NCBI GenBank assembly: GCA_023382675.1
Contig: JAHDWN010000003.1
Location: forward strand, 64,147 to 128,146
Direction of reading: 5' to 3'
From: Anaerolineae bacterium
Lineage (GTDB): Bacteria; Chloroflexota; Anaerolineae; Aggregatilineales; Phototrophicaceae
DNA length: 64,000 nucleotides
Below the pieces are notes generated by a model. That model saw only the letters and a list, made by a program, of their open reading frames with translations, searched no databases and had not been told where the DNA came from. Shown here one piece after another: positions 1-64,000 of the stretch. Positions within the stretch are counted from its first letter, which is position 1. Each line of letters begins with the position of its first letter. Both the position numbers and the translations under genes were made by a program.

Positions 1-42
1 TTATAATTTTCTGTAGGTTTGAGAAGAAACAAGTGTAAGTCG

Positions 43-531
43 ATGGATGAACCTCGCGAACAAGTGAAAGCACAGCGCACAGCCTTGCGCCACGTAGAGC
101 ACAATCGATTTGAAGCCGACGAAGCACGCGGTACCTGCCATGAAACCCTCAATCTCGTCATCGTCGTCTATCACCCGTCCGACGCCGCGCCTGATCTAAA
201 CTACGTTACGCCGCGCCGTGGCACTGCCTGGGTGTCTGCCAGCGCGCTTCGGGAAGGGCTGCTGCGGCTGCAAGAGTTGGGGCGCGCCCCGCGCTTCGTC
301 TATCTGGAAGGGCTGTTGCCGCCATTCTTCAGGCAGACGTTGGTCGAAAGTGGGTTAGAATTGATGCAGGACGACCCGGTTTTTGACCCGGCGGACGTTG
401 CTCAACAAACCAAACCGGTGGGCCGCCTGGTTGTGTATGGCGCGCCGGAGGCTAAAACGAAAGCGAGCTTTGATGAGCGGCTGGCACAGCCTGTATCTGA
501 AAAATGCCGACCCACAGATTGTCGCAGATAA
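43..531 (+). CDS. Hypothetical protein, weakly GNAT-like
   Basis: About 162 residues. The frame is closed by a stop at 4-6, so the gene begins inside the window. An ATG at 43 is preferred over a TTG at 19, although neither has a strong ribosome site. The middle (about residues 75-120) has the pattern of an acetyltransferase-like fold, with a PRFVYLEGLLPPFF stretch followed by a Leu-rich helix, but no acetyl-CoA loop is recognisable. The last 59 bases overlap the next gene in another frame, so the two are probably co-translated, or the pair is a frameshifted single gene. Function unknown. Confidence 0.5.
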   Translation: MDEPREQVKAQRTALRHVEHNRFEADEARGTCHETLNLVIVVYHPSDAAPDLNYVTPRRGTAWVSASALREGLLRLQELGRAPRFVYLEGLLPPFFRQTLVESGLELMQDDPVFDPADVAQQTKPVGRLVVYGAPEAKTKASFDERLAQPVSEKCRPTDCRR

Positions 532-1258
532 TCTCCGCGCACTGTTGACTGCGCACGGCTACGCCCTTTACAACCCTTTCAGCCTCATGCCCGTCAAACC
601 CTATAAACGGACAGTGCGTATGTTTGTCGCGCCTGCCCCGGCAGAGTGGACGCGGCTTGTCGGTGAGCCGGATGCAGCGCTGCTGCCCGAACTCGCTCGA
701 TCCTGGCCGCTTGTCTGGCTCAGCCTGACCGGGCCAGACGTGGGCATTCAAACGTTTGTAGACGGTGACGCCATTAGCGCCGACACCTTTCCCGATGTCG
801 ATGCAAGTGCGCTGGCCCAGGCATTGGTTGAGGTGCCACTGACCATTGTCGAAAAGACGCCATCGGCGCTGCCATTGGATGCCCTGCCGCCGGATGTCAA
901 GGCGCTGACGATCAAGGTCGATCCGAAGAAGGCCAACAAGATGTTCGAGCAGTTAAGCGGCACGCTGCTCAAACGCGCCGGGGGTGAAGTGGCGGCAGCG
1001 CGCATGTTGCTCGAACAGCAGGACGCACCCGATTGGGACGGCGTGGGCGGGGCGCGGCTGCAGGCGGTTGCGCGGGCTTTCGGGCTGCCGGATGATTGGC
1101 AGTCGCCGGATTTTGTGGCTGTCCGCGATGCGTATCAGGCGCATGTGCGGCGTCAGCGCAGGCCGGACGCGCCGCTGTTTCCGGGCGATGCCGAGGCGCT
1201 GGCCGTGGTCAGCGACGTATCGCTGTATGTGCCAATATTTGGGGGACGAGACGATTGA
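473..1258 (+). CDS. Hypothetical protein, possible partner or second half of the preceding ORF
   Basis: 261 residues from the ATG at 473. An upstream in-frame start would add an Arg-rich, unlikely N-terminus. No family is recognised. The protein is soluble, with no signal peptide or membrane segment. Residues 165-200 are Lys-rich (KALTIKVDPKKANKMFEQL) and the C-terminal third is helical and Arg-rich. It overlaps the preceding ORF by 59 bases and ends 2 bases before the downstream methyltransferase start, so the three genes look like one transcription unit. The coding composition resembles its neighbours. Whether this is a separate protein or the out-of-frame second half of the first ORF cannot be settled from sequence alone. 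Confidence 0.6.
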   Translation: MSGWHSLYLKNADPQIVADNLRALLTAHGYALYNPFSLMPVKPYKRTVRMFVAPAPAEWTRLVGEPDAALLPELARSWPLVWLSLTGPDVGIQTFVDGDAISADTFPDVDASALAQALVEVPLTIVEKTPSALPLDALPPDVKALTIKVDPKKANKMFEQLSGTLLKRAGGEVAAARMLLEQQDAPDWDGVGGARLQAVARAFGLPDDWQSPDFVAVRDAYQAHVRRQRRPDAPLFPGDAEALAVVSDVSLYVPIFGGRDD

Positions 1259-1260
1259 TC

Positions 1261-1818
1261 ATGACGACGGATGAGCGTTCGCGCTGGGATACGATTTACA
1301 GTCAGCGCGTGAATGTCGTCTATCCCGATCCCGATCCGCTGCTGCTGTTATACACGCCGCCCGTGACCCACGACGAGCCGCGCGCACTTGATCTGGCCGG
1401 TGGGCTGGGGCAGAATGCGTTCTGGTTGGCGGAACAGGGGTACACGGTCGATTTGATGGACATCAGCCGTGTCGCTCTGATGCGCGCGCGTGAGGAGATG
1501 ATCGCCCGCACCTTGCGGCGCGTGAACGTTTTCCAGGTGGATGTGGAACAGGTGCGGTTGCAGCCGGAGATTTACGATCTGATCTGCGTATTTCGTTTCC
1601 TGTCTGCCTCCGTCATACCGCAAGTGCGCGCCGCCATCAAGCCGGGCGGGCGGGTGATTTACGAGACGTTCAACACCGGCAGCCGCGAGCAGCGCCCATG
1701 GATGCAGGAGAGCTACCTGCTGCGCCAGGGCGATTTACTCGGTTATTTCGGCGACTGGCGCATCGTGCATCATGCCGAATTGCGCGCGACTTCGCAGGTG
1801 GTCGCCATCAAAGCCTGA
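1261..1818 (+). CDS. SAM-dependent class I methyltransferase
   Basis: 185 residues from the ATG at 1261, two bases after the preceding stop. A longer upstream reading is a shadow of the preceding gene. SAM-binding motif I is clear (ALDLAGGLGQNAFWLA, about residues 40-55). An acidic strand end (VDLMDIS) follows, then the later strand DLICVFRFLS and a post-strand IKPGGRVIYETFN. This is the Rossmann-fold layout of TehB/Methyltransf_11-type enzymes, which move a methyl group from S-adenosylmethionine to a small-molecule or protein acceptor. The acceptor cannot be inferred. The small downstream gene begins 35 bases later. Confidence 0.85.
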   Translation: MTTDERSRWDTIYSQRVNVVYPDPDPLLLLYTPPVTHDEPRALDLAGGLGQNAFWLAEQGYTVDLMDISRVALMRAREEMIARTLRRVNVFQVDVEQVRLQPEIYDLICVFRFLSASVIPQVRAAIKPGGRVIYETFNTGSREQRPWMQESYLLRQGDLLGYFGDWRIVHHAELRATSQVVAIKA

Positions 1819-1852
1819 CGAAATCAACTGCCAGCATATATTTGAGGTCTAT

Positions 1853-2248
1853 GTGACGACCGTACATGTCGATTGGGATGATGACGCCCATCAGATTATT
1901 CGCTACGTTTTCCAGCCACGTTGGGACTGGGATGACTTTTTCGCGGCGGTGAGCGAGGCGCGGGCGCTGATGGACAGCGCGCCGGGGAACGTGGGTGTCA
2001 TCTTCGATGCATCAGATGCACCCAATATCAACGTGCCGCCAAATGCGCTGACGAATTTCCGCAATGCCTTGAATCGCTCACACGAGAAGAACAAGCTGAT
2101 GGTGGTTGTACTCAACAGCGCCTTCGCGCGCATCTTGATCGCGAGCGTGCAGAAGCTGGGCGGCGAACGCGCGCACCTGCTCCAATTCGCCGCCACGGTC
2201 GATGACGCGCGGCAAGTGATCCGCGATCATTTGAATGGCGCGGATTGA
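1853..2248 (+). CDS. Small conserved protein, paralogue of the gene at 7670
   Basis: 131 residues from a GTG at 1853. An ATG further upstream lies inside the methyltransferase and would add unrelated sequence. The protein opens with a WDDDAHQIIRYVF beta hairpin, continues with W-W-DDFF, and ends in a helix (DDARQVIRDHL). The 140-residue product at 7670-8092 shares this plan: HWFDADQTIVYYTFEGKWTWDEL aligns with the N-terminus, and both have a central VIFDASD/VILDFLR strand and a C-terminal DEA.R.I helix. The alternating strands and helices recall STAS or SpoIIAA-like folds, but no phospho-acceptor serine is evident. Function unknown. Confidence 0.7.
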   Translation: MTTVHVDWDDDAHQIIRYVFQPRWDWDDFFAAVSEARALMDSAPGNVGVIFDASDAPNINVPPNALTNFRNALNRSHEKNKLMVVVLNSAFARILIASVQKLGGERAHLLQFAATVDDARQVIRDHLNGAD

Positions 2249-2263
2249 GATTATTCGGGGCGC

Positions 2264-3070
2264 TCAGCCGCCATGTGAAATTTGCACGGTCTGGAGCAGC
2301 CCTTCGGTCAGCGACTCGACATAGATACACATGCGCCAGTCGATGGCAACGTCCGCGACCGTGATCGGCGCGTCGGTTAACTGCACATCCGTGCCGCGCA
2401 CAAGGGCAAAGGGCGTGGCCTCGTCGCGCTCGCCCATGACGAGCTGTGCGGCGGCGCAAATCTGATCCGAAAGCCCGCGCACCGTCACCTGCATGGCATT
2501 GCCAAACAGATCGGCTTTGCCCCGTTCGTCGGCCAGCGGGCGGAAGCCTGCGGTCGCCAGCGCGACACCGGTCGTGCCCAACCGCCCCGGCATCAACCAG
2601 CTATCAGTGAGAATCACGCCAATCTGCACGCCGAGCCGCATTTGCAGCATCTGGCGGATGCGCTCGGCAGTGGCATACGGATCGCGTGGGAAAAGCACGG
2701 CATAGCCGAACGGAATGTTCGAGCGGTCGATGCCGGCGTTGGGCGAAATGATGCCGTCTTTGTGTGTGAGCAAAAATCCGGGGATGCCGCCGAAGATGTG
2801 ATCGGCTTCTTGCATGACCAACTGCGCGATGGTCGGGTTCATGTGGTAACGTTCGGCCAGGGCAGTGGCTTCGGGCGTGACGATGATGTCATCCAGGCGC
2901 ACCGTGCGCCCTTCGGCGATGGCGGCGTATTTGCTGGAAATGGCCAGCACGTCGCCCGTTTGCAGCGCAACTTGAGCGCGTTCGAGGCTGTCGATCAGGG
3001 TTTGATGCAAATCGAATGAGTCCTGGCGCACGGGGGCGGGGACGGGGAAGATCATCATCGGTTGGGTCAT
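2264..3070 (-). CDS. cofE: Coenzyme F420:L-glutamate ligase
   Basis: 268 residues, the usual length for CofE. The enzyme adds gamma-linked glutamates to F420-0 using GTP, completing the deazaflavin cofactor F420. Family marks are the early ISSKYAAIAEG segment (about 45-55), the central ILTDSWLMPGRLGTTG metal/nucleotide loop (about 154-169), and the LADERGKADLFG region. Only the ligase domain is present, without the FbiB C-terminal nitroreductase domain. No other F420 biosynthesis gene (cofC, cofD, cofG/H) is in the window. The gene converges on the small protein that ends at 2248, and the ParB-domain gene is upstream on the same strand. Confidence 0.88.
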   Translation of the reverse strand: MTQPMMIFPVPAPVRQDSFDLHQTLIDSLERAQVALQTGDVLAISSKYAAIAEGRTVRLDDIIVTPEATALAERYHMNPTIAQLVMQEADHIFGGIPGFLLTHKDGIISPNAGIDRSNIPFGYAVLFPRDPYATAERIRQMLQMRLGVQIGVILTDSWLMPGRLGTTGVALATAGFRPLADERGKADLFGNAMQVTVRGLSDQICAAAQLVMGERDEATPFALVRGTDVQLTDAPITVADVAIDWRMCIYVESLTEGLLQTVQISHGG

Positions 3071-3229
3071 GTTGGGGCCGATTCCTGCGTATGCTGCGAC
3101 ATATCCGCTTATCCTAGCACCGGCGCGCAGGCCCGTGTAGGGTGTGATCGCAGCCGGTGCGCCGGGCGAAAGTCACGCCAGGAGCATCAACTGCGATCTT
3201 GCAGGTCATTTGCGGCTGGGGAATGGCGC

Positions 3230-4252
3230 TCATTCCGCTGTGGGATCGGAATCGCCGCTGCCGTTGTGCTCGTGGAGATCACGCTCCAGTTGTGGCCGCA
3301 TACGGCGCAGTTCTTCATCGACGCGGATGCGGGCAAGCTGCACCGTATCGTCCTTTTCAGCGAGCAGCGCGCGCGGCACATCGATCTGGCGCGCGACCAG
3401 GAAATCGACCAGCGCGTCGCTGAAGCTGCGCGTCTCGGTATCTTCGCCGTAATGCTGGCGCACCTCGCTCAGATAATCGACCAGCCAGAGATACAGGTCG
3501 GCTTCCGTCCGCCCCTCTTTGGGATCGAGAATGTCATATTTGCGGATCAGTGTCACGGCAGGGCGGTAGACGTTGTCGTACCAGTTGGCCGCCGCTTCTT
3601 CGACGGTGACCTCCTTACCCTCGCGCTGCTGCATGATCGCCCGATGCAGATAGACGTGACCGAGCAGATCGGGATAGCGCGAGGCTTCGCTCAGCGTCAG
3701 CGGCACGTGATGCGGGCGCGTGAGTGGCAGGCGTGTCTCGTCCAGGAAGGCGGCATAGGCTGCCGCTGCGTCCAGATCCGCCGCGGTCATACCAGGAAAG
3801 AGATCGACCGTGGTCGGCAGCTCGGTCACGTGCGCCTGGATATGAGTCGCGCCCATCTGCCGGGCGACCGATACGCGGTGATTGCCGTCGCGCACGAAGT
3901 AGATGTCGTCGATCTTGTAGACCTCGATCGGTGGCAGGCCGACCATGCCGCTGGCGACGGCGTACACGCGACTCCAGCGCTCTTTCATCTCATTCTTGCG
4001 CGGCAGAAACGACGCATTGAAATCTTTGTAGCGTCCGACACTGCCGGCTACCTGTTCCAGCGGGATATCTTGAATGCCTTTGTAGTTCTCCTCGCGCAGC
4101 CGCAGTCGCGCCCGAATCTCCTCGAAACTGAGCAGTTCAGCCGATTTGCCACGGATGAAGCTGGCGAAATCGGCCCAGAAGGCGCGCAGACGGGCACTCT
4201 GAAATGCGCCGAGCCCTTCCATATATCCAAATTCGCTGATGTCGTCTGGCAC
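3230..4252 (-). CDS. ParB-like N-terminal-domain protein
   Basis: 340 residues, soluble. The recognisable core is YFVRDGNHRVSVARQMG (about residues 118-134), the DGNHR box of ParB/Srx-type domains, which bind CTP or act on phosphodiester substrates. The rest is helical, with a Tyr/Trp-rich stretch and an acidic/Arg C-terminus. It is not chromosomal ParB, since there is no helix-turn-helix KorB/Noc segment and no parA neighbour. The protein type is widespread in Chloroflexota, but its role is not established to my knowledge. It lies about 160 bases upstream of cofE on the same strand and may be independent of it. Confidence 0.7.
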   Translation of the reverse strand: MPDDISEFGYMEGLGAFQSARLRAFWADFASFIRGKSAELLSFEEIRARLRLREENYKGIQDIPLEQVAGSVGRYKDFNASFLPRKNEMKERWSRVYAVASGMVGLPPIEVYKIDDIYFVRDGNHRVSVARQMGATHIQAHVTELPTTVDLFPGMTAADLDAAAAYAAFLDETRLPLTRPHHVPLTLSEASRYPDLLGHVYLHRAIMQQREGKEVTVEEAAANWYDNVYRPAVTLIRKYDILDPKEGRTEADLYLWLVDYLSEVRQHYGEDTETRSFSDALVDFLVARQIDVPRALLAEKDDTVQLARIRVDEELRRMRPQLERDLHEHNGSGDSDPTAE

Positions 4253-4432
4253 AGAGACCCTCCATTCGCTCTCGCCGCACGCAATCTTACGCTGTTCCAG
4301 CGGGTAGTTGCCAGATGAAGGTTCACCATGATCATACCGCGTTTTTTAGTGTGTGTGAGACAAGCGCTATGAAGAGCGGGGGAAGCGTGGGTGAAGTATC
4401 GGGCAGTTTGTCTGTGCCGGGCGGCTATCCGG

Positions 4433-5716
4433 TTACATCGCGTCCGAGTGTGCGACTGCGGGATAGGTGATATGTTTCGCGGGCAGACGGATGGTGAAGG
4501 TGGTGCCTTTGCCGACACGGCTCTTGTAATCGATGGTACCGCCGTGTTTTTCGACGCTCTGTTTGACGATGACCAGCCCCAGGCCCGTGCCGTCAATCGA
4601 AGCGACGTTTTCGGCGCGGAAGAATGGCTCGAACAGCCGCTCTTGTGCCTCTTTCGGGATACCGACACCCGAATCCCGAACGGAGAACACCAGTTGGTCG
4701 TCTTCGTGGTGAATGGAGAGCGTGACCGGCTTGCCGATGGGGGAATACTTGGTCGCGTTGCTGAGGAGGTTGATCAGGATGTGTTCGATCAGGCGTTTGT
4801 CCAGCTGCGCGCTCGTCCCTGGAGGCAGCATCGAGTCGATGTTGACCGGATGCTGATTCTGATCGGCGACACGGACGTATTCGGCAATTTCCTCGCACGT
4901 CGCCAGAATATCGGCGGTGGTGGGCTGAAACTCGATCCGATTGGCATGGCCACGGCTGACCGCCAGCACGTCTTCCAGCAGGTGGGTCATCCGCTTGACC
5001 TGGCTGCGGATCAGGTTGAGTTTCTCCAATTGCATTTGCGGCGTGAGTTTTTCGTGATAGCGGCTGAGGATGTTGACCCACGAGAGGATGACGGCGAGCG
5101 GCGTCCGCAGTTCGTGCGAGACGACGGAGAGGAAACGCTCTTTCAAATCCAGGATTTCGCGGTCTTTAGCGAGAGCGGTTTCCAGCGATGACGCGTAGAT
5201 ACGCTCTTGTTCGAGCTGCTTACTGATGGTCATATCGCGCGCGAACACGAGCCTTGCCCGACGGCTATCGATGTTGATTTGGTGGCAGTAGATTGCGACT
5301 TCGAACTCCGTGCCGTCCTTTTTGACGTGCAGCGACGTGACTTCGCCGTCAACACTGATGTTGGTCTGAGCGGCCAGCGCCTCCATGTGTGCGACGCCGT
5401 TGGAAGCCACCAGTTTTCGAATGTCCATCTGCAAGAATTCTTCGCGCGAATAGCCATATTGGGCGCTGGCCGCCTGGTTGACATCGAGGATGCAGAATGT
5501 CTCCTGGTCGTAGAGCCAACTGGGGAGCGGGCTGCTTTCAAAGAGCGCGCGGTAGTGATGTTCTTTGGCGCGCAGTTCGGCTTCGCCCACGCCTGCCCGG
5601 GAGATCAGGAGGCGCGCAGTTCGGCTTCTGTCTGTTTGAGCTGGGTGACTTCGCGCCCGACCGCCTGGATCATGACGACCTCGCCGGTGTCGTCGGTGAT
5701 GCCAAAATCGACCCAC
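4433..5716 (-). pseudogene. Histidine kinase, C-terminal fragment (PAS-HisKA-HATPase)
   Basis: The open frame carries a second PAS domain (ALFESSPLPSWLYD onward), a coiled linker, the dimerisation/phosphoacceptor box VVSHELRTP (His codon near 5115), and a HATPase_c domain with N-box LINLLSNATKYSP, G1 DSGVGIP and G2 GTGLGL. All catalytic motifs are intact. The first ~35 residues of this frame (5716 to about 5610) are an out-of-frame reading of the neighbouring fragment and are not real protein. No good start codon exists at the true domain boundary. The fragment matches the N-terminal fragment exactly once 44 bases are removed. The intact protein would sense a signal through two PAS domains and phosphorylate a response regulator, but none is encoded nearby. 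Confidence 0.8.
5567..5628. repeat. 18-bp direct repeat pair flanking a 26-bp frame-breaking insert
   Basis: GGCGCGCAGTTCGGCTTC occurs at 5567-5584 and again at 5611-5628, with identical bases and different flanks on both sides. The offset is 44 bases, not a multiple of three. On the minus strand both copies read E-A-E-L-R-A in the frames of the two kinase fragments. The stop codon of the N-terminal fragment (5605-5607) lies in the intervening 26 bases. Deleting one copy plus the spacer would give a continuous 551-codon kinase. Confidence 0.9.
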
Positions 5717-6132
5717 TGCACCCAGCGCACCTCGTTACCCGGTAAGGTGACGCGCACTTCGGCGACGCGTGGCTTGGGATCGCTGAGGCATTCGCGGCGG
5801 CGGCGTTCGATGTCTTCGTGCTGGTCGGCGTCCATCATCGGCACAAAGCTCTGGCCGATGAGGGCTTCGCGCGGCTTGCGGAAGAACTGGCAGTAGGCAT
5901 CGTTGACAAACGTGAGTTTTAGCTCAGGGGTATAATGGCAGACCAGGTCGATTTGGCTTTCGGCGATGCCCCGGTAGCGTTCTTCGCTTTCATGCAGGGC
6001 GCGCTCGATGCCGGTTTTTTCTTCAAACAACTGCTCAACCAGATCGTCGACACTACAGTTGCGGCGGGTCGCCTCCTGGGCGAGCTTCTCTACGAGGCGG
6101 TCGGACAGCATAGCTCTTGTCTGAACTTTCAC
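5605..6132 (-). pseudogene. Histidine kinase, N-terminal fragment (PAS)
   Basis: 175 residues. An N-terminal helix (SDRLVEKLAQEATRRNCSVDD) is followed by a PAS/PAC domain: ERYRGIAESQIDLVCHY, FVNDAYCQFF, then the PAC part ending GREVTQLKQTEAELRAS. The frame stops exactly where the linker to a second PAS domain should continue, because of the 44-base insertion between direct repeats. The start may be the ATG at 6132 or the ATG at 6111, which has an AAGAG-like site a few bases upstream. On its own the fragment could make a free PAS domain with no kinase activity. With the insertion removed it joins the 4433-5566 segment in frame. Confidence 0.8.
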
Positions 6133-6447
6133 CGGGGCGGCGTCAACGGGATGCCCACCTATACAGCATTATCATAGGCCAAAATGACAGGGCAGACAGT
6201 AATGGTTTGATTCTTCAAGAGCTGACAAACGTCATCGATCTGGATGATTCGTGTGTTGGCGGCGATCAGATGTCTGGGCGGTTCGCACAAATTCCGGTTA
6301 CACTCATCCTAACCCGCCCGCGCGAGGAGTCCCCGAATTAGCCTCCTGGACTGCGCTTCAGGTAAACTCCCCGCCTCGCATCACTCAAAACGCATCACGC
6401 ATTACCCATCACTCATTACTCGCGTTTATCCCCAAAGGAGATCAGCC
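6133..6447. other. Intergenic region with degenerate direct repeats
   Basis: This is the divergent region between the kinase and the M24 peptidase. From about 6378 to 6420 it holds a degenerate run of near-copies of CGCATCAC/CATTAC/ATCACTC units. The peptidase ribosome site AAAGGAG lies at 6434-6440. No further gene is supported here. Confidence 0.5.
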
Positions 6448-7569
6448 ATGCTCAAACTCACGCCGGAAGGCTGCCATGCGCGCCGCCAGCGCCTGATCGA
6501 TAGCGTCGAGGCGGACGTGTACGTGATCAACGATCCGCGCCACATCTTCTATTTCACCGGCCTGTTCATCACGCCGCTGCTGCTCAGCGCCTGGGGCTTC
6601 AACGCGCTGCTGATCGAGCGCAAGTCTGGGCGCACGACCCTGCTCGCACAGGAGATGCTTGGCGGGCAGGCGCGCGAGGCTTACGTGGATGAGGTTGTGC
6701 TCTATCGCTGGTACGATGTGAGTGTGCTGACCACGCCGGACAGCTTTGGCGCGGGTGTCGCGGCCTTGGATGCGCAGATCAAAGCGTCGGGCGCGCGCAT
6801 GGTCGGCTATGAGAGCGGTTGGCTGCCGCATGGCGTATCGATCACGAACGGCGTCGATCTCAACGTGCGTCTGATTGACATGCGCCGCCGCAAAGATGCC
6901 GACGAGCTAGCCCTGATCCGCGAGGCGGTGCGCGTCAATGGGGCGGGGCATCGCGCGGCACGGGCAGCGATCCAGCCCGGCGTGTCGGAGATCGAAGTCT
7001 TCGACGCCTTCCACAGCGCCGCCAATCTCGCCTTCGGCGAGGCCGTGCATTTGATGGGCGATTTCGTCAGCGGGGATCGAGCGCGGCGCGGCGGCGGCCT
7101 GGCCACTGACCGGCGCATGAGCGCGGGTGAAGTCATGATCGTCGATGCGTTTCCCATCGTCAACGGCTACCGCGCGGACTACACCGCCACCATCGCCGTC
7201 ACGCCCGACGTGACCGCCAACCAGCGCCGCCTCGATGTCGCGCTCCACGAGGCGCTCGCCGCCGGGGAAGCCATGCTCAAGCCCGGCACGCCCGCCCGTG
7301 ACGTGTATGCGGCGGTGCGTGCGCGCCTGGACGAGCATGGCTTTGCGGAGTATTTCACGCATCATGCCGGGCATGGCCTGGGCCTGGGGCATCCGGAGTC
7401 GCCGTTCTTCGTCCCGTCGAGCGACCAGGTGCTGCTGGCGGGCGATGTCGTCACGCTGGAACCGGGCGCGTATGGCAGCGATTTCGGCGCGCGCATCGAG
7501 CACAACTATCTGATCACCGAGACTGGCTGCGAGCGCCTGTCCCAGCACGAGACGGCGCTCATCCCCTGA
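6448..7569 (+). CDS. M24 family aminopeptidase (Xaa-Pro type)
   Basis: 373 residues, preceded by AAAGGAGATCAGCC. The N-terminal creatinase-like domain (about 1-140) is followed by the pita-bread catalytic domain. All five dinuclear metal ligands can be placed: D233 and D244 (VDAFP...RADYTAT), H309 (GHGLGLGHPE), E338 (TLEPG) and E351 (RIEHN). The family removes N-terminal residues before proline or cleaves small amidino substrates such as creatine. The exact substrate is unclear. There is no signal peptide, so it is cytoplasmic. It appears monocistronic, with a 100-base gap to the next gene. Confidence 0.88.
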   Translation: MLKLTPEGCHARRQRLIDSVEADVYVINDPRHIFYFTGLFITPLLLSAWGFNALLIERKSGRTTLLAQEMLGGQAREAYVDEVVLYRWYDVSVLTTPDSFGAGVAALDAQIKASGARMVGYESGWLPHGVSITNGVDLNVRLIDMRRRKDADELALIREAVRVNGAGHRAARAAIQPGVSEIEVFDAFHSAANLAFGEAVHLMGDFVSGDRARRGGGLATDRRMSAGEVMIVDAFPIVNGYRADYTATIAVTPDVTANQRRLDVALHEALAAGEAMLKPGTPARDVYAAVRARLDEHGFAEYFTHHAGHGLGLGHPESPFFVPSSDQVLLAGDVVTLEPGAYGSDFGARIEHNYLITETGCERLSQHETALIP

Positions 7570-7669
7570 ATGCCGAGGGCTTGCTACTGGCAGTCCCTGG
7601 ACACCGGCGCGGCTGGCCGATTATCGGTTTATACTGACGGATGCGGAGCGCAGATGAAAGGTCGTTGCT

Positions 7670-8092
7670 ATGCCCGTTCGCATCCATTGGTTCGACGCAG
7701 ACCAGACGATTGTCTACTATACCTTTGAAGGCAAATGGACGTGGGACGAGTTGTACCCGGTCTACTATGAAGCTATCGCCATGGAGAAGGCCGCTCCGCA
7801 CCGTGTCGATGTCATCCTCGACTTTCTGCGCAGCGACGGTGTCCCTGGCGGCGCGCTCACGCACCTGAAGAACATCTCGGATAAACAGCCGGAAAACATC
7901 GGCCTGTCGATTTTCGTCACCGAGAACCGCTTTCTCAACGCGCTTTACAGTACGGGGGCGAAGTTTTACAAGAACATTGGCCGCTACTTCCGCCTTGCGC
8001 CGTCTATGGACGAGGCCATCCGTATGATCGCCCAGGATCGCGGCGTTGCCGAGGCCACCATCCAGCCGAATTCCGCCTTGCCAACCCGGTGA
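7670..8092 (+). CDS. Small conserved protein, paralogue of the gene at 1853
   Basis: 140 residues. It begins MPVRIHWFDADQTIVYY and has the same order of elements as the product of 1853-2248: an N-terminal hairpin ending in a W-W-[DE] motif (KWTWDEL), a strand VDVILDFL, a Thr/Phe-rich middle (SIFVTENRFLNALY) and a C-terminal DEAIRMIAQD helix. The two genes lie 5.4 kb apart in the same orientation and have diverged substantially, which suggests an old duplication or a family dispersed in this genome. It is cytoplasmic. Function unknown. Confidence 0.75.
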   Translation: MPVRIHWFDADQTIVYYTFEGKWTWDELYPVYYEAIAMEKAAPHRVDVILDFLRSDGVPGGALTHLKNISDKQPENIGLSIFVTENRFLNALYSTGAKFYKNIGRYFRLAPSMDEAIRMIAQDRGVAEATIQPNSALPTR

Positions 8093-8117
8093 AAAGCTGC
8101 GTCAATGCAGACACAAT

Positions 8118-8957
8118 CTAGACCTGCCAGACGAAGCGTTCGCCGCACTGGAGGACATGGAAAGGCACGCTCTGCGCCTCCGCTAAGGCGACAAACGCGC
8201 TGACATCGGCGGTGTTGAAGGTGAACATGTCGTAGTGATGCGGGATGACCAACGGCACGCCGATAGCCTGCGCCAGTTCCACGGCTTCCGCTGCGTTCAT
8301 GTTCGGCGGTGTACCTGCGCCGCCCGCCCGCCCGTTGATCGGCAGCAGGGCGATGTGCGGCAGGAACGCGCGCAGGCGCTCGGCCAGCCCTTCATAGACG
8401 AGCGTGTCGCCGCTGTGATAGATGCGGATGCCGTCCATTTCCAGGCCAAAACCAAGGAACGGATAGCCGGTCGCCCGCTCGTAATCGAGATCGGGATGTG
8501 CGGCAGGGAAGCTGTGGATGTGGATCGGGCCAGCATCCAGCGTATCATCGCCGCGCATTGGCAGCAGCCGGTCACGACCCAGGCCGAGGCTGACAGCGTG
8601 ATCGACGTGGGCGGCGGGCAGGATCAGCCGCGCATCCGGCGACGCCTCGAACAGCGGCGGCAGCGTGCCCGGATCGAGGTGATCGGAATGCTTGTGGCTG
8701 GCGAAGACCCAGCGCGCGTTGGTGACTTCATCCGGGCGCAGCGGCGACTCGGTCATGCGGATGTGCGGCTTGGCGGTGTTGGCGTACTTCGCCGTCAGGT
8801 GTTCCGACAGGTAGAGATCGGTGTAGGCGAGCGCGAAGGCTGTCTTGATGGCATAGCCGCTCTGCCCCAGCCACCAGATGGCGACCTCTCCGGCAGCGGG
8901 GCGGGTGGTTTCGATGTCAGCGAGCAGCGCGGCGCTGCGTTGAACAGGTTGGATCAT
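8118..8957 (-). CDS. UlaG-like metallo-beta-lactamase-fold hydrolase
   Basis: 279 residues, soluble. The start WWLGQSGYAIKT is typical of the UlaG/L-ascorbate-6-phosphate lactonase branch. The metal site ASHKHSDHLDP (H-x-H-x-D-H) is present, followed by FPAAHPD, YHSGDT and PHHYDMFTF. Members hydrolyse lactones or phosphodiesters. No ascorbate or other sugar pathway gene is beside it, so the substrate cannot be named. It converges on the small gene ending at 8092. The next gene upstream (9043-9978) is on the same strand with an 85-base gap. Confidence 0.82.
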   Translation of the reverse strand: MIQPVQRSAALLADIETTRPAAGEVAIWWLGQSGYAIKTAFALAYTDLYLSEHLTAKYANTAKPHIRMTESPLRPDEVTNARWVFASHKHSDHLDPGTLPPLFEASPDARLILPAAHVDHAVSLGLGRDRLLPMRGDDTLDAGPIHIHSFPAAHPDLDYERATGYPFLGFGLEMDGIRIYHSGDTLVYEGLAERLRAFLPHIALLPINGRAGGAGTPPNMNAAEAVELAQAIGVPLVIPHHYDMFTFNTADVSAFVALAEAQSVPFHVLQCGERFVWQV

Positions 8958-9042
8958 GATGGCAACTGGGATGCATGAGCACTATTCTGCCATAGACTGT
9001 AACGCGGCGTGGACGCGTCTTCAAGCGTCCTTAGACGAGGCG

Positions 9043-9978
9043 TTAGCGCACGGCGGCGGCGCTCTGTGCCAACTGCGCGAACAGATCGGGCGTGATCGAT
9101 ACGCCGAAGATAGTGCCGATGGTTTCCGCCCAGCCGATGAGGAAGAAGTTCCAGCCGTCCTCGACCTGAAGCTGGCGCAGGGCTTTCTGGCGCTGCGCCT
9201 GGCGCAGAAAGTCCAGCTCACCACGGTAGTTCAGCTCCCAGGCGATGCCGTTCTTGGGAAACCAACCCGTGTCAGTGATCGGCGAGCCGGGCGTATCCTT
9301 GCCCATGCCGGTCGCATTGATCACGAGCGAGCCGGGCGGCAATCGTGACATCAGAAAGTCGTTACGCCGCGGATCGGTGTTTTCGACGTAATCGAACACG
9401 ATCCCGGACGGCGGCAGGCTGGCAACCAACTGGCGGATGAAAGCCAGCTTACCAGGGTTGCGGCTGACGAGGACGATCCGACGCGGGCGATCCGCCGATG
9501 CAGCGCGGACAAGAAAATACGTGGTGATGGCGACCGCCGCGCCGCCTGCCCCAAAGCAGAGGATGTCGGCGTTGGTGCGCGACCAGTAACCTGCCGGGAT
9601 GAACTGGCGCATCGCGCGCGCGGACGTGTACGAATCGACCACGTGCCCGATCAAGCGCCCGTTACGTTTGAAGATGCAGGAAACGGCTTCGCAGAGTTCG
9701 GCATCGCTGGTCAGTTCGTCGAAGAGGTCACGCGCGGCGCGCAGGACATTGATCCGATGCGTTGTGACCGCCGCGCCAAGCGAGAGCGGGTCGTACTTGA
9801 TCTGCTCGACCGCGGCCCGGTAATCCGCCGGCGGCGCATTGATCGGCAGGTCGATACCGACGAGCTGAGCATTCTTCAGCCCCAGGATCTTCGCCCAGTG
9901 CGGAAACATGCGCGCGCTGGACGATTTGCCAGTCGTCACACCGAAGAAGTACATCGTCGGCACGGTCTGCGTGATCAC
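9043..9978 (-). CDS. Shikimate dehydrogenase-like NAD(P) oxidoreductase
   Basis: 311 residues from a GTG at 9978, chosen because GAGGAAG sits 6 bases upstream. An earlier reading from 10098 adds atypical sequence. The N-terminal substrate domain resembles AroE/YdiB (FFGVTTGKSSSARMFP). The C-terminal Rossmann domain has ILCFGAGGAAVAI and SRNPGKL. Where AroE has NVT-P-x-K, this protein has AAVTTHRI, so the catalytic lysine appears to be missing, while the aspartate of the NTD-like motif (GHVVDS) remains. It is therefore probably not a shikimate enzyme. The GntR gene upstream on the same strand may regulate it. Substrate unknown. Confidence 0.65.
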   Translation of the reverse strand: MITQTVPTMYFFGVTTGKSSSARMFPHWAKILGLKNAQLVGIDLPINAPPADYRAAVEQIKYDPLSLGAAVTTHRINVLRAARDLFDELTSDAELCEAVSCIFKRNGRLIGHVVDSYTSARAMRQFIPAGYWSRTNADILCFGAGGAAVAITTYFLVRAASADRPRRIVLVSRNPGKLAFIRQLVASLPPSGIVFDYVENTDPRRNDFLMSRLPPGSLVINATGMGKDTPGSPITDTGWFPKNGIAWELNYRGELDFLRQAQRQKALRQLQVEDGWNFFLIGWAETIGTIFGVSITPDLFAQLAQSAAAVR

Positions 9979-10146
9979 CAAGGGCTTCCTCTCACAAGCA
10001 CGCACTATCTGCTCATCGATGCTGCTATTCGAGAAGATGCGTCGTTCATAGCTTTTGCCCAGCGCAAATTCAGGGGCAAAATGTTCGTTTGTCCGCACAA
10101 TATAGATCGGAAATCGTTTTCGTGCAAAGACAGCCGTGTCTGGCGC

Positions 10147-10911
10147 TCAGAGGGTTTCGGTGACGTTGAATGCGTAGCGGTCGGTGCGATAGTAGCTGGT
10201 GCTGGATTCGATAATTTCGCGCTGGTCGAGGTAAGCGGTGGTGATCACCTGGAGCAGCGTGTCGCCGGGCCCGATAGCCAGCAGTTCGGCCTGCGTGGCG
10301 TCGGCGCTGATCGCCGTGACCGTGTGGGTGATCTCTTTGATGGTGAGGCGGTAATGCTGCGCAAGCACGTCGTAGAGCGACTCGCTGCCGAAATCGTGGC
10401 GTGACAGCCCCGGGCAGCGCGCGGTCATGATGATGGCATACTGTAAGCCAACTGGCTGTCCATTGCCGTAGCGCAGGCGCGCCAGATAAAAGCAGTCTGC
10501 GCCGACGTAGCTGCGCAGATGCTTCGGCGCATTAGGGCCGATGATGCCGGGCGCGGCGTGGAGCACGCGCGCATAGGTGGTCATGCCCATCTCGACCATC
10601 TGGCAGGTGAAGCTGCGGTCGAGATTGAAACGTCTGCGTTCCGGCTCCGGCAGAATGGTCGTCCCGCGTCCGGCGCGGCGCTCGATCAGGCGGTTGGCGG
10701 CCAGCCGTGAGAGCGCCATGCGGATGGTCTGGCGGCCTACGCCATAGACTTTCGAGAGTTCGATTTCCGGAGGAAGCAGCGCATCCGGCACCAGCACACC
10801 GGACTTGATCAGGGTTTCCAGGTCGTTTTCGACCTGATGATAGAGGGGTATCGGGCTGTCGGGGTTGACCGGACGGATGGGCAGATTGTCTGCATGAGCA
10901 GGTTTGGTCAT
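10147..10911 (-). CDS. GntR/HutC-family transcriptional regulator
   Basis: 254 residues from the ATG at 10911, which lies 8 bases after GAGGGGG. A GTG at 10920 abuts that site too closely. The N-terminal winged helix (about 25-90) shows PLYHQVENDLETLIKSG, LPPEIELSKVYGVGRQTIRMALSRL and the wing ERRAGRGTTI. A UTRA effector domain follows (LARLRYGNGQPVGLQYAI ... SSTSYYRTDRYAFNV), the fold that binds sugar phosphates or amino-acid derivatives. It probably controls itself or the AroE-like gene just downstream. The ligand cannot be told. Confidence 0.88.
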   Translation of the reverse strand: MTKPAHADNLPIRPVNPDSPIPLYHQVENDLETLIKSGVLVPDALLPPEIELSKVYGVGRQTIRMALSRLAANRLIERRAGRGTTILPEPERRRFNLDRSFTCQMVEMGMTTYARVLHAAPGIIGPNAPKHLRSYVGADCFYLARLRYGNGQPVGLQYAIIMTARCPGLSRHDFGSESLYDVLAQHYRLTIKEITHTVTAISADATQAELLAIGPGDTLLQVITTAYLDQREIIESSTSYYRTDRYAFNVTETL

Positions 10912-11254
10912 GCGTATCACCCCCTCAGACTTCCGGACACCGGTCTGTGGCTGACCACTGCTTGCGCCGTCATCGTCCGCCGAACGGGAAATATCCGGAC
11001 ATTCGCATAATCGAGTAAGCGTTAATTTTCAGTATACCTGCACCAATGCGAATTCTTGCCTTAATTGTGGCGTATCTACTGAAGGCTAGTGGCTGGAGTA
11101 GGGGCGGGCGATGGACGCATAGGGCGGATGCCTTCTATCCAGAGATGCCGTTTCTTGAAGTTCAATTCGGAGTCATGACGTTGGGGCGATTATTGCCTTA
11201 TCCAATAGGTTCGATCTGAAAACGACTTGGAGTAGCAGCGTAGTAATCTAGAGA
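10912..11254. other. Intergenic region upstream of the GntR gene
   Basis: 343 bases with no supported gene. It should hold the GntR promoter, and CCGGACA-like segments occur twice (about 10935 and 10995) as possible operator half-sites. The part nearest 11254 is less GC-rich and follows the end of the SH3b gene. No hairpin with a T-run was identified. Confidence 0.4.
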
Positions 11255-12490
11255 TCAGGAGGATGGCTCAATCGGTACAATCCAGTATTGGTCGCCTTCC
11301 CCATCCGCTGTCCAGCCAACATTTCCCTCGAAATCGACTTGCCACCATCGATGACTATCAGCGCATTCTGGTCCGCCAATTACTGAGAACTGTTCTCCAC
11401 TTTCAATATGGCCAATGACCTGTCCACTGAGTCCAGGTACCCGACGGAATCGATTTGGTGTGGTGCCTGGTGTGATCATTGCGCGCCCGCCTACAGCTAT
11501 GATTGCGGGTGGCGCACCGGCACAATCGGGAATAGTTGCAGTCGCTGCTGGTGTAGCAGTTGGTGCAACTATAGGACTAGGTGTCAGAGTTGGAGTTAAA
11601 AGCGCATCTGGTGACAAGAGAATTGTCTGCCCATTCAGAACCTCGGGCACCCAACCCTCAATGCCGCTGGTGGAACGCACCTGCCACCAGGGAACGTCAT
11701 CAACCAGCGTCGGTCCGCCGATGATTAGCAGACTGACGCCGCTCAGCGCAGCTTCGATGACTTGCGCGTTGGCATCGGCCTCCTCACGAATCAGAAGAAG
11801 CACACTGACACCCCCAACCAGTGCCTCGATACCGACCGCGAGTTCTCCACTGGCTGCCGCGTCGCTAATGAACGTAGGTACGCCATCGACTGATGTCTGC
11901 ACCCAACCCTCGATACCGCTGGGGGAGCGCACTGATGTCCAATTAACATCTGCACCGGAGACTGGCACTGTGAGGACTTCGAGCGCAACATCGCGCACGA
12001 CTGCCTCAACTACCGACGATTCGGTGTCCGGCTCATCATAGATGAGAAGCAAATCAACTGCGACAACAGCCGTGCCATCAATTGGATACGTAGCCCTCAC
12101 GGTGCGAACTGGCTCTCCTGTCTCCCCGCTGCGTGGCTCGTCAGATGTTCTCAGCGGCGTTCCATCGGCCAGAAGCAGCGTTGGTGTACTCTCCACGATC
12201 TCCAATACCCAGCCCATGGTGCTACTCGGCGGTGTCACCTGCCGCCATATAAGGCTATCGACCGTCTCGGTTGCTCCGGTCAGAATGAGGGCAACTCCAC
12301 CGCTGACGGCTTCACTGGCCGGGGCAGTGTCATCCGGCTCAGCGTAGATGAGGAGAAACGGTATTTCTGGATTGACGATCACCTCGACGCCTGTGAGATC
12401 GGTCGGATCATCCACCTGCGCGCTACTTACAAACGGCAGCGCGGACAGGCACACGATCAGCAGCAGAGAGGTTTGCCAACGGTTCACCAT
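11255..12490 (-). CDS. Secreted protein with four SH3b-like domains
   Basis: 411 residues. A signal peptide (Arg, then LLLIVCLSALPFVSSAQ) is followed by three similar ~85-residue modules (about 30-110, 130-215, 215-300). Each has an LLIY/LLIR-EE-D strand and ends in W-x-x-V-x-S-x-x-GIEGWV, the pattern of bacterial SH3 domains. A TPTLTPSP-type Pro/Thr linker leads to a fourth SH3b module at the C-terminus (WWQVDFEGNVGW). Such domains bind cell-wall or protein ligands outside the membrane. It is the last gene of a minus-strand trio with the PPC-like and TIR proteins, with a 26-base gap to the former. No enzymatic domain is seen. Confidence 0.78.
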   Translation of the reverse strand: MVNRWQTSLLLIVCLSALPFVSSAQVDDPTDLTGVEVIVNPEIPFLLIYAEPDDTAPASEAVSGGVALILTGATETVDSLIWRQVTPPSSTMGWVLEIVESTPTLLLADGTPLRTSDEPRSGETGEPVRTVRATYPIDGTAVVAVDLLLIYDEPDTESSVVEAVVRDVALEVLTVPVSGADVNWTSVRSPSGIEGWVQTSVDGVPTFISDAAASGELAVGIEALVGGVSVLLLIREEADANAQVIEAALSGVSLLIIGGPTLVDDVPWWQVRSTSGIEGWVPEVLNGQTILLSPDALLTPTLTPSPIVAPTATPAATATIPDCAGAPPAIIAVGGRAMITPGTTPNRFRRVPGLSGQVIGHIESGEQFSVIGGPECADSHRWWQVDFEGNVGWTADGEGDQYWIVPIEPSS

Positions 12491-12516
12491 GAGCAGCTCG
12501 TACCCCTGAGACCCGA

Positions 12517-13419
12517 CTATGGATTGAGCGACACGGTGATCTGGAAATTCGTACTTTCTGCATTAGGCGGTACATTGCCCATGCGGAATAGGCCGATCAC
12601 GTAGCTTCCTGCCTGTGGCAGCTCGATCTCGGTCGAGAACGTCGCTGCCGAGACTGGCCCGGCGATGAAGACGGGAACGTTCGGCTGTGCGAAGACCACG
12701 AAACCGACCCCAAGATTTCCGGATAACCGCCGTGCATTGATGCTAAGAATATCACCTTCGGTTGCCTCAATTGAAAAGCCCGATACGCCCGACCCTTGAG
12801 GAGACACTGTACTCGTTAGTGGGATGTCAAATGGCAGCCCGATGAGAGTGACGTCGGCGAAGTTGACAGGCGACACTCCAGGGTAGCCGATGCTGGGAAC
12901 TGCCAATACAGCTGTGTTTGTGCTGTCGCTCTGAGTTGTTTCTGTGTCGCTTGTCGAGCCTAGATTCTCACGAGTTGTGGGATCAATCGTCCGTCCTTCA
13001 CGATCCACACAGGTGATCGAAAGCGTATATTCTCCAACACCATTTTGCGTCGCTGAAGCAACATCAATTGCATATGTGCCAGAAGCAGATAATACACCAG
13101 AGGATGCTGCGGGAGCATCGTCAGGACTATAAGAGGCAGTATATCTCGCATCATAATCTGCGCCGGCTGAGCTGATAATTACATCTTCAGATGGAGAAAT
13201 GATCGCAAGAGCCATGCGCAGAAAATCACCGAATGCGATTGCATGCGGCTGGAGAATCTCGCCAGATCGCATTGATATCACATAGCGGTTCACCTGTCGA
13301 TTCTCGGTGAAGACGCCCTCTACAACGTCCCCGCATTGAACGGTCTGGCCCTGTGCAAGAGTTATCCCGAAGGAGGCGAAGAATGCGAGCAGAATAACCA
13401 CTGCGAGCAGCTTTTTCAT
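12517..13419 (-). CDS. Secreted beta-sandwich (PPC-like) protein
   Basis: 300 residues, with GAGG 7 bases before the ATG. Residues 1-22 are a signal peptide (KKLLAVVILLAFFASFGITLA). Two beta-sandwich repeats of pre-peptidase C-terminal type follow. The first (about 28-135) contains VEGVFTENRQVNRYVISMRSG and GTYAIDVAS..GVGEYTLSI. The second (about 185-300) contains ISINARRL and QAGSYVIGLFRMG. A Ser/Thr/Asp-rich spacer joins them. It lies 12 bases downstream of the TIR gene and 26 bases upstream of the SH3b gene, so the three are probably cotranscribed. It is likely an extracytoplasmic binding or structural partner. Confidence 0.72.
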   Translation of the reverse strand: MKKLLAVVILLAFFASFGITLAQGQTVQCGDVVEGVFTENRQVNRYVISMRSGEILQPHAIAFGDFLRMALAIISPSEDVIISSAGADYDARYTASYSPDDAPAASSGVLSASGTYAIDVASATQNGVGEYTLSITCVDREGRTIDPTTRENLGSTSDTETTQSDSTNTAVLAVPSIGYPGVSPVNFADVTLIGLPFDIPLTSTVSPQGSGVSGFSIEATEGDILSINARRLSGNLGVGFVVFAQPNVPVFIAGPVSAATFSTEIELPQAGSYVIGLFRMGNVPPNAESTNFQITVSLNP

Positions 13420-13431
13420 TGGTGTACCTCA

Positions 13432-14508
13432 CTATCCCTCTGGGCAAGTTGGCGACAATTCAAGATATTCGGCTGCAATCCAGCCGATGGTGCGACCATT
13501 GGATTGGATACGGTAGAAGACTTGTGCGCCTGCAGAGCGATCGATGACAAGTACCTGTTCACCGCGCCTAACACTGGCTATGGTCGTGCTGCTGTTTGGG
13601 CTTTGTCGCACGACGGTCAGGATACTCGCAGTTGCATATGGATCGACAGTAGCCTCGCATGGATAGCTTCTTGATTGAGGCATCACCGTTGGGGTCACAG
13701 ACACTGGCGTTGCAGTTGGAGAGGGTGTTGGCGTTTCCGTCTCAGTACTGGTCGGGGAAGCCGTGGGAATCTCCATTGGTGTCTCGGTGGAAGTGGGCGT
13801 CGATCTCGGCGGAACTGCCGTCTCCGTGGGCGTGGCCGTCGGAACGGGTGTATCGGTTGGTGTCGGACTGGGGGCAATAGTCGCTGTGGGTATGTCTGTA
13901 TCGGTGGCGCCAACTTGTGCTACAACAGTCGTCGGGATTGGGGTTTGCAGTGCAGCGAGTTCACGATCCCCGTTCGAATTGATGAGTGTCGCGGCGACGA
14001 TTACGAGTGCGCCAATGAGAACCGCACCGATGACCAAAGAGCCGGGCATGATTCGTGCTCGGTTGCTTCCGGTGCTGCGTGTTGGAGACATGGTCGAGTT
14101 GTGGATGATCTGTTCGAGCCGTTCTATCGCATCATCGACATACAGATTCTTTATGTCGAAGATATGTACCCCATCGTGCTGCAACAATGCTGCAACGTGT
14201 TCATTCGGGGCGCGGTCAGGTGGCACATAGTGCTCCTGGAACACAGGAATCATCGGTTTGCGCAAGTTATGCGCATGTTCGATTTCTTCCAGAACCCACT
14301 TGGATTGCAGCGTTGACTTGCCCAGAAGGCAGATGAAGACATCGCTATCCTCAATCGCTCTGCGCAGCCGATCAGGAAATAGTCCGCCCGCGTCACCGCT
14401 GCGGGTGTCTACATAAGCGTCTATACCTGACTGCTGCAAACTCGTGGCAACGAGAGTTGCCAGTGCCGCACTGTCTGCGCGGTGGTAAGAAATGAACGCC
14501 GATGCCAT
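13432..14508 (-). CDS. Membrane-anchored TIR protein with extracytoplasmic SH3b domain
   Basis: 358 residues from the ATG at 14508; a TTG at 14520 is an alternative start. Residues 3-135 form a TIR domain: AFISYHRADS (strand A), a DxFPDRL-type loop, DVFICLLGKST, and SKWVLEEIEHA with E75 at the place of the catalytic glutamate of NAD-cleaving TIR domains, then KPMIPVF. A single membrane helix spans about 156-176. Residues 190-280 are a long Pro/Thr/Glu linker, followed by a C-terminal SH3b domain (VRRGEQVLVIDRS..GRTIGWIAAEYL). The topology puts TIR inside and SH3b outside. It is the first gene of the trio with two secreted proteins. Known bacterial TIR proteins act in NAD depletion or signalling during phage defence, and such a role here is inference. 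Confidence 0.8.
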   Translation of the reverse strand: MASAFISYHRADSAALATLVATSLQQSGIDAYVDTRSGDAGGLFPDRLRRAIEDSDVFICLLGKSTLQSKWVLEEIEHAHNLRKPMIPVFQEHYVPPDRAPNEHVAALLQHDGVHIFDIKNLYVDDAIERLEQIIHNSTMSPTRSTGSNRARIMPGSLVIGAVLIGALVIVAATLINSNGDRELAALQTPIPTTVVAQVGATDTDIPTATIAPSPTPTDTPVPTATPTETAVPPRSTPTSTETPMEIPTASPTSTETETPTPSPTATPVSVTPTVMPQSRSYPCEATVDPYATASILTVVRQSPNSSTTIASVRRGEQVLVIDRSAGAQVFYRIQSNGRTIGWIAAEYLELSPTCPEG

Positions 14509-14650
14509 ACTTGAGTCCAAGTTCCTTCAGCAGGCGCAATAGTATGGCAGTAATGCTGTTTTCTGGCAACTAAATGAAAGTTAAGGAGAGCTAGGAGGAT
14601 TGCCTGCGGGACGACTCACCCAGGGTCGTCCCGCATAAGCGTTCAGGCGT

Positions 14651-16282
14651 TTAGACGCGGACGATGCTGGGGAGGATGACCGGGCGCGAGAGCGTCTCGC
14701 GGTAGAAGAAGTTTTGCAGCATGTCGCGGATGCTGTCATGCGCCACATGTTTGCCACGGTTGAATTGCTGCTTGATCTCTTTGCTCGCGGCTTGCAGCAG
14801 GTCGCTTGAGCCGTTGACGGGCACAAACCCCCGGCTGATAATCTCCGGTTCGCCCGCCAGCCTATTCTTGGCATTGACGCGGATCACCGCCACGATGAAT
14901 CCATCCTGAGACAGACGCTGTCGATCTTGCATGACCAGCGCGCCGACCTCGCCCACCAGGCGGCCATCGACGAACACGTCACAGGCAGCCACCGGCTTAT
15001 CCAGCCGGGCGGTTTCGCCATCAGTGACCCAGGGCGTACCGTTCTTGAGCAGGAACACGTTGTCCGCGGCCATCCCCACGCTTTCCGCCAGCCGGGCGTG
15101 CAGGTGCAAATGCCGGGTTTCGCCATGCACCGGGATCAGATACCGGGGCTGCACCGTCTCCAACATGATCTGCATTTCATCGCGGCTGCCATGGCCCGAA
15201 ACGTGGACATCGGCGAGTTTGCCGTAGATTACGTTCGCGCCGCGCTCAAACAGCTTGTTGAGCATCCGGCCAACTTCTTCCTCATTACCGGGGATCGTGC
15301 CGCCGGAAATGATGATGGTATCGCCGCGTTTGACCTGGACTTGCCGGTGTTCCCCCTGCGCCATCCGGTTCAAAGCAGAACGCGGCTCGCCCTGTGATCC
15401 AGTCGAAAGGATGAGCAGCTTGTCGTCCGGTATGCGGGCATCAATATCCACCAGCAGGCGATCCGGAATCTTGAGGTAGCCCAGCTCACGCGCCAGGGCG
15501 ACGTTCTCTTGCAGACTGCGTCCGGTGAGCGCTACTTTGCGCCCATGCTTTTTCGCCAGCGTCATGATCTCTTGCAGGCGCGCCAGCAGCGAGGCAAAGG
15601 TGGCGATGATGATGCGCCCGTGCCTGGCCTCGGCGAACAGGCGATCCAGTTCATCCGACACCACTTGTTCTGTCTGGGTACGACCGGGCCGATCCGCATT
15701 CGTGCTGTCGGCCAGCAGCGCCAACACGCCGTTCGGCGTCAACTGGCGCAGGCGCTTCAGATCGGTGGTGCGTCCGCCGGACGGGGTCTCGTCAAGCTTG
15801 TAATCGCCCGTATGGACAACTGCGCCGACGGGCGTATCGATGACCAGGCCCACTGCGCCAGGGATGGAGTGTGCGACCGGAAACAGGCTGATCTTGAACG
15901 GCCCCAATTGAAAGGCAGCCTTGTCCTGAACCACCTGAAGATTGGCCTGCTGAATAACCTTGCCTTCTTCAAGCTGGCGTTTGACCATGCCGATGGTCAG
16001 CGCCGTGCCATAGATCGACGTCTTCACTTGCCGCAGCAGATAGGGCAGACCGCCGATATGATCCATGTGACCATGCGTCAGCACAATCCCGCGCAGCTGA
16101 TCTTGATTCTCGACCAGGTAGTCGAACTGCGGCAAGACCAGGTCGATGCCATACATGTCGCTTTCGGGGAACATCACCCCGCAATCGACCACGATCATGT
16201 TGCGGCCGTACTCAAGAACCGTCATGTTCTTGCCGATTTCCCCCAGGCCGCCCAGAGGAATGATTCTCAGTTTCTTTGTCAT
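14651..16282 (-). CDS. rnj: Ribonuclease J
   Basis: 543 residues, standard for RNase J, which has 5'-to-3' exonuclease and endonuclease activity on mRNA and rRNA. The metallo-beta-lactamase site H70-x-H72-x-D74-H75 (THGHMDHIGG) is intact. HSIPGA, VHTGDYKLD and the beta-CASP elements (LLADSTNADRPG, GRSLQENVALAREL, STGSQGEP, SGGTIPGNEEEVGRMLN) follow, then the VHVSGHGSRDE and PVHGETRHLHLHA motifs. The C-terminal domain (about 450-543) is present. It is transcribed away from the RRM gene. A long regulatory region separates the two, and both are RNA-related. Confidence 0.95.
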   Translation of the reverse strand: MTKKLRIIPLGGLGEIGKNMTVLEYGRNMIVVDCGVMFPESDMYGIDLVLPQFDYLVENQDQLRGIVLTHGHMDHIGGLPYLLRQVKTSIYGTALTIGMVKRQLEEGKVIQQANLQVVQDKAAFQLGPFKISLFPVAHSIPGAVGLVIDTPVGAVVHTGDYKLDETPSGGRTTDLKRLRQLTPNGVLALLADSTNADRPGRTQTEQVVSDELDRLFAEARHGRIIIATFASLLARLQEIMTLAKKHGRKVALTGRSLQENVALARELGYLKIPDRLLVDIDARIPDDKLLILSTGSQGEPRSALNRMAQGEHRQVQVKRGDTIIISGGTIPGNEEEVGRMLNKLFERGANVIYGKLADVHVSGHGSRDEMQIMLETVQPRYLIPVHGETRHLHLHARLAESVGMAADNVFLLKNGTPWVTDGETARLDKPVAACDVFVDGRLVGEVGALVMQDRQRLSQDGFIVAVIRVNAKNRLAGEPEIISRGFVPVNGSSDLLQAASKEIKQQFNRGKHVAHDSIRDMLQNFFYRETLSRPVILPSIVRV

Positions 16283-16788
16283 GTGTCTGTTTTGTTTGCT
16301 TTGGTGCTGCGTTACAAGTTGTCAATTCCCAAGAGGCAGCACAAAACCCTGGGCACAACGAGTCTTCCAATCGGGTTTGAGACCACTTCAGCTTGGAAAT
16401 TCAAGGGAGAAACGGGAGATCAAACATGTCGAGGAAATAAACTACGCGATAGTATACACCCATCGCGGCCAGAATTGAAGCCCCGATTTTGCCGTTGGTA
16501 TAATAATCGCCCGCGGCAATCCTTAGCCTGTACGCTGATGACAATGGTGCTCAAAGATCGGCTTGATATGAGAGACAAAATTACAATGTATTTATGAAGG
16601 TTTTAATCGCGCATTTACAATGTTTTCGAACTGTGCCATAATGTGCTTGAATAGGGTACAAAAATCTCCCTGGCCGATTTTGCACTTTGTGCTCTTCCTG
16701 TGCTTCTAAGACGACCACTTCTGCATCTTTGCCACGACTGCTTACCTACCCTATCAATCTCTCCAATCTATATGTATGGGAGCATGTC
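16283..16788. other. Divergent regulatory region between rnj and the RRM gene
   Basis: 506 bases, A/T-richer than the surroundings, with no supported gene. It holds two plus-strand promoter-like pairs (16475-16504 and 16614-16642) and a leader of about 140 nt before the RRM start. The minus-strand promoter for rnj must also be here. TATACT at 16451-16456 (minus) is a possible -10. Confidence 0.5.
16614..16642 (+). promoter_or_regulatory. Sigma70-like promoter for the RRM gene
   Basis: TTTACA (16614-16619), a 17-base spacer and CATAAT (16637-16642). A second candidate lies upstream, TTGAAG (16475-16480) with an 18-base spacer to TATAAT (16499-16504). Either leaves an untranslated leader well over 100 nt long before the ATG at 16789. 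Confidence 0.45.
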
Positions 16789-17079
16789 ATGGCTAAAAAG
16801 CTGTATGTCGGTAATCTGTCTTACGACGTCACCGAAGCTCAGCTTCGCGAGTTGTTCGCTCAGGTCGGTGAAGTCACCGAAATCAACGTGATCACAGATC
16901 GAGACACGGGCCGGCCCAAGGGATTTGCCTTTGTGCAAATGACAACCGATGAAGCAGCCCAGGCCGCGATCCAGCGGTTTAACGGTTATTCACTGGATAA
17001 TCGTACCTTGACGGTGAATGAAGCACGTCCGCGCGAAGAGCGTTCAAGCGGCGGTTCTAGACGCAACACCCGTTTCTAA
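16789..17079 (+). CDS. Single-RRM RNA-binding protein
   Basis: 96 residues from the ATG at 16789, preceded by GGGAGC; longer readings cover untranslated leader. One RNA-recognition motif spans about 4-80, with RNP2 LYVGNL, RNP1 KGFAFVQM and the DRDTGRPKG loop. A short Arg/Ser/Gly tail (EERSSGGSRRNTRF) resembles those of cyanobacterial and chloroflexal Rbp proteins, which bind single-stranded RNA and are often cold-induced. It probably modulates mRNA stability or translation, and the nearby rnj gene fits an RNA-metabolism context. The long leader suggests post-transcriptional control. Confidence 0.93.
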   Translation: MAKKLYVGNLSYDVTEAQLRELFAQVGEVTEINVITDRDTGRPKGFAFVQMTTDEAAQAAIQRFNGYSLDNRTLTVNEARPREERSSGGSRRNTRF

Positions 17080-17293
17080 TCCACTCGCTGGATTCACAGA
17101 ATAAATACAGTGCAAGGCACGCTTGCGCTGTATTTCCTGGCATATCACCGGACCAGGTCCCATCCTACATTCTACGTACACTACCGCCCTGCATGTGAGA
17201 GTGATGAAGCGCGCAGCAGCATCTCTGCTGACATGAGTCAAAGTGCATACCGGATGCTGAATTCGGTAATGTATGCAATGGAGTAACAGGTTT

Positions 17294-17575
17294 ATGGCTA
17301 CATCGGCACCCCATATTCAGAAGAATTTCAAGCTGGTCATTGACAATGGTTTGCCCCAGGCCGCCGTTGAAACCGTTGGCGCGGTGGATTGGCTGAGGTG
17401 CTGCCCACTGTGTGGCAGCATGCATCAGGTGATCGGGATGAAGGACGGTGCGGCCTATACGCCCCTCTGCCAGACTCTTTCATCGCTCTTCAAAGCGGAG
17501 CTGACTGCCTGGCACAAGCTGCACCCCGATGTCGCCCAGTACAAGGCCTTACGTCTGGTGAAAAAAGCCGCCTGA
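17294..17575 (+). CDS. Small CxxC-containing protein
   Basis: 93 residues from the ATG at 17294, with GGAG 11 bases upstream. An in-frame ATG at 17273 has no ribosome site. A central CCPLCGSMH motif plus a later Cys (PLCQTL) could bind a metal, although only one CxxC pair is present. The C-terminal part is helical and Lys-rich (FKAELTAWHKLHPDVAQYKALRLVKKAA). No family is recognised. It lies between the RRM gene and another small unknown gene in the same orientation. Confidence 0.55.
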   Translation: MATSAPHIQKNFKLVIDNGLPQAAVETVGAVDWLRCCPLCGSMHQVIGMKDGAAYTPLCQTLSSLFKAELTAWHKLHPDVAQYKALRLVKKAA

Positions 17576-17682
17576 AAAACCGTCATCGGGCGGATGGATG
17601 GCTAACGCCATCCGAAGTGTATTTGCAGCGGATGGCTGAAGCAGCGCGCTGCTGAACTCTTGGGGCAATCGAGGAGAGCGAC

Positions 17683-18060
17683 ATGGCTAACCAGCCAGGG
17701 ATCAAAGTGCTTCTGGACAAACTGAAACCACAGATCGAAGCTTTTCAGCGTGTGGTCATGATGCCTCTGCTGGGCAAAGGCCGGTCGCCCGGTCACGGCA
17801 CGGAAACAAACAAGGAATCATCCCAGGTAGCCTATACAGGGCCGCAGCTAGAGATCGGCGACGAATTACTGATTACGGCTGACATCGTCAGTGTGTATCG
17901 GGATTTGTCGAATGCGCTCGGCAGGGTCGTCATCATCGATCAGATTACCTCTAAAGCGGATGAGGCGATTCGAGCAAGCGCGTTTGGCATTCAAGTGTAT
18001 GTGAATATGCAAATGGCCGGGCAAATGCGCGCGGCTTATTTGCAGCGCGAGCAATCATGA
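17683..18060 (+). CDS. Hypothetical protein
   Basis: 125 residues, with a strong GAGGAGAGCGAC ribosome site. It has an amphipathic N-terminal helix (IKVLLDKLKPQIEAFQRVV), a polar Gly/Thr/Ser segment (about 33-50), and a compact alpha/beta part (QLEIGDELLITADIVSVYRDLSNALGRVVIIDQITSKADEAIRASAFGI). There are no cysteines, signal peptide or membrane segment. No family is recognised. It follows the CxxC protein by about 107 bases. Confidence 0.6.
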   Translation: MANQPGIKVLLDKLKPQIEAFQRVVMMPLLGKGRSPGHGTETNKESSQVAYTGPQLEIGDELLITADIVSVYRDLSNALGRVVIIDQITSKADEAIRASAFGIQVYVNMQMAGQMRAAYLQREQS

Positions 18061-18460
18061 TCATTGGTACGAGCCGGCTCTCCCTCGCTGCGGGGAAGAT
18101 TTGAATCGGTGAGCACGGAGCAACAGCCACGCTCTCTTTAGCCAAACGATGCTTTGCCTACTGCGCCCAGTGTTCAGACACCATGCACTGTCGGGCACGA
18201 GCGAGCAAGTTTCGTTCTTTCCAGAAGATGATAACCCGCGAGAAAAACAGCGGGCGCGCCTAGCCAGACGCGCCCGTTGTCTCATACAATCGTTCATGCG
18301 CTTCACCTACGGATTGCTCACCGCGATCGTCTTCGCGTGCGCCAACCCACCAGCATGACCCCGCCACACAAACACCTATGCCGCAATCAGGTTCTTCGCT
18401 ATCATTCGGGATCGGGTGTGGGTATGCAATGTTTCCTCATTGAGTGTCCAGGCGGCTGAG
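18061..18460. other. Non-coding gap with a terminator
   Basis: 400 bases without a convincing gene; short ORFs here lack ribosome sites and family signs. The hairpin at 18251-18276 is the only clear element. Confidence 0.5.
18251..18276. terminator. Hairpin terminator, probably bidirectional
   Basis: CGGGCGCG (18251-18258) pairs with CGCGCCCG (18269-18276) around a 10-base loop. The minus-strand side continues into CTGTTTTTCTC and the plus side into TTGTCTCAT. It would end plus-strand transcription from the small genes before 18060. Confidence 0.55.
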
Positions 18461-19270
18461 ATGATGAAGAACACGATCTCGTTCATGACGGCCAACTATG
18501 TCGCGCGGCCTGTCGGCTATCACATGACTGAGGGCTGGATGCAGGGCGACGACGCCACCCAGGCGCACTTTCGCCCGGCAGAGACGTTCGCCGAACGCTT
18601 CGACGCCTATCTGCGCGACATCCAGGCGCTCGGCTACGCGGCCATCGATCTCTGGCTCGCCATCTTGCATCCCGAATGGGCGACCGAGACGCACATCAGC
18701 GCCGCGCTTGATTTGCTCCAGCGCTACCGCTTCCCGGTGGTGAGCCTGGCCGGCTGGTTTGGCGGCACGCGCGCAGAATTCGATGCGGTCTGTCGCTTGG
18801 CCGGGCGCTTTGACTGCGCCATCCTCGGCGGCGGCACCAGCCTGCTCGACTCCGACCGCGCCTATGTCGTCGCCAGACTGCGCGAGAGCGGGCTGAAGCT
18901 GGGGATCGAGAATCATCCCGAAAAGACGCCCCAGGTGATGCTGGCGCGGCTGGAGGCGGATGATGAGGATGTCATCGGCACGGCGGTCGATACCGGCTGG
19001 TATGGCACGCAGGGCTACGACGCCGCCCAGGCGCTCGATGAACTGCGGGATCGATTGGTGCATGTGCATCTCAAGGATGTGCGCCAGCCCGGCGCGCACG
19101 AAACCTGTCGCTTTGGCATGGGCTGCGTGCCGGTCGAGCAGTGTGTGCGCACCCTGCGCGCCATCGGCTACGCTGGCCCGATCAGTATCGAGCACGAACC
19201 CGACCTGTTCGATCCTGCGGACGATTTGAAGGTTAATTTGCAGCTTCTCAGAGAATGGATGGCATCATGA
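18461..19270 (+). CDS. Sugar phosphate isomerase/epimerase (xylose isomerase-like TIM barrel)
   Basis: 269 residues from the ATG at 18461; the ATG at 18464 is an alternative, and a start at 18416 would add unrelated residues. AP_endonuc_2-type TIM barrel elements are visible: YAAIDLWLAILHPEW, FPVVSLAGWFGG, LGIENHPEKTP (a Glu metal ligand), VDTGWYGTQGYD, LVHVHLKDV (His ligand) and ISIEHEPD (Glu ligand). Members isomerise or epimerise keto-sugars or inositols. The stop overlaps the ATG of the Gfo/Idh/MocA gene (ATGA), so the two are translationally coupled and should act in one sugar or cyclitol pathway. Confidence 0.85.
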   Translation: MMKNTISFMTANYVARPVGYHMTEGWMQGDDATQAHFRPAETFAERFDAYLRDIQALGYAAIDLWLAILHPEWATETHISAALDLLQRYRFPVVSLAGWFGGTRAEFDAVCRLAGRFDCAILGGGTSLLDSDRAYVVARLRESGLKLGIENHPEKTPQVMLARLEADDEDVIGTAVDTGWYGTQGYDAAQALDELRDRLVHVHLKDVRQPGAHETCRFGMGCVPVEQCVRTLRAIGYAGPISIEHEPDLFDPADDLKVNLQLLREWMAS

Positions 19271-20340
19271 CGACATATGGCGTTGCCTTGATCGGCTGTG
19301 GAAACATCGCCGGTGCTTACGCGCGCGATCTCAAGAATTATCCAGAGATCGAGCTGCTGGGTGTCACAGATATGGACGCCGCGCGCGCGCGCGTCTTTGG
19401 CGAGGAACATGAAACTCAGGTCTACCCGGACGTGGACAGCCTGCTCGCCGACCCACGGGTGCAGATCGCGGTCAATCTGACCTCGCATTTCGCGCACAAA
19501 GACATCTCCGAACGTGCCCTGCGCGCGGGGAAGCACGTCTTCAGCGAAAAACCGATGGCGACGACCTCTGAAGGCGCGCACGAGCTGGTGGCGTTGGCGA
19601 AGGAGCGCGGTCTGCGGCTGGCCTGCTCACCGTTCACGCTCATGGGCGAGGCGCAGCAAACTGCCTGGAAGCTCATCCATGATGGCAAGCTGGGCACGGT
19701 GCGCGTCGCCTTTGCTGACGTGAATTGGGGACGCATCGAGTCTTGGCATCCCGCGCCCGGCCCGTTCTACGAAGTCGGCGCGCTGTTCGACGTGGGCGTC
19801 TACCCGCTGACGATCCTGACGGCGCTCTTTGGCCCGGTCAAGCGCGTCGTCTCTTACGGCAAAGTCCTCCATGCGGATCGTGTCACTAAGGAAGGCGTGC
19901 CCTTCCACATCAACACGCCGGACCTGGCCGTCACGATGCTGGAAACCGCGTCGGGCACGGTCGTGCGCCTGACGACCGATTTCTACGTCAGCAACCAGAC
20001 GACACGCCAGACCGGCATCGAGTTCCATGGCGATCTCGGCTCGCTCTTCCTGGAAAGCTTCCATAACTTCACCTGCAAGGTGCAGTATGCCGAGTTCGGC
20101 CAGCCATTAGCGGATGTTCCCCTGCTGCGCCAGCCGTCCCACGATCACGTGCCGTGGGGGCGTGGCGTCCACGAGCTGGTCATGGCCTTGATCGAAAATC
20201 GCCCGCATCGCTTCTCCGGCGAGCAGGCCGCCCACGTCACCGACATCCTGACGGCAGCCGCGCGCTCGATGGCAGACAATCAGCCGGTCGAACTGACATC
20301 GGCCTTTGCGCCGCCGCCGCCGCTGGCCTGGGCGGAATAG
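19267..20340 (+). CDS. Gfo/Idh/MocA family oxidoreductase
   Basis: 357 residues from the ATG at 19267, inside the ATGA overlap with the isomerase gene. The N-terminal Rossmann domain shows ALIGCGNIAGAYARDL and AVNLTSHFAHKDISERALRAGKHVFSEKPMA, including the family EKP lysine motif. The C-terminal alpha/beta domain carries GGRVxD-like FYEVGALFDVGVYPLTIL. The family oxidises or reduces hydroxyls on sugars and cyclitols with NAD(P). The substrate is unknown, but the partner isomerase suggests a two-step conversion of an inositol or modified sugar. A strong terminator follows. Confidence 0.9.
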   Translation: MTTYGVALIGCGNIAGAYARDLKNYPEIELLGVTDMDAARARVFGEEHETQVYPDVDSLLADPRVQIAVNLTSHFAHKDISERALRAGKHVFSEKPMATTSEGAHELVALAKERGLRLACSPFTLMGEAQQTAWKLIHDGKLGTVRVAFADVNWGRIESWHPAPGPFYEVGALFDVGVYPLTILTALFGPVKRVVSYGKVLHADRVTKEGVPFHINTPDLAVTMLETASGTVVRLTTDFYVSNQTTRQTGIEFHGDLGSLFLESFHNFTCKVQYAEFGQPLADVPLLRQPSHDHVPWGRGVHELVMALIENRPHRFSGEQAAHVTDILTAAARSMADNQPVELTSAFAPPPPLAWAE

Positions 20341-20353
20341 CATCTGAACAAAA

Positions 20354-20377
20354 ACGGGGGCGAACACTCGCCCCCGT
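20354..20377. terminator. Bidirectional hairpin terminator
   Basis: ACGGGGGCGA (20354-20363), loop ACAC, TCGCCCCCGT (20368-20377). The minus-strand side runs into TTTTTGTTC and the plus side into TGTCATT. It separates two convergent genes. Confidence 0.8.
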
Positions 20378-20402
20378 TGTCATTCCTGCTATCGCCGCAA
20401 AC

Positions 20403-21446
20403 CTAACGCCATGCAGGCGCATAGAGCACGCCGCCGTCTTGCCAGGAAGCGTTGAGCGTGCCTTCGCGGCTGATGCCGATGGGGCCGATATTGCGGTCGT
20501 AGATTTCACCGTAGTTACCCACGGCGCGGATCACGTCGGCGGCAAAGTCGCTGCTCAGGCCGAGGAAGCCACCAAGTTCACCTTCTGCGCCGACGAAACG
20601 CCCGATTTCGGCGTTCGGCGGATTGGCAACCATCTCCTCGATATTGGCCTGGGTGATGCCGAATTCTTCGGCCTGGAAGGTCGCGAAGACGGCCCAACGG
20701 ATGACGTTCAGCCAGTCGTCGTCACCTTCGAGCACCATCGGCGCCAGCGGCTCTTTCGAGAGCGTATCAGCCAGGATCACGTACAGGTTGGGATCGACTG
20801 CGGACGAACGCAGACCGGCGAGCTGGCTCTTGTCGCTCGTCAGCACGTCACAGCGCCCGGCCTCGAAGGCGGCGAAGCTATCAGCGGAGGCGTCAAACGG
20901 AATGAGTTCGAATTCGAAGCCGCGCGCCGTCATCGCATCGGTGATATTCAATTCGGTCGTTGTGCCGGTCAGCGTGCAGAAGCTCGCGCCGTTCAGTTCG
21001 TCGATTGTGCTCACGCCGAGGTCAGTGCGAACCATCAAGCCCTGACCGTCATAGAAGGTCACGGGGGCGAATTCGCCGAGCAGGTCGGTATCGCGGCTGA
21101 GCGTCCAGGTGGTGTTGCGGCTGAGCACATCAATCTGGCCGGATTGCAGGGCGGTGAAGCGCTCGGCTGCGGTCAGCGGCACGAACTCAAGATTGTCGGC
21201 TGTCACCTCGCCAAAAATGGCGGCGGCAAACGCACGGCAGAAGTCTGCGTCGAAGCCCGAAACTGCACCCGTATCCGCGTCGATGAACCCGAAGCCAGGC
21301 AGTGTGCCGTTGACACCGCAAATCAGCTTGCCTCGCGCGATCACTTCCGCTAGCTTGCCGGTGGGTTGCGCCGATGCCAGGCCGCTCAAACTGAGCGCCA
21401 GCACCAGCGTCAGGGCGACCACAAGCAGGATGTATAGTTTGCGCAT
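20403..21446 (-). CDS. Amino-acid ABC transporter substrate-binding protein (AapJ/BztA type)
   Basis: 347 residues from the ATG at 21446, preceded by AGGAG; a longer reading to 21593 is spurious. Residues 1-28 are a signal peptide (KLYILLVVALTLVLALSLSGLASA). The mature part is a family-3 periplasmic binding protein: GKLICGVNGTLPGFGFIDADTGAVSGFDADFCRAFAAAIFG, LQSGQIDVLSRNTTWTLSRD, CTLTGTTTELNI, CDVLTSDKSQLAGLR and NYGEIYDRNIG, the pattern of the general L-amino-acid AapJ subgroup. No permease or ATPase gene is adjacent, so it is an orphan here. A palindrome lies in its leader. Confidence 0.92.
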   Translation of the reverse strand: MRKLYILLVVALTLVLALSLSGLASAQPTGKLAEVIARGKLICGVNGTLPGFGFIDADTGAVSGFDADFCRAFAAAIFGEVTADNLEFVPLTAAERFTALQSGQIDVLSRNTTWTLSRDTDLLGEFAPVTFYDGQGLMVRTDLGVSTIDELNGASFCTLTGTTTELNITDAMTARGFEFELIPFDASADSFAAFEAGRCDVLTSDKSQLAGLRSSAVDPNLYVILADTLSKEPLAPMVLEGDDDWLNVIRWAVFATFQAEEFGITQANIEEMVANPPNAEIGRFVGAEGELGGFLGLSSDFAADVIRAVGNYGEIYDRNIGPIGISREGTLNASWQDGGVLYAPAWR

Positions 21447-21481
21447 ATCCAGTCTCCTTCTGCGTTTCGGTAATTTAAGCA

Positions 21482-21502
21482 AACAGGGCAATACGCCCTG
21501 TT
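21482..21502 (-). promoter_or_regulatory. Palindrome in the leader of the amino-acid binding protein gene
   Basis: AACAGGGC-AATAC-GCCCTGTT, a perfect 8-base inverted repeat ending about 36 bases upstream of the ATG at 21446. It could be an operator or a small mRNA hairpin. It has no T-run, so it is probably not a terminator. Confidence 0.4.
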
Positions 21503-21599
21503 GATCTAAGGAAGCTGAATTAATAGCGCGGATGGCGGGAAAGTGCAAAAATCGGGGATTACCGCGTTTTGCCAGTACACAACCGGCCTGCAATCACTC

Positions 21600-22595
21600 T
21601 TACCCTGCAAACAGCGCCATCAACTGCGCGCCCCGGTGACTCAGCCGGTAGTAGACGTGGTAGCCGCTGCGGTGGCTTTCGACCAGCCCGGCCTCGTTGA
21701 GCTTCGCCAGTTGCTGCGAAACCGCGCCGGATGTGATACCCAACCGCTGCGCCAGTTCACTGGTGTGGCCGGGCATGTTCAGCGCCTGGAGCAGCGCGGC
21801 GCGGGCATCGCCAAAGACGGCACGCAGCGCCCCTTCTGGCTCCGGCAGGCCGGTGCTATACCACAGACCTGCGCCACGCGCGCCGTAGATAATCATCGGC
21901 TCCCACTCCGGTGCGGTCTGCCAGGAAACGAGCGCATCTTTGAAGACGGTCGGCACGAGCCGGATGCCAGTGCCGCCAAGCGTAGTCAGATAGTGGCATA
22001 TCTGGGTTGGCGCGCAGTGTTTGAGGATTTCCAGCGTGCGTGCTTGATAGCGCAGGTCGTCGCCCAGGTTATTGACCATCATCTCTGCGCCTTCCAGCGC
22101 CTGCTGGCGTGCGCGATAGAGGATGTCATTCTCAAGCACGGTCTCGATGCGCGACCAGTAGAGCGAAAGCGCGCGCTCCCAGAAAAGCCGCAGTTCCTCG
22201 GTCAGGCAAAAGAGCGCTTCGTCTGGATATGCCAGAAAATGACGCCGGGTTTCGGTTTCGCCGTCAAGCTCGATGATGTACTCGATGTTGTTGCGTACGA
22301 TCTGGGGCGGAGTCGCCTGAACGCGGCGGAGTTCCGTTTCGATGTCGCTATGGTCGGCGGTCGGCGTTGGCGTCACAAAATCGGCCAGGTAGTGCTTCAG
22401 CGGGACGACTGCCGCCATATAGGGGAAGTCCAGATTCCAGAGATTCTGGTTCACAGCCTCCACCCAGCGGGGGTGCAGCCCATGATGCGCCGGTTTGTGC
22501 AGCAGTGCATAGCTGAAGGTCAACTCGATCAGCGGACTGACAGAAAAACGCAGTTGTTCCAGGTCGCCAGGCTGAATTTGAATCGTGATCGCCAT
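21600..22595 (-). CDS. ArsR-type winged-helix regulator with large N-terminal domain
   Basis: 331 residues. The N-terminal ~240 residues (FSVSPLIELTFSYALLHKP, YIIELDGE, HYLTTLGGTGIRLVPTVF) resemble the DUF5937-like ligand region of actinobacterial and chloroflexal regulators. The C-terminal ~75 residues form an ArsR winged helix: DARAALLQALNMPGHTSELAQRLGITSGAVSQQLAKLNEAGLVESHRSGYHVYYRLS. No metal-binding CVC motif is seen. Two TTTAGC-N4-GCTAAA palindromes lie upstream between it and a divergent small gene, so it probably represses itself and perhaps that gene. Confidence 0.85.
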   Translation of the reverse strand: MAITIQIQPGDLEQLRFSVSPLIELTFSYALLHKPAHHGLHPRWVEAVNQNLWNLDFPYMAAVVPLKHYLADFVTPTPTADHSDIETELRRVQATPPQIVRNNIEYIIELDGETETRRHFLAYPDEALFCLTEELRLFWERALSLYWSRIETVLENDILYRARQQALEGAEMMVNNLGDDLRYQARTLEILKHCAPTQICHYLTTLGGTGIRLVPTVFKDALVSWQTAPEWEPMIIYGARGAGLWYSTGLPEPEGALRAVFGDARAALLQALNMPGHTSELAQRLGITSGAVSQQLAKLNEAGLVESHRSGYHVYYRLSHRGAQLMALFAG

Positions 22596-22659
22596 ACCGA
22601 GATTCCGCGCAACTCATCTCTTCTCTACTATATGCTTTTTTACCGCTGTTTTGAACCGA

Positions 22660-22675
22660 TTTAGCGTTCGCTAAA
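22660..22675. promoter_or_regulatory. Operator-like palindrome 1
   Basis: TTTAGC-GTTC-GCTAAA, 65 bases upstream of the ArsR-type start. It has the same half-sites and spacing as the second site at 22723. Confidence 0.6.
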
Positions 22676-22722
22676 ACAGTTTGGCGTATGGAGACTGATC
22701 CTTGGATTTGATCGCCGAGGTC

Positions 22723-22738
22723 TTTAGCCGCTGCTAAA
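22723..22738. promoter_or_regulatory. Operator-like palindrome 2
   Basis: TTTAGC-CGCT-GCTAAA. Its centre is 63 bases from the first site, close to six helical turns, so two dimers would sit on the same face of the DNA. Confidence 0.6.
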
Positions 22739-22813
22739 TAAGTTCACATACGCCGCCCGACGCCATACAGTGGTGGGTAGATGCGCGTTCAGGCATCAGA
22801 AGGAGAGCGAGCG

Positions 22814-23056
22814 GTGATCGAGCACGAATACATGATGATCTTGATCCACCAGTCGAATGTGCGTGATCAGTTGCGGCGTGCGGAGCAAATGCGGCTGATA
22901 CGCGAAGCCTTGCACGAGCAAAACAAACAGCGGGCACTGCGCGTGGTTGCGCACCTACGCCCGCTGCGTTGGCTGCGTCGCCGTGCAGCAACCCAGCCTC
23001 AACCGTCGGTTCTGGACGACGCCACCGCTTGTTCGGCATCGTCATGGGCGGTCTAG
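22814..23056 (+). CDS. Small basic hypothetical protein
   Basis: 80 residues from a GTG at 22814, chosen for the AGGAGAG 7 bases upstream. The N-terminus MIEHEYMMILIHQSNVRDQLRRAEQ is an amphipathic helix with many Arg/Gln/Glu. An Arg-rich middle and a less convincing Ser/Ala tail follow. Divergent from the ArsR-type gene across the paired palindromes, which suggests shared control. No family is assigned with confidence. It may be a small regulatory or membrane-peripheral protein. Confidence 0.45.
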   Translation: MIEHEYMMILIHQSNVRDQLRRAEQMRLIREALHEQNKQRALRVVAHLRPLRWLRRRAATQPQPSVLDDATACSASSWAV

Positions 23057-23069
23057 AGGCTGTTGTGCG

Positions 23070-23200
23070 CTTTTTGCCCTCACCCCCGACCCCAACGAAC
23101 CTCTTGTTCGTGCCCACGTGAACGGGAAGCGGGGGAGTACAACGGCTTTTGTCCTTCTCCCCGCCTTCGTGGGAGAAGGACAGCTCACCTGTGTTGCGCA
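23070..23200. repeat. Dispersed imperfect inverted repeat
   Basis: CCTCACCCCCGACCCCAACG at the left is answered by GTCCTTCTCCCC..GGGAGAAGGAC at 23150-23171 on the right. An inner CGAACCTCTTGTTCG hairpin sits near 23096-23110. This is a MITE-like or REP-like element of the kind common between genes in such genomes. It has no coding capacity. Confidence 0.5.
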
Positions 23201-23302
23201 GAGTGAGGGAAAAATCCGTAATAGACCATAAAACGCTCTAGGCAGACTGCCTGACCCTATGGGATACTGTGAGCCTACCCACAGTTATTCAGGACCGCGT
23301 TC

Positions 23303-24478
23303 ATGATGTCGTCTTGGCTCGAAAAGCGGAAGGTCTGGCCCATGCTGCCGGTGGTCGCCCTGCTGACCGGGACGCGCACCATCATCGACACGGGATCACG
23401 CATGATTTACCCGCTGCTGCCGGTCTTCGCGCGCGGGGTTCAGGTCGAAATCAGTGCCATCGTCGGCATCCTGACGTTGATGCAGTTGCTGGGTCTGGTC
23501 GCGCCGTTCATCGGCAGAATTGCCGAACTGCGCGGGCGCAAGTTTACCATCCTGCTGGGTCTGCTGCTGTTTGTTGCGGGCATGGTCAGTGTCTTCATTA
23601 TGCCCGATTTTACCGGGCTGGCGATTGCCTTGCTGTTGGGCGCGCTTGGCAGAACGGCGCTCGGCCCGGCGATGCACGCGTACATCGGCGACAAAGTGCC
23701 GTATCACCGGCGCGGTCTATACATGGGCTTTGTCGAGCTGGCGTGGTCGGGCGCGTTTTTGTTCGGGGTTCCGGCGATGACCTGGCTGATTGCCAATTAC
23801 AACTGGCAGGCTCCGTTCCTGGCGCTGGCGCTTCTCGGCGCGGTCAGCTTCGTGATTATCGGTCTGCGGATCGAGCCGGATACCCCGGTGGTGCATCATG
23901 TGGCGTTTCTGCCTGCGTTGCGCGCTGCCACCAGCAGCCCGATGGCGCTGGCCGGGTTAGGCCTGGGCTTCAGCATCAGCGCCGCCAATCAACTCGTCAC
24001 TGTCGTCTTCAGCACCTGGATTGAAGACTCGTTCGGCATTCAACTGGCAGCGCTGGCAGTCGCAGCGGCGGTCATCGGGTTGTCTGAACTTGCTGGTGAG
24101 GGGATCGTCACAGCGTTCGCCGACAAGTTTGGTAAGCGCCGCCTGGTGCTGGTCGGCGTGAGCGGCAACATCCTGGCGTGCCTCATCCTGCCGCTGACCG
24201 GTGTTGACGTGAATCTGGCGCTGGTCGGGCTGTTTTTCTTCTACCTGACCTTTGAAACGAGCGTCGTCGCCACTATTCCCCTGGCAACCGAACTCAGCCC
24301 GAATGCCCGTGCGATGTATCTGACGATGTTGATGACTGCCGTGACGCTGGGGCGGGCGCTGCTGACCCCGGTGGCTCCGGCGCTGTTTGCTTCCGGGCTG
24401 CTGGCGAATTGTCTGGTCGCCATCGGGTTAAATCTCATCGCTATCTTCGTGGTCTGGCGCTATATCACGGTGAAGTGA
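23303..24478 (+). CDS. MFS transporter
   Basis: 391 residues with about 12 hydrophobic segments. Major facilitator marks include the loop 2-3 motif GRIAELRGRKFTILLG and LGRTALGPAMHAYIGDKVPYHRRGLYMGFVELAWSGAF around helices 4-5. The second half repeats the pattern with ADKFGKRRLVLVGV. It resembles drug or metabolite exporters, and the substrate cannot be read from sequence. No transporter partner genes are adjacent. The region upstream carries a dispersed repeat. Confidence 0.9.
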   Translation: MMSSWLEKRKVWPMLPVVALLTGTRTIIDTGSRMIYPLLPVFARGVQVEISAIVGILTLMQLLGLVAPFIGRIAELRGRKFTILLGLLLFVAGMVSVFIMPDFTGLAIALLLGALGRTALGPAMHAYIGDKVPYHRRGLYMGFVELAWSGAFLFGVPAMTWLIANYNWQAPFLALALLGAVSFVIIGLRIEPDTPVVHHVAFLPALRAATSSPMALAGLGLGFSISAANQLVTVVFSTWIEDSFGIQLAALAVAAAVIGLSELAGEGIVTAFADKFGKRRLVLVGVSGNILACLILPLTGVDVNLALVGLFFFYLTFETSVVATIPLATELSPNARAMYLTMLMTAVTLGRALLTPVAPALFASGLLANCLVAIGLNLIAIFVVWRYITVK

Positions 24479-24550
24479 CGACCGTAAAAAGTCGAAATTG
24501 AGCAGCAAAAGCATGCGCGTTGAGTAACGAGCAATGTGTAAAAACGAACA

Positions 24551-24567
24551 GGGCGCGATGAGCGCCC
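24551..24567. terminator. Short hairpin, likely terminator for the sortase gene
   Basis: GGGCGC-GATGA-GCGCCC. On the minus strand it is followed by CTGTTCGTTTTTAC, suiting the sortase gene that ends at 24655. It may also act for the MFS gene. Confidence 0.5.
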
Positions 24568-24654
24568 ATTCGTCATCATTTACGCCGGTGGGACAAGGTT
24601 TTCGCTTCTTCCCACCGTTGTATTGGCGTAGTTTTCATCGGTGCATAACCGACC

Positions 24655-25200
24655 CTAGTCTACACGGCGCGCTGTTACCACAAGCCGCTGCTCGTAAACA
24701 CCAGTTTCGCCGTTGTAACCTGCGCAGGTGATCAGCGTGACGGTGTCATTACGAGTGGGGTAGAGCACTGACACATCGCTGATCGCCACAAAGCGCTTCC
24801 CCGTCACCACGTATTTCTGCACAGCTGACCCGTTGCTGATCGTGACAGCATCCCCAACCTCGATGTCTTCCAGATGATAGAAGATGCTCGGCGCGCCTTC
24901 GTCATCCGTGGAGTGACCGCCGAGCACGATGTTGCCGGTTTCGCCCAGCCAGGGGGTGTACTCGAAATGGCCGATATTCCCGCCCAGGCTGTTGGTGTTC
25001 CAGGTGCCGATGGTCGGGTCGAGCGGGATGTTGACCACCGACGTGCTCAGGTTGAGCGCCGGGATCGTGATCGTCGCTCCGGCCAGCGCAGCGTCGCCAT
25101 CCGCAAACGCAGCAAAAGGCAGGGCCAACGAGAAAGCTACCAGCGCCAGAATGATGGTGTAGCGCATGATACGGACAAATGAGGACGATAACGTCTGCAT
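24655..25200 (-). CDS. Sortase family transpeptidase
   Basis: 181 residues from the ATG at 25200, which has AAGG 8 bases upstream; the ATG at 25236 has no site. An N-terminal signal or anchor (YTIILALVAFSLALPFAAFA) is followed by the sortase beta-barrel: ITIPALNLSTSVVNIP, IGTWNTNSLGGNIGHFEYT, GNIVLGGHSTDD with catalytic H96, TVTLITCAGYN with C159, and EQRLVVTARR with R172. The His-Cys-Arg triad is complete. Sortases attach secreted proteins to the cell surface. No LPxTG-type substrate is evident beside it. It is divergent from phnD. Confidence 0.9.
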   Translation of the reverse strand: MQTLSSSFVRIMRYTIILALVAFSLALPFAAFADGDAALAGATITIPALNLSTSVVNIPLDPTIGTWNTNSLGGNIGHFEYTPWLGETGNIVLGGHSTDDEGAPSIFYHLEDIEVGDAVTISNGSAVQKYVVTGKRFVAISDVSVLYPTRNDTVTLITCAGYNGETGVYEQRLVVTARRVD

Positions 25201-25517
25201 GATGTGAACCTTAATCCTTGGATCATCGATCTTCATGAATGTTATTCTAGGTTTGTTGTCAATAAATTGAGATAAAGGAAGAATAGAGGTTTGCGTTCAT
25301 TTTTTATTCAGGCGCTTTACGTTTTTAGGATTTGCTCACGGATGGAAATTTTTTCAGAAAGTATGTCGATTTCTGCGTGTTTTGATCAGGGAAAATTGTT
25401 AAGAATTTAACATTCGCTTAACAAAAAGAGCGCTATAGTAGGTGTTGCAATTGCGTATGCCATCAAAGGGTGGCATTTTGCGATGAAACTGTGCCCTTGA
25501 TTTAAGAAGGAGACATT
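25201..25517. other. Divergent A/T-rich promoter region, sortase and phnD
   Basis: 317 bases, visibly A/T-richer than the surroundings, with no ORF of note. It contains the Pho-box-like repeats and -10 at 25407-25439. The phnD ribosome site AAGAAGGAGA lies at 25505-25514. Confidence 0.6.
25407..25439 (+). promoter_or_regulatory. Pho-box-like promoter for phnDCE
   Basis: TTAACA (25407-25412), five bases, TTAACA (25418-25423), ten bases, TATAGT (25434-25439). A third weaker copy, TTAAGA, sits at 25399-25404. Two hexamers with 11-base periodicity ending 10 bases before a -10 box is the known arrangement of PhoB/PhoP-activated promoters. Phosphate control is inferred. Confidence 0.55.
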
Positions 25518-26540
25518 ATGCGCCCGAAATTTGTGCTGCCCGTTCTGTTGGTGCTGCTCGCCCTGTCCGTGGCGCTTCCGGCTGCTCTCGCGCAGGGGGA
25601 TCTGGGTAGCGAAGGCAATCCGATCCAGGTTTACTTCGTTCCCTCGGTGGAAGCCCAGACGATCACCACCGGTGGTGAGGTGATGGCAGCGGCGCTCAAG
25701 GAAGCGACCGGCCTGAACTTCGAAGTCGCCGTCCCCACGTCCTATGCAGCTACCGTCGAAGCGATGTGCGCCGCGCCGGATAGCTCGATCGGCTTCATCC
25801 CGGCGGCTGGCTACGTCATCGCCAACAATCGCTGCGGCGTGGAAGTGGTGGCGGCGGCAGTGCGTCGTGGCTGGAATGTTTACTGGACGGCCTACATCGT
25901 GCGCCGTGACAGCGATATTTACACTTACGGCGACCTGGCCGGTCGTACCTGGGCGTACCCGGATGCCGGTTCAACATCGGGCTTCATTGTGCCGTCGGTT
26001 GAGCTTCAGGCTGCTGGCATCGAGCCGGGTCAGACTGTCGAAGCCGGTGGTCACAACCAGGTCGTGCAGGCGGTCTACAGCGGTGAAGCCGATTTCGGCA
26101 CCACCTTCTACAGCCCGCCAACGGTTCCCGGCGCAGCCTGGCGCATCGGCGATCTGGCCGAACCCTACGATCTGACGGTTGACGAATCGCGTATTGGCGA
26201 AGATGGCAACCTCTACGTCGGCGACGTGCGCATTCTCGATGCGCGCGCCAACATCCGCGAGACCGCGCCGGACGTGGTCGATGCGGTGCGTATCCTGCGC
26301 CTGAGCGCCCCGATTCCGAACGACACCCTGAGCTTCGGCCCGGACTTCCCGGCTGAACTGCGCACCCAGATCCTCGACGCGCTCTATGCCTTCGCCCAGA
26401 CCGATGGTTGGGCGCAGTCCATCGGCAGCGAGGACTTCTATGGTTGGAGCGGCCTAGCGCCCATCGACGATAGTGGTTATGATCCTGTGCGCCTCCAGTT
26501 CGAGATTCTCGGCTTGACGGAAGAAGACATCTTCAACTAA
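25518..26540 (+). CDS. phnD: Phosphonate/phosphite-type ABC transporter binding protein
   Basis: 340 residues with a strong AAGGAG site. Residues 1-25 are a signal peptide (KFVLPVLLVLLALSVALPAALAQ). The PhnD-like fold is shown by VYFVPSVEAQTITTGGEVMAAALKEATGLNFEVAVPTSYAATVEAMCAAPDSSIGFIPAAGYVIAN, WAYPDAGSTSGFIVPSVEL and HNQVVQAVYSGEADFGTTFYSPP (motifs abbreviated from longer runs). It delivers phosphonate, phosphite or a related oxyanion to the PhnCE channel encoded downstream. No C-P lyase, phosphonatase or ptxD gene is in the window, so the ligand is open. It is the first gene of the phnDCE operon. Confidence 0.88.
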   Translation: MRPKFVLPVLLVLLALSVALPAALAQGDLGSEGNPIQVYFVPSVEAQTITTGGEVMAAALKEATGLNFEVAVPTSYAATVEAMCAAPDSSIGFIPAAGYVIANNRCGVEVVAAAVRRGWNVYWTAYIVRRDSDIYTYGDLAGRTWAYPDAGSTSGFIVPSVELQAAGIEPGQTVEAGGHNQVVQAVYSGEADFGTTFYSPPTVPGAAWRIGDLAEPYDLTVDESRIGEDGNLYVGDVRILDARANIRETAPDVVDAVRILRLSAPIPNDTLSFGPDFPAELRTQILDALYAFAQTDGWAQSIGSEDFYGWSGLAPIDDSGYDPVRLQFEILGLTEEDIFN

Positions 26541-26642
26541 GCGCGAGTTCGACAGCAGTATAGGTCGACATCAGCGGGTAGGGGGCATCCTCTGCCCGCT
26601 CTTTCTAGATACAGGAATGGAATTCATGGTTTGGATGCGTTT

Positions 26643-26715
26643 ACATCCCCACCCCTGAACCTGGCGGTTCTTCCCCTCCCCATCGCAATTGGGGAGGGGA
26701 ATGTGGAGAGGGGAA
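26643..26715. repeat. ~75-bp dispersed repeat with C/G-rich hairpin
   Basis: ACATCCCCAC-CCTGAAC-x-GGCGGTTC leads into CCCCTCCCC...GGGGAGGGG (26673-26699). The same arrangement recurs in the same orientation at 62562-62636. It lies between phnD and phnC. Confidence 0.65.
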
Positions 26716-26763
26716 ACACTCAAGCCCATCGCTTCTGTTTTCAGCAGGTACAGGGAACGCCGG

Positions 26764-27522
26764 ATGCTCTTAATCGAAAACCTCACCAAAATCTATGACA
26801 ACGGCTTGGTCGCGATTGACAACCTCTCGCTCGAAGTCCCGGAAGGGCAGTTCGTCTCGATCATTGGCCTGAGCGGGTCGGGTAAATCGACACTGCTGCG
26901 CTGCATCAACCGGCTGATCGAGCCGACCAAAGGACGCATCGTCTGGAACGGCCTCGACATCACGGCGGCCAGCGATGATGAGCTGCGCGGCATCCGCCGC
27001 CGCATCGGCATGATCTTTCAGCAGTTCAACCTGGTTAAACGCTCGTCTGTACTGACCAACGTCATGTCCGGGCGTCTCGGCTACATGAACCCCCTCTATA
27101 GCGTGGTGAATTACATCCCCTCCAGCGAAAAAGAGCGGGCGCTGGCGGCGCTCGAACGCGTTGGCATTGCCGACAAAGCCTACAACAGCGCCAGCGCGCT
27201 CAGCGGCGGCCAGCAGCAGCGTGTCGGCATTGCGCGGGCGCTCATGCAAGACCCGGAAATGATGCTCGCCGACGAGCCGGTCGCCAGCCTTGACCCCGCC
27301 ACCTCACATTCGGTCATGAAGTACCTTGAATTACTCAACAAAGAAGATGGCATTACGATTTTGTGCAGCTTACATTTCTTGAGCCTGGCGCGTGCCTACG
27401 CCGACCGGGTGATCGCCCTCAAAGACGGCAAACTGGAGTTCGACGGTCTGCCGCGTGACATTGATAATGATCGGTTCAGGGCGATCTACGGCGAAGACGC
27501 CGTTGAAGTCGAAATTCACTGA
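26764..27522 (+). CDS. phnC: Phosphonate-type ABC transporter ATPase
   Basis: 252 residues from the ATG at 26764; an upstream reading would run through the dispersed repeat. Walker A is GLSGSGKST (35-43), the Q-loop FQQFNLVKRSSVLTNVMSGRLG is typical of PhnC, the signature is LSGGQQQRVGIARAL, Walker B is MMLADEPVASLDP, and the switch His lies in CSLHFLSLA. It powers PhnE. The downstream phnE starts 12 bases later, preceded by GCGGAGGAAGCC, so the two are tightly coupled. Confidence 0.93.
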   Translation: MLLIENLTKIYDNGLVAIDNLSLEVPEGQFVSIIGLSGSGKSTLLRCINRLIEPTKGRIVWNGLDITAASDDELRGIRRRIGMIFQQFNLVKRSSVLTNVMSGRLGYMNPLYSVVNYIPSSEKERALAALERVGIADKAYNSASALSGGQQQRVGIARALMQDPEMMLADEPVASLDPATSHSVMKYLELLNKEDGITILCSLHFLSLARAYADRVIALKDGKLEFDGLPRDIDNDRFRAIYGEDAVEVEIH

Positions 27523-27534
27523 GCGGAGGAAGCC

Positions 27535-29607
27535 ATGGCACCACAAAACAATACTGCATCACAGCGGTCATTCCGCCGTCTGCTCTGGATTATCGGGCTG
27601 GCCGCCATGCTGATCATTTTCGCGTACGGCTGGACGGTCACTGACATCGACCTGTCTGTGCCTCAGCAGCCGACAAGACAGATCAACGTTGGCAATGCGC
27701 TGCAGGAACTGCTCTCACCCAACGTCTTCACACAGGAATATGACGTAACGGTCTCGACAACCACGTTCACCATCGGCTGCCCGGACGGGTTCACACCGCC
27801 GGAAGTCACGCCGTCCGCTGGCCCTTACATCGTCGTCGAACCTGCCTGCGCTAACGCCAATGAACTCGTCACGGTCAATGGCTATAACTTCGCCGGCGAT
27901 CAACTGGCGCGTCTCAACTGGATCGATCTCAGCGGCGAGCGGCGCATTCGCCAGGTCGTAGGGCGTGATGGCGACAATTTCATCACCCGTGATGACGGCA
28001 CGTTCTCCGTCCAGATCGAGGTGCCACGTATTCGAGGTTCCGCAGGTCAGCTACACACCATCGAGGCGCAGGGACGTGTCCCGTCTGGCCCGCCCCAGAT
28101 CAGCCAAACGACCGATCTGGTCATCGAGAAGATGCTGGAGACGATCTTCCTGGCGCTGATCGCTACCACCGTCTCGATTTTGCCTGCCGCTATCCTCAGC
28201 TTCTTCGCCGCCTATAACCTGATGCGCAACGTGCGCACGCCAATGGGCGGCTTGCTGCTGAGTGTTGCGCTTCTGCCTGTGGGCTTTGTCCTGGGCACGT
28301 TCTTGTTGGGCGCGCTCGGCAATGTGATGCTCAGTGTGGGCACGGGCGGCGCGGCGGCCAGTGCCGGTCTGGGCGGCCTGATCGCTTTCGCGAGTGTCGC
28401 TTCGGCACGCCGGATGCGCGCCTCCGAACCGTCCGACGCGGCCAACATGGGACGCGCCATCCTCAACGCGCTCATCGTCGCCGTGGTCGCTATCGCCGTG
28501 TTCGGGTTGCTCGGCGCGGTCGGTCTGCTGCTTGGACGGGTGTCACAACTGGGTTTCTTCGGCACGTTTATCGGCTCGATTGGCGAACTCATCCGGCTGG
28601 CGATGCCGCTGGTCGCCGGGATCGCGGGCGCGTTCACGCTGTCGTCCATTGGCACAGCGCTCACCCGCGACGCTTTGAAGACGGTGAGCGTCAACATGAG
28701 CCACGTGCTCGGTGCAATTCTGGGCGCTCTCAGCGGTGCTGTCGTTCTGGGCGTGGTGGCCTTCCTGGGCACAAAGGCGGCCTGGCTCGGCCTGCTGACC
28801 CCGGTGTTTGCCGCTGGCCTGGGTGGGGCGATCCTGCCGCAGCTTTATCGCCGTTTTGTCCCGAAACCGCTCGAACCCAGCCACTCCGACAGCCTGACCA
28901 TGACCGTACTCGGCTGGCTCGGTTCGATTGTCGCCTTCCTGATCACATATTCGCTGCTGAACGTTCAGCGCGCCGTCGTGGAAGGGGCGCTGCCGTCTTC
29001 GCGCACGGCCTTTACTGTGGCGGGCCTGGAAGTATCGAGCTATCTGTTTGAGGCGCTCCTGATCGGGCTGGTGCTCGGTGGGCTGGCCGGGGGGCTGGCC
29101 GGAACGCGTTCCAACTTCCCCATCGGCCAGGTGCTGTATACCGGCACGCGCACGCTGCTCAATGCCATCCGCTCCATCGAGCCGTTAATCATGGGCCTCG
29201 TCTTCGTCATCTGGGTCGGCATCGGCCCGTTCGCCGGTGTGCTGGCGCTGGCGCTGCATTCGGTGGCGTCGCTCGGCAAGCTCTACTCGGAACAGGTCGA
29301 GAACATCGACACCGGCCCGATTGAAGCGCTGCAAAGCACCGGCGCGAACCGCTTGCAGACGATCATGTACGCCGTCGTGCCGCAGATTATCCCGCCGTAC
29401 ATCGCCTTCACCATGTATCGCTGGGACATCAACGTACGTATGTCCACGATTATCGGTTTCGTCGGCGGCGGTGGTATCGGCTTCCTGCTCCAGCAGCAGA
29501 TCAACCTCCTGCGCTACCGGGATGCGGGCGTCGCCGTGCTGGCGATTGCCATCGTTGTTTCGGTGTTGGATTACGCCAGCGCGTTCATTCGCGAACGGTA
29601 TACGTAG
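27535..29607 (+). CDS. phnE: Enlarged PhnE-type ABC permease
   Basis: 690 residues, against about 260-280 for usual PhnE. One helix (14-34) is followed by a periplasmic Ig/IPT-like domain (about 65-190: ELVTVNGYNFAGDQLARLNWID ... DGTFSVQIEVPRIRG). The PhnE core starts at VIEKMLETIFLALIATTVSILPAAILSFFAAYN. A block of about 290 residues with many extra hydrophobic helices (about 230-520) interrupts it. The core then resumes with VLYTGTRTLLNAIRSIEPLIMGLVFV and the EAA loop EALQSTGANRLQTIMYAVVPQI near residue 595. The coupling loop to PhnC is intact, so it should work as a permease. The inserted parts have no known role. Confidence 0.85.
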   Translation: MAPQNNTASQRSFRRLLWIIGLAAMLIIFAYGWTVTDIDLSVPQQPTRQINVGNALQELLSPNVFTQEYDVTVSTTTFTIGCPDGFTPPEVTPSAGPYIVVEPACANANELVTVNGYNFAGDQLARLNWIDLSGERRIRQVVGRDGDNFITRDDGTFSVQIEVPRIRGSAGQLHTIEAQGRVPSGPPQISQTTDLVIEKMLETIFLALIATTVSILPAAILSFFAAYNLMRNVRTPMGGLLLSVALLPVGFVLGTFLLGALGNVMLSVGTGGAAASAGLGGLIAFASVASARRMRASEPSDAANMGRAILNALIVAVVAIAVFGLLGAVGLLLGRVSQLGFFGTFIGSIGELIRLAMPLVAGIAGAFTLSSIGTALTRDALKTVSVNMSHVLGAILGALSGAVVLGVVAFLGTKAAWLGLLTPVFAAGLGGAILPQLYRRFVPKPLEPSHSDSLTMTVLGWLGSIVAFLITYSLLNVQRAVVEGALPSSRTAFTVAGLEVSSYLFEALLIGLVLGGLAGGLAGTRSNFPIGQVLYTGTRTLLNAIRSIEPLIMGLVFVIWVGIGPFAGVLALALHSVASLGKLYSEQVENIDTGPIEALQSTGANRLQTIMYAVVPQIIPPYIAFTMYRWDINVRMSTIIGFVGGGGIGFLLQQQINLLRYRDAGVAVLAIAIVVSVLDYASAFIRERYT

Positions 29608-29626
29608 GAGACAGTAAGAGAATTGG

Positions 29627-29700
29627 AACCGCAAAGACGCGAAGGACGCAAAGGGTAAATCAAGAGGCATACTCTTTGTGTTCTTTGAGACTTTGCGGTT
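29627..29700. repeat. Inverted repeat between convergent genes
   Basis: AACCGCAAAGACGCGAAGGA at the left is answered by CTTTGTGTTCTTTGAGACTTTGCGGTT at the right (imperfect). It is a common dispersed inverted-repeat type and could act as a terminator for phnE and the facing aldo/keto reductase gene. Confidence 0.6.
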
Positions 29701-29732
29701 CATCCCAGATTTGACCGTCGTCACGCTTTCGT

Positions 29733-30710
29733 TTATGAATGCCCCAGGATTTCGCGCGGGGTGTAGGGCGCTTCCAGGTCAGTGATTTCCTCCGGCGTTA
29801 GCGCGATCTCGACCGCGGTAACCGCGTCTTCGAGATGCGCCAGCTTGCTTGCGCCGACGATGGGCGCGGCGACGCCGGGTTTGTGCAGCATCCATGCCAG
29901 GGCGATCTGCGCCGGTTTGACGCCGTGCTTTTCCGCGAGTGCGGTGACACGCTCCAGCACCGCGAAATCCGATGGCTGGAAGTAGTATGCCTGCGCCAGG
30001 TTGTCCGTCTGCGCGCGCGCCGTTTCGCCGCTCTTATCCGGCGTGCGATTGCCCGCCAGGAAGCCGCGCGCCAGCGGACTCCACGGGATCAAGCCGACGC
30101 CCTCCGCCACGCACAGCGGGTTCATTTCACGCTCTTCCTCCCGGTAGATCAGATTGTAGTGATTCTGCATGGTGGCGAAGCGCGTCCAGCCATGGAGATC
30201 CGCCTTGTAGAGCGCCTGCGCGAACTGCCAGGCGAACATGCTGCTCGCGCCGATGTAGAGCGCCTTGCCCGCGCGCACCATGTCGTCCAACGCTTCCAGC
30301 GTCTCTTCGATGGGCGTGTCGTAATCCCAGCGGTGGATCTGGAAGAGATCGACATAGTCCAGGTTGAGGCGGCGCAGCGAGGCGTCGATGCTTTCCATGA
30401 TGTGCTTACGTGAGAGACCGCGCTGGTTGGGCTTGTCACCCATGGGCCAATAGGTCTTGGTCGCGACGACGATCTCGTCACGCGGCACGCCCTTGAGCGC
30501 GCCCCCGACGACTTCCTCGCTCACACCCAACGAGTACATATCGGCGGTATCGAAGAAATTGATGCCCAGTTCGAGCGCGTGGTGAATGAATGGGATGCCC
30601 TGATCCGCATCCAGAACCCACGGTCGCCACTGCGATGATCCATAGGTCATACACCCCAGACAGATGCGCGAAACCTTCAAGCCGGTCTTGCCGAGATTGA
30701 CGTATTGCAT
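29733..30710 (-). CDS. Aldo/keto reductase
   Basis: 325 residues from the ATG at 30710; the GTG-side extension to 30761 lacks family similarity. A TIM-barrel aldo/keto reductase with the catalytic tetrad visible: D in NFFDTADMY, Y in the same motif, K in VVATKTYWP, and H in DLFQIHRWD. NADPH-binding features GLIPWSPLARGFLAG and VAAPIVGASKLAHLEDAV lie near the C-terminus. It reduces carbonyls with NADPH; the substrate is unspecified. It probably stands alone. Confidence 0.92.
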   Translation of the reverse strand: MQYVNLGKTGLKVSRICLGCMTYGSSQWRPWVLDADQGIPFIHHALELGINFFDTADMYSLGVSEEVVGGALKGVPRDEIVVATKTYWPMGDKPNQRGLSRKHIMESIDASLRRLNLDYVDLFQIHRWDYDTPIEETLEALDDMVRAGKALYIGASSMFAWQFAQALYKADLHGWTRFATMQNHYNLIYREEEREMNPLCVAEGVGLIPWSPLARGFLAGNRTPDKSGETARAQTDNLAQAYYFQPSDFAVLERVTALAEKHGVKPAQIALAWMLHKPGVAAPIVGASKLAHLEDAVTAVEIALTPEEITDLEAPYTPREILGHS

Positions 30711-30927
30711 CGGTTGTTTCCTGAAATATGCGAGTAGTATACCGAGTATAACGCCATGCATATCTTTTTTTCGACCGATCTAGATTCATCACCCCCCAGT
30801 TCTGAGGGGCATGGCGCGCCGTTTACCACAAATGGTGCTAGGCTGTTATTCAGAGCAACAGCAGAAACCTGTCTTGTCATTCCGGAATGACGATTTCTCG
30901 ATACCCCACTGGATGATGGGAGGGTCT

Positions 30928-31829
<902 letters not shown>

Positions 31830-31833
<4 letters not shown>

Positions 31834-32645
31834 AAAACGTAGGTGTGATCTTCAAACGTACACTTTGGGATTCGCGTATTGGCATTCTGAGCTGGGGGAT
31901 TGGCCTCGGCCTCATCGCTCTGTTCGAATTCACGCTTTTCCCTTCGATTTCCGAGGCTTTTGCCGGCATGACGGAGCTGTTGAACAGCCCGTTCTACAAG
32001 GCTTTCCTGGGTGAAAATGCCGATGCTGCTGCTTTCGCGACGCCTGCCGGCTATATCTCAACCTACATGCTCGCATTTGTGCCGCTCTACATGGCGGTCT
32101 ACGCGGTGCTGCTGGGTCTCGGTGTCGTCGCCAACGAAGAAGAACGCGGCACGCTCGACGTGCTGCTCGGCACACCGATCCCGCGCTGGCAGGTGATCGT
32201 CGAGAAGTCCGCTGCCGTGCTCGTGATTCTCTTGCTGGTGCTGCTGCTCAATGGCGTCGGCGCTCTAATTGGCGTCCTGATGACACCGGAACTGGCGGAG
32301 GTCTCAATCGGGCGCATTATCGAAGGATCGTTCTCCATGCTGCCGATCACGTTGGTGATGGCAGCGATGGCACTTTTCTTCTCAACGCTGCTGCGCTCGC
32401 GTAACCTTGCGGCAGGCATCACCGGCGCGATCATTATCGCGTCATATTTCGTCACCAATCTGTCCTCGATCGCCGAGGAGGCACTCGGTACGATCAAGCA
32501 GTTTTCGTTCTACAGCTACTATTCGCCGCTGCGCACCATGGAGAATGGCATTGTCTGGAACGAATTCCTGATCCTGAGCGTGATCGTTCTCGCCTTGTTC
32601 GGCCTGGCGATCTACGCCTTCCAGCGCCGGGACATCGCGGTCTAG
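31830..32645 (+). CDS. ABC-2 type transporter permease
   Basis: 271 residues with about six hydrophobic segments, starting in the ATGA overlap with its ATPase. After a cytoplasmic start (NVGVIFKRTLWDSRIG) the helices run WGIGLGLIALFEF, YMLAFVPLYMAVYAVLLGLGVVANEEERGTLDVLL (the conserved E-x-GT-x-x-xLL cytosolic motif), VLVILLLVLLLNGVGALIGVL, ITLVMAAMALFFSTLL and LILSVIVLALFGLAIYAF. It forms an exporter with the preceding ATPase. A terminator follows directly. Confidence 0.9.
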
Positions 32646-32653
32646 CCCCAAAA

Positions 32654-32682
32654 AAGGGGTCACGTTTGCGTCGTGACCCCTT
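32654..32682. terminator. Strong hairpin terminator
   Basis: AAGGGGTCACG (32654-32664), loop TTTGCGT, CGTGACCCCTT (32672-32682). The minus-strand side continues into TTTTTTGGGG, so it serves fadA and probably also ends the ABC exporter transcript. Confidence 0.8.
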
Positions 32683-32738
32683 CCCGCATCTGCTCCGGCG
32701 GTCTCATCTCAAAAGCTGGCCGCCGGCAGCGATTTGCC

Positions 32739-33923
32739 TCAATTCAAGTTCTCGAAGATGCCCGCCGCGCCCATGCCGCCGCCAATGCACATCGTCACCA
32801 TGCCGTACTTGCTGCTGCGGCGCTTCATCTCATGAATCAGTTGTACCGTCAATTTCGACCCGGTGCAACCGAGCGGGTGGCCGAGCGCAATCGCGCCGCC
32901 ATTGACGTTGACCTTCTCGGCGTTCATCTCCAGGTGGCGGATGACCGCCAATGACTGCGACGCAAACGCCTCGTTGAGTTCGAACAGGTCGATGTCATCC
33001 AGGCTCATGCCCTGGCGCTTGAGCAGCCGGGGGATGGCCGCAATCGGGCCGACGCCCATGATCTCCGGGCGCACACCGGCCACGTTGAAGCCGACGAAGC
33101 GTGCCAGCGGCTTCAGCCCCAACTGCGCGGCTTTGCCCGCTTCCATGACGATCACGCCTGCCGCGCCGTCGCTGAGCGGGCTGCTGTTGCCCGCCGTCAC
33201 CCGGCCACCCTGCTTGAAGACCGGCTTGAGTTTCGCCAACCCTTCCACGGTCGTATCCGCGCGCAGGTGCTCATCCTGATCGACAGTGATCGTCGTCGTG
33301 TGCGGCTCGCCGTCCTCACCGATATAGGTTTCCTCGACCGTGTAGGGCACGATTTCTTGCTTGAAGTAGCCAGCCTCGGTCGCCCGTGTGGCCTTCATGT
33401 GACTCTCGTAGGCGAATTGATCCATGTCTTCGCGGCTGACGTTGAATTCATCGGCGACGTGTTCCGCCGTGTGGCCCATTGACATGTAGACTGCCGGATC
33501 ATTCGCGGCCATGTACGGGTTGGGGCTGATGCGGAAGCCCGTCATCGGCACGAGCGACATCGTTTCCGCGCCCCCGGCGATGATCACGTCCGCGCCGTCG
33601 GCGATGATCCGCTCGGCGGCGCTGGCGATGGTCTGCAAGCCGGACGAGCAGAAGCGGTTGACCGTCTGGCCTGGGATTTCCACCGGCAGCCCGGCGCGCA
33701 GGCTGATGACGCGGGCGAAGTTCAAGCCCTGGCTGCCCTCCGGCATCGCGCAGCCGATGATCACGTCGTCGATCTCGTTCGGATCGAGCTTGCCGCCGGT
33801 CTGCTTCATCAAATCCTGGATGACCGCCGCCGCCATCTCGTCCGAGCGGACGTTGCGGGTCGTGCCCTTTTTCGCTTTGCCGACGGCTGTCCGTGCCGCC
33901 GCGACGATGACTGCTTCACGCAT
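32739..33923 (-). CDS. fadA: Acetyl-CoA acyltransferase (thiolase)
   Basis: 394 residues, full thiolase length. The nucleophile C92 (NRFCSSG), H349 (ALGHPLGCTGSK) and C379 (CIGGGMG) are all present. It cleaves 3-ketoacyl-CoA to acetyl-CoA and a shortened acyl-CoA, the last step of beta-oxidation. The start (REAVIVAAARTAVGKAKKGTTRNVRSDE) matches the FadA/thiolase I group paired with FadN in Firmicutes. fadN lies upstream on the same strand, separated by a toxin-antitoxin-like pair. Confidence 0.95.
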   Translation of the reverse strand: MREAVIVAAARTAVGKAKKGTTRNVRSDEMAAAVIQDLMKQTGGKLDPNEIDDVIIGCAMPEGSQGLNFARVISLRAGLPVEIPGQTVNRFCSSGLQTIASAAERIIADGADVIIAGGAETMSLVPMTGFRISPNPYMAANDPAVYMSMGHTAEHVADEFNVSREDMDQFAYESHMKATRATEAGYFKQEIVPYTVEETYIGEDGEPHTTTITVDQDEHLRADTTVEGLAKLKPVFKQGGRVTAGNSSPLSDGAAGVIVMEAGKAAQLGLKPLARFVGFNVAGVRPEIMGVGPIAAIPRLLKRQGMSLDDIDLFELNEAFASQSLAVIRHLEMNAEKVNVNGGAIALGHPLGCTGSKLTVQLIHEMKRRSSKYGMVTMCIGGGMGAAGIFENLN

Positions 33924-33940
33924 GGTTGTGGTCCTTCTTT

Positions 33941-34276
33941 CTACAAGTATTCCACATGATTTTTCATGTCTTCAGGAGTGTAGACAAAGCAGATTAATTC
34001 AAGACCTTTCACCCAATCCCCCAGTGAATGATCCTCCTGGATGCCGAATACGATCCCAGTATGTTCGATCCCGCTTGAAGCCATCTGGAGAAAGTCCATG
34101 TCTGTTGTCACCAGGGCGCGCTCTTCGGCAATGGCACGCTCAAGATGGATTTGATCGCTGTCACCCAGCAACCCCAGGTCATGAACACTCACGGCATCGA
34201 TCCCACGTATCCGAAGCTGTTCGGCAATCTTTGGGCTGAGGTTTTCGTCAATGTAGAGCTTAATGGCGGCTGCCAA
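33941..34276 (-). CDS. DUF5615 PIN-like toxin-type protein
   Basis: 111 residues from a TTG at 34276. The DUF5615 pattern is clear: IKLYIDENLSPKIAEQLRIRGIDAVSV, LGLLGDSDQ, ALVTTDMDFLQMA, then an Ile/Phe-rich strand. The conserved acidic residues (D in IDEN, D in GDSD, DMDF) resemble the metal site of PIN ribonucleases. The family is usually encoded next to a DUF433 protein, as here (17-base overlap), and is thought to be a toxin. The pair sits between fadN and fadA. Confidence 0.85.
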   Translation of the reverse strand: MAAAIKLYIDENLSPKIAEQLRIRGIDAVSVHDLGLLGDSDQIHLERAIAEERALVTTDMDFLQMASSGIEHTGIVFGIQEDHSLGDWVKGLELICFVYTPEDMKNHVEYL

Positions 34277-34550
34277 TACGTTGCTCCTTGAGCGATTCCG
34301 CTAACTTGCGGCGTTCCTCCATGACTGCATCCATTTCAGTCTTGTGCAAATAGTAGTAGGCAAGCGCACCATAGACCTGTGGCAGAGATAACCGATAATC
34401 GGCGGCGATTTCTTCCGGGGATTGCCCATGCACGATCTTTGCGATGACAATAACCGATACCTCGATGCCTGTACCATCGACGCAAGGGCGGCCATTGCGC
34501 ACTTTGGGATTGGTGGAAATCACGTTGATGCTGTGGATCTCTGATGCCAT
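34260..34550 (-). CDS. DUF433 antitoxin-type protein
   Basis: 96 residues from the ATG at 34550; an upstream reading to 34607 runs over a hairpin repeat. The DUF433 helix-turn-helix core is present: NPKVRNGRPCVDGTGIEVSVIVIAKIVHGQSPEEIAADYRLSLPQVYGALAYYYLHK. The C-terminal tail is a charged helix (DAVMEERRKLAESLKEQ). The family is associated with DUF5615/PIN partners as antitoxin and autoregulator. Its 3' end overlaps the partner by 17 bases, which supports coupled translation. Confidence 0.87.
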   Translation of the reverse strand: MASEIHSINVISTNPKVRNGRPCVDGTGIEVSVIVIAKIVHGQSPEEIAADYRLSLPQVYGALAYYYLHKTEMDAVMEERRKLAESLKEQRIGSRH

Positions 34551-34570
34551 GTCTTCGCGTTCCTTCACAG

Positions 34571-34594
34571 GGCGAGGCAGCACCTCGCCCCTAC
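34571..34594. repeat. Hairpin repeat of the GCCCCTAC family
   Basis: GGGCGAGG-CAGCA-CCTCGCCC followed by CTAC. Related hairpins that end in GCCCCTAC occur near 37194 and 49186. It lies between fadN and the DUF433 gene. Confidence 0.55.
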
Positions 34595-34631
34595 ATCTAT
34601 CTTCCAAAAGCCGACCGCCAACCGCCGACCG

Positions 34632-37031
<2,400 letters not shown>

Positions 37032-37440
37032 AAACAGCGCTACCTTTCTAAAACAAACCAATTGCCTCTATGATACCGTCTATTCTATCGAATCAAGATT
37101 CGATTAGCTTTTGTTAATCCTTACGAACGCTGGGAGATGATTGCGGCGGTGCGGCAAGAGGGATTGGGGTTGATTGGGGTGTACGCAATCAAGAGAGCAT
37201 GGCACCGCCATGCCCCTACCCTACGAATCATGGACACGTGCAAAGGCGCATCCGCGCCGACATGCATACGACGGGCGAGCGCCCGCCGGACGTTGAAACG
37301 CCCGGCTAGGCAAAATCAAGCGCACTCAAGGCGCTGTTTTCAGCGTCGCAAAGCGCAGATCGTGTCATCCGCACTTGTCTTGTCCCCAGAACCCAGTCCC
37401 CAGAACTCAGAACCACGAACCCGCATCCTGAGCACCATCC
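37032..37440. other. Repeat-rich gap between fadN and trpB
   Basis: 409 bases. From 37032 it holds the fadN leader and an A/T-rich stretch (37075-37115). A short frame near 37113-37190 reads YERWEMIAAVRQEGLGLIGVYAIKR, possibly a gene remnant, but it has no domain. A GCATGGC-ACC-GCCATGC hairpin follows (37195-37211), then a hairpin-array repeat (37240-37346) and a degenerate CCCAGAAC run (37384-37420). Confidence 0.5.
37240..37346. repeat. Hairpin-array repeat, copy D (partial)
   Basis: The segment CGCCGGACGTTGAAACGCCCGGCTAGG, then TCAAGCGCACTCAAGGCGCTG, matches the first two modules of the copy at 58830-59014. Confidence 0.7.
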
Positions 37441-38802
37441 CTACACCTGCGGCAGGGCAGCCTGCGCCTTTTCGATCTCTGCCTGCGGATACTCGTAATC
37501 CTGCAAGTTGCCGGACAGGTACGCATCGTAGGCGGACATGTCAAAATGGCCGTGACCGCACAGGTTGAAAAGGATGACCTTCTTCTCGCCGGTCTCTTTG
37601 CAGCGCAGCGCTTCCTGGATGGCCGTGGCGATGGCGTGGGTCGGCTCTGGCGCGGGCACGATGCCCTCGGCGCGGGCGAACTGCAAGCCAGCCTTGAACG
37701 TCTCGGTCTGTTGGACGGCACGCGCCTCGATCAGCTTCTGATCGTAGAGTTCGCAGATGACGCTCGCCATGCCGTGATAGCGCAGGCCACCCGCGTGCAG
37801 CGGCGGCGGCACGTAATCCTTGCCGAGTGTGTACATCTTGACCATCGGGGCCATGCCGACGGCGTCGCCGAAATCATAGGCGTAGATTCCGCGCGTCAGG
37901 CTGGGGCAGGCGGCTGGCTCGACGGCGATGATGCGCGTGTTCTTGCCGCCCTTCAAATTCTGCTCGACGAAAGGCAGGGCGATGCCGCCGAAATTGCTGC
38001 CGCCGCCGACGCAGCCGATGACGATGTCCGGGTATTCGCCCGCCAGCTCCATCTGTTCGAGCGCTTCCTGGCCGATGACGGTCTGGTGCATCAAAACGTG
38101 ATTGAGCACCGAGCCGAGCGCATACTTGAACTTGCCGCCGCTGGTGACCGCTGCCTCGACCGCCTCACTGATAGCGATGCCGAGCGAGCCGGTGCTATCC
38201 GGGTGCGCCGCCAGGATCGAGCGGCCTGCCTGCGTGCGCTCGGATGGGCTGGCATAGACCTTCGCGCCGAATGTCTGCATGATCGAGCGGCGGTAAGGCT
38301 TCTGCTGGTAGCTGACCTTGACCATGTAGACTTCGCAGGCCATGCCGAAGAAATCGCAGGCAATCGAGAGCGCCGTGCCCCATTGCCCGGCGCCCGTCTC
38401 CGTCGTCAGGCCCTGCACGCCTTCCTGTTTGTTGTACCAGGCTTGCGGCGTGGCGGTGTTCAGCTTGTGGCTGCCGCTCGGCGAGATGCCTTCGTACTTG
38501 TAGTAGATGTGCGCCGGAGTATCGAGCACTTTTTCCAGGCGGCGGGCACGCAGTAATGGCGTCGGACGCCACAGCCTGTAGATATCGCGCACTTCTTCCG
38601 GAATCTCGATGTATTTGTCCTGGCTGACCTCCTGCATGATCAGCGCCATCGGGAACAGCGGCGCGAGATCATCCGGGCCGACCGGCTGGTGCGTGCCCGG
38701 ATGCAGCACGGGCGGCAGCGGGCGCGGCAGATCCGCCTGGATGTTGTACCAGGCCTTCGGCAGCCGGGATTGAGGCAGATCAAAACGGGTTTGTTCAGAC
38801 AT
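37441..38802 (-). CDS. trpB: TrpB2-type tryptophan synthase beta chain
   Basis: 453 residues from the ATG at 38802, with AGGGG 8 bases upstream; a GTG at 38811 is an alternative. This is the longer TrpB2 form: [13 protein letters not shown], the PLP lysine K113 in [27 protein letters not shown], and the phosphate loop [14 protein letters not shown]-dependent condensation of serine with indole is the known activity. TrpB2 proteins usually lack a TrpA partner and may use free indole or phosphoserine. No trpA or other trp gene is nearby, which fits an indole-salvage role. Confidence 0.9.
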
Positions 38803-38946
38803 GATCAGCACCCCTTTTTTGGAAGAATCGACAGGTTATCATTTTGTGAGTGGCGCAAGTGTAGCCATTTCGCCGGATGCAAACAACCGATCCGCCAGTC
38901 CTGCGTTACAATCGGCACTCATCCGTCAATGGGTAAGGACGAACCG

Positions 38947-39285
38947 ATGAATCCGCAGCCACCCCAGCGCCAGCTTCGCCTGGAAATTCCGGCCAATCTC
39001 AACGCCAGCTACGCCAACACCGTCATCATCAGCCACACGCAGAGCGAAGTGGTGATGGACTTCATTCAAGTCATGCCCAATGACCCGCGCGCGCGCATTC
39101 AAACACGCGTCGTCATGACGCCGGTCAATGCCAAGCTGTTTCTGCGCGCGCTGAGCGAAAATGTGACCCGCTTCGAGGAGCGCCACGGCGAGATCCAGGT
39201 GCCGCCGCAGCCGCCATCGCTGGCGGACCAACTCTTTGGCAGTATGCGCACCGGTGAGGATGGAGCGCCCGATGCAGACTCTTGA
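38947..39285 (+). CDS. DUF3467 family protein
   Basis: 112 residues from the ATG at 38947, with AAGGAC upstream. The DUF3467 core is visible: LRLEIPANLNASYANTVIISHTQSEVVMDFIQVMP, then RIQTRVVMTPVNAKLFLRALSENVTRFEERHGEI. It is a small soluble beta-sheet protein of unknown function found in many bacteria. It overlaps the translin-like gene by 14 bases, so the two are co-translated. Divergent from trpB. Confidence 0.88.
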   Translation: MNPQPPQRQLRLEIPANLNASYANTVIISHTQSEVVMDFIQVMPNDPRARIQTRVVMTPVNAKLFLRALSENVTRFEERHGEIQVPPQPPSLADQLFGSMRTGEDGAPDADS

Positions 39286-39916
39286 TCCGATTTGCGAAGG
39301 CATTCGCGCGACCTTCGCCGCCAAAAACAGCGCCCGCGATCAGGCGTTGGCGCGCTCGCGCGAGCTGATCCGCTTCTGCTCCGAAGCCATCCGCGCTGTT
39401 CACCGCCGTGAGTGGGACAACGCCGACGCCCGCCTGGCGACCGTGCGCATCGCCGCTGACGAACTGCGCGCCGTCTGCGCAGATTATCCCGATGTCTACA
39501 ACAGCGGCTACACCCAGGACGCGCTCAAGGAGTTCGTCGAAGCCTTCGCCACCGCGGCCATCATCCGCGAGCAGCCGCTGCCGACGCCGGAGAGCCTGGA
39601 CGTGGAAGGCGCGACCTATCTCAACGGCCTGGCCGAAGCTGCCACCGAACTGCGCCGCTTCATCCTGGACATCCTGCGCCGCCCGGATGGCGACAGCGCC
39701 GAAGCCGAGCGCCTGCTCGACTGGATGGACGCCATCTACGATCAACTGGTGACGTTCGATTTCCCGGACGCCATCACCGGCGATCTGCGCCGCCGCACCG
39801 ACGTTGTCCGCAGCGTGCTCGAACGCACGCGCGGCGACATGACGACCACCATCCAGCAGCAGCGCTTGCAGGCTGCGCTCAAAGCCTTCGAGGATCGTTA
39901 TTCGGGTGATTTCTAA
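39272..39916 (+). CDS. Translin-family nucleic-acid-binding protein
   Basis: 214 residues from the ATG at 39272, with GGAG 6 bases upstream; the ATG at 39260 is an alternative. All-helical protein with the translin/TRAX plan: RDQALARSRELIRFCSEAIRAVHRREWDNADARLATVRIAADELRAV, then SGYTQDALKEFVEAFATAAII, TYLNGLAEAATELRRFILDILR, and LLDWMDAIYDQLVTFDFPDAITGDLRRRTDVVRSVLERTRGD (abbreviated). Translins form octamers that bind single-stranded RNA or DNA, and some complexes cleave RNA. Bacterial and archaeal members are little studied. It lies between DUF3467 and cyclase genes in one unit. Confidence 0.82.
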   Translation: MQTLDPICEGIRATFAAKNSARDQALARSRELIRFCSEAIRAVHRREWDNADARLATVRIAADELRAVCADYPDVYNSGYTQDALKEFVEAFATAAIIREQPLPTPESLDVEGATYLNGLAEAATELRRFILDILRRPDGDSAEAERLLDWMDAIYDQLVTFDFPDAITGDLRRRTDVVRSVLERTRGDMTTTIQQQRLQAALKAFEDRYSGDF

Positions 39917-39936
39917 GTCAGATATAGGAATCGACA

Positions 39937-40818
39937 ATGGACAAACGTGTCAAATTCGACTTCGAGATCGACTTCAGCAATGGCGGCGGCATCCAGGGCC
40001 AGGATTTTCGCCTCGACATCGACAGCGACGATATTTCAGATGCTGCGCTGGCAGACTACATCGTGCGCGACTTGCGGCTGCTCATGGTCGGGGCGGTGCG
40101 CATACTGAACAAGACGATCATCGAGGAGCCGCACAAGCGCGAACAGCCGGGGCGTGTCAGCGGGGTTGTCGATCTCAGCCACACGATTGAAGATGGCCTC
40201 GTGACCTACAAAGGGCTGCCCGCGCCGATCATCTGCGATTATCTGAGCCGCGAAGACTCGCGCAAGTTCTACGCCGAGGGCACCGAGTTTCAAATCGGCA
40301 AGATCGAGATGGTCGCCAACACCGGCACGTATCTCGATTGCCCCTTCCACCGCTACGCCGACGGCAAAGACCTGAGCGAGGTCGGCCTGGAGGCGTTTGT
40401 CGATATTCCCGGCATCGTCATCCGCGCGCCGTACAGCGCCGGGCTGGCGGTCGAGCGCAGCGCCTTTGAGAACATCGACGTGCGCGGTAAGGCCGTACTC
40501 GTCCACACCGGCTGGGGCGACGATCATTGGAACACCGAGCCATACTACGAGAATCACCCGTTTCTGACCGAGGCCGCCGCCGAGTATCTGCGCGATCAGG
40601 GCGCACGGCTGGTCGGCATCGACTCGCACAACATCGACAACACGTGCGGCAAGACTCGCCCGGCACACACGGTGCTGCTGCGCGCGGACATTCTCATCTG
40701 CGAGCACATGTGCAACCTGGGCGCGCTGCCGGATGATGGCTTCAGCTTCACCGCCGCGCCGCCGAAATTCAAAGGCGTTGGCACGTTCCCGGTGCGCGCC
40801 TTCGCCAGAATACCTTAA
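39937..40818 (+). CDS. Cyclase/kynurenine formamidase-like hydrolase
   Basis: 293 residues. A 75-residue N-terminal extension (KFDFEIDFSNGGGIQGQDFRLDI ... LADYIVRDLRLLMVGAVRILN) precedes the cyclase domain that starts at VVDLSHTIEDGLVTYKGLPAP. The metal motif reads NTGTYLDCPFH (128-138), where classic members have HxGTHxDxPxH, so the first and fifth positions are Asn and Tyr while Asp134 and His138 remain. VLVHTGWGDDHW and GIDSHNIDN follow. Members hydrolyse amides or lactones using zinc. The variant site leaves the activity in doubt. It is the last gene of the DUF3467-translin unit. Confidence 0.82.
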   Translation: MDKRVKFDFEIDFSNGGGIQGQDFRLDIDSDDISDAALADYIVRDLRLLMVGAVRILNKTIIEEPHKREQPGRVSGVVDLSHTIEDGLVTYKGLPAPIICDYLSREDSRKFYAEGTEFQIGKIEMVANTGTYLDCPFHRYADGKDLSEVGLEAFVDIPGIVIRAPYSAGLAVERSAFENIDVRGKAVLVHTGWGDDHWNTEPYYENHPFLTEAAAEYLRDQGARLVGIDSHNIDNTCGKTRPAHTVLLRADILICEHMCNLGALPDDGFSFTAAPPKFKGVGTFPVRAFARIP

Positions 40819-40914
40819 TCTCACACTCTGGATTCTAACCCTGCCGAGACTATAATGCCGTCGGTCGTTACTGTTCGCCTATGGGACGTGAATGACGCGC
40901 CCGCTGCTCGAAGC

Positions 40915-41050
40915 ATCGGGCTGGACACGCGAGAAGCCACCTGGAAGGTGGCTGGTTAGCATGACGTGCATCCGGGCAGCCTGCTTCCAGCAGGCTTTGC
41001 TATACCAGCCGGTGGCTTCGAGCCACTGGCTGGTTGGCGACCGGCACTGA
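40915..41050. repeat. Hairpin array upstream of the flippase-like gene
   Basis: Three consecutive stem-loops: AGCCACCTGGAAGGTGGCT (40935-40953), AGCCTGCTTCCAGCAGGCT (40978-40996), and CCAGCCGGTGGCTTCG...GGCTGG (41005-41033). They have the same modular plan as the arrays at 43079, 45494 and 58830 but different stem sequences. Confidence 0.7.
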
Positions 41051-41101
41051 CCCTGCTTAGGCGGACACATACGTCGGTTCTCATCGCCGGGAGGAGTAGG
41101 C

Positions 41102-42121
41102 ATGTCCCGCTGGCGCTTGTGGCTGATCGGCGGTGTCGTCAGCCTGCTCGCGATCTATTTCATCGTCTCGCAAATCGATCCCGCGGCGGTCTGGTCGTCG
41201 CTGCGCGGCGCGCGCTGGATCTACGTGCTGCCGAGCGCGCTCCTGCTCCTGATCGGCCTGTATACGCGGGCGCTGCGCTGGCGCGTGCTGCTCAATAACG
41301 CCCTGCCGCTCCCGCGCGCGTTCCACATCCTCAACGTGTCCTATCTCGTCAACGGCGTGCTGCCGCTGCGGCTGGGCGAGGTCGCCCGCGCCTATCTGGC
41401 GTCGCGCGCGTCGTCCGAGGTGGGCATCCCGCGCGCGCTGGGTACGATTGTCGTCGAGCGGCTGCTCGATCTGCTGTCGGTGCTCGGCCTGCTCGCGCTG
41501 GCAGCGTCGGTCGCGCTACCGCCGGAGCTGCGCGCCGCCGCCTTCTCGATTGCGCCGCTGTCGTTCGTCGGGTTGATCGTGCTCGTGCTGGCCGCCGCTC
41601 GACGGGAGACGGCCTTGCGCTGGATCGAGGCGATCAGCGCGCGCATCCCGCTCCTGGAGCGCCTGAACGTCGCCCGGCACGCTGAGGATTTCCTCAAAGG
41701 CCTCGCGCCGCTGGCGCAGCCCGCCGCGTTTGCCGGGGCGGTCGGCTGGACGATGATCAGCTGGGTCTTTTCAGTGGCGGCGGGCTACGTCCTCATGCTG
41801 GCCTTCTTCGCCACAGCGAGTTGGGCGGCCTCAGGGCTGTTTATCGCCGCGGCCTCGTTCGCGATTGCTGTGCCCGCTGTGCCCGGCAACGTCGGCACCT
41901 ACGAGGCTTCGATCCTGCTGGCGCTCGGCGCGCTCGGCTTTGGGCAGCCGGTCGAGACGGCGACCGCATTCGCGCTGGTCGTCCACGGGCTGAATCTGCT
42001 CGTCTACGCCGTCATGGGCGCGCTTGGGCTGGCGCGTGAAGGCGTGACGCTGGCGCAGCTTTCACGCGAGGTCGGCGAGATGCGCGGGCAGCCCAATCCA
42101 GGCGTTACCCCTCAGCCGTGA
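41102..42121 (+). CDS. Flippase-like membrane protein (AglD/UPF0104, LPG synthase TM domain)
   Basis: 339 residues, with GGGAGGAG upstream, and about eight hydrophobic segments. The start MSRWRLWLIGGVVSLLAIYFIVSQID and the LYTRALRWRVLLNN motif belong to the lysylphosphatidylglycerol synthetase TM/UPF0104 family, as do LVNGVLPLRLGEVARAYLA and the C-terminal AVPAVPGNVGTYEASILLALGALG. There is no catalytic aminoacyl-transfer domain. Relatives include AglD and enzymes linked to polyprenol sugar or phospholipid translocation. The neighbouring glycosyltransferases suggest a role in envelope glycan or lipid handling. It converges with and overlaps the next gene by 17 bases. Confidence 0.85.
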   Translation: MSRWRLWLIGGVVSLLAIYFIVSQIDPAAVWSSLRGARWIYVLPSALLLLIGLYTRALRWRVLLNNALPLPRAFHILNVSYLVNGVLPLRLGEVARAYLASRASSEVGIPRALGTIVVERLLDLLSVLGLLALAASVALPPELRAAAFSIAPLSFVGLIVLVLAAARRETALRWIEAISARIPLLERLNVARHAEDFLKGLAPLAQPAAFAGAVGWTMISWVFSVAAGYVLMLAFFATASWAASGLFIAAASFAIAVPAVPGNVGTYEASILLALGALGFGQPVETATAFALVVHGLNLLVYAVMGALGLAREGVTLAQLSREVGEMRGQPNPGVTPQP

Positions 42122-42968
42122 GGCCGGTCACGAAGTCGGTCACGATCTCCTGCATGTCTTCGTCGGGTGTTTGCCCCGTCTGTGTTTGATACGCCGCCAG
42201 CACAGCTCTCTCGTCCGCGCCGATGCTATCGACCAGCGTTCCCGCCAGGCGCATCTTGTCCGCCAGCGCTCGAAATGCCGCTTTGCTCATCGCTTCGCCG
42301 CCATGCCCCTCGATGTAGATGTCCGCGTCGAAGGCGCTCACGGTGTCGAGCAGTGGGAACAGGCGGCGCGTCGTGTAGTAGTGCGCCGGGGCGTAGATGG
42401 CCGGGTAGAGGCAGTCACCGAGAAAGAGCACGCGCTCCGACGGTATGTACATGACGCACGAGTCGGCGGCATGATCGCCACCCACGTGGACGATCTGGCA
42501 GGTGACGCCGTCGCCCAGGTTCAGATCGAGGCGGTTGCTGAAGACAGTGTCAGGCAGGGCGATGTTGACCCGGCGCGGTTCCGGCAGTTCCAGCTTGATG
42601 TCTTCGGCGCAGGAGGCGATCTCCTCGCCGGTTGCCACCCGCTGATCGAGCGCGGTGTCGCTCCAATCGTAGCCCGCCAGGCGGACGAGTGCTTCGGCGG
42701 TCGCTTCGTGCGCGATCAATGGACGCGGCAAGATTTCCGCACCGAAGACGTGATCCCAATGCCAGTGCGTCAGCGCGACCGAGCGCGGCGCAGCCACGCC
42801 CACCGCCGCCAGCGCACCCAGAAACAGCCGCGTGTGCGCGACGGATGCGCCCGCGTCCAGCATCAGGGTGAAGCCGCCCACGACCGCCGCCAGTGACGGT
42901 CGATCCGGCGCGCCGGGCGTCATCCAGTAGACGTGATCGCTGAGTTGGGTCAGGGTGGTTTCTGGCAT
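42105..42968 (-). CDS. MBL-fold metallohydrolase
   Basis: 287 residues, soluble. The zinc site is THWHWDH (H-x-H-x-D-H), then HVGGDHAADSCVMYIPSERVLFLGDCLYP with the Asp ligand, and EGHGG with the last His. It is closest in layout to the glyoxalase II/Zn-hydrolase group that processes thioesters or lactones. The substrate is undetermined. It overlaps the 3' end of the flippase-like gene by 17 bases in a convergent arrangement. A repeat-rich region lies upstream. Confidence 0.87.
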   Translation of the reverse strand: MPETTLTQLSDHVYWMTPGAPDRPSLAAVVGGFTLMLDAGASVAHTRLFLGALAAVGVAAPRSVALTHWHWDHVFGAEILPRPLIAHEATAEALVRLAGYDWSDTALDQRVATGEEIASCAEDIKLELPEPRRVNIALPDTVFSNRLDLNLGDGVTCQIVHVGGDHAADSCVMYIPSERVLFLGDCLYPAIYAPAHYYTTRRLFPLLDTVSAFDADIYIEGHGGEAMSKAAFRALADKMRLAGTLVDSIGADERAVLAAYQTQTGQTPDEDMQEIVTDFVTGLTAEG

Positions 42969-43419
42969 GGCGCTGTCCTACGCTGGTGAATGCCCACCAA
43001 TCGTAACCAGCCGCGCGCCAGAAAGACACCCTCAAACTCACGCCGCATTCCGTGCTATCCTTGCGGGGCTGAGTCAGATTCGAAAGGATCAAATCGACTG
43101 GTAGATGGCGGTAGGGTGTCCACCGACGGGTCAACCCGTCGGCTAGATCTAGTCAAGCATACTAAAGATGCTTTATTACACAGCTCCTGAGGGGCGTTGT
43201 CTTGCAAGCACCTTTAGCGTGCTGGATGCCACCTAGCCGACCGATTGAAACGAAGTCACCGAAGGTATCGGTCGGCGACGAAAGCAGTCGCCTGTGCCGT
43301 AGCTCAAGCCAAACATCGATCATCTATAATTGCGTGATCCATAAGCAAGGAACATCAGTCCCGCGTCTAAGTGATTTCGTGACGCAGGGGGTGTCGTCGG
43401 GAATGAAGGCAGTCGCTAT
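42969..43419. other. Repeat-containing gap before the GT4 gene
   Basis: 451 bases with no supported gene. The hairpin-array repeat (copy A) occupies 43079-43344, and the rest is leader sequence for the GT4 gene. Confidence 0.6.
43079..43344. repeat. Hairpin-array repeat, copy A
   Basis: It starts TTCGAAAGGATCAAATCGACTG and ends CATCTATAATTGCGTGATCC, and both ends are shared with copy B at 45494. Internal hairpins: CGACGGGTCAACCCGTCG, AAGCATACTAAAGATGCTT, AGCACCTTTAGCGTGCT. It has the same orientation as copy B. Confidence 0.85.
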
Positions 43420-44613
43420 TTGAACACACCATCGACAACGGGAGCCAACGGGCACAATCCTGATCGGCTCAAGATTCTGATCTGTTTGCTCTATTATCTG
43501 CCGCATCGCACCGGGATGCCGATCTACATCCAGCGCATCGCCGAGGAACTCGTGCGCCGCGGGCACGAAGTCACGATCCTGGCCGCGCGCCACCAGCTCG
43601 ATCTGCCGCGCGACGAAGTGATCAACGGCGTGCGCGTCATCCGCCTGTCCGCGCCGCCGATCCCGATCAGCCGGGGCATGGTCATGCCCGCGTATCCCTG
43701 GGCGGCCTATGCGCTCATGCGCGAACACGACGTGATCAGTGTCCACACGCCGATGCTGGAAACGGCCTTGATCGCCGTCCTGAGCAAGCTGGCGGGCAAG
43801 CCGGTCATCGTCACGCATCATGGCGATCTGCGGCTGCCGCCGGGGTTGAGCAACCGCTTCATCCAGGGGACGATGTTCGAGCTGTACAAAATCCTCGCCC
43901 GGCGCGCCAAGCGGATCATCGCCTACAGTCGCGATTACGCCGATAACTCGTATTATCTTCAGCCGTTCATGCACAAGGTCAGCCCGGTCTACCCGCCGAT
44001 TACCATGCCCGCGCCCGATCCACAGCGCGCCGAAGCCCTGCGCGCCGAGTGGGCACCGGAGGGCGGCCCGATCATCGGTTTTGCCGGGCGCTTCGTCCAG
44101 GAAAAGCGTCCGGATCTGCTGATCCACGCGCTCGATGTCATCAACCGCAAATACCCGAACGCGCGCATCGTCTTCGCCGGGGAATACGAGATCCCCTACG
44201 AAAACACCTGGGAGCTGTATCAGCCGGTCGTCGAGCAGTACCGCGACCAGTTGATCTTCCTGGGCAAGCAGACCGACATGCAGTTCATGGCGGATTACTT
44301 CGCCGCCTGCGACGTGCTGGCGCTGACCAGTGACAGTGAATGCTTCGCGCTTGTTCAGGTCGAAGCGATGCTCTGCGGCACGCCTGTCGTCATGACCGAT
44401 ACACCTGGCGGGCGTGTGCCCGTCCAGCAAACCGGCATGGGCAAACTGGTGCCGCCCGGCGATGCTCAGGCCATCGGCGCAGCGTTGGTCGAGGTCATCG
44501 AGCACCGGGCGGATTACGTCCGGCCAGCCGCCGAAATCGAAGCGATCTTTTCGTTCAAGGAGACGGTCGATCAGTATGAAGCCTACTTCCGCGACGCCGC
44601 GGGCCATGCCTGA
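43420..44613 (+). CDS. GT4-family glycosyltransferase
   Basis: 397 residues from a TTG at 43420; no ATG or GTG is in frame upstream within the plausible N-terminus. A GT-B fold: LKILICLLYYLPHRTGMPIYIQRIAEELVRRGHEVTILA is the N-terminal Rossmann start, IGFAGRFVQEKRPDLLIHAL the donor-domain start, and ECFALVQVEAMLCGTPVV the E-x7-E donor site. It transfers a sugar from an NDP-sugar to a lipid or glycan acceptor with retention. The downstream methyltransferase overlaps it by 8 bases. Hairpin-array repeats flank this two-gene block on both sides. Confidence 0.9.
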   Translation: MNTPSTTGANGHNPDRLKILICLLYYLPHRTGMPIYIQRIAEELVRRGHEVTILAARHQLDLPRDEVINGVRVIRLSAPPIPISRGMVMPAYPWAAYALMREHDVISVHTPMLETALIAVLSKLAGKPVIVTHHGDLRLPPGLSNRFIQGTMFELYKILARRAKRIIAYSRDYADNSYYLQPFMHKVSPVYPPITMPAPDPQRAEALRAEWAPEGGPIIGFAGRFVQEKRPDLLIHALDVINRKYPNARIVFAGEYEIPYENTWELYQPVVEQYRDQLIFLGKQTDMQFMADYFAACDVLALTSDSECFALVQVEAMLCGTPVVMTDTPGGRVPVQQTGMGKLVPPGDAQAIGAALVEVIEHRADYVRPAAEIEAIFSFKETVDQYEAYFRDAAGHA

Positions 44614-45454
44614 CGAGGCGACCCTGGCGCGGATGACGCGCAACGAGGCCGACATGGCCTTCAAGCGCCGCGTGCGCACGATCTTCGAGTGGATCGCGCC
44701 GCAGGCTGGCGATTTAATCCTGGATATGCCGTGCGGGCGCGGCTTCTACCTGAATATGTTCCGCTATGCCAGCGACTGCAAGCTGGTCGGCGCGGAGCTT
44801 GATTGGGAGATCATGGGCAAGGCCAGGCGCAACGTCGGCCATCTGCCCGATGTCGCGTTGCACAACGTCGATATTTACGCCATGCCCTACGCCGACGACA
44901 CCTTCGACGCCGCCATCCTGTCCGAAATCCTCGAACATCTCGACCACGACGTGGATGGCCTGCGCGAGGTCTACCGCGTGCTCAAGCCGGGCGGGGTGGT
45001 CGCCATCACCGTCCCCAACGCCGATTACCCGTTCTGGTGGGACCCGATCAACAAGACGCTGGAGCTGCTATTCAAGACGCATATCCAGCACGGGCCGCTG
45101 GCGGGCATCTGGGCGAATCACGTCCGGCTCTACCGGCGCGAGCAGCTGCGCGAGTCGGTGCTGGCGGCGGGCTTCGAGATCGAAGAGGAGCGCGCCTTCA
45201 CGCATCACAGCTTCCCATTCATCCACAACATCGTTTACGGTCTGGGCAAACCGCTGCTGGAAAGCGGCATGCTGCCGGAGAAGATGGCGAACGCCGCCGA
45301 CCGCACGGCCTTCGACAAGAACGATGGCAGCCTGCTCAACCCGGTCAATCTGGGGCTGGCGCTGTTCAACTGGTTCGACCGCCCGAACCGCATGAGCGAG
45401 CCGCCTGGCGTCTCGACCGTCAACCTGTGTGTCAAGGCGCGCAAACCGGGTTAG
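44606..45454 (+). CDS. SAM-dependent methyltransferase
   Basis: 282 residues from the ATG at 44606, which overlaps the GT4 stop; the ATG at 44576 is possible. Motif I is LILDMPCGRGFYLNMF, followed by GAELDWEIM, the motif II region YADDTFDAAILSEILEHLDHD, and LKPGGVVAITVPNADYPFWW, a Methyltransf_11 plan. Position and coupling suggest that it methylates the glycan or lipid intermediate made by the GT4 enzyme, but the acceptor is unknown. It is one of two genes between direct copies of the hairpin-array repeat. Confidence 0.87.
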   Translation: MPDEATLARMTRNEADMAFKRRVRTIFEWIAPQAGDLILDMPCGRGFYLNMFRYASDCKLVGAELDWEIMGKARRNVGHLPDVALHNVDIYAMPYADDTFDAAILSEILEHLDHDVDGLREVYRVLKPGGVVAITVPNADYPFWWDPINKTLELLFKTHIQHGPLAGIWANHVRLYRREQLRESVLAAGFEIEEERAFTHHSFPFIHNIVYGLGKPLLESGMLPEKMANAADRTAFDKNDGSLLNPVNLGLALFNWFDRPNRMSEPPGVSTVNLCVKARKPG

Positions 45455-45837
45455 AATGGGCGGGATGCGAGAAATACCGGGATGACCACGCGCTTTGAAA
45501 GGTTCAAATTGACTGTTGGTGTTGGCGCGCTGTCCGCCGACGGGTCAACCCGTCGGCTAGGTCTAATCAAGCATCCTGAAGATGCTTCTTTGAACAACTC
45601 CTGTGCGTCGGATGTTTTTCTAGCACCTTTAGTGTGCTGGATGCCTTTTAGCCGTGCTCAGGGGTCGGCGCGATGCGCCGACGGAGGCAGCGAAGCTGCC
45701 CCCGCGCAGATTGATCGGTCGGCGACGAAAGCAAACCAGCCCCGCCATCGCCCAACCCGTACATCCTTTCATCTATAAGTGTATGATCCATTAGCTCTAC
45801 GCCTTAATTGAGCCGCGCCAATAGATAACGCAATGCC
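45455..45837. other. Gap between methyltransferase and PMT-like gene
   Basis: 383 bases, mostly hairpin-array copy B (45494-45794). No gene is supported. Confidence 0.6.
45494..45794. repeat. Hairpin-array repeat, copy B
   Basis: It starts TTTGAAAGGTTCAAATTGACTG and ends CATCTATAAGTGTATGATCC, like copy A. Internal hairpins: CGACGGGTCAACCCGTCG, AAGCATCCTGAAGATGCTT, AGCACCTTTAGTGTGCT, plus an extra GGTCGGCGCGATGCGCCGAC and GGCAGCGAAGCTGCC pair also found in copy C. Confidence 0.85.
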
Positions 45838-48444
45838 ATGACCGCCGAGATGGATAACCGCGACGACGCGCCAGCAACACCCGCCGAAACCGCGCAGCCT
45901 GCGCCGGAAGTCGATTCACAGCAGCCTGATCCCGCAGTTCTGGAAGCATTCGGCGATCTGACCATCGCCGAGCTGCTGGAGCGGTTGGTGCGCCGTCCGT
46001 TGGCGACTGCTCGCGCGCTGGCCGACTATCTCACTGCGCCGCGCCCCACTGAACCCGCGCCGCCGACCGAAGCCGCCGCCTTAACGGAGGAGTCGCCCGC
46101 GCCCGACGTGAGCGCGCGCCCGGTAGCCCAGCGCCCATCGGTTACGCTTGACGTGCCTGCTGCGCTGGTTGAGCCTCCTCATACTGCGGATGTGACCCCG
46201 GAACGAGCGCCTGCGTCAGCCGAGATTGTGCCGGATGCGCCGGTGGATCGCCCGCGTGAAGCTGCGCTGCTCGGCGTGCGCCTGGGCGGGTTGGCGCTGG
46301 CGCTCGGCGGGGCGGCGATCATGGCCTACGCGCCGATTCGCACCGAAGAAACGGCGCTCATGAACGGCCTGCCGCTGCTGCTGTTCGGTGGCTTGATCTG
46401 GTTCCTGGTCGGCATGTTCGAGCACTGGAAACGCGAACCTGCCGCGCAGCCTGCGCGGGCTACGGCAGCGCTCATCGAGGAAGTGTCTGCTTTTGACATG
46501 CGCCTGGTGATCGGCGCGTTAGCGCTCGGCAGCAGCCTGATCACCTTCGCGCTCTCCGGCGGCAATCTGTTCCGGCCTGTCGGTGTGATCGCCTGGGCGG
46601 CGAGCATCGTGCTCTGGGCCTGGGCGCTCGCTCCGACGGGGTGGACACCGTGGCAGCCGCTGCGGCGCTGGCGCTCGCATCTTTTCCAGCCGGGCACACG
46701 CAGGCTGCGCCGCCTGACCTGGGTGACGGTCGTCTTGCTGGCGATCATCGCGGTCGGCGCTGTTCTACGGCTGGCCGACCTGCCCAATCTGCCGCCGGAG
46801 ATGACCAGCGACCACGTCGAGAAGCTGCTCGACAGCCAGCGCGTGCTCGACGGCACGACCCAGATCTTCTTCCAGAACAACGGCGGGCGCGAACCGCTGC
46901 AAATGTACGTTATGGCTGCCGTCGTCAGGCTGACCGGCCTGCCGATGGACTTCGACACGCTCAAGCTGGTCACGGCGCTGGAAGGCATCCTCAGTATCCC
47001 GTTAATGTTCTGGCTGGGGCGCGAACTGGTCGGGCGCGAGAACCGCCGCCTCGGCCTGCTGGTCGGGCTGGCGCTGGCCGGGCTGGTCGCCGTCAGCTAC
47101 TGGCACATCGCCCTCAGCCGCCTGGCGCTGCGCATCGTCTACACGCCGCTGATCACGGCGCTGATCCTGATCTACCTGACGCGCGCGCTGCGGGATAACC
47201 AACGCGTCGACTGGATCAACACCGGCCTGGCGCTCGGCGTCGGCCTGTACATGTACCAGGCGGTGCGGATGCTGCCGGTCGTGATCGTCATCGGCCTGCT
47301 GCTGGCGCTGGTGCTGCGCGCGCGCTCGTGGGTTGAACGCACCCGCTATGTCGTCAATTTCCTGGCGCTGGTTGTCATCGCCTTTGCCGTGTTCGTGCCG
47401 CTGTTCCGCTTCACCTACGACTACCCGGCGGACTTCTTGCGGCGCACGAGCGGACGACTGTTCGGCGATTCGATCACGCAGACGACCGACGACGAAGGCA
47501 ATCTGGTCGCGCGCCAACCCACGCTAGACGAGTTGTGGACAGCCTTCCAGGCCAATCTGCCTGTGCTGACGCAGAACCTCCGCAATGCCCTGCTGATGTA
47601 TCACTGGAAAGGCGACGTGGCCTGGATCAACGGCGCGCCCAACAAGCCCGCCTTCGATGCCGCGTCCGGCGCGCTGCTGGTGGCCGGGCTGGGCGCATGG
47701 CTGGCGTGGATGCTGCGCCGCCGGGATCCGGCGCTGTGGCTGATCCCGCCGGCGATCTTCGTCATGATTCTGCCGTCGGCGCTCGCCATCGCCTTCCCAA
47801 TCGAAAACCCCAGCGCCACGCGCATGAGCGGCACGCTGCCGGAGGTCTACCTGCTGGCGGCGTTCGCGTTCGGGCTGCTGCTGCTCGGCATTGGCCGGGT
47901 CTTCGGCGGGCGCGCGGGCGTGCTGCTGGCCGGGGTGCTGTTCACCGGCGTGCTGGCGTTTTCGGCGGTCGCCAACGCCGATACTTACTTCCGGGATTTT
48001 CGCCAGTCATATCTGATCTCATCCAAGCCGTACAGCGATGCGGGCGCGATCCTGCGCCAGTTCGCGCTCACTGAGGGCGGCTACGGTAATGCCTTCCTGG
48101 TCGCTTATCCTTACTGGTGGGATCACCGCGCCCTCGGCATCGACGGCGGGCGCATCGACTGGCCCAACGGCATCGTCAGCCGCGACGACATCCCGACCTT
48201 CCTACGCGACGCCGCCCTGCGCGCCGATGCCTACCGGCTGGACGCGAACAAACCGCTGCTCTTCTTCTATTCGCCCGACGACGTGGACACCGAACTGCGA
48301 CTGCGCCTGTGGTTCCCCGGCGGCCTCGCCCAGCCGATCCAGAGCTACCAACCCGAAGATACCTATCGCATCTACCGTGTCCCAGCGCTGGGCGAGGCTG
48401 GCTTTGCTGCCTTCCTGGAGGACAGCGGCGCCAACGACGGGTGA
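45838..48444 (+). CDS. PMT/ArnT-like integral membrane glycosyltransferase
   Basis: 868 residues. A long soluble N-terminus rich in Ala, Pro and Glu (1-140) precedes about twelve membrane helices (from LGGLALALGGAAIMAYAPI onward). The extracytoplasmic loop LADLPNLPPEMTSDHVEKLLDSQRVLDG carries the acidic motif position of GT39-type polyprenyl-phosphate-sugar transferases. VAVSYWHIALSRLALRIVYTPLITAL is typical of the fold. A soluble C-terminal tail follows. It should transfer a sugar from a polyprenyl phosphate to an acceptor outside the membrane. It comes after the GT4/methyltransferase pair, and a TetR gene follows 118 bases later. Confidence 0.83.
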   Translation: MTAEMDNRDDAPATPAETAQPAPEVDSQQPDPAVLEAFGDLTIAELLERLVRRPLATARALADYLTAPRPTEPAPPTEAAALTEESPAPDVSARPVAQRPSVTLDVPAALVEPPHTADVTPERAPASAEIVPDAPVDRPREAALLGVRLGGLALALGGAAIMAYAPIRTEETALMNGLPLLLFGGLIWFLVGMFEHWKREPAAQPARATAALIEEVSAFDMRLVIGALALGSSLITFALSGGNLFRPVGVIAWAASIVLWAWALAPTGWTPWQPLRRWRSHLFQPGTRRLRRLTWVTVVLLAIIAVGAVLRLADLPNLPPEMTSDHVEKLLDSQRVLDGTTQIFFQNNGGREPLQMYVMAAVVRLTGLPMDFDTLKLVTALEGILSIPLMFWLGRELVGRENRRLGLLVGLALAGLVAVSYWHIALSRLALRIVYTPLITALILIYLTRALRDNQRVDWINTGLALGVGLYMYQAVRMLPVVIVIGLLLALVLRARSWVERTRYVVNFLALVVIAFAVFVPLFRFTYDYPADFLRRTSGRLFGDSITQTTDDEGNLVARQPTLDELWTAFQANLPVLTQNLRNALLMYHWKGDVAWINGAPNKPAFDAASGALLVAGLGAWLAWMLRRRDPALWLIPPAIFVMILPSALAIAFPIENPSATRMSGTLPEVYLLAAFAFGLLLLGIGRVFGGRAGVLLAGVLFTGVLAFSAVANADTYFRDFRQSYLISSKPYSDAGAILRQFALTEGGYGNAFLVAYPYWWDHRALGIDGGRIDWPNGIVSRDDIPTFLRDAALRADAYRLDANKPLLFFYSPDDVDTELRLRLWFPGGLAQPIQSYQPEDTYRIYRVPALGEAGFAAFLEDSGANDG

Positions 48445-48525
48445 AATGCGCGGGGCGGCAGCCTCCTCCGAAAGCAGGAGATACGCTGACACGAATTGTC
48501 GAGCGTTGCCCTGACGACACTCTGT

Positions 48526-48531
48526 TATAAT
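48526..48531 (+). promoter_or_regulatory. Candidate -10 box for the TetR gene
   Basis: TATAAT, 31 bases before the TetR start at 48562. No good -35 box is present at 17 bases, so confidence is limited. Confidence 0.35.
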
Positions 48532-48561
48532 GACCCCATACAGGGTGGGATTCAGATCGCA

Positions 48562-49155
48562 ATGAACGGCATGGATGACAACCTCTTGACGGGCGGGACG
48601 CGCCAGAAACGCGCCGACGCCGTTGAAAACTGTGCCCTGCTGCTGCGCACAGCCCAAGAGCTTTTCGCCGAGCATGGCGTTGAGAACGTGTCTATGTCCG
48701 CGATTGCGGAGGCGGCCGGCGTCGGCAAGGGCACGCTCTACCGCCACTTTGCCAATAAGGTCGAGCTGTGCCTGGCGCTGCTGGATGCCGATCAACGAGA
48801 GCTTCAGGCGCGCACGTTTACGCTTCTGCGTGAAGGTGGCGATGCGAAGGCGAATTTGCGCTGGTTTCTCGGCGAGACGTATGCGTTTGTGTCGCGCAAT
48901 CTCCCGCTGCTGAATGTCGATGGCATGAGCAGCGGCTCGATGCTGGATCATCCGGCGCATTTATGGTGGCGCATGACCATCCGCGGCTTGCTCGCCCAGG
49001 CCAACCCAAACATCGACGCGGATTACAGCGCCGATGTGCTCTACGTGCTGCTCGACGCGCACACCATCCTCTTTCAGCGCAATACCGCCGGTTATGACTC
49101 CGACCGCATCATTGACGGTCTCCTCGCCACGCTCGACCGCCTGCTCAGCGACTAA
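48562..49155 (+). CDS. TetR family transcriptional regulator
   Basis: 197 residues from the ATG at 48562; earlier in-frame starts precede the likely promoter. The N-terminal helix-turn-helix is ADAVENCALLLRTAQELFAEHGVENVSMSAIAEAAGVGKGTLYRHFANKVEL (abbreviated), the TetR signature. The C-terminal ligand domain is helical. Two CGGAC-N4-GTCCG palindromes in the region between this gene and the yceI gene are candidate operators. It probably represses the downstream YceI-family gene in response to a hydrophobic ligand. Confidence 0.9.
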   Translation: MNGMDDNLLTGGTRQKRADAVENCALLLRTAQELFAEHGVENVSMSAIAEAAGVGKGTLYRHFANKVELCLALLDADQRELQARTFTLLREGGDAKANLRWFLGETYAFVSRNLPLLNVDGMSSGSMLDHPAHLWWRMTIRGLLAQANPNIDADYSADVLYVLLDAHTILFQRNTAGYDSDRIIDGLLATLDRLLSD

Positions 49156-49185
49156 CGCACCGACAAGGTTGATTAAACCGGGGTA

Positions 49186-49236
49186 GGGGCGTTGCGTCGC
49201 CTCGCCCAGGGCAAGCCAGCGGCTTGCCCCTACAGA
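49186..49236. repeat. Hairpin repeat ending in GCCCCTAC
   Basis: TAGGGGCGTTGCGTCGCC, then GGCAAGCC-AGC-GGCTTGCCCCTAC. A similar end occurs at 34571-34594 and near 37194-37220. It could terminate TetR transcription. Confidence 0.5.
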
Positions 49237-49272
49237 AATGCCGGTCATTTTCCTGGTGTCGATACTCATAAG

Positions 49273-49286
49273 CGGACGCTAGTCCG
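49273..49286. promoter_or_regulatory. TetR operator-like palindrome 1
   Basis: CGGAC-GCTA-GTCCG within AGCGGACGCTAGTCCGTTT. Same half-sites and gap as the site at 49346. Confidence 0.6.
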
Positions 49287-49345
49287 TTTCTAATCGAACA
49301 CTCACGCATATCGCGTGTACTTTGAGTTATAGTAGCGAGCATAAA

Positions 49346-49359
49346 CGGACTACAGTCCG
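49346..49359. promoter_or_regulatory. TetR operator-like palindrome 2
   Basis: CGGAC-TACA-GTCCG within AACGGACTACAGTCCGATT, 35 bases before the yceI start. Its centre is 73 bases from the first site, close to seven helical turns. Confidence 0.6.
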
Positions 49360-49394
49360 ATTGCGGCTTTCAATAACTCAGGGAGATACAGACG

Positions 49395-49940
49395 ATGGCT
49401 CAATGGAATCTTGACCCGGCACACAGCAGCGCAGAATTCTCGGCCCGGCACATGATGATCACGACCGTGCGTGGGCGCATGAGCGTCCTCAATGGCACAC
49501 TCGATTTCGACCCGGCGAACCCAACGGCTGCCACCGTAGATGTCACGCTTGACGCCGCCAGCATCGACAGCGGTGTGAGCGACCGCGACGCACACCTGCG
49601 CAGCCCGGATTTCCTGGATGTTGCCAGCTATCCCACGCTGCGCTTCAAGAGCACGCGCGTCGAAGCGACGGGCGACAAGACCGCGCGCGTCCACGGCGAT
49701 CTGACCATTCGTAACGTAACGAAGCCGGTCGTGCTCGAAGTGGAACTGCTCGGCATCGGCGGCAGCCCGTTCGATCAGTCAGAGCGGGCAGGGTTTGTCG
49801 CTTCGACCAGCATCAATCGTGAAGACTGGGGACTGACCTGGAACGTCGGCCTGGAAGCAGGCGGCGTGCTGGTCAGCAAAGAGGTGCGCATCAACCTGGA
49901 TGTTCAGGTGATCAAGGTCACAGAAGCCGTCAGTGCGTAA
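49395..49940 (+). CDS. YceI family protein
   Basis: 181 residues, with GGGAG upstream. It shows the whole YceI pattern: WNLDPAHSSAEFSARHMMITTVRGRM, GTLDFDP, IDSGVSDRDAHLRSPDFLDVASYPTLRFKS, VHGDLTIRNVTKPVVLEVE, INREDWGLTWN. The fold is a lipocalin-like barrel that binds polyisoprenoids or fatty amides. There is no signal peptide, so it is cytoplasmic, unlike E. coli YceI. The paired palindromes upstream and the TetR gene 240 bases before suggest TetR control. A terminator follows. Confidence 0.95.
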   Translation: MAQWNLDPAHSSAEFSARHMMITTVRGRMSVLNGTLDFDPANPTAATVDVTLDAASIDSGVSDRDAHLRSPDFLDVASYPTLRFKSTRVEATGDKTARVHGDLTIRNVTKPVVLEVELLGIGGSPFDQSERAGFVASTSINREDWGLTWNVGLEAGGVLVSKEVRINLDVQVIKVTEAVSA

Positions 49941-49966
49941 CCGCAAGCGGCATCGAGTCAGCGTTG

Positions 49967-49995
49967 GGGACGACCAGAAGAGTCGTCCCTTTTTT
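49967..49995 (+). terminator. Rho-independent terminator of the yceI gene
   Basis: GGGACGAC (49967-49974), loop CAGAAGA, GTCGTCCC (49982-49989), then TTTTTT. Confidence 0.88.
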
Positions 49996-50009
49996 GTTTC
50001 GCAATCGCG

Positions 50010-50846
50010 TTAGCCTGCATCCTCGAGGTTGAAGCGGAAACTGCCCGCGTTCGACCATAACCCATCCGGGACATCCATGAAATCGTAGCTGGTCGCCATG
50101 ATGAAATAGAACCCGTCGTCCGGCAGCTCGAAGTCTTCGATGGCCGCGGCCAGCCCGTCGCTGTCGTCATTCACCGCCAACCGCACACCGTTATTGTCGA
50201 ACAGGTAGAGCAGCGTATCCGATACCTCGTCGGTCGTCTCCGTGCGGAGATCAATCGTGTCTCCGGCCTGGCCGATGAAAGTGACGTAGTAGACCGGCTC
50301 TTGCTCGGTGATCTCCAGCAGACCTGAAATGCCGATTTCGACGTTTGTGCTGGCGTATTGCACGCGGCCTTCGGTCACGCTGGCCGGATGCGTATAGCCG
50401 CTGGCGCTGATTTCATATTCGTAGGGCGCGTCATCGCTCTCGCCATCACCGCTGCGCTGGCCGAGGAAGGTCATCGCCAGGACGAAATAGCTGCCATCGA
50501 CCGGGAGTTCAAAATCCTCAATCGCCGCGCCGAAGAGTGCATCGTCATCGGATATGCTGTCGTCGTTGGCGGCGTAGACTTCGCCCCGGCTGCCGAGCAG
50601 CACCAGGTAGGGATCAAGCCCGGTCGAGTCGAGCGGCATCATGCTGATCGTGACCACGTCGCCGGCGCTGCCGTTGAAGACGTAAATGCGCGCGTCGGTG
50701 GTCGTATCGAACGAGTCGGTCAGCGTCTCGCCATCGGGCAGCAGACGGAAGTACGTCTCGTCAGGATTTTCCTCTGTTTGGGCGAAGGCGGTCGTGGCGG
50801 CGAGCGCCAGCAATAAGACCACAAGCGAAATCAACCAGCGTTTCAT
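50010..50846 (-). CDS. Secreted protein with two PPC-type domains
   Basis: 278 residues. Signal peptide 1-22 (KRWLISLVVLLLALAATTAFA). Two beta-sandwich domains follow, both ending in the same segment AAIEDFELP-x-DG-x-YF: one about 38-150 (ARIYVFNGSAGDVVTISMMP, DPYLVLLG), the other about 165-278 (YYVTFIGQAGDTIDLRTE, DTLLYLFDNNG). Acidic loops (NDDSISDDDA, NDDSDG) suggest calcium binding. PPC domains usually accompany secreted enzymes, but no enzyme domain is present here. It is probably a surface or exported binding protein. It converges on the yceI gene. Confidence 0.83.
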   Translation of the reverse strand: MKRWLISLVVLLLALAATTAFAQTEENPDETYFRLLPDGETLTDSFDTTTDARIYVFNGSAGDVVTISMMPLDSTGLDPYLVLLGSRGEVYAANDDSISDDDALFGAAIEDFELPVDGSYFVLAMTFLGQRSGDGESDDAPYEYEISASGYTHPASVTEGRVQYASTNVEIGISGLLEITEQEPVYYVTFIGQAGDTIDLRTETTDEVSDTLLYLFDNNGVRLAVNDDSDGLAAAIEDFELPDDGFYFIMATSYDFMDVPDGLWSNAGSFRFNLEDAG

Positions 50847-51177
50847 AGCGAACTCTCCTGAAGACGATAATGCTCAAAGAACTATGTGCGAAAGCAGCCG
50901 TTTGCAGAGACACGCAACGGCGCGACCGTTGGAGTAGACACCTCATCAGGCGTCGCTGTTGTTAGGGGATGAGGGCGAATTCTCGACCCCATTGCCCTGT
51001 ATGCCAAGGCCTTTTGTATTGTAGGAGAAGACTATCTTGAGAAAAACAAAGATAGGGCAAGCGTGGGGCGGCGGCGCTACACGAGCGGGAGATGCTCGAT
51101 TATAATGCACCGCGATTTGCATTCGGCGCGGCAGTCTGTGCAGGCAAGCCGTGACCGCAAGGAGTGCTGATTAAACG
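50847..51177. other. Divergent promoter region, PPC and TPR-like genes
   Basis: 331 bases, no supported gene. A TATAAT at 51101-51106 may be a plus-strand -10 for the gene at 51178. No repeat or strong hairpin was noticed. Confidence 0.4.
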
Positions 51178-52323
51178 ATGAGCTACGAGTCAAATCTTGA
51201 AGATACCCGCCCGCAGCCGGCGATAAAAGACGAGGCTATGGTGCCCGGTCAGATCTATGACGGCGATAACATTCCGGAATCGCGGCCGATGAGCTGCGGC
51301 ATCACGGCGCTGGTGATCGTGTTTCTGGGGCTGATCGCGATCGGCATCGTCGCGCTGACGACCTACGCGGGCTGGACGGTCGGCCAGCGCGAGGCGGCGA
51401 CGCTGGCGGCGGCGACTCAGGCGAGCCGCATCGACGAACAACTGGCCTTCATCCCACGTGACATCGAAAGCCGCAATACCTTCATGCTCAACGTGCGCCT
51501 GCAATGGCTGGCGCTAATGACGCCGGGCGTGCCGCAGGTGAGCGAGATCGGGCCGACTGCGACGGCGATCTTCATGGAGGAACAGCTCAGCGCCACGCCG
51601 CAGGCGACCGCGACCGCCACGCCGACGCCAGAGATCGCGGCCACGAGCACCGATGCGCCGATTGCGACCAGCCCTGGCGGCGGGTTTGATCTCGCGGCAC
51701 TGCTGAGCCGGGCACAGACGGCGGTCGATACCGCGCAGTGGAGCGAGGCCATCGACCTGCTCGATGCCATCAGCGGCCTCGACCCGGCCTTCGAGGCGAC
51801 ACGGGTGCGCCGCCTGCTGCTGCAGTCGCTCAATAGCTACGCGAACCAACTCTATAACACCTATCGGCCCGGCGATCCGGGACGGCTGGCGGAGGCCATC
51901 GTCATCACCGACCGCGCCGAGCAGCTTGGCCCGCTGGAAAATGGTCTCGCCTACGAGCGCAGCGCTGCCCAGCTTTATCTCGACGCGCGCCGTATGGTCG
52001 GCCTCGATCCGTGGCAGGCGATCCGTGTACTGGAGCAGTTATCCGGCCTGGGGCAGGGGCGCTATTACGAAGAAGCGCGCCAGCAACTTCAGGCGCAGTG
52101 GGTTGCCCTGGGCGATGCGCAGGTGTCGATCAACGAGTACTGCCCGGCGGCGCAGTACTATCAGAATGCGATCAACGTCAGCACCGCGGGCGGCGTCATT
52201 GCCAAGCGCGATAATGCCAACAACCTGTGCGCGCAGGCCACGCCTGTGCCACTGCCGGGGACGGTGCTGCCACCGGCGGGTGACATTGCGCCGATAGGGG
52301 TTGTGGCGACGCCGGGCGGGTGA
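51178..52323 (+). CDS. Membrane-anchored protein with TPR-like extracytoplasmic region
   Basis: 381 residues. A polar N-terminus (1-38) is followed by one membrane helix (about 42-66: ITALVIVFLGLIAIGIVALTTY) and an Ala/Thr/Pro linker (about 128-165). A helical region with paired-helix spacing (AALLSRAQTAVDTAQWSEAIDLLDAISGLDPAFEATRVRRLLLQ, then YERSAAQLYLDARR and YYEEARQQLQAQWVALGDAQVSINEY) resembles TPR/YfiO-type repeats. The C-terminus is a Pro-rich tail. The topology suggests an extracytoplasmic scaffold. No enzymatic domain or close family is recognised. A strong terminator follows. Confidence 0.68.
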   Translation: MSYESNLEDTRPQPAIKDEAMVPGQIYDGDNIPESRPMSCGITALVIVFLGLIAIGIVALTTYAGWTVGQREAATLAAATQASRIDEQLAFIPRDIESRNTFMLNVRLQWLALMTPGVPQVSEIGPTATAIFMEEQLSATPQATATATPTPEIAATSTDAPIATSPGGGFDLAALLSRAQTAVDTAQWSEAIDLLDAISGLDPAFEATRVRRLLLQSLNSYANQLYNTYRPGDPGRLAEAIVITDRAEQLGPLENGLAYERSAAQLYLDARRMVGLDPWQAIRVLEQLSGLGQGRYYEEARQQLQAQWVALGDAQVSINEYCPAAQYYQNAINVSTAGGVIAKRDNANNLCAQATPVPLPGTVLPPAGDIAPIGVVATPGG

Positions 52324-52486
52324 AGACCATTGAGAATCTTATGTGCTTTTCACAAGCTTTTCATATCCTGCTCAGTGCAACGGGTATATGCTTAGGGTGG
52401 ATGAACCTGATGGATGTGAGTGTGTAGTGGTAGAAACAGGTTCGTGGGCCAACGGGATTTAGACCCAAAGCCCTTCCCTCTGTGTG

Positions 52487-52527
52487 CCGCCTTGTGTGTT
52501 CCCCCTCACACAGGGCGGTTTTGTTTT
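52487..52527 (+). terminator. Rho-independent terminator
   Basis: CCGCCTTGTGTG (52487-52498) pairs with CACACAGGGCGG (52507-52518), with one G-U pair. The tail is TTTTGTTTT. It ends the TPR-like gene. Confidence 0.85.
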
Positions 52528-52590
52528 CCGGCAGCCCGCCGCTTGCGGCATAATCAGCCCCAACATGATACCCTTGTCAAAGGCAGGCTT

Positions 52591-53043
52591 ATGGCAGGCA
52601 AATATTACGAAGATCTGGAACCGGGCATGATCATCCGCCACGAACTGGGGCGGACGCTGACCGAAGCGGACAATCTGCTCTTTTGCAGTCTCACGCTCAA
52701 CACCCAGCCGCTGCACATTAACGAGGATTTCGCCAGTAAGACGGAGTTCGGGCAGCGTATCGTCAACGGCATTTTCACGATGGGCGTCGTCGTCGGCATC
52801 AGCGTGCCGGATCTCACTGCCGGGACGATCATCGCCAACCTGGGCTACGAAAACGTCCGCCATCCAAGGCCGATGTTTCATGGCGACACGCTCTATGTCG
52901 AAACCGAGATCGTCGGCAAGCGCGAGAGCCAGTCGCGCCCGAATGCCGGGGTCATCACCATGAAGCACATCGGGCGCAACCAGCACGGCGACATCTGTAT
53001 CGAGGTGACGCGCTCGGCGCTGTTTCTCAAACGGCCCGTTTAG
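52591..53043 (+). CDS. MaoC family (hot-dog) dehydratase
   Basis: 150 residues from the ATG at 52591, with AAGGCAGG upstream; a reading from 52420 runs through the terminator. The MaoC/R-hydratase motif is visible: YYEDLEPGMIIRHELGRTLTEADNLLFCSLTLNTQPLHINEDFASKTEFGQRIVNGIFTMGVVVGIS (abbreviated), with the Asp/His dyad in TEADN and PLHIN, and later HPRPMFHGDTLYVETEI. It hydrates or dehydrates acyl-CoA with R stereochemistry, as in PhaJ or mesaconyl-CoA hydratases. The substrate is uncertain. It converges with a 4-base overlap on the threonine dehydratase gene. Confidence 0.9.
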   Translation: MAGKYYEDLEPGMIIRHELGRTLTEADNLLFCSLTLNTQPLHINEDFASKTEFGQRIVNGIFTMGVVVGISVPDLTAGTIIANLGYENVRHPRPMFHGDTLYVETEIVGKRESQSRPNAGVITMKHIGRNQHGDICIEVTRSALFLKRPV

Positions 53044-54032
53044 CCGCGCGTTTTGGCCTCGGCGCGTGCCGCATACACCTGCCACACACTTGCCGCCTCC
53101 GCGTTGCCGCCGCAGATGAGGGCGACCGGGTGCTGGCACGCGCTGACATCGACCGCGCCGGTGCGCAGCGCCGCGATCACAGCTGCGCCCGATGGCTCGA
53201 CCAACTGGTTGTAGTGCGTCCACAGCCAGCGCATCGAGTCAATCATGGCGGCGTCTTCGACCAGTACGATCTCATCGACGTAGGCGGCGGTCAGTGCCCG
53301 CGTGCGCTCGCTGACGGCACGCGGCGCGAGCGTATCGGCGATGGTGCGCAGCTTCGCCAACTCGACCACGTGCCCGGCATTGACCGCCGCCTGCATCGAG
53401 GGCGCGCCCACCGGCTCGACGCCGATGATGCGCACGCCCGGCTTCACCTGCTTGATGGCGTTCGCCATGCCCGCGATCAAGCCGCCGCCACCGATGGCGA
53501 TCAGCACGCAGTCGAGATCAGGCACGTCGTCGAGCAGTTCCAGGCCGAGCGTCCCCTGTCCGGCCATGGTGAGATCGGCGTCGAACGGGTGGATGTAGTA
53601 GCGGTCTTCGCGGGCGGCGTGTGCGCTGGCGGCCGCGTGCGCGTCATCCCAGGCTGCGCCGTGCTGGATCACCTGCGCGCCCCAGGCAGTGACGCGGGCA
53701 ACGCGATCCTCGCTCGCCGTCGCCGGCAGATAGACGATGGCGGGCAGCCCCAGACGCCAGGCAGCATAGGCGACGGCGACGCCATGATTGCCGCCGGATG
53801 CCGTGATCACGCCGCGCTGCTTGTGCGCATCGTCCAGCGACAGCAGCGTATTGAAGACCCCGCGCGGCTTGAACGAGCCGGTGACTTGCAGATTCTCCAG
53901 CTTGAGCGCCAGCGTCGCCGGGAGTTCGTCGGTCAGCGGCGGCGCGGGCGCGATCGGCGTATGGCGGACGTAGCTGCGAATGCGTGCCTGCGCCGCACGA
54001 TAGGTCTCTAGCGAGAGGGAGAAGCTGGTCAT
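53040..54032 (-). CDS. Threonine/serine dehydratase
   Basis: 330 residues, a fold-type II PLP enzyme. The PLP lysine is K55 in TGSFKPRG, followed by SGGNHGVAVAYAAWRLG for the phosphate-side Asn, and the IGGGGLIAG phosphate loop. There is no C-terminal ACT domain, so this is the catabolic or serine-racemase-like form and not feedback-inhibited IlvA. It deaminates threonine or serine to 2-oxobutanoate or pyruvate. Threonine-derived 2-oxobutanoate would yield propionyl-CoA, which fits the carboxylase operon downstream on the other strand, though this link is inference. Confidence 0.88.
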   Translation of the reverse strand: MTSFSLSLETYRAAQARIRSYVRHTPIAPAPPLTDELPATLALKLENLQVTGSFKPRGVFNTLLSLDDAHKQRGVITASGGNHGVAVAYAAWRLGLPAIVYLPATASEDRVARVTAWGAQVIQHGAAWDDAHAAASAHAAREDRYYIHPFDADLTMAGQGTLGLELLDDVPDLDCVLIAIGGGGLIAGMANAIKQVKPGVRIIGVEPVGAPSMQAAVNAGHVVELAKLRTIADTLAPRAVSERTRALTAAYVDEIVLVEDAAMIDSMRWLWTHYNQLVEPSGAAVIAALRTGAVDVSACQHPVALICGGNAEAASVWQVYAARAEAKTRG

Positions 54033-54182
54033 ATGTCCTCCACCCGATTGAATTCACGGTTGGGCGAACTACAATTATGCCGGTTGCTATCCAGAATTGT
54101 CTAGCAGGCCAAGCACGTTCAGTCACCGATTCGAAATCTTTGAGAAATCACCACGAATACGCTCCTCCTGTGTTATTGTCTC

Positions 54183-54635
54183 ATGATGCACACACAACAC
54201 GATGAAACGCCCAAAGTCCATCGGCCATATCGCCTGATTATGCTCAGCATTCTTGTGGCGCTGCTTAACGTGGGCATGGTCTTCACCAGCCTGCAACTGC
54301 CGCCGGAACTTGCCGCCCAGACCAGCCTGCTGCCAGCGTTGGAAGTCGCCGTGGGCGTGTTTTGGGCGGCGGTTTTTGCCTACGCAGCGCTGCGGCTCTG
54401 GCAGCGCCGCCCGAACCCGGATCGCGTTTTGGCATGGGCATTGACCGTGTGGATAGGTTATAGTCTAGTTCGGTTGACGGTGTTCGCACGCGCCGATTAT
54501 GATCGCGGACGGCTCCCGTTCTTATGGGCAGCCGGTCTGGTTGGCTGCGTGTTGATCGGTATTTTTCTCTTGCGCCCCGGTCGCACAGGCGCAGCTCATA
54601 TGGAGACGAACGACGATGAGCAACGTGAAGATTGA
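54183..54635 (+). CDS. Small four-helix membrane protein
   Basis: 150 residues. Four hydrophobic segments: about 20-39 ([19 protein letters not shown]), 48-70 ([23 protein letters not shown]), 82-100 ([17 protein letters not shown]) and 112-129 ([18 protein letters not shown]). The tail is acidic ([11 protein letters not shown]). It overlaps the start of the carboxylase gene by 20 bases, so it is probably co-translated as the first gene of the operon. No family is recognised and its role is unknown. Confidence 0.7.
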
Positions 54636-56163
54636 GCATCTGCGCGAACTGCGCGAAGAAAGCCGCAGGGGCGGCGGTGAGGAACGCATCAAACGCCAGC
54701 ATGAAAGCGGGCGCAACACGGCGCGCGAACGCCTGGATATTTTGCTCGATCCGGGCAGCTTCCACGAGCTTGATGCCTTTGTCACCCACCGCGCGCGCGA
54801 TTTTGGCATGGACAGCCAGCGGCATCCCGGCGACAGCGTCGTCACCGGTTGGGGCACGGTCAACGGGCGGCTGGTCTACGTCTACTCGCAGGATTTCACG
54901 GTCGTTGGCGGCACGCTCAGCGAAGTTCACGCGCAAAAGATCATCAAGATCATGGAAATGGCGATGAAGACTGGCGCGCCGGTCATCGGCCTGAACGACA
55001 GCGGCGGCGCGCGCATCCAGGAAGGCGTCATCAGCCTCGGCGGTTATGCTGACATCTTCCTGCGCAATACGATGGCGAGCGGCGTCGTGCCGCAGATCAG
55101 CGTCATCATGGGGCCGTGCGCAGGCGGCGCGGTCTACAGCCCGGCGCTGACGGATTTCATCTTCATGGTCAAAGACACCAGCTACATGTTCATCACTGGC
55201 CCGGATGTCGTCAAGGCCGTCACGCACGAGGATGTCACCTCGGAAGAACTGGGCGGCGCATCGGTGCATTCCGCCAAGAGCGGTGTCTGCCACGTTGTCG
55301 GCGAAAACGAGACGCAAACGCTGATGCTCGTGCGCGAGATGCTCAGTTACCTGCCGCAGAATAACATGGAAGATCCGCCGTTCGAAGCCAGCCAGGACGA
55401 TCCGCTGCGCGCCGACCCGGAACTCGATACGGTCGTGCCGGACAGCCCGAACAAACCGTATGACATGAAAGACGTCATCAACCGGGTGATCGACGACGGC
55501 GTGTTCTACGAAGTCCAGCCGGAATACGCCGCCAACATCGTCGTCGGTTTCGCGCGCATGGGCGGTCACAGCGTCGGCATCATCGCCAATCAGCCAATGG
55601 TGCTGGCGGGTGTGCTCGACATCAAAGCCAGCGAGAAGGCCGGGCGCTTCATCCGCTTCTGCGACTGCTTCAACCTCCCGATCATCACCTTTGTCGATGT
55701 GCCCGGCTACCTGCCCGGCACCGAACAGGAACACAACGGCATCATCGCCAGCGGCGCGAAGCTGCTCTACGCCTACTGCGAGGCGACCGTGCCCAAGCTG
55801 ACCGTGACTGTGCGCAAGTCGTATGGCGGCGCGTACTGCGTCATGAGCAGCAAACACATTCGCGGCGATCTCAATCTTGCCTGGCCGTCCGCCGAGATCG
55901 CGGTCATGGGGCCGGAGGGCGCGGTCGAGATCATCTACCGGCGCGACCTGAAAGCCTCTGACGACCCGGCGGCGCTCAAGGCGCGGCTGGCGGACGAGTA
56001 CCGCGAGCGGCTGGCGAATCCCTACATCGCGGCGGAGCGCGGCTTCGTTGACGACGTAATCGAGCCGCGCGAGACGCGCGCCCGGCTGATCAACGGGCTG
56101 GAAGTCTTCCAGAACAAGCGCGACAACAACCCGCCCAAGAAGCACGGGAACATCCCCCTGTAG
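54616..56163 (+). CDS. Acyl-CoA carboxylase carboxyltransferase subunit
   Basis: 515 residues, the usual length of PccB/AccD5-type subunits. Motifs: [39 protein letters not shown] at the start, [101 protein letters not shown], and [14 protein letters not shown] with [14 protein letters not shown] (abbreviated). It transfers CO2 from biotin to propionyl-CoA or acetyl-CoA. Biotin carboxylase and carrier genes follow, interrupted by a Uma2 gene. Propionyl-CoA is the likeliest substrate. Confidence 0.94.
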
Positions 56164-56179
56164 CAGCGAGGTAGACGCG

Positions 56180-56740
56180 ATGACGGCGCAAGAACGGCTC
56201 TACACCGCCGACGACCTGCTCAAGATGACAATCGACGACCACCTCAAGGTCGAACTCGTGGAAGGGGTGTTGGTCGAAATGCCACCAGCAAGTTCGATTC
56301 ATTCGATCATTTCGGCGCTCCTGATACGATTGCTCGGCAATTTTGTCGCGGAAAATCGACTTGGGGGGTATGTAACGGGGGAACAGGGCGGCTATCAGCT
56401 TGCCGAAGCGCCGGATACCGTGCGCGCTCCAGATGCGGCTTACATCTCGAAAGCGCGTGCCCCAGAACTCACAAGCACCTATTTCAAGGGCGCGCCTGAC
56501 CTGGCTGTCGAAGTCATTTCCCCGAACGACAAGGCCACAGACGTTCAGGAAAAGATCGACGAGTATTTGCAGCATGGTTCGCGCCTTGTCTGGGCGATCT
56601 ACTACAAAACGCACGTAGTTGTTGTCCACACGCCCGCTGGCAGCCGCACCCTGCACGAAAACGATACGCTCGATGGCGGCGACGTGCTGCCCGGTTTCAG
56701 CCTGCCCGTGCGCGAGATTTTCGCCGCGTTGGAGTCATAA
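56180..56740 (+). CDS. Uma2 family (DUF820) restriction-like endonuclease
   Basis: 186 residues. The Uma2 fold of the PD-(D/E)XK superfamily is clear: YTADDLLKM, VELVEGVLVEMPPASSIHSIISALLIRLLGNFV, RAPDAAYIS (the D of the nuclease motif), PDLAVEVISPND (E-V-x-S), and the C-terminal LVWAIYYKTHVVVVHTP. Such genes are abundant in cyanobacteria and Chloroflexota and are thought to be mobile. It lies 16 bases after the carboxyltransferase and 3 bases before the biotin carboxylase gene, so it is transcribed within the carboxylase operon. No functional link to carboxylation is known. Confidence 0.9.
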   Translation: MTAQERLYTADDLLKMTIDDHLKVELVEGVLVEMPPASSIHSIISALLIRLLGNFVAENRLGGYVTGEQGGYQLAEAPDTVRAPDAAYISKARAPELTSTYFKGAPDLAVEVISPNDKATDVQEKIDEYLQHGSRLVWAIYYKTHVVVVHTPAGSRTLHENDTLDGGDVLPGFSLPVREIFAALES

Positions 56741-56743
56741 CGC

Positions 56744-58279
<1,536 letters not shown>

Positions 58280-58291
58280 AAGACGAGACAG

Positions 58292-58786
58292 ATGAAATAC
58301 ATCACGACGCTGAACGGCAAGACATTCGAGATCGACATCGATAAAGACGGCAATATCCTCGTCAACGGCGAAAAGCGCGAGGTCGATTTTCTCGCGCTTG
58401 GCCCGGCGCTCTTTAACATCGTTATGCAGAACCGCTCCTACGAGATGGTGATCGAGGAGCATCACGGCGAGTACGAAGTGCTGCTGCGCGGGCGGCTCTA
58501 TTCCGGCGAAGTGTTGGACGAGCGCGCGCAGCTGCTGCGTTCACAGCGCAGCGGCACCGGCGTCGAGAGCGGCGAAATCTCGATCAAAGCGCCGATGCCT
58601 GGCCTGGTGCTGGCGATTCCGATTGAGGAAGGGCAGGAAGTGATCGCCGGGCAGACGGTCATCATCCTCGAAAGCATGAAGATGCAGAACGAGTTGAAAG
58701 CGCCGCGCGATGGCACTGTCGCGCGCATCAGCGCTCAGATCGGCGCGAGCGTCGAGCAGGGCAAGCTGCTGGTGACGATTGTGTAG
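58292..58786 (+). CDS. Biotin carboxyl carrier subunit
   Basis: 164 residues. The N-terminal half (MKYITTLNGKTFEIDIDKDGNILVNGEKREVDFL) is the linker/oligomerisation region typical of acyl-CoA carboxylase carriers. The C-terminal biotinyl domain has IKAPMPGLVLAIPIEEGQEV and the biotin site ESMKM with K130, then APRDGTVARI. It shuttles carboxybiotin between the two catalytic subunits encoded upstream. It is the last gene of the operon, and a hairpin-array repeat follows that may help end transcription. Confidence 0.93.
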   Translation: MKYITTLNGKTFEIDIDKDGNILVNGEKREVDFLALGPALFNIVMQNRSYEMVIEEHHGEYEVLLRGRLYSGEVLDERAQLLRSQRSGTGVESGEISIKAPMPGLVLAIPIEEGQEVIAGQTVIILESMKMQNELKAPRDGTVARISAQIGASVEQGKLLVTIV

Positions 58787-58829
58787 ATGGATACCATGAC
58801 CCAACTCGATGAGATTGTCCAGCGCGAAG

Positions 58830-59014
58830 ACACGCCGGACGTTGAAACGCCCGGCTAAACGGACATCAAGCGCACTAAAGGCGCTTCATAATCGCTCTTG
58901 GCCTGTTTAGCCCCTTCAGTGGGCTTGATTACCTTTAGCCGTGCTCAAGGGGTCGGCTATGCCGACCGAAGGCAGCATAGCTGCCCCCGCGCAGCTAAAG
59001 CCAACGGCGGCGCA
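58830..59014. repeat. Hairpin-array repeat, copy C
   Basis: Modules: CGCCGGACGTTGAAACGCCCGGCTAAA, TCAAGCGCACTAAAGGCGCTT, AGCCCCTTCAGTGGGCT, then TAGCCGTGCTCAAGGGGTCGGC...GCCGACC and GGCAGCATAGCTGCCCCCGCGCAG, the last two closely matching copy B. It sits between the carboxylase operon and a membrane glycosyltransferase gene. Confidence 0.8.
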
Positions 59015-59091
59015 AAACGAATCCACCGCAAATGATATATCGCAGCGCGTATTTGCTATGCATTCTCATCTTGTCGAGGTATTGGTAGATC

Positions 59092-60483
59092 ATGCGTCGT
59101 TTATTCTCCAAATCAAGCCTGTTCAGCCCACTGCATCTGCTCTTGCTCATTGCCTGCTCGGTCTACATCGTGGCTGGTGTCCCGCTGACGCCGTTCCATG
59201 CCGACGAAGCGACGCAGATCCACATGAGCCGTGATTACGATTACTTCTTCTTGCAGGGTGATCTGGCGCGTCTTCGCTTCGACCCGGACGCGCCGCTGAC
59301 CTCAGAAGTCCAACTGCGCCTGATCAACGGCACGCTCAGCAAGTATCTGATCGGGTTCGCCTGGCACGTGGCGGGCTACAACCAGGCCGATCTCAACACC
59401 GACTGGGATTGGGGCGCGGAGTGGGATTACAACGTCGCTGCCGGGCATCTTCCGAGCGACGGCCTGCTCACTGCAACGCGGCTGCCGTCCGCGCTGCTGA
59501 CCGCCGTGGGCGCGTGGATCGTCTTCGCGCTCGGTTGGCAGCTAGGCGGGCGCTGGACGGCCTATGGCGCGCTGCTGTATTACACGCTCAGCCCTGGCCT
59601 GCTCATCAATGGCCGCCGCGCCATGATGGAAGGGGCGCTGACGTGCTTCAGTCTGCTGACTGTGCTGGCGGGCGTGTGGCTGCTGCGGCGCAAATCCTGG
59701 GCGGCGGCGCTGTTCCTGGGCGTGGCTGCCGGGCTGACCATCGCCAGCAAGCACACCGGCGCGGCGGTCATCGCCAGCGTCTTCGCCGCGTGTGGACTCG
59801 GCTTTGCCTTCATCGCCGGACGGGATATGTTTCGTCAGCGCGCATCTGGCGCTGCGCTGCGCACCTTGGGGCAGCACGTGCTGAAGCTGGCGGGGGCGGG
59901 CGTACTGGCGCTGGGAGTCTTTTTCGCGCTCAATCCGGCCTGGTGGGGCGCTGATCTCAGCCGCCTGATACCGACGATCCTAGACTGGCGGCAGGATCTC
60001 CTGACCGGGCAGGCGCGCGATCACAACGGCTACGCGGAGACGCTCGCCAATGCGGAAGGCTTTGCGCGGCAGGTGTTTCTCGCCCGTCCTCAGTATTTCG
60101 AGGCACGCACCTGGCGCGAGATCCAGCCGATTGCCGATCAAATCGCCGTTTACGAGGCGGCGCCCTGGCCTGGGATCGCGCTCGGCGGCTCACCGGCAGG
60201 CGCGGGCGTCATGCTGCTGCTGCTCGGCGCGGGCATCTTCGCCCTGCTGCGCGATCCGGAATTGGCATTGGCCGTGCGGCTGCCGGTCGGCGTGTGGGCG
60301 CTGACGATGGCGCTGGTCGCCTTCATCTCGCCGGTCGAGTGGCAGCGCTACTATCTGCCGTTCTACCCGGCGCTTGGCCTCTTAGGTGCGTATGGCCCGG
60401 TCGGGATCGCGCGCTGGTGGCGCAAGATCCGTGCCGAGCGCGCGGCGAAACGCGCCGCCCAGGCAGCTCAAGAAGCGAGTTAG
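59092..60483 (+). CDS. Integral membrane glycosyltransferase (GT39/PMT-like)
   Basis: 463 residues with about nine to ten hydrophobic segments. The first helix is followed by the extracytoplasmic motif VPLTPFHADEATQIHMSRDYDYFF, where HADE matches the catalytic acidic pair of polyprenyl-phosphate-sugar transferases of the ArnT/PMT group. Later segments WLLRRKSWAAALFLGVAAGLTIASKHTG and FISPVEWQRYYLPFYPALGLLGAYG are typical, ending in an Arg/Lys-rich cytoplasmic tail. It should glycosylate an envelope acceptor; specificity unknown. A hairpin array precedes it. Confidence 0.83.
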   Translation: MRRLFSKSSLFSPLHLLLLIACSVYIVAGVPLTPFHADEATQIHMSRDYDYFFLQGDLARLRFDPDAPLTSEVQLRLINGTLSKYLIGFAWHVAGYNQADLNTDWDWGAEWDYNVAAGHLPSDGLLTATRLPSALLTAVGAWIVFALGWQLGGRWTAYGALLYYTLSPGLLINGRRAMMEGALTCFSLLTVLAGVWLLRRKSWAAALFLGVAAGLTIASKHTGAAVIASVFAACGLGFAFIAGRDMFRQRASGAALRTLGQHVLKLAGAGVLALGVFFALNPAWWGADLSRLIPTILDWRQDLLTGQARDHNGYAETLANAEGFARQVFLARPQYFEARTWREIQPIADQIAVYEAAPWPGIALGGSPAGAGVMLLLLGAGIFALLRDPELALAVRLPVGVWALTMALVAFISPVEWQRYYLPFYPALGLLGAYGPVGIARWWRKIRAERAAKRAAQAAQEAS

Positions 60484-60591
60484 TACTTACGTCTTATTAG
60501 AGGATTTTGAATGAGAACATATGTCGAATTCAACATATAATGTTTCTAACTTTTTATCTTTACAAATTCTATAATCAGACATCGATCCCCA

Positions 60592-60957
60592 ATGTATACA
60601 CAGAACAACCTGTTTTTCCCACATCGTGCGATTGCTGCTCTGAGTTGTGAACGAGGCGAACAATGGCAGGCGCTGGTCGCACGCATCCAGGGGCTGCCGC
60701 CCACGCACGAAGAATCCCTCGCTTTAATGTGGATGATGGTGCGCCTGAATGGCTGTGCTGGCTGCGAAACCGACAGCTACCGGGCGATGCGCGGCTGTGC
60801 CGCCTGCGCGCTGCAAACGCTGCGCCGGTTCAAGGGCGACGACGCGGCGCTGCTGCGGGCCTACGAGGATGCGCTGGACGAAGTGCGCCACTTCGCCCAA
60901 CGCGACCAGCGCTACACGACGATTATCGAGCAGGCCGAAGAAGCGCAGGCCTTTTAG
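60592..60957 (+). CDS. Small conserved Cys-rich protein
   Basis: 121 residues. The middle carries NGCAGCETDSYRAMRGCAACALQTLRRFKGDD, that is, two CxxC pairs spaced about ten residues apart, suited to bind zinc or an iron-sulfur cluster. The rest is helical and charged (LLRAYEDALDEVRHFAQRDQRYTTIIEQAEEAQ). It is cytoplasmic. The 3' end overlaps the next (convergent) gene by 4 bases. Similar short proteins occur in related bacteria as far as I recall, but I know of no assigned function. Confidence 0.7.
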   Translation: MYTQNNLFFPHRAIAALSCERGEQWQALVARIQGLPPTHEESLALMWMMVRLNGCAGCETDSYRAMRGCAACALQTLRRFKGDDAALLRAYEDALDEVRHFAQRDQRYTTIIEQAEEAQAF

Positions 60958-62501
60958 CCCGCCGGATCAGCCACAGCCACCTGCCAGACCAGGGCATTAT
61001 CATCCCGGTAGACAAGCTGTAGACCGGGGTCATTGCGCGCCTGATCCTCAAAGGCGCCATGCCGCGTATCGCTGACGACGTAAGCTGAGCCGAACTGCTC
61101 GTGAATCAAGATCGACGGCTGTTCGACACGCCCCTGCGTGATCGCGACCCAGTTATCCCACATGAGCGGGTTGGCAAGCTGGAGATAGGTCGGGTCGAGG
61201 CCAATCAGGTAGATATTCGACGTGTTGTAGTAGAACAGGCGTGTGAAGTCGTCCCAATCCGTCTGGAAGACGGGCGTGCCAGGCTCGGTGTTTGCGGCCA
61301 GCCATTCCGCCGCGCCCGCCATATACGCAGCATCTGCCGATCCGCCGATGTCGTCGAGCGCGCCGCGCAGAGTCAGACCGCCGACCGCCAGCACAGCGAT
61401 GGCAGCGGCAGCGAAGGCGGCCCGGCGCAGCCAGCGCAGCGGCAGCCAGTCTGCCCAGACGATGCCACCGCGCCCCCAGGCCGCCGCGAAGAACAACAGC
61501 GCAAAGGCAGGGAAATACTCGATGAAGCGGCGCGAACGCAGCAGCATGAACAGGGTGAGCAAGGCGACCAGCAGCAGCGCCGTTTCGGCGGTATCGCGCT
61601 TGCGCTCGCCGAGGCCGCCGCGCAGCACGCCCAATGCCAGCGCCGCCAGCGCGCCGCCTGCATTGATCATGAGCACGCTCGTGCTGTAGGGATACCATTC
61701 GCTGCCGACGCGCACGCCGTTCTCGAAATCGACCTTCGCGCCTAAATGATCGAAAATGAAGGCAAAGTTGTTCGGGAAATATGGATTGATCACCAGCCCC
61801 AGCGCCAGCCCGACCGCCGTGTAGACAGGCGCGCGCCATGCCAGCCTGCGCTCGACGATGAATTCGGCGGCGGCATAGAGCGTGACGACGCCGAGGATGA
61901 GCACGAAGCCGTTGTAGAGCCAGGCGAAGGCGAACGCCAGCGGCAGCAGCCAGCGCTCACGGCGCGCGGCCAGCAGGTAGAGCGCGACGATCACCAGCAG
62001 CAGCGCCGCCCCCTGCGTGCGCACCATCAACAGCCGGTAGAGAAACGGCGACGACATAGCGAACAGCGCCAGTGTCCACAGCCAGGCCTTGCGTACATCG
62101 ATCTGGCGCAGCAGTGCCCAGGCAGCGACGAAGACGCCCGCCGCGATGCTCACGGTCGCCAGTTTCGCGCCCGCCAGTCCGCCCCAGTGTGCCCACGGCG
62201 CGACGTACATGTGGAACAGCAGGTGATGATCGACAAAGTGCTCGTTGGTGAGGATCGTCTGTGGCAGCCAGGGGAAATCGACGCGCAGCCGTCCCTGTGT
62301 GATGATGAGATCGGCCATGCGCGCATGGTAATAATCGTCTGTGCCAACGAAGCCCTGCACCGAGAAGGCGAGCAGGCCGAGCACGGCAAAACAGACCAGA
62401 TACAGCAGCAGACCTTGCAGCCAGGCAGCGCGCAGGTTGAGGCGAAATGCCGTCGCGACGACGGATTCGCGTTCAGCCGGAATCTGGAGGGTGGATGCCA
62501 C
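60954..62501 (-). CDS. Polytopic membrane protein, oligosaccharyltransferase/PMT-like
   Basis: 515 residues from a GTG at 62501, with AAAGGGAG 8 bases upstream; a reading to 62603 crosses a dispersed repeat. About eleven hydrophobic segments. After the first helix comes VQGFVGTDDYYHARMADLIITQGRLRVDFPWLPQT, whose DDYYHARMA motif resembles the first-loop motif of STT3/AglB/PglB and GT39 enzymes. The soluble C-terminal part (DDIGGSADAAYMAGAAEWLAANTEPGTPVFQTDWDDFTRLFYYNTSN) is also typical of these C-terminal lobes. It probably transfers a lipid-linked sugar. WWDYG-like motifs of STT3 were not found, so the exact family is open. Confidence 0.72.
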   Translation of the reverse strand: MASTLQIPAERESVVATAFRLNLRAAWLQGLLLYLVCFAVLGLLAFSVQGFVGTDDYYHARMADLIITQGRLRVDFPWLPQTILTNEHFVDHHLLFHMYVAPWAHWGGLAGAKLATVSIAAGVFVAAWALLRQIDVRKAWLWTLALFAMSSPFLYRLLMVRTQGAALLLVIVALYLLAARRERWLLPLAFAFAWLYNGFVLILGVVTLYAAAEFIVERRLAWRAPVYTAVGLALGLVINPYFPNNFAFIFDHLGAKVDFENGVRVGSEWYPYSTSVLMINAGGALAALALGVLRGGLGERKRDTAETALLLVALLTLFMLLRSRRFIEYFPAFALLFFAAAWGRGGIVWADWLPLRWLRRAAFAAAAIAVLAVGGLTLRGALDDIGGSADAAYMAGAAEWLAANTEPGTPVFQTDWDDFTRLFYYNTSNIYLIGLDPTYLQLANPLMWDNWVAITQGRVEQPSILIHEQFGSAYVVSDTRHGAFEDQARNDPGLQLVYRDDNALVWQVAVADPAG

Positions 62502-62561
62502 GGGGAATACTCCCTTTCGAACTCGTGCCGTTTCGGAGCAAATAGCTTGAGACGCCTGCTT

Positions 62562-62636
62562 CATCCCCACGCCTGAATCTGTGGTTCGTCCCCTCCCCAG
62601 CACGCTGGGGAGGGGATATAGGGGAGGGGATAGAGT
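62562..62636. repeat. ~75-bp dispersed repeat, second copy
   Basis: Same arrangement as 26643-26715: CATCCCCAC-GCCTGAA-TCTG-TGGTTC followed by CCCCTCCCC-AGCACGC-TGGGGAGGGG and a second GGGGAGGGG run. Confidence 0.65.
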
Positions 62637-62747
62637 CAGTTTTAGTAAGCAGAGATTGCGCTGTGTGCGCCGGTCGCGGGTGTCCCGGAGAACGCCGCAG
62701 CCTGTAGTCGTCGCTGATGTTCAGGACTCTAGCGGAAACCCTCTCGT

Positions 62748-64000
62748 TTAATCGTCGTCATTGTCGTTGCTGCCATGGTCGTCGCCGTTGTCGTTGCTGT
62801 CGCCATGATCGTCGTTGTTGTCATTGCCGCCGTGATCGTCGCTGTTGTCGTTGCTGTTCACATTGCCATTGTGGTCGTCATCATGGTTGTCATTGCCGTT
62901 CACGTTGCTGTTCGTGTTGCCACTGCCAGAACCGGTATTGCCGACGGGCTGGCGCGGCACGAACAGGGGTTGACCGACGCGGATCTGCGCGGCATTCGCA
63001 ATGCAGTTGCGCTCAGCCAGGTCGTTCAGGCTTGTGCCGGTCGCGGCGGCGATGCCAGACAGCGTATCACCAGGGCGCACCGTATAGACAGTCCAACCGG
63101 CAGGCTGCATCGGCGTGCATCCGGGCGGGACGACGGCACCGCCATTGTCATTGCCGTTCTCGTTCTCGTTTTCGTTCTCATTCTCGTTGCGATTACGGTT
63201 CTGATTCTGGTTCTGGTTCTGATTCTCGTTGCTGTTGTCGTCGCCGAGTTGATCCCGGTCGCGGTCACGGTCGCGATCCTGTGCGCTCACCAGTTCGACT
63301 TCGCGAGCGACCAACTGACCATCGACGACGACGGCGTGGACTTTGACGAGCGCGCCCAACACCAGCGCATCCTTGATCTCAGCGCCGACGATGCTGATCG
63401 TCTGCCCGCCGACCACGATGGCGTCGGCTGTCATGGCGGTCAGTGTGCCGACGATTTCGACTTCTTCGCTCGTCATGATCGTCTGGTTGTCGTTAGCGTT
63501 GTTGTCGTTCGCTGCGCCCGTGTTGTCATTCGCATTCACGTTGGCATTATCGTCGCCAGCGTCATCGACCACCGGCTCGATCTCGCGGGCGATCAATCTG
63601 CCGTCGGCGTTCTGGCTGACGTGCGCTCGGACGAGCGCGCCCAGCGCCACACCGGGCTTGATCTCGGCCAGGCTCGCATCGACCCTGACCTGCCCGATAA
63701 TGAAATCTGCGCCCTCGATGCCGGTCAGCAGGCCCACGATTTCGAATTCACCCGGCAGCAGGCCGCCCGCAGCGTCCGGCGCTTTGACCTCGCGCGCCAC
63801 GATGCTGCCATCCGGCATGAGCGTGCCTTCAATTTTGACCGGGACGCCGAGCGAGACGGCGACCGAGATTTCCGCCTGGCTCACGTCGATCACCTGTCCG
63901 TTGACGGTGAGTGTGTCCAGCGTCATCGCTTCGACCAGGCCGACGAATTCGACCTCTGTTCCAGTCGCCTGCTGCGCGCCGGCGAAGGTTGCGCCGAGCA
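62748..64000 (-). CDS. Secreted DUF5666/LysM protein, 5' end outside window
   Basis: The frame stays open to the right edge (an internal ATG at 63926 is not the start), so the N-terminus is missing; GAQQATGTEVEFVGLVEAM just upstream looks like a signal-peptide end. At least three DUF5666-type repeats follow, each with a VEFVG/VGLLTG/VGTLTAM strand and an [IL]VAREV/LIAREI end. A LysM domain (YTVRPGDTLSGIAAATGTSLNDLAERNCI...IRVGQPLFVPRQP) is set between low-complexity Asn/Asp/Glu/Gln and Asn/Asp/His/Gly tracts, with a final Asp-rich tail. LysM binds peptidoglycan or related glycans. It is probably wall-attached, and the acidic tail may bind cations. Confidence 0.82.
   Translation of the reverse strand, partial: LGATFAGAQQATGTEVEFVGLVEAMTLDTLTVNGQVIDVSQAEISVAVSLGVPVKIEGTLMPDGSIVAREVKAPDAAGGLLPGEFEIVGLLTGIEGADFIIGQVRVDASLAEIKPGVALGALVRAHVSQNADGRLIAREIEPVVDDAGDDNANVNANDNTGAANDNNANDNQTIMTSEEVEIVGTLTAMTADAIVVGGQTISIVGAEIKDALVLGALVKVHAVVVDGQLVAREVELVSAQDRDRDRDRDQLGDDNSNENQNQNQNQNRNRNENENENENENGNDNGGAVVPPGCTPMQPAGWTVYTVRPGDTLSGIAAATGTSLNDLAERNCIANAAQIRVGQPLFVPRQPVGNTGSGSGNTNSNVNGNDNHDDDHNGNVNSNDNSDDHGGNDNNDDHGDSNDNGDDHGSNDNDDD

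What the first reader, a model, noticed from the sequence alone, without database searches (positions are those of the whole stretch)
11255..14508. Three-gene TIR/SH3b cluster: inner TIR, outer SH3b, plus two secreted partners
The first gene encodes an N-terminal TIR domain with the catalytic-type glutamate (E75), a single membrane helix, a Pro/Thr linker and an outer SH3b domain. Two secreted proteins (PPC-like, and four SH3b) follow with gaps of 12-26 bases. This layout would let an envelope event be passed to an intracellular NAD-cleaving or signalling TIR domain. I know of no described defence or signalling system with exactly this composition. The cluster looks less GC-rich than its neighbours.
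Basis: partly seen in the sequence, partly recalled or inferred. Interest (0 to 1): 0.65.

Follow-up and report, generated by a model that had tools for sequence, protein, structure and literature searches.

The report
Envelope receptor operon with swappable TIR
Three neighbouring genes in a Chloroflexota-like bacterium look like a cell-surface sensor wired through the membrane to a TIR (NAD-cleaving type) domain, and relatives keep the outer sensor while exchanging the inner signalling domain as a cassette, an arrangement for which I found no description.

Summary
Window 14508-11255 (minus strand) encodes a TIR–TM–Pro/Thr–SH3b protein, a secreted tandem-PPC protein and a secreted four-SH3b protein, with gaps of 12 and 26 bp. 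The TIR glutamate E75 aligns with SARM1's catalytic glutamate, and the modelled fold is closest to SARM1's TIR.

The full trio, in the same order, recurs in another genome of the genus (G013) at a different site, and in G063. The real conserved unit is two genes: [inner domain]–TM–linker–SH3b ('YPC' type) plus the PPC gene. Of 24 loci with the YPC-SH3b domain in 154 genomes of the order, 21 have the PPC gene immediately downstream. The third gene is optional.

The inner domain is interchangeable: at least nine TIR classes (all keep the glutamate), DUF4062, a Ser/Thr kinase–TCAD9 fusion, or none. In one orthologous pair (uvrC 96% identical) the TIR region alone was replaced (33% protein identity; flanks 91-93%), with breakpoints in the 5′ leader and just before the membrane helix.

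Best reading: an envelope-sensing receptor with plug-in outputs, here a TIR enzyme. Defence is possible but unproven: neighbours are core genes, not defence islands. New variant of a known kind; experimentally untested.

The parts
13432..14508 (-). Gene 1: receptor protein, TIR (res. ~1-120) - TM helix (158-176) - Pro/Thr linker - C-terminal SH3b of 'YPC' type (~284-351)
   Evidence: Pfam TIR_2, SH3_3; hydropathy; AF2 TIR and SH3b mostly at pLDDT about 90; SARM1 TIR best fold match, TM-score 0.79 over the target
14284..14286 (-). Codon of E75, catalytic-type glutamate (WVLEE)
   Evidence: aligned with the SARM1 WVHKE motif; invariant in the 17-row alignment A3; a glutamate at this place in every TIR class of the family
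13981..14037 (-). Membrane helix, residues 158-176
   Evidence: KD 2.93 over 19 residues, basic residues on the N-terminal side. AF2 left this segment at low confidence
12517..13419 (-). Gene 2: secreted protein of two PPC-like beta-sandwich domains, signal peptide at N-terminus
   Evidence: family alignment A1 of 21 sequences; AF2 and Foldseek; adjacent to gene 1 in nearly all relatives
11255..12490 (-). Gene 3: secreted protein of four SH3b repeats; present in only some relatives
   Evidence: Pfam SH3_3 E 1.7e-15, three stretches; four W..V..-GW motifs; orthologues in L028, L085, L089
14541..14569 (-). Possible promoter upstream of gene 1 (TTGCCA-17-CATACT, TG before -10)
   Evidence: consensus scan only; number found in the region (5) is within chance (mean 2.9, sd 1.9)

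Best explanation
The operon encodes a one-component envelope receptor and its outer partners. Gene 1 spans the membrane once: the SH3b domain outside contacts the wall or the secreted partners, and the TIR domain is inside. Gene 2 (tandem PPC) is the near-obligate outer partner; gene 3 (SH3b repeats) is an optional wall-binding accessory. When the outer assembly is disturbed (wall damage, phage or predator attack, or a released wall fragment), gene 1 proteins cluster. The TIR domains then associate and cleave NAD+, giving either a nucleotide signal or NAD+ loss. The outer module is a conserved sensor onto which different inner output domains are spliced, mostly TIR domains of many classes. Shown here: anatomy, conservation of the two-gene unit, domain exchange, retention of the catalytic-type glutamate. 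Inferred: wall sensing, clustering, NAD+ cleavage, and the biological purpose (defence slightly more likely than ordinary wall homeostasis).
For: Trio in the same order in G013 (40/39/45% identity) with unrelated flanks, and in G063. YPC-SH3b and PPC co-occur: 21 of 24 loci directly adjacent. Of the other three, one has a transposase-like ORF between the genes, one stops at a contig end with a PPC gene at the start of another contig, and one (DUF4062 type) lacks PPC. TIR-only replacement in G072 versus G062: TIR 33% aa identity (dS 1.35), TM-to-SH3b 93%, PPC 91%, uvrC 96% (dS 0.14-0.20), clean breakpoints. On the PPC tree four well-supported sister pairs (97/95 or better) differ in inner domain class. 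The glutamate is kept in all TIR classes. Other inner domains: DUF4062, Pkinase+TCAD9. The rest of gene 1 and PPC are under purifying selection, dN/dS 0.26-0.30. Link to peptidoglycan: one relative carries an M23 peptidase domain in the outer part.
Against: No biochemical evidence exists. The neighbours are not defence genes, so a defence role has no positional support. Some relatives have no inner domain at all, so the outer module can work without one. Bacterial SH3b domains bind many ligands, and peptidoglycan binding was not tested. Nearly all data come from fragmented assemblies.
Confidence: 0.55

Rival explanations
1. Anti-phage abortive-infection system: the outer module detects adsorption or wall breach by phage, and the TIR depletes NAD+ or makes a cyclic-ADPR-type signal. 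TIR cassettes are exchanged to escape phage inhibitors or signal sponges.
For: TIR close to NADase TIRs; glutamate kept in at least nine TIR classes; cassette exchange with a conserved sensor; patchy distribution and different genomic sites; TCAD9, a ternary-complex-associated domain, in one relative (ternary conflict systems are described in PMC7159879)
Against: Located among core genes (RNase J, GntR, uvrC, mraZ); no partner effector gene; PADLOC gives essentially only TIR-domain matches; outer module slow-evolving, not diversifying; no relative found on plasmids or viral contigs
Confidence: 0.35
2. Cell-wall homeostasis receptor, comparable in role to PASTA-domain Ser/Thr kinases: it reports wall status, and the TIR makes a regulatory nucleotide. 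It is not an immune system.
For: A relative has a Ser/Thr kinase in place of TIR; an M23 peptidase domain in another; operon between uvrC and mraZ, head of the cell-wall cluster, in L086, L089, L097; purifying selection on the outer part
Against: Absent from most genomes of the order; frequent replacement or loss of the inner domain is unusual for a housekeeping pathway
Confidence: 0.3
3. The TIR is a non-enzymatic scaffold or assembly domain and the proteins are surface/adhesion proteins; domain variety reflects neutral shuffling.
For: TIR-less, secreted forms exist (L085, L090, L155); TIR domains are abundant in this lineage (26 matches to gene 1 at E<=0.001 in the genome, most over the TIR)
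Against: The glutamate is retained in every TIR class; the exchange point respects the TIR/membrane border
Confidence: 0.15

Closest known systems
SARM1 / TIR-1 (TIR NADases)
   Same: Closest TIR by sequence and modelled fold among solved structures; WxxxE motif with the catalytic glutamate
   Different: SARM1 has ARM and SAM domains, senses NMN/NAD in the cytosol, and is not a one-helix receptor with an SH3b outside
Thoeris (ThsB TIR + ThsA)
   Same: TIR domain related to ThsB models
   Different: Thoeris TIR is soluble and paired with ThsA; no ThsA-like gene here; hits cover the TIR only and are far under the ThcB4 equivalog cut-off, 50.6 against 220 bits
Toll-like receptors
   Same: General layout: outer ligand-binding part, one membrane helix, inner TIR
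   Different: No LRR ectodomain, reversed chain direction (TIR at the N-terminus), secreted partners in an operon; no evidence of common descent as a receptor
PASTA-type Ser/Thr receptor kinases (PknB/PrkC)
   Same: Working principle: inner enzyme, one helix, outer wall-binding modules; one relative here even has a Ser/Thr kinase as inner part
   Different: SH3b instead of PASTA, TIR instead of kinase in most members, PPC partner
Ternary/EAD conflict systems of multicellular bacteria (PMC7159879, PMC8195603)
   Same: Interchangeable effector domains including TIR; TCAD9 occurs in one relative of the operon
   Different: No MoxR/vWA/STAND core next to the window's genes; single-pass receptor with secreted PPC partner. 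Passages on TIR, SH3, Chloroflexi and transmembrane in both papers were read; this composition was not among them

Membership tests
TIR domain NADases | TIR fold | tested here: met
   Pfam TIR_2 E 6.7e-18; AF2 model best match SARM1 TIR, TMt 0.79
TIR domain NADases | Catalytic glutamate in WxxxE | tested here: met
   W71xxxE75 aligned to SARM1; E75 invariant in alignment A3
TIR domain NADases | NAD+ cleavage | not testable with these tools
   needs an enzyme assay
Thoeris | Full-length ThsB/Thc family match | tested here: not met
   matches restricted to the TIR; ThcB4 50.6 bits against a cut-off of 220
Thoeris | Adjacent ThsA or other effector gene | tested here: not met
   neighbours are RNase J and a GntR regulator; partners are PPC and SH3b proteins
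Known PADLOC defence systems | Protein matches of the whole cluster | tested here: not met
   genes 2 and 3 have no PADLOC match; gene 1 matches other systems' TIR parts plus a weak hit over the low-complexity linker
Peptidoglycan-binding SH3b proteins | SH3b domain | tested here: met
   SH3_3 in genes 1 and 3
Peptidoglycan-binding SH3b proteins | Binding to cell wall | not testable with these tools
   needs a binding assay
PPC domain proteins (PF04151) | Pfam PPC above cut-off | tested here: not met
   no PPC hit for gene 2; a relative reaches 21.7 bits, cut-off 25.9
PPC domain proteins (PF04151) | PPC / collagen-binding-domain fold | tested here: met
   AF2 model mean pLDDT 80.5; ColG tandem domain 5iku best match; single ColG/ColH domains at TMt 0.66-0.76

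The most novel reading that the evidence does not exclude
A bacterial receptor family in which a conserved outer module (membrane helix, SH3b, PPC partner) is combined with a rapidly exchanged set of inner signalling domains (many TIR classes, DUF4062, Ser/Thr kinase). This would be an immune-receptor-like system in which the output, not the sensor, is the part that varies between close relatives.
Probability: 0.4. Interest if true: 0.87.

Novelty: new variant of a known kind. Interest (0 to 1): 0.7.

Why it matters
Most studied bacterial TIR systems detect events inside the cell. A TIR on a single-pass receptor with dedicated outer partners would be a bacterial counterpart in layout to Toll-like receptors, and would show how an outside event can reach NAD+-based signalling. 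Cassette exchange of the TIR at a fixed locus between close relatives gives a natural experiment: the same sensor with different outputs.

Tried and rejected
(1) The trio as the minimal unit: rejected, since the SH3b-repeat gene is absent from many relatives while YPC-SH3b + PPC stay together. (2) Defence island: not supported; neighbours are core genes. (3) uvrC or a fixed neighbour as an operon member: uvrC adjoins the operon in 8 loci, but the window and G013 lack it and G022 has uvrC-mraZ without the operon at that site; it looks like a shared position, not a functional part. (4) Low GC as proof of recent transfer: weakened, because relatives in hosts of different GC also mostly show lower GC3 than a core gene. 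(5) Virus or plasmid carriage: no relatives found. (6) The genome-contig scan by peptide patterns found no relative; profile searches of whole genomes worked instead. (7) A second TIR fragment on the same contig (L003, 68% over 50 residues) was not confirmed: the + frame at the reported match reads as other sequence; not pursued. (8) The pairwise identity of L170's DUF4062 to L171 (57%) looks like an end-gap artefact and was ignored.

Full report
OBSERVATION. The window lies in a 6.4 Mb, 110-contig genome assembly (G000:C3:64147-128146). I infer a Chloroflexota lineage from protein style; no name is given. Three ORFs run on the minus strand at 14508-13432, 13419-12517 and 12490-11255, with gaps of 12 and 26 bp. 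RNase J lies 142 bp upstream on the same strand, and a GntR/UTRA regulator downstream, also on the minus strand. Co-transcription is likely from the spacing but not shown; promoter and terminator scans give no clear excess over chance.

ANATOMY. Gene 1 has TIR_2 (E 6.7e-18) and C-terminal SH3_3, with a hydrophobic helix at 158-176 preceded by basic residues, so TIR in and SH3b out is the expected topology. E75 in WVLEE aligns to the SARM1 catalytic motif. AF2 models the TIR and SH3b domains mostly at pLDDT around 90 and the membrane/linker part at low confidence. Foldseek's best PDB matches are SARM1 TIR structures, TM-score 0.79 over the target. Gene 2 is a secreted protein of two beta-sandwiches; its best fold match is the tandem collagen-binding (PPC-type) module of ColG. 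Gene 3 has a signal peptide and four SH3b repeats.

THE CONSERVED UNIT. A complete trio in the same order is present in G013, same genus, with 40/39/45% identity and no similar flanking genes, and another in G063 between uvrC and mraZ. A profile of gene 2 (A1) and a profile of the C-terminal SH3b of gene 1 (A2) were run over 154 genomes of the order. Of 24 loci with the SH3b domain (E <= 1.5e-11), 21 have the gene 2 family directly downstream. Of the other three, G047 has a transposase-like ORF between the genes, G049 ends 279 bp after the hit while a gene 2 relative starts another contig, and G035:C51 has none. Outside the order the unit is rare: one further genome among 400 of the phylum for gene 2 and three among 396 of the class for the SH3b; the four examined all have the pair. 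Gene 3 is present in the window, L028, L085, L088, L089 and L095 but not in many others.

INTERCHANGEABLE INNER DOMAIN. Gene 1 proteins share membrane helix, linker and SH3b but not the inner domain. Grouping TIR domains at 40% identity gives at least nine classes, all TIR_2 by Pfam, all with a glutamate at the catalytic place. Other members have DUF4062 (L170), a Ser/Thr kinase plus TCAD9 (L200), only a membrane helix (L099, L102, L192, L198), or a signal peptide instead (L085, L090, L155). On the maximum-likelihood tree of gene 2 the sister pairs L091/L093, L087/L088, L094/L097 and L101/L102 (support 97-100 / 95-100) differ in inner domain class, whereas the window and L028 (94/87) agree.

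THE TIR SWAP. G072 (L091) and G062 (L093) carry the operon at the same place next to uvrC. DNA identity is about 90-98% over most of uvrC, the 3' two-thirds of gene 1, and gene 2, but about 50% over the TIR-coding part. By protein: uvrC 96%, TM-to-SH3b 93%, PPC 91%, TIR 33%; dS 0.20, 0.14, 0.20 and 1.35. Breakpoints lie in the 5' leader and at ...LQIGRPRR, just before the helix; the frame stays open. The TIR of L091 is 97% identical to one in G026, whose copy sits next to an elongation-factor-type GTPase gene and ends ...AALNP*, as if a deletion had fused gene 1 to the last codons of gene 2. The L093 TIR is 62-64% identical to a separate ~470-aa TIR protein found in several genomes of the genus. 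A single assembly could be chimeric, but several independent pairs show the same pattern, which argues against artefact.

MECHANISM. Shown: architecture, operon-like spacing, conservation of the pair, modular inner domain, preserved glutamate, purifying selection on the outer part (dN/dS 0.26-0.30). Inferred: the outer SH3b/PPC assembly senses the wall or something acting on it, clusters gene 1, and the TIR cleaves NAD+. The kinase relative and an M23 peptidase relative favour a receptor of wall state. TIR chemistry and cassette exchange favour conflict. I give defence about 0.35, wall homeostasis 0.30, and a non-enzymatic role 0.15.

COMPARISON. Not Thoeris: no ThsA, and the full-length family score is not met. 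The layout resembles a Toll-like receptor or a PASTA kinase in principle, without membership of either. The two eLife surveys of conflict systems in multicellular bacteria describe interchangeable TIR-type effectors; the passages read do not mention this composition. Literature searches found no description, within the limits of an open-access library.

LIMITS. Most genomes are fragmented. My gene calls are simple ORF calls. Paper supplements were not searched. Identity-based TIR classes are approximate. Nothing here demonstrates enzymatic activity or a ligand.

Noticed in passing
G000 (own genome), e.g. C54:10210-10623, C32, C71, C48, C2, C16, C11: Gene 1 has 26 matches at E<=0.001 in the genome, most of them over the TIR domain; one with a similar TIR-TM start (L002/L045) has a different outer part, and L043 in G002 is its relative.
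   Followed up: partly
L031, L034, L105, L108, L116, L029: TIR domains closest to the window's TIR (roughly 45-60% identity) are often fused through a membrane helix to an outer domain that reads like a formylglycine-generating-enzyme/SUMF1 type, so TIR-membrane-outer fusions are broader than this operon.
   Followed up: partly
L087:4132-5537: In G022 the TIR and the membrane-SH3b part lie in two overlapping frames: either a frameshift or a true split gene.
   Followed up: no
L153:7845-9016: In G047 a transposase-like ORF sits between gene 1 and gene 2, and both genes are frame-broken; gene 1 also carries an M23 peptidase domain.
   Followed up: partly
L091/L095/L086/L158/L160/L181, region before the YPC-SH3b: A recurrent ~130-residue outer domain ('...LTIFRDEDSFTLYVP...FWYD...', no Pfam hit) is inserted in many gene 1 proteins but absent from the window's.
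   Followed up: no
L198:1063-1755 and L153:5767-6831: Two members have an N-terminal 'GKDVTTGRDFVGRDV' / 'GDKVVGDKVGGDKI' repeat-like motif in place of TIR.
   Followed up: no
L086, L089, L097 (uvrC-mraZ interval): The interval between uvrC and mraZ is a repeated site of this operon; G022 has the same interval without it (L164).
   Followed up: partly
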